Shown here in pieces: positions 1 to 18,474 of a DNA stretch of 18,474 nt; positions within the stretch are counted from its first letter, which is position 1, and each line of letters opens with the position of its first letter. Position numbers and translations under genes: made by a program. This stretch comes from an uncultured Roseburia sp. (lineage in GTDB: Bacteria; Bacillota; Clostridia; Lachnospirales; Lachnospiraceae), in NCBI GenBank assembly GCA_945928585.1, contig CAMENQ010000008.1, positions 1-18,474 on the forward strand. Direction: 5' to 3'. The notes under the pieces were generated by a model, which did no database searches, had not been told where the DNA came from, and saw only the letters and a program-made list of their open reading frames with translations.

Positions 1-1
1 G

Positions 2-691
2 GATATATGTAATATTCCACATGGATCGAAAAATCTTGATGGAATCAGCAGTTATCTTGAACAATTTGCAAAAGATAGAGGATTGTTTTATATAAGGGAT
101 AAATCAAACAATGTAATTATTGTGAAAGAGGCTACTAAAGGGTACGAAGGTGTAGAGCCTGTTATTTTGCAGGGGCATATGGATATGGTAGCAGTTAAAC
201 GTCAGGATTGTGATATTGATATGTCTAAAGATCCATTAAGATTAAAAGTTGATGGTGATTATGTATATGCAGAAGGAACAAGCCTTGGCGGAGATGATGG
301 AATTGCTGTAGCATATATTTTAGCAGTTCTGGATAGTGATAAAATTAAGCATCCAAGAATCGAGGCTGTAATTACTACTGATGAAGAAATAGGAATGGAT
401 GGAGCAACTGCCATTGATATTTCAATGCTTAAGGCAAACAGGATGTTAAACATCGATTCTGAAGATGAGGGAATACTTTTAACAGGCTGTGCAGAAGTAC
501 TTCTTAAAATAGCACCATTATATATAGAAGATGAGTTTGAGGAAGAGAAGCTTCTTAATATGTCAGGACAAGATATAAATTTTATATATTGTATTGACAG
601 AGTAATTTACTATACAGAGGATAATGCAAAGCTTACAAATCTTTTTGAGAGCGAAAACGGACAGATAAAATATACAGCGAAAAAAAGATGA
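2..691 (+). CDS. pepD: PepD-like aminoacyl-histidine dipeptidase (M20 family), 5' partial and 3' truncated, probably decayed
   Basis: The frame is open from base 2, so the start lies outside the window; 229 residues are visible. They match the N-terminal catalytic half of PepD, a cytosolic two-metal peptidase that splits Xaa-His dipeptides such as carnosine. Visible family signatures in order are IPHGSKN near residue 5, QGHMDMV (His59, Asp61), GGDDGIA (Asp98), TTDEEIGMDG (Glu128/129) and NIDSEDEG (Asp152), which together supply most of the metal ligands. After about residue 165 the resemblance fades. The last roughly 50 residues match nothing I recognise, and the protein stops near half the usual length of about 480 residues. 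The lid/dimerisation domain and the C-terminal metal-binding His are missing, so activity is unlikely. The stop is closely followed by larB, as expected if a deletion joined the two. Family call is firm; the pseudogene reading is inference. Confidence 0.75.
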   Translation, partial: DICNIPHGSKNLDGISSYLEQFAKDRGLFYIRDKSNNVIIVKEATKGYEGVEPVILQGHMDMVAVKRQDCDIDMSKDPLRLKVDGDYVYAEGTSLGGDDGIAVAYILAVLDSDKIKHPRIEAVITTDEEIGMDGATAIDISMLKANRMLNIDSEDEGILLTGCAEVLLKIAPLYIEDEFEEEKLLNMSGQDINFIYCIDRVIYYTEDNAKLTNLFESENGQIKYTAKKR

Positions 692-731
692 GAAGATTTT
701 TATGAGCGAAATGAGCGGAAATGAGGTAAAA

Positions 732-1496
732 ATGGAGTATACAAAACTGACTGAAATTTTACAGAGTGTGGCAGACGGCAGTGTAAGTGTGGAGGAGGCT
801 GCATTATTGCTTAAAAAAGAACCTTTTGAGGATTTAGGCTTTGCAAAGCCTGACCATCACAGAGCCATAAGACAGGGAGTAAGCGAGGTTATATATGGGG
901 AAGGCAAGACGCCGGAGCAGATAGTTAAGATAACACAGGCCTTGCTGAAGAAGGGGCAGGAATGTGTTATTATCACCAGAATGGACAAAGAGGCGGCCGA
1001 TGCATTAAAAGAGGAAAAGCTGCCATTATACTATGATGATTTAAGCAGAATGGGAATAGCAGGTAAAATGCCTGAAAACAGTGGAAACGGGAAAATAGTA
1101 ATAGCTACAGGAGGAACAAGTGATATGCCTGTGGCAGAGGAGGCAGCACTGACGGCAAAGGCACTTGGAAATGAAGTTGTTAAGCTGTACGATGTAGGAG
1201 TGGCAGGAATTCACAGACTGCTTTCCCATGCAGATGACCTTATGAATGCACAGGTGGTTATAGCCATAGCAGGAATGGAAGGTGCATTGGCAAGTGTTAT
1301 AGGCGGACTTGTAGACTGTCCTGTTATTGCCGTACCTACAAGTGTAGGCTACGGAGCTTCCTTTAACGGGCTATCGGCTCTTTTATCCATGTTAAATTCC
1401 TGCGCAAGCGGAGTAAGCGTGGTAAATATAGACAATGGATTTGGAGCGGGATATATGGCCAGCATGATAAATCATGTAAGCGTGAAGAAACAGTAA
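732..1496 (+). CDS. larB: LarB, pyridinium-3,5-biscarboxylic acid mononucleotide synthase (NPN cofactor biosynthesis)
   Basis: First enzyme of nickel-pincer cofactor synthesis: LarB carboxylates nicotinic acid adenine dinucleotide and cleaves it to pyridinium-3,5-biscarboxylic acid mononucleotide. Family motifs run through the whole protein: DHHRAIRQGVSEVIYGEGKT near the N-terminus, then the PurE/AIR-carboxylase-like C-terminal half with ATGGTSDMPVAEEA, GVAGIHRLL, AGMEGALASV, VPTSVGYGASF and LNSCASG. The Cys in LNSCA (residue 224 from this start) fits the conserved reactive Cys known as Cys221 in Lactiplantibacillus plantarum LarB. I chose the ATG at 732, giving 254 residues, because GAGG sits 5 bases upstream and the family normally begins at this point. 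An in-frame ATG at 702 would add 10 residues but has only a weak ribosome site. larC follows 70-80 bases downstream, so the pair is probably one transcript. Confidence 0.93.
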   Translation: MEYTKLTEILQSVADGSVSVEEAALLLKKEPFEDLGFAKPDHHRAIRQGVSEVIYGEGKTPEQIVKITQALLKKGQECVIITRMDKEAADALKEEKLPLYYDDLSRMGIAGKMPENSGNGKIVIATGGTSDMPVAEEAALTAKALGNEVVKLYDVGVAGIHRLLSHADDLMNAQVVIAIAGMEGALASVIGGLVDCPVIAVPTSVGYGASFNGLSALLSMLNSCASGVSVVNIDNGFGAGYMASMINHVSVKKQ

Positions 1497-1575
1497 AAAT
1501 GAATGGTGTATGTAAGCAGTATTTATAAAATAAAAAATTGTTTGCTGAAATAGCAGCAGGAAAGAGGTGTATAAG

Positions 1576-2931
1576 GTGAAAACATTATATATAGAATGTA
1601 ATATGGGTGCGGCAGGAGATATGCTTATGGGAGCACTTCTGGAGCTTACGGACAGACCAGAGGATATGCTTAGAGAAATTAATAAAACAATAAATGACGG
1701 CTTAAAAAGTATGGGAAAAGAAAATACGGTGGAGATATTTTCTGAAAAAAACGTAAAATGCGGAATAGTGGGAACTCATATGGTTGTGAAGGTAGATGGA
1801 AGAGAAGAAAATTGTGATGCAGGACATTATCACAGTGGGCATATCCATGACGAAGGACATATACACAGTGAGCATAGCCACGACGAAGTACATGTACACA
1901 GTGAGCATATCCATAACGAAGAACATTCACATAGTGGACACAGCCATAACGAAGGATATGTTCATAGTGACCACAGTCACAATAATACACATCACCACGC
2001 CGGAATAAGTGATATTACTTCCATAATTAAATCAATGAAAATATCTGATAAAGTAAAGGCAGATGCAATATCGGTATATAATCTTATCGCAGAAGCAGAA
2101 AGTCATGCACATGGAAAAAGTGTAGACGAGATTCATTTTCATGAAGTAGGAACACTTGATGCAGTTGCAGATGTAGTAGGTGTATGTATGCTTATGAATA
2201 CCATCTCACCAGAAAGGGTGATAGTATCTCCTGTTCATGTAGGAAGCGGTCATGTACACTGTGCTCATGGAATACTGCCTGTACCGGCACCAGCTACGGC
2301 TGATATACTTAAAGGTGTTCCAATATATGGAGGAGGCATTAAGGGAGAACTTTGCACACCTACGGGAGCAGCACTTTTACGATATTTTGCTGATGAGTTT
2401 GGTGACATGCCGGTTATGAGAACAGAACGTATAGGCTACGGAATGGGAAAAAAGGATTTTTCCATGGCAAACTGTGTAAGAATAATGATAGGTGAAAATC
2501 AGGATAAGATTAACAATATTTCAGAACTTTGCTGTAATCTTGATGATATGACACCGGAGCAGATTGGATATGCTACAGAGATTCTTATGAGAGAGGGAGC
2601 TTTGGATGTATATGTTACGGATATTCATATGAAAAAAAACAGGCCTGCACATATGCTTACCTGTATGTGTAAGACAAAAGACAGAGAAAAGTTTTTAGGG
2701 CTTATTTTTAAGCATACGACAACACTTGGCATAAGAGAATACGAATGTAACAGATATTGTCTGAACCATGAAATATCACAGGTTGAAACAAATTATGGAA
2801 CTGTGCATATAAAAAGAGCATCAGGATATGGAACAGTCAGGGAAAAATATGAGTATGAAGACCTTGCAAGAATAGCAGGACAGCAGGATATGGCGGTGAG
2901 AGAGGTGGAAAGGAAAATAAAACCTTTATAA
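1576..2931 (+). CDS. larC: LarC, nickel insertion protein for the pyridinium-dithiocarboxylate cofactor, with a His-rich repeat insert
   Basis: LarC is a CTP-dependent cyclometallase that inserts Ni(II) into the dithio-pyridinium nucleotide to finish the NPN cofactor. The N-terminus LYIECNMGAAGDM, the HFHEVGTLDAVADVVG block, SGHVHCAHGILPVPAPAT, ELCTPTGAALL and the C-terminal NLDDMTPEQIGYA region are all typical. The start is taken as GTG 1576 because AAAGAGG (1561-1567) lies a good distance ahead and the family begins MKTLY; GTG 1567 would overlap the ribosome site. Residues 84-138 form five 11-residue repeats rich in His, a probable nickel store or scavenging loop between the two halves. In L. 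plantarum larC is read through a programmed frameshift; here the frame is continuous for 451 residues. No larE or larA is in the window, so the remaining pathway genes must lie elsewhere. Confidence 0.93.
   Translation: MKTLYIECNMGAAGDMLMGALLELTDRPEDMLREINKTINDGLKSMGKENTVEIFSEKNVKCGIVGTHMVVKVDGREENCDAGHYHSGHIHDEGHIHSEHSHDEVHVHSEHIHNEEHSHSGHSHNEGYVHSDHSHNNTHHHAGISDITSIIKSMKISDKVKADAISVYNLIAEAESHAHGKSVDEIHFHEVGTLDAVADVVGVCMLMNTISPERVIVSPVHVGSGHVHCAHGILPVPAPATADILKGVPIYGGGIKGELCTPTGAALLRYFADEFGDMPVMRTERIGYGMGKKDFSMANCVRIMIGENQDKINNISELCCNLDDMTPEQIGYATEILMREGALDVYVTDIHMKKNRPAHMLTCMCKTKDREKFLGLIFKHTTTLGIREYECNRYCLNHEISQVETNYGTVHIKRASGYGTVREKYEYEDLARIAGQQDMAVREVERKIKPL
1825..1989 (+). repeat. Five 33-bp tandem repeats inside larC encoding an 11-residue His motif
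   Basis: Five consecutive units read HYHSGHIHDEG, HIHSEHSHDEV, HVHSEHIHNEE, HSHSGHSHNEG and YVHSDHSHNNT, followed by HHH. The pattern is H-x-H-S-x-H-x-H-(D/N)-E/N-x, with about 22 His in some 58 residues. The DNA units are similar but not identical, so this is an older expansion under protein-level constraint. Long antisense and +2-frame ORFs across it are by-products of the repeat. Confidence 0.9.
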
Positions 2932-2962
2932 TTGCAACTAAATATGATAAAATTTATCATAT
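2932..2962 (+). promoter_or_regulatory. Sigma-A-type promoter with overlapping Fur-family-like palindrome, ahead of the aldo/keto reductase
   Basis: TTGCAA (2932-2937), a 17-base spacer and TATCAT (2955-2960) form a reasonable promoter directly after the larC stop. A 21-base perfect inverted repeat (2942-2962; arms of 10 with one central A) covers the spacer and the -10. Its core TGATAAA-A-TTTATCA has the 7-1-7 layout of Fur/PerR boxes (Fur consensus TGATAAT-N-ATTATCA), with one change per half. A repressor bound here would block RNA polymerase. Which regulator binds is inference. Confidence 0.5.
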
Positions 2963-3003
2963 ATTGAAAACGTATATTTGATTTTGTGTCAGGAGGTATA
3001 AGA

Positions 3004-4122
3004 ATGAGCGTAAATATACAAAAAATGCCAAAGCTTGGCTTTGGATTAATGAGATTACCTGAGAAGGATGGAAAAATAGACATAGACCATGTAAGCAGAA
3101 TGGTAGATACATATATGGAAAACGGACTAAATTATTTTGATACGGCATTTATGTATCACGAAGGAAATTCAGAAAAGGCAGTTAAGGAAGCACTTGTGAA
3201 AAGGCATCCGAGGGAAAGCTATATGCTTGCTACTAAGCTGCCTGTATGGATGCTTAACGGAGCTGATGATAAGGACAGAGTTTTTAATGAACAGCTTGAA
3301 AGGACAGGCGCAGGATATTTTGATTTTTATCTTCTTCACAGCATAGAGGATGAAAATTACGAAAAATATATGGAATATGACTGTTTTAACTGGGCATTAA
3401 AGAAAAAGGAAGAAGGGAAAATAAAGCATCTTGGCTTTTCATTCCACGGTTCGCCGGAGCTTCTTGAGAGAGTTGTAAATGAACATCCGGAACTGGAGTT
3501 TGCACAGATACAGCTTAATTATGCTGACTGGAATAATCCAAAGGTACAGTCGGGAAAACTTTATCAGATATTAAGTTCAAGAAACATTCCGATTATAGTT
3601 ATGGAGCCTGTAAAGGGAGGAACTCTCGCAGGCATGGCACCGGAGCTTGATGCTATGTTTAAGGAGGCAAGACCGGAAGCTTCCATAGCATCGTGGGCAC
3701 TTCGCTTTGTAGGAAGCTTAAAAGGAGTCATGACTATTTTAAGCGGTATGTCAAATGAAGAACAGATGACAGATAATCTTCACACCTTTAAAGAATTTGA
3801 GCCTCTTAATGAAAAAGAGCAGAAAGTTATACAGCAGGTTGTGAAAAAAATGCTTGGAATGGAGAATATACCATGTACAGCCTGTCGTTACTGCTGCGAA
3901 GGATGTCCTATGGAGATAAATATACCTGAAGTTTTTAAGGCAATAAATACCATGAGTACATATCCTGAAAGCAATGAAGGACAGAATATATACAAGGAGC
4001 TTATAAAAAACAGCGGAAAAGCGTCAGACTGTATAGGCTGTGGTCAGTGTGAAAGAGTATGTCCACAGCATTTATCTATAATAGAACTGCTAAAAGAAGC
4101 AACTGAAAAGCTTTCAGATTAA
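3004..4122 (+). CDS. Aldo/keto reductase with two C-terminal 4Fe-4S motifs
   Basis: A 372-residue cytosolic oxidoreductase of the aldo/keto reductase superfamily, in the subgroup fused to a ferredoxin-like tail. The TIM-barrel part shows LGFGLMRLP at the start and the catalytic tetrad positions Asp46, Tyr51, Lys78 and His112 (in NYFDTAFMYHEGNSE, ATKLP and YLLHS). The tail carries two clusters of Cys: CTACRYCCEGCP (Cys291, 294, 297, 301) and CIGCGQCERVCP (Cys343, 346, 349, 353). These would hold two 4Fe-4S clusters. The ATG at 3004 is chosen because AGGAGGT (2991-2997) is 6 bases upstream; a GTG at 2986 lies before that site. The true substrate is not known for most members and cannot be read from the sequence. 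It probably has its own promoter, with a possible metal- or peroxide-responsive operator. A terminator begins right at the stop codon. Confidence 0.9.
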   Translation: MSVNIQKMPKLGFGLMRLPEKDGKIDIDHVSRMVDTYMENGLNYFDTAFMYHEGNSEKAVKEALVKRHPRESYMLATKLPVWMLNGADDKDRVFNEQLERTGAGYFDFYLLHSIEDENYEKYMEYDCFNWALKKKEEGKIKHLGFSFHGSPELLERVVNEHPELEFAQIQLNYADWNNPKVQSGKLYQILSSRNIPIIVMEPVKGGTLAGMAPELDAMFKEARPEASIASWALRFVGSLKGVMTILSGMSNEEQMTDNLHTFKEFEPLNEKEQKVIQQVVKKMLGMENIPCTACRYCCEGCPMEINIPEVFKAINTMSTYPESNEGQNIYKELIKNSGKASDCIGCGQCERVCPQHLSIIELLKEATEKLSD

Positions 4123-4170
4123 ATTCGCCAATGCGAATATAAAAGTGCCGCTGCCTGGCGGCGCTTTTTT
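4123..4170 (+). terminator. Double hairpin and intrinsic terminator after the aldo/keto reductase (repeat copy A)
   Basis: A small stem ATTCGC/GCGAAT (4123-4128 and 4133-4138, loop CAAT) abuts the stop codon. It is followed by GTGCCGC/GCGGCGC (4145-4151 and 4158-4164, one G-T pair) and six T at 4165-4170. It shares both hairpins with the elements at 4176 and 10049 but lacks their upstream conserved block. Confidence 0.85.
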
Positions 4171-4175
4171 AACTT

Positions 4176-4269
4176 AAAAAGAAACTACTAAAGCAACAGC
4201 GTAAAATAAAGAAACCAAAAATTCGCGAATGCGAATTTGTAAGCGCCGCTGCCGTGCGGCGCTTTTTTT
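4176..4269 (+). repeat. Dispersed double-hairpin repeat, full copy B, ending in an intrinsic terminator
   Basis: Conserved block CTAAAGCAACAGCGT (from 4188), then GAAACC, then the 8-bp stem AAATTCGC/GCGAATTT with loop GAAT (4219-4238). The terminator follows: GCGCCGC/GCGGCGC (4243-4249 and 4256-4262) and seven T (4263-4269). From 4188 to 4243 it matches 10061-10116 at 52 of 56 bases. It lies in the 236-base gap between the aldo/keto reductase and fruA, immediately after copy A, so two terminators stand in series. Confidence 0.85.
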
Positions 4270-4358
4270 ACAAAAATATGTATTAAATTTAAGAAGTGGT
4301 AGAACATAATTAAGGTACATCTATATTGAAAATGCAATATTAAAGGAGAGCAGGGATT

Positions 4359-6323
4359 ATGAAAATATCACAGCTTTTAAAAAAAGAAGGAATTGCACTT
4401 AATATGAAGCCTTCATCAAAGGAAGAAGCCATAGATATTTTGGTTGATTTGCATGAGAAGGCAGGAAATATAAGCAATAAGGAAGAATATAAAAAAGGAA
4501 TATGGGAAAGGGAGAAACACAGCTCCACCGCCGTAGGTGATGGTATAGCCATACCACATGCAAAAAATAAGGCAGTGAAAAGACCTGCACTTGCAGCAAT
4601 GACTGTTCCTGACGGAGTGGACTTTGACTCCATGGATGGAAACCCTGCAATGCTATTTTTTATGATAGCAGCACCGGAAGAAGGAGGAAGTGTTCATCTG
4701 GAGGTGCTTTCAAGGCTCAGTGTTCTTCTTATAGATGAGGATTTTAGGAAAAGTCTTATGTCTGCAAAAAATACTGAGGAGTTTTTGTCAGTTATAGACA
4801 AAAAGGAAGCGGAAAAATTCGGTGAGACTGAAAAAGATGAGACAGTTTCAGAGAAAATTACAGATAATACTCACATAAATAAAGCAGTTCCTGAAAATAA
4901 ATATGTATACAGAGTACTTGCAGTAACAGCATGTACTACAGGCATAGCACATACCTTTATGGCTGCGGAAGCGCTGGAGAAGGCAGGAAAGGCCATGGGC
5001 ATTTCCGTAAAGGTCGAGACTAACGGCTCCGGAGGGGCAAAAAATATACTTACGGATGAAGAAATAAAAAACTGTGACGGCATAATAGTAGCAGCAGATA
5101 AAAATGTAATGACAGACAGGTTTAACGGTAAACCTGTACTTTTTACAAAGGTTTCGGACGGTATTCACAAGCCGGAGGAACTGATAAATAAAATAATACA
5201 CAAAGAAGCAGATATTTACACCATAGGCCGTGATGTAAGAACTGCAAAATATGAAAAACAGTCAACTGATTCAAATGCTGTTTACAAGCACCTGATGAAT
5301 GGCGTATCACATATGCTTCCGTTTGTAATAGGCGGAGGTATAATGATAGCACTGGCGTTTCTGGTAGATGACTATAAGATAGATCCTGATAATTTTGGTA
5401 TGAATACACCTGTGGCAGCATTTTTTAAAACAGTTGGAAATGCCATGTTTGGGTTTATGCTTCCTATACTGGCAGCGTATATAGCGTCATCTATAGCAGA
5501 CAGACCGGGACTTGCAGTGGGCTTTGCAGGAGGAGTTCTTGCCATGAACGGCACCAATTTTTCTGACCTTGCAAACGGAGAGGCAGGCGGTATTTCAGGG
5601 GGATTTCTGGCTGCACTTTTTGCAGGCTTTCTTGCAGGCTATATAGTAAAGCTTCTGCAGCTTGCTACAGAAAAACTTCCCAAAAGTCTGGACGGCATAA
5701 GACCAATGCTTATTTATCCATTAGTAGGAGTACTTCTTACAGGTATAGTAATGTGCAGCGTAAATCCTGTTATGGGCTGGATAAACACAGGTATTGGAAA
5801 CTGGTTAAACAGTCTTGGCGGTTCGTCAAAAATACTTCTAGGTGCCGTAGTTGGAGGTATGATGAGTATAGATATGGGAGGTCCCTTTAATAAAGCAGCC
5901 TATGTATTTGGTACTGCCTCTCTTGCACTTGAAAATTATGATGTAATGGCGGCAGTTATGGTAGGAGGTATGGTGCCTCCCATAGTCATAGCATTATCTA
6001 CAAGTATATTTAAGAGCAAATGGTCAGCAGAGGACAGAAGAAACGGCATAGTTAATTATATTATGGGGCTTTGCTTTATTTCAGAGGGAGCCATACCATA
6101 TGCGGCAAAGGATCCAATAAGAGTTATACCAAGCTGCATTATAGGTTCTGCAGTGGCAGGAGCTTTATCAATGGCATTTAACTGTACTTTAAGGGCACCT
6201 CATGGAGGAATATTTGTATTCCCGGTGGTGGGAAATGCACTGTGGTATATAGTGGCACTGGCAGCAGGAAGTATAGTGGGAGCAGTTATACTCGGAGCCA
6301 TAAAAAAGAAAGTGGAAGAATGA
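4359..6323 (+). CDS. fruA: PTS fructose-type transporter EIIABC
   Basis: A single 654-residue protein carrying all sugar-specific phosphotransfer domains. EIIA (about 1-150) has its phospho-His at residue 67 in GIAIPHAKN. EIIB (about 184-285) has its phospho-Cys at 192 in VTACTTGIAHTF. EIIC (about 309-654) is a multi-span membrane channel starting HLMNGVSHMLPFVIGGG, with GGPFNKAAYVFG and FISEGAIPYA further on. It takes phosphate from HPr and imports sugar as the phosphate ester; for FruA this is fructose to fructose-1-phosphate. The A-B-C order and these motifs are those of the fructose family, but mannosyl-glycerate-type relatives look alike, so the substrate is likely rather than certain. 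AAAGGAG lies about 10 bases before the ATG. Unusually, no fruK or DeoR-type regulator adjoins; instead ptsH and ptsI follow. No clear cre site is seen. The last codons (IKKKVEE) are echoed twice in the gap downstream. Confidence 0.92.
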   Translation: MKISQLLKKEGIALNMKPSSKEEAIDILVDLHEKAGNISNKEEYKKGIWEREKHSSTAVGDGIAIPHAKNKAVKRPALAAMTVPDGVDFDSMDGNPAMLFFMIAAPEEGGSVHLEVLSRLSVLLIDEDFRKSLMSAKNTEEFLSVIDKKEAEKFGETEKDETVSEKITDNTHINKAVPENKYVYRVLAVTACTTGIAHTFMAAEALEKAGKAMGISVKVETNGSGGAKNILTDEEIKNCDGIIVAADKNVMTDRFNGKPVLFTKVSDGIHKPEELINKIIHKEADIYTIGRDVRTAKYEKQSTDSNAVYKHLMNGVSHMLPFVIGGGIMIALAFLVDDYKIDPDNFGMNTPVAAFFKTVGNAMFGFMLPILAAYIASSIADRPGLAVGFAGGVLAMNGTNFSDLANGEAGGISGGFLAALFAGFLAGYIVKLLQLATEKLPKSLDGIRPMLIYPLVGVLLTGIVMCSVNPVMGWINTGIGNWLNSLGGSSKILLGAVVGGMMSIDMGGPFNKAAYVFGTASLALENYDVMAAVMVGGMVPPIVIALSTSIFKSKWSAEDRRNGIVNYIMGLCFISEGAIPYAAKDPIRVIPSCIIGSAVAGALSMAFNCTLRAPHGGIFVFPVVGNALWYIVALAAGSIVGAVILGAIKKKVEE

Positions 6324-6452
6324 GAGTAAGAAAAGCTTAAATAATTACTAATAAAAAGTGGAAGAATGACAATAAGAAAGGCTTCAACAAATACTTTTAA
6401 AGCAGTTTTCAATTTATAAAAAAGAAAGAGGCAGAATGAGAATAAGAAAGGG
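6301..6452 (+). repeat. Three imperfect copies of the fruA 3' tail ahead of ptsH
   Basis: A purine-rich unit of about 33-38 bases occurs at 6301-6337 (the end of fruA), 6352-6384 and 6415-6452. All share a GTGGAAGAATGA- or GAGGCAGAATGA-type core followed by AATAAGAAAG or GAGTAAGAAAAG. The third copy would encode IKKKEAE and a stop, echoing the fruA end IKKKVEE. Its final AAGAAAGGGG provides the likely ribosome site of ptsH. This fills the 138-base gap; no hairpin terminator is evident. Confidence 0.7.
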
Positions 6453-6461
6453 GATAACAGA

Positions 6462-6725
6462 ATGGTATCAAAAAATGTTACTGTCAGAAACAAAGAAGGG
6501 CTTCATATGAGACCGGCAGGTCTTGTGACAAAGGAAATGACAAAATTTCACAGCACGGTACATTTTATATATGGAGATAAAAAAATAAATGCAAAGAGTG
6601 TAATGAATCTTATAGCAGGCGGAATAAAATGCGGAAGTGAAATAACCATTGAATGTGACGGAGATGACGAACAGGAGGCACTTAACAGGGCAGCAGACAT
6701 GATAGAAAACGAATTGCAGGAATAG
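6462..6725 (+). CDS. ptsH: Phosphocarrier protein HPr
   Basis: An 87-residue cytosolic phosphocarrier that moves phosphate from Enzyme I to EIIA domains. The phospho-acceptor is His15 in KEGLHMRPAG. Ser46 in INAKSVMNLIAGG is the regulatory site phosphorylated by HPr kinase in Firmicutes, so this HPr can serve catabolite control as well as transport. Length and layout match the family. The purine-rich AAGAAAGGGG (6443-6452) about 9 bases upstream of the ATG is the likely ribosome site. It lies between fruA and ptsI in the same direction with short gaps, so the three are probably co-transcribed. Confidence 0.95.
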   Translation: MVSKNVTVRNKEGLHMRPAGLVTKEMTKFHSTVHFIYGDKKINAKSVMNLIAGGIKCGSEITIECDGDDEQEALNRAADMIENELQE

Positions 6726-6753
6726 TAATTATGCAGGAAGGAAGGCAGGATAA

Positions 6754-8463
6754 ATGGAAGAGTTAAAAGGAATAGCAGGCTCAGACGGATACGGATACGG
6801 AAAGGCAGTTATTATAAGTAATGAATTGCCGGTTTATGAGGATAAAAAAATAACTGATATAGAGGGGGAGAAAAACAGATTAAAAGAAGCTTTTGATGAA
6901 TTTCTTAAGAAAACAGAAGCTATGGTGGAAAAAATGAAGGACAGTGTAGGTGAGGATAACACTGCCATACTTGAGGGGCATATTATGATGATGCAGGACC
7001 CTTATATGCAGGAAGAAATAATGAACAGAATAGATACGGGCATATGTGCGGAATCGGCAGTAAAGGAAGCATGTGATACATTTATACAGATGTTTTCACA
7101 GACAGAGGATGAGCTTATAAAGCAGAGGGCTACAGATGTGGCAGACATACAGCTCAGGCTTTTAAAACTTCTTACGGGGACTCCTGATATAAATATAAGT
7201 GAAGTTCCAAAGGGAACTGTTATTGTGGCAGAAGATTTAACGCCATCCATGACCGCAGGCATTGTAAAGGAAAATGTGTCAGGAATAGTGACAGAGGTGG
7301 GGGGAAGAACTTCTCATTCTGCCATACTTTCAAGAGCATTGGAAATTCCGGCAGTACTCAGCATAAAGGATATAACAAAAAAAGTAAAAAACGGTATGAC
7401 AATAGCGGTAGACGGCAGCAGTGGAGTGGCGGTTATAGATGCTGACGAAGAGACAGTTAAGAAATATGATGAAAAAAGAAATGACTATATAAAAGAAAAG
7501 GAAGCTTTGAAGAAATACACAGGGAAAAAGACTGTTACAGGAGACGGTCATACGGTAGAACTTTATGGAAACATAGGCAAACCTGAAGATGCGAAAAAAG
7601 TTCTTGAATGTGACGGAGAAGGAATAGGACTTTTCAGAACAGAATTTCTTTTTATGGATAGTGACAGCCTTCCTGATGAAGAAAAGCAGTTTCAGGCATA
7701 TAAGGCTGTGGCAGAAGCTATGGGGGGCAGAGAAGTTATAATCCGTACCCTTGACATAGGAGGTGACAAGGATATACCATATATGAACCTTGAAAGGGAG
7801 GATAATCCGTTTTTAGGCTACAGGGCGGTAAGATACTGTCTGGGCCATGAGGATATATATTATGTACAGCTAAGGGCAATATTAAGAGCCAGTGCATATG
7901 GAAAAATAAAAATAATGGTGCCTCTTGTGACCTGTGTAGATGAAATAAGACAGGTAAAAAAACTTGTTGAAAAAATAAAGCAGGAACTTGACAGTATAAG
8001 TATTAAATATGATAATAGCATAGAGACAGGTGTAATGATAGAAACGCCGTCAGCCAGTGAGATTGCAGATATTCTGGCTAGGGAAGCAGATTTTTTCAGC
8101 ATTGGAACAAACGACCTTACACAGTATACCATGGCAGTTGACAGAGGAAACGGAAATGTTGCATATTTGTATTCAGTGTATCAGCCGTCAGTTATACGCT
8201 CATTAAAGCGCATTATCACTGCTGCAAATGATGCAGGCATAAAGGTCGGTATGTGCGGGGAGGCGGCAGCAGACATACTTCTTACACCACTTCTTATATC
8301 CTTTGGTTTAAATGAATATAGTGTAAGTCCTGTTTCCATACTGCGGACAAGAAAAAATATAAGCTGCTGGACAAAGGCAGAAACAGATAAGGTGGCAGAA
8401 CAGGTACTAAAGATGGATACAGCAGAGGAAATCGAAAAATATTTAAAGGAACAGGTAAAATGA
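6754..8463 (+). CDS. ptsI: Phosphoenolpyruvate-protein phosphotransferase (PTS Enzyme I)
   Basis: Enzyme I starts the phosphotransfer chain by taking phosphate from PEP and passing it to HPr. The 569-residue length is normal. The N-terminal HPr-binding helical domain spans about 1-145. The phospho-His is residue 188 in GGRTSHSAILSRALEIPAV. The C-terminal PEP-binding barrel has GLFRTEFLFMD (about 292-302), RTLDIGGDKD, NPFLGYRA, GTNDLTQYTMAVDR (about 451-464) and the catalytic Cys501 in GMCGEAAAD. The ATG is preceded by GGAAGGAAGGCAGGA and lies 28 bases after ptsH. Its stop overlaps the start of the deacetylase gene by 4 bases (ATGA), so the two should be translationally coupled. Confidence 0.95.
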   Translation: MEELKGIAGSDGYGYGKAVIISNELPVYEDKKITDIEGEKNRLKEAFDEFLKKTEAMVEKMKDSVGEDNTAILEGHIMMMQDPYMQEEIMNRIDTGICAESAVKEACDTFIQMFSQTEDELIKQRATDVADIQLRLLKLLTGTPDINISEVPKGTVIVAEDLTPSMTAGIVKENVSGIVTEVGGRTSHSAILSRALEIPAVLSIKDITKKVKNGMTIAVDGSSGVAVIDADEETVKKYDEKRNDYIKEKEALKKYTGKKTVTGDGHTVELYGNIGKPEDAKKVLECDGEGIGLFRTEFLFMDSDSLPDEEKQFQAYKAVAEAMGGREVIIRTLDIGGDKDIPYMNLEREDNPFLGYRAVRYCLGHEDIYYVQLRAILRASAYGKIKIMVPLVTCVDEIRQVKKLVEKIKQELDSISIKYDNSIETGVMIETPSASEIADILAREADFFSIGTNDLTQYTMAVDRGNGNVAYLYSVYQPSVIRSLKRIITAANDAGIKVGMCGEAAADILLTPLLISFGLNEYSVSPVSILRTRKNISCWTKAETDKVAEQVLKMDTAEEIEKYLKEQVK

Positions 8464-9920
8464 AAAACGAAGAAACACAAGATGTAAAAAACAAGAGGAA
8501 AAAGAAAAAATTACTGATTGGAGCACTTTTGGCATCGATTGTTATTTTAATGGCAGTTATTATTATGTTTGGATTTTCTATTAAAATTAAAATATATGGA
8601 GATGCAGAGATTACTCTGGAATATGGAGAAGAATATGAGGAGCCGGGAGCAGATGCCACATGGCATAACAGTGTTTTGGGAACAGACAGCAATGTGGACA
8701 TCGCCATATCCGGCAAAGTTGATTGTACAAAGGTTGGAAGTTATACTGTTACATATAGTGCAAAAAAGCTGTTATATTCAAAGACAGCCAAAAGAACAGT
8801 AAATATAGTCGATACCAGACAGCCTGAAATCAAGTTAAATTATATAGAAAATTACTTTATTGAACAGGGTGGGGAGTATATAGAGGAAGGATATACTGCT
8901 ACGGATAATTATGACGGTGATATAACAGAAAAAGTAGAAAGCCACATATCAGATGGTAAGGTATATTATTCTGTAAAGGATTCATCAGGAAATGAGGCTG
9001 TAGCAGAAAGAACAATAGTTTACAATGACAAGGTTCCGCCGGTGCTTACTTTATCAGGTCAGAAGGAAATAACAATAAAGGCAGGAAGCGAATATAGTGA
9101 GCCGGGTTATACTGCTGTGGATGAGGAGGACGGCGACCTTACCGAAAAAGTTACGGTGGAAGGGGCTGTAGACAGATTTTTAGCAGGAACATACAATATA
9201 AAATATACCGTGGCAGACAAATATGGAAATACATCAACAGATGCACGTACAGTTACGGTTGAGGAAATTAAACAGCAGGATACCGTAAAGCCGGAAGGAA
9301 AAATTATTTATCTTACATTTGATGATGGACCGGGTCCATATACTGAAAAGCTTTTGGAAGTGCTGGATAAATATAATGTAAAAGCTACCTTTTTTACTAC
9401 AAATACAAAAAGCAATTATAGCTATTTGATTACAAAGGAAGCAGAGGCAGGTCATACTGTAGCCATACATACTGCAACACACAATTATGCAGCCATATAC
9501 CAGAGTGAGGAAGCATATTTTCGTGATTTAAACATAATGTCTGATATTATAGAAGCAAAAACAGGGAAAAAACCTATGCTTTTAAGATTTCCGGGAGGAA
9601 GTTCAAATCTTGTAAGTAAAAAATATTGCTCAGGAATTATGAGCAGGCTTGCAAAAGCAGTGACAGATATGGGGTATAAATATTTTGACTGGAATGTAGA
9701 CAGTTGTGATGCATCAAATGCAAAAAACAGCGATACGGTTTTTCAGAATGTTATAAATGGAGTTAAAAAACATGATATCTCCATTGTTTTGCAGCATGAC
9801 ATAAAGGGGTTCAGTGTTGATGCAGTGGAAAAGATAATAGTCTGGGGCATTGCAAACGGTTATACATTTTTACCATTAGATGAAACAAGTCCAGTGGTGC
9901 ATCACAGTGTGGCAAATTAA
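8460..9920 (+). CDS. Membrane-anchored polysaccharide (peptidoglycan-type) deacetylase with Ig-like repeats
   Basis: A 486-residue surface enzyme. A Lys-rich cytosolic start is followed by one membrane helix (about 18-38), which points the rest outside the cell. Three bacterial Ig-like (DUF5011-type) modules then span about 46-120, 121-190 and 192-270, recognised by repeated EYxEPGxxAxD / DGDLTEKV / GxYxIxYxVxDxxGN signatures. The C-terminal NodB domain has all five motifs: TFDDGP (Asp288, Asp289), HTATH (His337, His341), RFPGGS (Arg376), DWNVDS (Asp410) and VLQHD (His446). It would remove N-acetyl groups from GlcNAc or MurNAc, a change that commonly confers lysozyme resistance; the actual polymer is not proven by sequence. 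It overlaps ptsI by ATGA, so it is made with the sugar-uptake proteins. A hairpin at 10011-10044 is the first possible terminator. Confidence 0.9.
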   Translation: MKNEETQDVKNKRKKKKLLIGALLASIVILMAVIIMFGFSIKIKIYGDAEITLEYGEEYEEPGADATWHNSVLGTDSNVDIAISGKVDCTKVGSYTVTYSAKKLLYSKTAKRTVNIVDTRQPEIKLNYIENYFIEQGGEYIEEGYTATDNYDGDITEKVESHISDGKVYYSVKDSSGNEAVAERTIVYNDKVPPVLTLSGQKEITIKAGSEYSEPGYTAVDEEDGDLTEKVTVEGAVDRFLAGTYNIKYTVADKYGNTSTDARTVTVEEIKQQDTVKPEGKIIYLTFDDGPGPYTEKLLEVLDKYNVKATFFTTNTKSNYSYLITKEAEAGHTVAIHTATHNYAAIYQSEEAYFRDLNIMSDIIEAKTGKKPMLLRFPGGSSNLVSKKYCSGIMSRLAKAVTDMGYKYFDWNVDSCDASNAKNSDTVFQNVINGVKKHDISIVLQHDIKGFSVDAVEKIIVWGIANGYTFLPLDETSPVVHHSVAN

Positions 9921-9969
9921 AATAATTTGAAATCTACGCGTATGCCAAAATGAGAAAATTTAAAAATTG

Positions 9970-9996
9970 TTAGCACTCATACTTGACGAGTGCTAA
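9970..9996 (+). promoter_or_regulatory. CIRCE operator (HrcA binding site) of clpB
   Basis: TTAGCACTC, nine bases, GAGTGCTAA: a perfect match to the CIRCE consensus, the site of the heat-shock repressor HrcA. The right arm overlaps the clpB -35 region, so bound HrcA would block the promoter. Flanking bases extend the dyad by a few pairs. Confidence 0.97.
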
Positions 9997-10011
9997 CAAT
10001 TGTGATACAAT
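9983..10011 (+). promoter_or_regulatory. Sigma-A promoter for clpB
   Basis: TTGACG (9983-9988), a 17-base spacer and TACAAT (10006-10011) form a near-consensus vegetative promoter whose -35 sits in the CIRCE spacer and right arm. The expected start of transcription is near 10018, giving a leader of about 200 bases before clpB. Confidence 0.85.
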
Positions 10012-10044
10012 ATACCCGAAAAGTGAAAAAGGGTATATTTTTTT
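10011..10044 (+). terminator. Terminator-like hairpin overlapping the clpB promoter
   Basis: TATACCC (10011-10017) pairs with GGGTATA (10031-10037), with a 13-base loop and seven T (10038-10044). Transcripts arriving from the deacetylase gene would form it. Transcripts starting at the clpB promoter near 10018 would lack the left arm and escape it. Confidence 0.65.
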
Positions 10045-10048
10045 ATAT

Positions 10049-10140
10049 AATAGGAAATTGCTAAAGCAACAGCGTGGAATTAAGAAACCAAAAATTCGCG
10101 AATGCGAATTTATAAGTCTCGCTGCTGAGCGAGACTTTTT
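10049..10140 (+). repeat. Dispersed double-hairpin repeat, full copy C, with an intrinsic terminator in the clpB leader
   Basis: AATAGGAAATT and CTAAAGCAACAGCGT open the element. The stem AAATTCGC/GCGAATTT (10092-10111, loop GAAT) follows, then GTCTCGCT/AGCGAGAC (10116-10123 and 10128-10135) with five T (10136-10140). Both terminator arms differ from copy B in a matched way, so the pairing is kept while the sequence changes. It lies between the CIRCE promoter and clpB; the remaining bases up to 10216 show only the ribosome site. Confidence 0.85.
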
Positions 10141-10216
10141 AAAAGAAATGCTTTTGAGCATAATATAATCCTTACAGAAAATATACCATCTGAAAAAAGA
10201 AAGCGAGGTAGACCAT

Positions 10217-12805
10217 ATGAACATTAACAAATTTACACAAAAGTCAATGGAAGCAGTGTCGGACTGTGAGAAGCTGGCGTACCAATATGGGAACCAGGAA
10301 ATAGAGCAGGAACATCTTTTGAAGGCACTTACAGACCAGGAGGATGGCCTTATTATAAAGCTTATAGAAAAGATGGAGATAGACACGAATCATTTTAAAA
10401 ACAGAGTGGAGGATTATCTTAATAAGCGTGTAAAGGTACAGGGAGGTCAGGTATATATAGGAAATGACCTGAATAAAGTACTTATTACCGCAGAGGATGA
10501 GGCGAAGGCTATGGGAGACTCTTATGTTTCCGTAGAGCATTTGTTTTTGTCTCTGTTAAAATATCCTAATCAGGGTGTTAAAGCATTATTTAAGGAATAC
10601 GGCATTACAAGGGAAAGATTTTTACAGGCACTGTCCACAGTAAGAGGAAACCAGACAGTAACAAGTGACAATCCTGAGGCCACTTATGATACACTTGTAA
10701 AATACGGCACCGACCTTGTAGAAAAAGCACGAAATCAAAAACTTGACCCTGTTATTGGCAGAGATAGCGAAATAAGAAACGTAATACAGATACTTTCACG
10801 TAAAACTAAAAACAATCCTGTACTTATAGGTGAGCCCGGTGTAGGTAAGACTGCGGCAGTAGAAGGTCTGGCACAGCGTATTGTGGCAGGCGATGTACCG
10901 GCAGGCTTAAAGGACAAAAAGATATTTGCACTTGATATGGCATCACTGGTAGCAGGAGCCAAGTACAGAGGAGAGTTTGAGGAAAGACTTAAGGCTGTTC
11001 TTGAAGAAGTGAAGAAAAGCGAAGGACAGATTATTCTGTTTATAGATGAGCTTCATACCATAGTAGGAGCAGGAAAGACAGAAGGCTCTATGGATGCGGG
11101 AAATATGCTTAAGCCTATGCTTGCAAGAGGCGAGCTTCACTGTATAGGAGCAACTACACTTGACGAATACAGAAAATATATAGAAAAGGATCCGGCACTT
11201 GAGCGTCGTTTCCAGCCTGTACTTGTTGATGAGCCAAGCGTGGAGGATACTATTTCCATACTTAGGGGACTTAAGGAAAGATATGAGGTATTTCATGGCG
11301 TAAAAATCACGGATTCAGCTCTTGTATCTGCAGCAGTCCTTTCAAACAGATATATTTCTGACAGATTTCTTCCTGACAAGGCAATAGACCTGGTAGATGA
11401 AGCATGTGCCCTTATAAAGACAGAGCTTGATTCTATGCCTGTAGAACTTGATGAACTGAGACGTAAGGTTATGCAAATGGAAATAGAGGAGGCTGCACTT
11501 AAGAAAGAAACAGATAAATTAAGTACAGCCAGACTTGAGACACTGCAAAAGGATTTGGCAGAGCTTAAGGAAGAATTTAACAATAAAAAGGCACAGTGGG
11601 AAAATGAAAAGACATCTGTGGAAAGATTAAATAAGCTTCGTGAGGAAATAGAAAATATAAGAGGCGAAATTAAAAAGGCAGAGAGAGAATACGATTTGGA
11701 AAAGGTTGCAGAGCTGCAGTACGGCAGACTGCCAGCCATGGAAAAACAACTTTGGCAGGAGGAAGAAAAGATTAAAAGTGCTGATTTATCCCTTCTTCAC
11801 CAAAATGTATCAGAGGAGGAGATTGCACGTATTATATCACGCTGGACAGGTATACCTGTATCTAAGCTTACTGAATCAGAAAGAAATAAAACACTTCATC
11901 TTGACGAAGCACTTCATAAACGTGTTATCGGACAGGAGGAGGGCGTAAGCAAGGTAACAGAGGCTATTATACGTTCAAAGGCAGGTATAAAAGACCCGTC
12001 AAAGCCTATAGGTTCGTTTTTATTCCTTGGCCCTACAGGCGTAGGAAAGACAGAACTTGCAAAGTCCCTTGCTGAAAATCTGTTTGACAATGAGCAGAAT
12101 ATGGTCAGAATAGATATGTCCGAGTATATGGAGAAACATTCCGTAGCCAGACTTATAGGAGCACCTCCGGGATATGTAGGATATGATGAAGGCGGACAGC
12201 TTACAGAGGCAGTAAGGAGAAAGCCGTATTCAGTAGTTCTTTTTGATGAAATCGAAAAGGCACATCCTGATGTATTTAATGTGCTGCTGCAGGTGCTTGA
12301 TGACGGAAGAATAACAGACTCACAGGGCAGGACAGTAGACTTTAAGAATACCATTATTATTCTTACTTCAAACATAGGTTCATCTTATCTGCTGGATGGC
12401 ATTGATGAACAGGGAAACATTAAGGCCGAAAGTGAAAATATGGTTATGAGTGAGCTTAAGAATGCATTCAGACCGGAGTTTTTAAACAGACTTGATGAAA
12501 TAATTATGTTTAAGCCGCTTACAAAGGAAAATATCGGCGGAATAGTAGATTTACAGCTTGCTGACATTAATAAGCGACTGGTGGAGAAGGATATTACCAT
12601 AGCCATTACAGACAGAGCAAAGAACTTTATTATAGAAAACGGTTATGAGCCTTCCTACGGAGCAAGACCACTTAAGAGGTATCTGCAGAAGCATGTGGAG
12701 ACACTGGCTGCGAAGGTAATCCTTTCAGACGGAGTGGCAGCAGGAGATACTATACTGGTGGACGAGAAAGACGGAGAACTGACGGCGGAGATTGTTCAGG
12801 GGTAA
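10217..12805 (+). CDS. clpB: ClpB, ATP-dependent disaggregase
   Basis: A hexameric Hsp100 chaperone that pulls polypeptides out of aggregates together with DnaK. All domains are present in the 862 residues: the N-terminal Clp repeat domain (about 1-145), AAA-1 with Walker A GEPGVGKT (about 205-212) and Walker [10 protein letters not shown], a Lys/Glu-rich coiled-coil middle domain (about 400-520) that marks ClpB rather than ClpA or ClpC, and AAA-2 with Walker A GPTGVGKT (about 605-612), [14 protein letters not shown] and the sensor-2 motif GARPLKR. It lacks the IGF-type loop that would recruit ClpP as far as I can see. GAGGT lies 7 bases before the ATG. Control is by HrcA through CIRCE about 220 bases upstream, with a terminator in the leader. 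The 3' end is partly duplicated at 13877-13940, beyond the next gene. Confidence 0.97.
12709..12772 (+). repeat. Left member of a 64-bp direct repeat: 3' end of clpB
   Basis: Within clpB, encoding [21 protein letters not shown]. It matches 13877-13940 at 57 of 64 bases, including a 30-base identical core from TTCAGACGG to GATACTAT. The offset between copies is 1168 bases. Confidence 0.95.
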
Positions 12806-12834
12806 ATTTTGGGAAGATAGCAAAATAATGGTAA

Positions 12835-12870
12835 TTGGGGCGGTAGTTGGGGCTACTGCCCCAACTTTTT
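12835..12870 (+). terminator. Intrinsic terminator of clpB
   Basis: TTGGGGCGGTAG pairs with CTACTGCCCCAA (12 bp, one G-T pair, loop TTGGGG) and is followed by C and five T. It lies about 30 bases after the clpB stop. A shorter alternative stem, GTTGGGG/CCCCAAC, is also possible. Confidence 0.9.
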
Positions 12871-12953
12871 AGATGATTTGCCAAAACGGTGAAGGAAGAT
12901 AAGTTATAATGATGAAAGTTGTAGTTTTATGATAAGTTATATTGGAATAATTA

Positions 12954-12982
12954 TTGTAAGTTGGGATATTATGTGTTAGTAT
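12954..12982 (+). promoter_or_regulatory. Possible weak promoter of the Rpn-like gene
   Basis: TTGTAA (12954-12959), 17 bases and TAGTAT (12977-12982), each 4 of 6 to consensus. Position is sensible: after the clpB terminator and about 45 bases before the TTG start. In an AT-rich gap such matches arise by chance, so this is tentative. Confidence 0.3.
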
Positions 12983-13025
12983 GAACATAGGAAAATATAT
13001 AAAAAGGGGCAGGTGAAATATATAA

Positions 13026-13814
13026 TTGAGTAAGGCTGATAATAAGCATAAAGAACTTTTAGAGAAAATCAAAGAGTTTCGCTTGATGGATGATGATTTT
13101 ATGAGCAAGGTTTTTGAAGATAATTTTGAATGTATTGAGTTAATCTTACATATTATAATGCAAAAGCCTGATTTAAAAGTAAAAGAAGCTCGTACACAAT
13201 ATAGCATAAAAAATCTTTTGGGGCGTTCTGTAAGATTGGATATATATGCAGTCGATAATATAGGTAAAAAATATAACATTGAGGTGCAGAGGGCAGATAA
13301 AGGAGCAGGTACAAAGAGGGCAAGATATAACAGTAGTGTTATAGAGACTAATTCGTTAGCACCGGGTTCAAAATTTGAGGATTTACCGGAAACATATGTT
13401 ATATTTATTACTGAAAACGATGTTATGGGTGCCAATGAACCAATTTATCATATAGATAGAATTGTAAGAGAAACAGGTCAGATATTTGATGATGAAACAC
13501 ATATTATTTACGTAAATGGATCATATATAGATGATTCGCCACTAGGATTACTTATGCATGATTTTTCGTGCAAGAATCCAAATGATATGCATTATAAGTT
13601 GTTGGCGGAAAAAACCAGATATTTTAAGGAAGATGAGAAAGGAGTGGCAGCCATGTGTAAGATAATGGAAGATCTAATTGATAGTGAAAAAAGAGAAAGT
13701 GCTTTGAGATTATTAAAGATTGGAAAACTTTCAAATGAAGAAATTGCAGAAGGGCTGGGACTTACTATTGAAGTGGTCAATGCTCTTGAAGTTGAAAGTA
13801 AATCGTTAGGTTGA
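13026..13814 (+). CDS. Rpn-family recombination-promoting nuclease / PD-(D/E)XK 'putative transposase'
   Basis: A 262-residue protein of the PDDEXK_2 (Rpn/YhgA-like) family. The LMDDDFMSKVFEDN start is typical. The nuclease core shows VRLDIYAVDN (Asp72) followed by YNIEVQRAD (Glu86, Gln88), the D...ExQ form of the PD-(D/E)XK site. A C-terminal helix-turn-helix-like segment, LSNEEIAEGLGLTIEVVNALE (about 237-257), is also common in this family. E. coli Rpn proteins are DNA endonucleases that raise RecA-independent recombination in vivo; some relatives have been linked to phage defence. The TTG start is chosen from AGGTG (13011-13015) upstream and the fit of the N-terminus. The gene sits between two copies of the clpB 3' end and lacks terminal inverted repeats or a DDE transposase, so it is not a standard insertion sequence. 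Family call is firm; the cellular role is open. Confidence 0.85.
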   Translation: MSKADNKHKELLEKIKEFRLMDDDFMSKVFEDNFECIELILHIIMQKPDLKVKEARTQYSIKNLLGRSVRLDIYAVDNIGKKYNIEVQRADKGAGTKRARYNSSVIETNSLAPGSKFEDLPETYVIFITENDVMGANEPIYHIDRIVRETGQIFDDETHIIYVNGSYIDDSPLGLLMHDFSCKNPNDMHYKLLAEKTRYFKEDEKGVAAMCKIMEDLIDSEKRESALRLLKIGKLSNEEIAEGLGLTIEVVNALEVESKSLG

Positions 13815-14104
13815 TTATACTCGTATATAAAATGTACAATGATAGAAGAGTAGCAGCAAGAATAATGTGCAACTAATGCGAAAGTAATTCATTCAGACGG
13901 AGTGGCAGCAGGAGATACTATTTTGGTGGGTGAGAAAGACTTATGAGAAACAAAAGGAGTATGTGTAAGGAAAAATAGTGTTTCAATTTGTGGTAATTGT
14001 TATCGCAGTAAAATGATGCTTGAATGGATATACGGCGCAATTGATAATTATATTTGTAAGAATGTGAACTGATGTGTGAAGCTTTTATGTAAATAGTTAA
14101 TATG
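13815..14104. other. Gene-poor stretch with the clpB remnant
   Basis: The gap after the Rpn-like gene (290 bases) holds the 64-bp clpB-like fragment and otherwise AT-rich sequence. A short open frame at about 13945-14071 encodes a Cys-containing peptide (CGNCYRSKMMLEWIYG) but has no in-frame start ahead of the Cys residues and no ribosome site; it may be debris of a lost gene. No terminator follows the Rpn-like gene until 14105. Confidence 0.6.
13877..13940 (+). repeat. Right member of the 64-bp direct repeat: diverged fragment of a clpB 3' end
   Basis: It reads [21 protein letters not shown] in frame, then Leu and a stop. Of six changed codons relative to clpB, four are silent (AAG/AAA, ATC/ATT, ATA/ATT, CTG/TTG) and two change the residue (L to H, D to G). 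The reading frame starts after a TAA at 13863, so this is not a gene. Confidence 0.95.
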
Positions 14105-14147
14105 TGGTCTTCTGTGATAAAAATATAATCACAGGAGGCCATTTTTT
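14105..14147 (+). terminator. Strong intrinsic terminator upstream of the metal-resistance unit
   Basis: Arms at 14105-14118 and 14128-14141 pair over 14 bp (two G-T pairs), with a loop of nine A/T bases and six T at 14142-14147. It ends just before the -35 of the next promoter and insulates the cad-like genes from upstream transcription. Confidence 0.92.
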
Positions 14148-14148
14148 G

Positions 14149-14176
14149 TTGACATATCCATAATATAGTATATAAT
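14149..14176 (+). promoter_or_regulatory. Sigma-A promoter of the metal-resistance unit
   Basis: A consensus TTGACA (14149-14154), a 16-base spacer and a consensus TATAAT (14171-14176). The T-tract of the preceding terminator lies directly upstream and could act as an UP-like A/T element. Confidence 0.88.
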
Positions 14177-14186
14177 ATAATTAAAC

Positions 14187-14206
14187 ATATGAACAGTTGC
14201 TCATAT
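14187..14206 (+). promoter_or_regulatory. Probable CadC/ArsR-family operator
   Basis: ATATGA, eight bases, TCATAT, with further partial symmetry inside (ATATGAACA against TATGAGCA on the other strand). It lies just downstream of the -10, near the expected transcription start. This matches the ATATGAACA-type dyads bound by CadC, CzrA and SmtB relatives, so the regulator encoded next probably represses itself and the pump. Confidence 0.8.
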
Positions 14207-14268
14207 ATTGTAGAGAATAAATTAAAAAAAGATAAATAAAGAAAAAAATAAAAAAGGAGGAACAAATC

Positions 14269-14649
14269 TTGCAGAAACCAATAAATCCACACAGAAATAA
14301 TGACGTTGAACACTGTGATGTAGAATGTGTTCACGAAGACATAGTAAAAAAAGTAAACAGCCTTCTGCCTGAGGAGGAAATACTATATGACCTTGCAGAA
14401 TTTTACAAGGTATTTGCCGACTCTACAAGAATAAAAATGCTTTACATTTTATTGGAATCAGAAATGTGTGTCTGCGACATAAGCCGTATACTTGGCGTAA
14501 GCCAGTCTGCCGTATCCCATCAGCTTCGCATGCTTAAGCAGATGAAACTTGTAAAATACAGGCGGGAAGGAAAAACAGTGTATTATTCCCTGTCAGACCA
14601 TCACATAGAACAGATACTCAGTCAGGGACTTGAGCATATATCTGAGTAA
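14269..14649 (+). CDS. CadC-like ArsR/SmtB-family metal-responsive repressor
   Basis: A 126-residue winged-helix repressor expected to leave DNA when Cd, Pb, Zn or a similar ion binds. The N-terminal CDVEC (Cys16, Cys20) and MCVCD (Cys67, Cys69) reproduce the four-Cys alpha-3N site of staphylococcal CadC. SDHHIEQ...LEHISE gives Asp110, His112, His123 and Glu126, the same 2-11-3 spacing as the alpha-5 Zn site of CadC. The recognition helix is in ISRILGVSQSAVSHQLRMLKQ. The start is TTG, chosen because AAAAAGGAGG (14251-14260) stands 8 bases before it and no ATG fits. It is the first gene of a three-gene unit with an HMA protein and a P1B ATPase, and its own operator candidate is at 14187. The effector is inferred from site type. 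Confidence 0.92.
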   Translation: MQKPINPHRNNDVEHCDVECVHEDIVKKVNSLLPEEEILYDLAEFYKVFADSTRIKMLYILLESEMCVCDISRILGVSQSAVSHQLRMLKQMKLVKYRREGKTVYYSLSDHHIEQILSQGLEHISE

Positions 14650-14769
14650 TGATAGGATTGCTGAATTTCTGAGATTAAAGCATCTCTGAGAATGAAGCAG
14701 AAATATAAGAGAAAAACATAAAAGTAAATAAAAAAGAAATGAAAAAATATAAAAAAGGAGATTTTTATT

Positions 14770-14988
14770 ATGGAAAAGATATTTAAAATTAATGTTGATT
14801 GTGCAAACTGTGCAGCAAAAATGGAGAGAGCCATTGAAAAAATAAAAGGAGTGGAAAGCGTGTCTATTAATTTTATGTCACAGAAGGCTTTTATTGAGGC
14901 TGACGAGTCAGAATTTGAGCGTATCATAGCAGAGGCAGGAAAAGCTGTAGATAAAGTGGATAAGGGTACGGTTCTTGAGGCGATTTAG
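14770..14988 (+). CDS. Small heavy-metal-associated (HMA) domain protein
   Basis: A 72-residue single-domain protein with the ferredoxin-like HMA fold. The metal site is DCANCAAKME (Cys11, Cys14), and the spacing of hydrophobic strands (FKINVDC, VESVSINF, KAFIEAD) fits the family. In related Zn/Cd pumps this domain is usually the N-terminal part of the ATPase; here it is a separate gene, 94 bases ahead of an ATPase that lacks it. It may deliver metal to the pump or sense metal for it. AAAAAAGGAG lies 9 bases before the ATG. The Asp directly before the first Cys resembles Zn/Cd/Pb-binding HMA domains rather than Cu ones (GMTCxxC). Confidence 0.9.
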   Translation: MEKIFKINVDCANCAAKMERAIEKIKGVESVSINFMSQKAFIEADESEFERIIAEAGKAVDKVDKGTVLEAI

Positions 14989-15082
14989 TCAGGAAAACTA
15001 CTATGTGCTATAGGAAGTTTTTAGATTCTTATAAATAGCTATATTTATATGTTATAGTATTTTTGACAGATAGGAGGATGGC

Positions 15083-17029
15083 ATGAAAAAAAATGAATTA
15101 CTAAAAGTTATTTTATCAGCATTAATGCTGCTTACAGGTATGCTTGCAGAACATAGTGTAATAGACATATCAGGCATATGCACTGCCACAGGCACCTTTA
15201 CAGAAAATAATATAATGCTCATATGGTTTCTGGCGGCGTACCTTATTATAGGCGGAGATGTTTTAAAAGAGGCGGCGCAGAATATTTTAAGAGGACAGGT
15301 ATTTGACGAGAATTTCCTTATGGCTATAGCCAGCCTTGGCGCTTTCTTTGTAGGCGAGTATCCGGAGGCACTGGCAGTTATGCTGTTTTATCAGATAGGC
15401 GAAATGTTCCAAAGCTATGCCGTAAACAGGTCGCGCCGTTCCATATCAGAGCTTATGGATATAAAGCCGGACGCGGCATATGTCAGGCAAAATGACGGAA
15501 CAACTCTTAAGGTTCATCCTGAGGAGGTTAAAATAGGGCAGATTATTGTCGTAAAACCGGGAGAAAAGGTACCCCTTGACGGAAAAGTTGCAAAAGGAAG
15601 CGGTACACTTGATACATCAGCACTTACGGGAGAAAGTCTTCCTTTAGAGGTAGAGGAAGGAGACGAGGTCATAAGCGGCTCTATCAGCATAAATGGAGTA
15701 CTTGAAATAGAAGTTCTGAGGGAATTTGGACAGTCTACAGTATCCAAAATTCTTGAAATGGTTGAAAATGCAGGCAATAAAAAGGCCCAGACCGAAAAGT
15801 TTATAACAAGATTTGCAAGATATTATACGCCAATAGTAGTTTTTCTTGCGTTGGCACTGGCAGTCATACCGCCACTGGTGGAGGGTGTTTTCATAGCGGA
15901 TGGCATTACGGGAGAATTATTCAGCAAATGGGTATACAGAGCTTTAAGCTTTTTAGTTACTTCATGTCCATGTGCCCTTGTTATATCTGTGCCACTAAGC
16001 TTCTTTGGAGGTATAGGTGGAGCAGGAGCAAAGGGTATATTAGTAAAGGGAAGCAATTATCTTGAAATACTGGCACAGTGTGATACTGTAGTATTTGACA
16101 AGACAGGTACCCTTACAAAGGGAAATTTTAAGGTAAACAAAATACTTACGGTCAATGATGTGGAAGAGGATAGACTTTTATATATAGCAGCACTTGCGGA
16201 ATATTATTCAAATCATCCTATTTCGGTGTCGCTGAAAAATGAGTTAAATTCCAAAAATCCTGTTCTTTATGAAAAGCTTGTTAAAGAAGCAGTATCAAAG
16301 GATATGTCATCAGAATATGAGGAAATATCAGGACATGGCATAAAAGCCGGTACATCAGAAGGAGTTATTCTGGCAGGAAATAAAAGGCTGATGGACAGAG
16401 AACACATACCATGTGATACTGTAGATGAGATGGGAACCATAGTATATGTGGCACTTGAAGGAAAATATCTTGGAGCAATAGTTATAGCCGATGAAATCAA
16501 GGAGCAGTCAGCAGAAGCCATAAAATCATTAAAAGCATCAGGAATTACAAAAACTGTTATGCTGACAGGCGATAAAAAGAAAATCGGAGAATATGTGGGA
16601 AAAGAGCTTGGAATTGATGATGTGTATACAGAACTTCTTCCTGCCGATAAAGTGTCTCACGTAGAGGAGCTACTTAAGGAAGCAGCCGGTAAGCTGGCAT
16701 TTGTAGGAGATGGTATCAATGATGCACCTGTTCTTGCAAGAGCCGATATTGGCATAGCAATGGGTGCCCTTGGCTCTGATGCAGCCATAGAAGCAGCAGA
16801 TGTAGTCCTTATGGATGACAATCCTTTAGGCATAGCAAAGGCAATAAAAATCGCAAAAAAGACAGTGAAAATAGTAAAACAGAATATTGTTTTTGCCCTT
16901 GCCGTTAAGATTTTAATACTCATACTTTGTGCCATAGGCATTGCAAGCATGTGGGCAGCCGTATTTGCAGATGTAGGAGTGTCGTTTATAGCCATATTAA
17001 ATGCACTTCGGGCAATGAGAATAAAATAA
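15083..17029 (+). CDS. P1B-type ATPase, Zn/Cd/Pb exporter, without N-terminal HMA domain
   Basis: A 648-residue membrane pump that exports divalent metals using ATP. Motifs in order: TGES in the actuator domain (about 179-182), SCPCAL in membrane segment 6 (Cys295, Cys297), the phosphorylated DKTGT (Asp339), SNHP in the nucleotide-binding domain and GDGINDAP (542-549). The late pair Lys609 and Asp630 in the last two membrane segments has the same 21-residue spacing as Lys693 and Asp714 of E. coli ZntA, which marks the Zn/Cd/Pb subgroup rather than Cu pumps. The protein starts almost directly at the first membrane helices; the usual HMA domain is supplied as the preceding gene. AGGAGG lies close to the ATG. 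The 94-base gap upstream holds only a weak hairpin with a T-run near 15020. A strong bidirectional terminator follows. Confidence 0.93.
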   Translation: MKKNELLKVILSALMLLTGMLAEHSVIDISGICTATGTFTENNIMLIWFLAAYLIIGGDVLKEAAQNILRGQVFDENFLMAIASLGAFFVGEYPEALAVMLFYQIGEMFQSYAVNRSRRSISELMDIKPDAAYVRQNDGTTLKVHPEEVKIGQIIVVKPGEKVPLDGKVAKGSGTLDTSALTGESLPLEVEEGDEVISGSISINGVLEIEVLREFGQSTVSKILEMVENAGNKKAQTEKFITRFARYYTPIVVFLALALAVIPPLVEGVFIADGITGELFSKWVYRALSFLVTSCPCALVISVPLSFFGGIGGAGAKGILVKGSNYLEILAQCDTVVFDKTGTLTKGNFKVNKILTVNDVEEDRLLYIAALAEYYSNHPISVSLKNELNSKNPVLYEKLVKEAVSKDMSSEYEEISGHGIKAGTSEGVILAGNKRLMDREHIPCDTVDEMGTIVYVALEGKYLGAIVIADEIKEQSAEAIKSLKASGITKTVMLTGDKKKIGEYVGKELGIDDVYTELLPADKVSHVEELLKEAAGKLAFVGDGINDAPVLARADIGIAMGALGSDAAIEAADVVLMDDNPLGIAKAIKIAKKTVKIVKQNIVFALAVKILILILCAIGIASMWAAVFADVGVSFIAILNALRAMRIK

Positions 17030-17050
17030 AAACTGATGTCGGAAAAATAA

Positions 17051-17094
17051 AAAGACCATATACTAAATTGGGATATTTAGCATATGGTCTTTTT
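17051..17094. terminator. Bidirectional intrinsic terminator between the P-type ATPase and the chemotaxis gene
   Basis: AGACCATAT and CTAAA (17053-17067) pair with TTTAG and ATATGGTCT (17076-17090), with one mismatch and an 8-base loop. The right side carries a T-run and the left side an A-run. It can therefore stop transcription from the ATPase and, on the other strand, from the chemotaxis gene. Confidence 0.9.
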
Positions 17095-17142
17095 ATAAAT
17101 ATTTTAGTGTTGGTTAATTATAATATATATTGTTTTTTATTT

Positions 17143-17167
17143 AATAGGAAATTCCTAAAGCGACAGC
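17143..17167 (+). repeat. Half copy D of the dispersed repeat (5' block only)
   Basis: The 25 bases match 10049-10073 at 23 positions. The ATTCGC stem and the GC-rich terminator of copies B and C are absent; instead GGTT-TCGC-AACC forms a small hairpin at 17171-17182. It lies just downstream of the chemotaxis gene, which reads on the other strand. Confidence 0.7.
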
Positions 17168-17194
17168 ACCGGTTTCGCAACCTGCATCACCTTT

Positions 17195-18474
17195 TTAGAG
17201 AGCAACAAATCTGTCAGCCTCAGATTTAAGTGTACCTGCAATCTGCTTATTGCTTTCCATTTCCTCGATAATATGTCCCATATCCTCTACAAGGCCCTGT
17301 GTATTATCAGCGGCAGAAGCAATACCGTTTGCACTTTCCTCAACTGCTGTAGATATACCGTTCATTGCCTCAGTAACATTTGTAACTGCATCCTTAAGGT
17401 CAGCAGACATAGTATTAAACTGTTCTACAATATCATTTACATGAACTGCATCTCTGTTGTACTGCTTACCGGAATCAACGAAGTTATCATAGTCAGGAAG
17501 GACATTATCGTTAATGTATTCTACGATGGAATTTGAACTTTCAATTAATTCCTTAACAGCCATAACTACCATATTGTTGATAGACTGGATGTTGTTAGCG
17601 GCCTCTCTGCTGGAATCAGCAAGCTGTCTGATTTCATCAGCAACAACGGCAAATCCCCGTCCTGCATCACCGGCTCTTGCAGCTTCAATAGAAGCATTTA
17701 ATGCAAGAAGGTTTGTCTGGCTTGAAATGTTTAAGATTTCATTTGTAAGGTCATTTACACGGTCAACACTCTTACTATCCTCGATAGCCTTCTTTAATGT
17801 ATCAATAATCTCATTAATAATAGTGCTTGTACTCTGCTTGTTTTCAACAGCAGTATGCTCAAGTGTTTCGGCACGCTCTCTCATCTGGGCAGCGTACTCA
17901 AGCAATGATTCAGAGGCTTTTGCAAGATCAACCACGTTACTGTCAATATGTTCTGTACTTTCATTTACGTTCATAACCGTAGAAGAAACCTCTTCCATGG
18001 TAGCTGAAAGCTCTTCCATAACTGATGATGTATCATATGAGCTTTCATTTGCTGTAGAAACTTTAGAAGATACAGTACTTACAATGGAATTTAATCTGTT
18101 AGAGTTATCTGTAATCTGCTGCATAATGTTCTGGAGTGTAGCAATAAAGGTGTTTATACCGTTTGCAAGCCTTGCAATTTCATCCTTTCCTTCCTCTGGA
18201 ACTCTCTGTGTAAGGTCACCCTGAGAATTATTAATGTCAGAGATAATCTTCTTGAGCTTGTCGTTTGTGTTCTTAAGAGGAAGAATAACCTCAACAAAGC
18301 ACATAAGAAATACAAGAGCAACCATAATAATGGAAACAATAGCAATAACAGTCATAACAAGAGTAGCATTATCATATGCATCTTCATTTTCTGCTATAGC
18401 TTCTGCCATATTTGCTGAATTTATTTCGTTAAGGGAAGCAATGTCAGCAGAAAGTGTATCAGACAGTTTACCTA
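17195..18474 (-). CDS. Methyl-accepting chemotaxis protein, N-terminal part beyond the window
   Basis: A transmembrane chemoreceptor that controls CheA through CheW. About 425 residues are visible and the frame stays open to the right edge, so the true start and most of the sensor are missing; the Met encoded at 18409 is internal. In order: the last stretch of the extracellular helical sensor ([18 protein letters not shown]), a membrane helix ([20 protein letters not shown]), a HAMP linker (about [18 protein letters not shown]), then a long coiled coil. The signalling tip reads [20 protein letters not shown]...[15 protein letters not shown], which is highly conserved. No CheR-binding pentapeptide ends the protein (it ends DRFVAL). 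The ligand cannot be told from this part. It implies a motile or formerly motile cell. Confidence 0.93.

Follow-up and report, generated by a model that had tools for sequence, protein, structure and literature searches.

The DNA behind clpB in the window, by which we mean the whole stretch of 18,474 nucleotides that was analysed, probably carries an acquired RpnL/RpnS cassette, followed by a dead 64-bp partial duplication of clpB that illegitimate recombination would have produced. We put the probability of this reading at about 0.6. In the proposed history, a gene-within-gene toxin-antitoxin cassette of the anti-phage type would have been acquired downstream of clpB in a Roseburia-like lineage, and illegitimate recombination at the joint 13876/13877 may have left the 64-bp piece of clpB behind. 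The event could have been a tandem duplication of the segment from the clpB end to rpn, followed by a deletion, or a template switch during joining, and both copies would have diverged after the duplication. A second rpn remnant was searched for in 13941-14268 and none was found, which counts against the tandem-duplication route. The reading is supported by the repeat boundaries, the tail and terminator-like site behind the near copy, the truncation of the far copy and its histidine, the G003 flank ending at 13875, genus-mate clpB contigs without rpn, the difference in GC content, the patchy distribution of rpn, the internal start with its Shine-Dalgarno (SD) sequence, and the published RpnL/RpnS biology.

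The repeat was observed directly. The repeat search returned a pair of direct copies on the forward strand, at 12709-12772 (near copy) and 13877-13940 (far copy), with a length of 64 nt, 57/64 identical bases (89%), a spacing of 1168 and a longest exact run of 30 bases. Gapped local alignment of clpB to the downstream DNA gave a best score of 52, whereas 200 shuffles reached at most 25, and the sequence outside the 64-bp copies showed no likeness above the shuffled level in the flank comparisons made. Both copies keep the clpB reading frame; of the six codons that differ, four do so silently, and the two replacements (Leu→His, Asp→Gly) both fall on the far copy. The sequence-only reading, which had noticed an in-frame recurrence of the clpB end 1168 bases downstream with four silent changes in six, was thus confirmed on this point, as it was in placing a single gene of the Rpn family (13026-13814, PF12784 match) between the copies.

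A query with clpB 12674-12806 found these two copies and no more in the assembly (84% complete, 369 contigs). A second clpB gene was therefore rejected as the source of the fragment, as the assembly has two DNA copies only and the other Clp ATPase is 42-56% identical over its pieces. Such a fragmented metagenome bin could also have joined the clpB ends of two strains into an assembly chimera, and the copies do differ at 7 of 64 bases; however, their flanks differ as well, exact sharing extends over at most 30 bases, and an identical ClpB protein occurs on 3 contigs, which says nothing on the arrangement beyond clpB. We consider a chimera very unlikely.

The clpB gene is intact (10217..12805, forward strand, 862 aa, with AAA_2, Clp_N and ClpB_D2-small matches), and its protein is 90% and 82% identical to those of the genus mates G001 and G002. 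Upstream, at 9970..9996 on the forward strand, lies a perfect inverted repeat, TTAGCACTC-N9-GAGTGCTAA, with 0 mismatches (0/200 shuffles), which we take to be CIRCE, the HrcA operator. Downstream, the consensus scan found a terminator-like site at 12835..12864 (forward strand, 13-bp stem, then a T-run). This site, together with the common L-x-A tail that follows the near copy and recurs in 29/37 relatives' ClpB ends, marks the upstream copy as the genuine clpB end. The far copy was observed to be truncated: its reading ends in GEKDL, without the L-x-A tail. It carries His at a site with Leu in 28 and Ile in 2 of 30 relatives, none of which has His, and Gly at a site where 26/29 relatives have Asp and 1 has Gly. 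From the truncation and the unmatched His, we judge the far copy to be a dead, non-functional clpB fragment. Further downstream, at 14104..14148 on the forward strand and before a gene named by eye as ArsR-type, a second terminator-like hairpin (15-bp stem and T-run) was missed by the consensus terminator scan; the fold of 14095-14155 has -25.9 kcal/mol and z -7.25.

The pattern of silent changes had been taken to suggest that the far copy came from another clpB allele, displaced when an incoming clpB 3' end with rpn replaced the resident end and shifted the old one to the far side. At least four silent codons in six has P 0.017-0.03 if every change fell neutrally on the far copy, a result that favours a once-coding second piece and counts mildly against the scar reading. 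The in-frame far copy and the abrupt loss of similarity at the joint also agree with displacement. However, a functional near copy gathers silent changes too, and comparison with 30 relatives does not polarise the silent sites: the relatives more often share the base of the far copy at 12721 and 12754 and that of the near copy at 12755, while the two are almost equally frequent at 12715. The third position of the Asp/Gly codon, 12763, likewise has the base of the far copy more often among relatives. The silent-change argument is weakened accordingly and stands as suggestive. The missing L-x-A tail and the His where 30/30 relatives have Leu or Ile speak against a displaced old end, which would also require a later deletion of its remaining part.

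A donor for such an allele was sought by searching a collection of 5.8 billion proteins (clustered at 90%) with ClpB residues 816-862. Of the 7963 candidates scored, 7770 were hits; the best 120 of the 7770 were listed and 4 sequences were read. Among these best 120, the window's own ClpB was 100% identical (1 member, 3 contigs) and the others were 80% identical over the compared stretch. None of the 120 had an end like that of the far copy, although 90% clusters may hide alleles behind their representative. We regard displacement as unlikely and retain the acquired cassette with a dead duplication as the preferred reading.

The joint itself was located by comparison with other genomes. A DNA search of window 12806-14268 against 145 genomes gave some match in 38, the own genome included. 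The best non-self match is contig C230 of the same-genus genome G003 (identical to CALWLV010000230.1), 82% identical over window 13654-13875, that is, the RpnS part and about 60 bp of 3' flank. As directly observed, the likeness ends at 13875, just ahead of the fragment start at 13877, and G003 then differs. Forward-strand positions 13815..13876, up to the joint, are thus the probable native 3' flank of rpn. Judged from this one comparison, recombination likely took place at 13876/13877, where the cassette would have lost further native flank. A likely joint here agrees with the sequence-only reading, whose interpretation was supported in part. In G003, the matching part forms a stand-alone frame of 53 aa that has a GTG start and an SD of its own, behind AAA_21 and RloB genes. 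It looks like an orphan RpnS, which would make it a candidate free-standing immunity gene; the clpB scrap alone would be a scar of little consequence.

The clpB ends of relatives were then compared. A Clp ATPase match was present in 60/61 genomes and a near-full-length ClpB with at least 64% identity in 41/61, the own genome included in both counts; the G003 ClpB is split over two contigs. When the window was compared by blastn with the contigs on which the three genus mates (G001, G002 and G003) have clpB, clpB was hit once, and neither rpn nor a second clpB piece was found. For the other 38 relatives, the DNA downstream of clpB was taken; one (L128) was too short, leaving 37 scored with 372 to 13,980 bases each. 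None of the 37 has a clpB tail repeat downstream (best score 19, vs 50 in the window), and the clpB end is thus no recurrent duplication site in the set examined. This result bears on the possibility that the clpB 3' end is the att site of an integrative element whose integrase was later lost. Long, imperfect direct repeats at the 3' end of a gene resemble att sites, and the pair in the window has this form; against it, a site-specific element should use the clpB 3' end recurrently, and 0/37 relatives show such use, IMG/VR contigs do not contain a 29-base pattern drawn from the stretch identical in both copies, and no integrase was noticed when the window ORF list was read by eye. An att site is, in our estimate, extremely improbable.

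Other signs of mobility were examined as well. Four pairs of inverted repeats occur in 12600-14300, and none of them brackets rpn as transposon or IS ends would. Carriage of rpn by phages or plasmids was rejected. The phage-collection matches are 6 unannotated faecal records with 47-60% identity (5/6 over at least 80% of the gene), the plasmid matches are 2 records with 29-30% identity, and the IMG/VR pattern scan gave no match.

The intervening gene, rpn (13026..13814, forward strand), encodes the 262-aa RpnL of the PD-(D/E)XK nuclease family, with a TTG start assumed. The protein passed the cut-off for PDDEXK_2 (PF12784) with E 1.3e-10 and 41.9 bits against 27.4, and it scored 50.2 bits against TIGR01784 (Rpn family recombination-promoting nuclease/putative transposase), slightly below the cut-off of 52.1. 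No match to PF04754, the family given for the Rpn proteins of E. coli, was found in this genome, and Rfam gave no match at gathering score. Residues D72, E86 and Q88, presumably the catalytic residues of the PD-(D/E)XK fold, do not vary among the 21 sequences selected for the alignment. Two Rpn proteins (P0001 and P0008), each carried on 11 contigs, are 95-96% identical to that of the window. The GC content of rpn is 0.326, vs 0.412 for clpB, and its distribution is patchy, with a match in 173/299 family genomes.

Inside rpn, an in-frame ATG at 13653 opens a frame of 53 aa (13653..13814, forward strand) that would encode RpnS, a predicted intragenic antitoxin, with the SD sequence AAAGGAG at 13638..13644 (forward strand), 8 nt ahead of the start. 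The internal start was surveyed in 94 rpn genes (the window, 33 collected loci and 60 fetched); 3 were unaligned and 2 duplicates were removed, leaving 89 distinct genes. As a direct observation, 88/89, the window included, have a start codon at the RpnS position (84 ATG, 3 GTG and 1 TTG), and the remaining gene has TGA there. An SD match of at least 5 nt precedes the RpnS start in 86/89 genes (one start being 3 codons off), vs 5/336 other internal in-frame ATGs; at 6 nt or more, the counts are 66/89 vs 1/336. M210 is invariant in 21/21 sequences chosen for alignment. The residues encoded around the internal SD vary between genes (KEG, EKG, EGG; by eye), so the SD nucleotides appear to be conserved for themselves. 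A query with the 53-aa RpnS returned 24 proteins (24/24 candidates) that are 42-86 aa long; 13 of them begin with the corresponding Met, and some of the 24 may be broken or contig-cut full-length genes. From the internal start and SD, rpn is predicted to yield RpnL plus the 53-aa RpnS, and we infer that RpnS is made here and blocks RpnL.

We also asked whether duplicated gene ends bracket rpn genes elsewhere, as the proposal of a minimal mobile unit that inserted itself at clpB without an integrase had implied. In the first sample with 2-kb flanks, 39 loci were given (38 of the 39 collected plus the window) and 34 scored; 7/34 reached a score of at least 40, one of which (L099) is an N-run artefact. 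With 1-kb flanks, 36 were given and 31 scored, and 5/31, including the window, reached at least 40, vs 0/311 same-locus and 2/619 clpB-downstream control windows, which overlap one another and are not gene-centred. The repeated stretches include, in L075, the 3' end of a gene identified by eye as a serine recombinase; in L090, DNA that lies downstream of another serine recombinase gene; in L068 (2-kb test only), the end of a GNAT gene plus a terminator-like hairpin; in L081, a piece that we take to be IS66-like; and in L085, a terminator-like stretch.

In the first replication set, 60 loci were given and 57 scored, and dropping 2 duplicates of the first-sample collection left 55; the result was 0/55 vs 17/703 control windows (7 of the 17 from one locus). 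In the second set, which may overlap the earlier ones, 40 were given and 37 scored, with 2/37 vs 13/427 control windows. Together, the replication sets gave 2/92 rpn loci vs 30/1130 control windows, which is background level, and the two hits resemble, by eye, a palindromic repeat and a terminator. Pooling all sets without the window yields 6/122 vs 32/2060 (P 0.017); this value is carried by the discovery sample, and an excess of flanking repeats is therefore not claimed. After replication, we rejected the idea that duplicated gene ends flank rpn genes in general, and a self-inserting unit is not supported. Among the papers listed by our literature searches, we recognised none that describes repeats flanking rpn genes; PMC10327210 takes up the matter and reports neither terminal repeats nor target duplications for them.

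Two mechanisms would nevertheless give Rpn an active role. Rpn or its unit may be a self-inserting element that produces long target duplications; overexpressed Rpn raises RecA-independent recombination in E. coli, according to PMC5350276, and the first sample and the pooled value point the same way, but the replication at background level and the nature of its two hits argue against it, and we hold it to be very improbable. Alternatively, the nuclease may have started its own capture: 3'-OH ends would have primed template switching, a templated copy of the neighbour gene's end would have been stitched in, and a minimal unit would thus spread without integrase or transposase ends. Rpn cleavage products can, according to PMC5350276, give priming sites, possibly enabling template-switch joining. 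We rate this scenario as highly improbable and keep to the acquired cassette with a dead clpB duplication.

Among known systems, rpnC (yadD) of Enterobacteriaceae, for which two introductions between panC and panD were suggested (PMC5350276, as far as its account of rpnC goes), is alike in that a single rpn gene was acquired between housekeeping genes. It differs in that clpB was not repeatedly used in the relatives examined, and in that the window has a duplicated host-gene end, which the account of rpnC in PMC5350276 does not mention. In E. coli, RpnS is made from an internal start and blocks RpnL, stand-alone rpnS genes occur, and RpnS synthesis was also shown for a C. difficile gene, as the sections of PMC10327210 on these proteins report. 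The window gene matches PF12784, whereas the E. coli family is PF04754, and both its activity and its RpnS synthesis are predicted; the clpB fragment that abuts the rpn 3' flank also sets the window apart. The start and SD found at the RpnS position extend the published gene-within-gene design to the PF12784-branch rpn genes examined, which are mostly gut-bacterial. These are often annotated as transposases, and the conserved RpnS start argues that such names mislead. Compared with the RpnL/RpnS systems (COG5464/TIGR01784) as described in those sections of PMC10327210, the window gene is alike in its PD-(D/E)XK N-terminal part, in a C-terminal part that is variable and has an internal SD and start, in the short stand-alone RpnS relatives and in the patchy distribution, and the 4-residue C-terminal indel seen here resembles the repeat variation described there.

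A perfect CIRCE element, the HrcA operator, lies upstream of clpB (window 9970-9996), and this sequence suggests that clpB is under HrcA control. The window's own genome carries another PF12784 gene (G000:C194:4385-4930), close to a contig end.

Two other rpn loci have duplicated ends of neighbouring genes. At L068 (5893-12158), a duplicate of the 3' end of a GNAT acetyltransferase gene, together with a terminator-like hairpin, stands before rpn, and a Cas9-like frame of 1354 aa, named by eye, lies directly downstream of the rpn and GNAT genes. At L075 (116-2647), the repeated 3' end, which belongs to a serine recombinase gene (named by eye), is identical in 203 of 211 columns and brackets two genes, rpn and a RES-domain gene.

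In the genus mate G003, an orphan RpnS-like frame of 53 aa with its own Shine-Dalgarno sequence occupies positions 1346-1507 of the minus strand (L060, contig G003:C230). It is preceded by AAA_21 ATPase and RloB genes, and close to it is a frame that by eye looks like an IS-type transposase. The frame is possibly a free-standing antitoxin amid defence genes.

Finally, L201 (G152:C13) holds two rpn genes in direct tandem (48626-49393 and 49492-50259), which is consistent with published tandem-duplication arrays.
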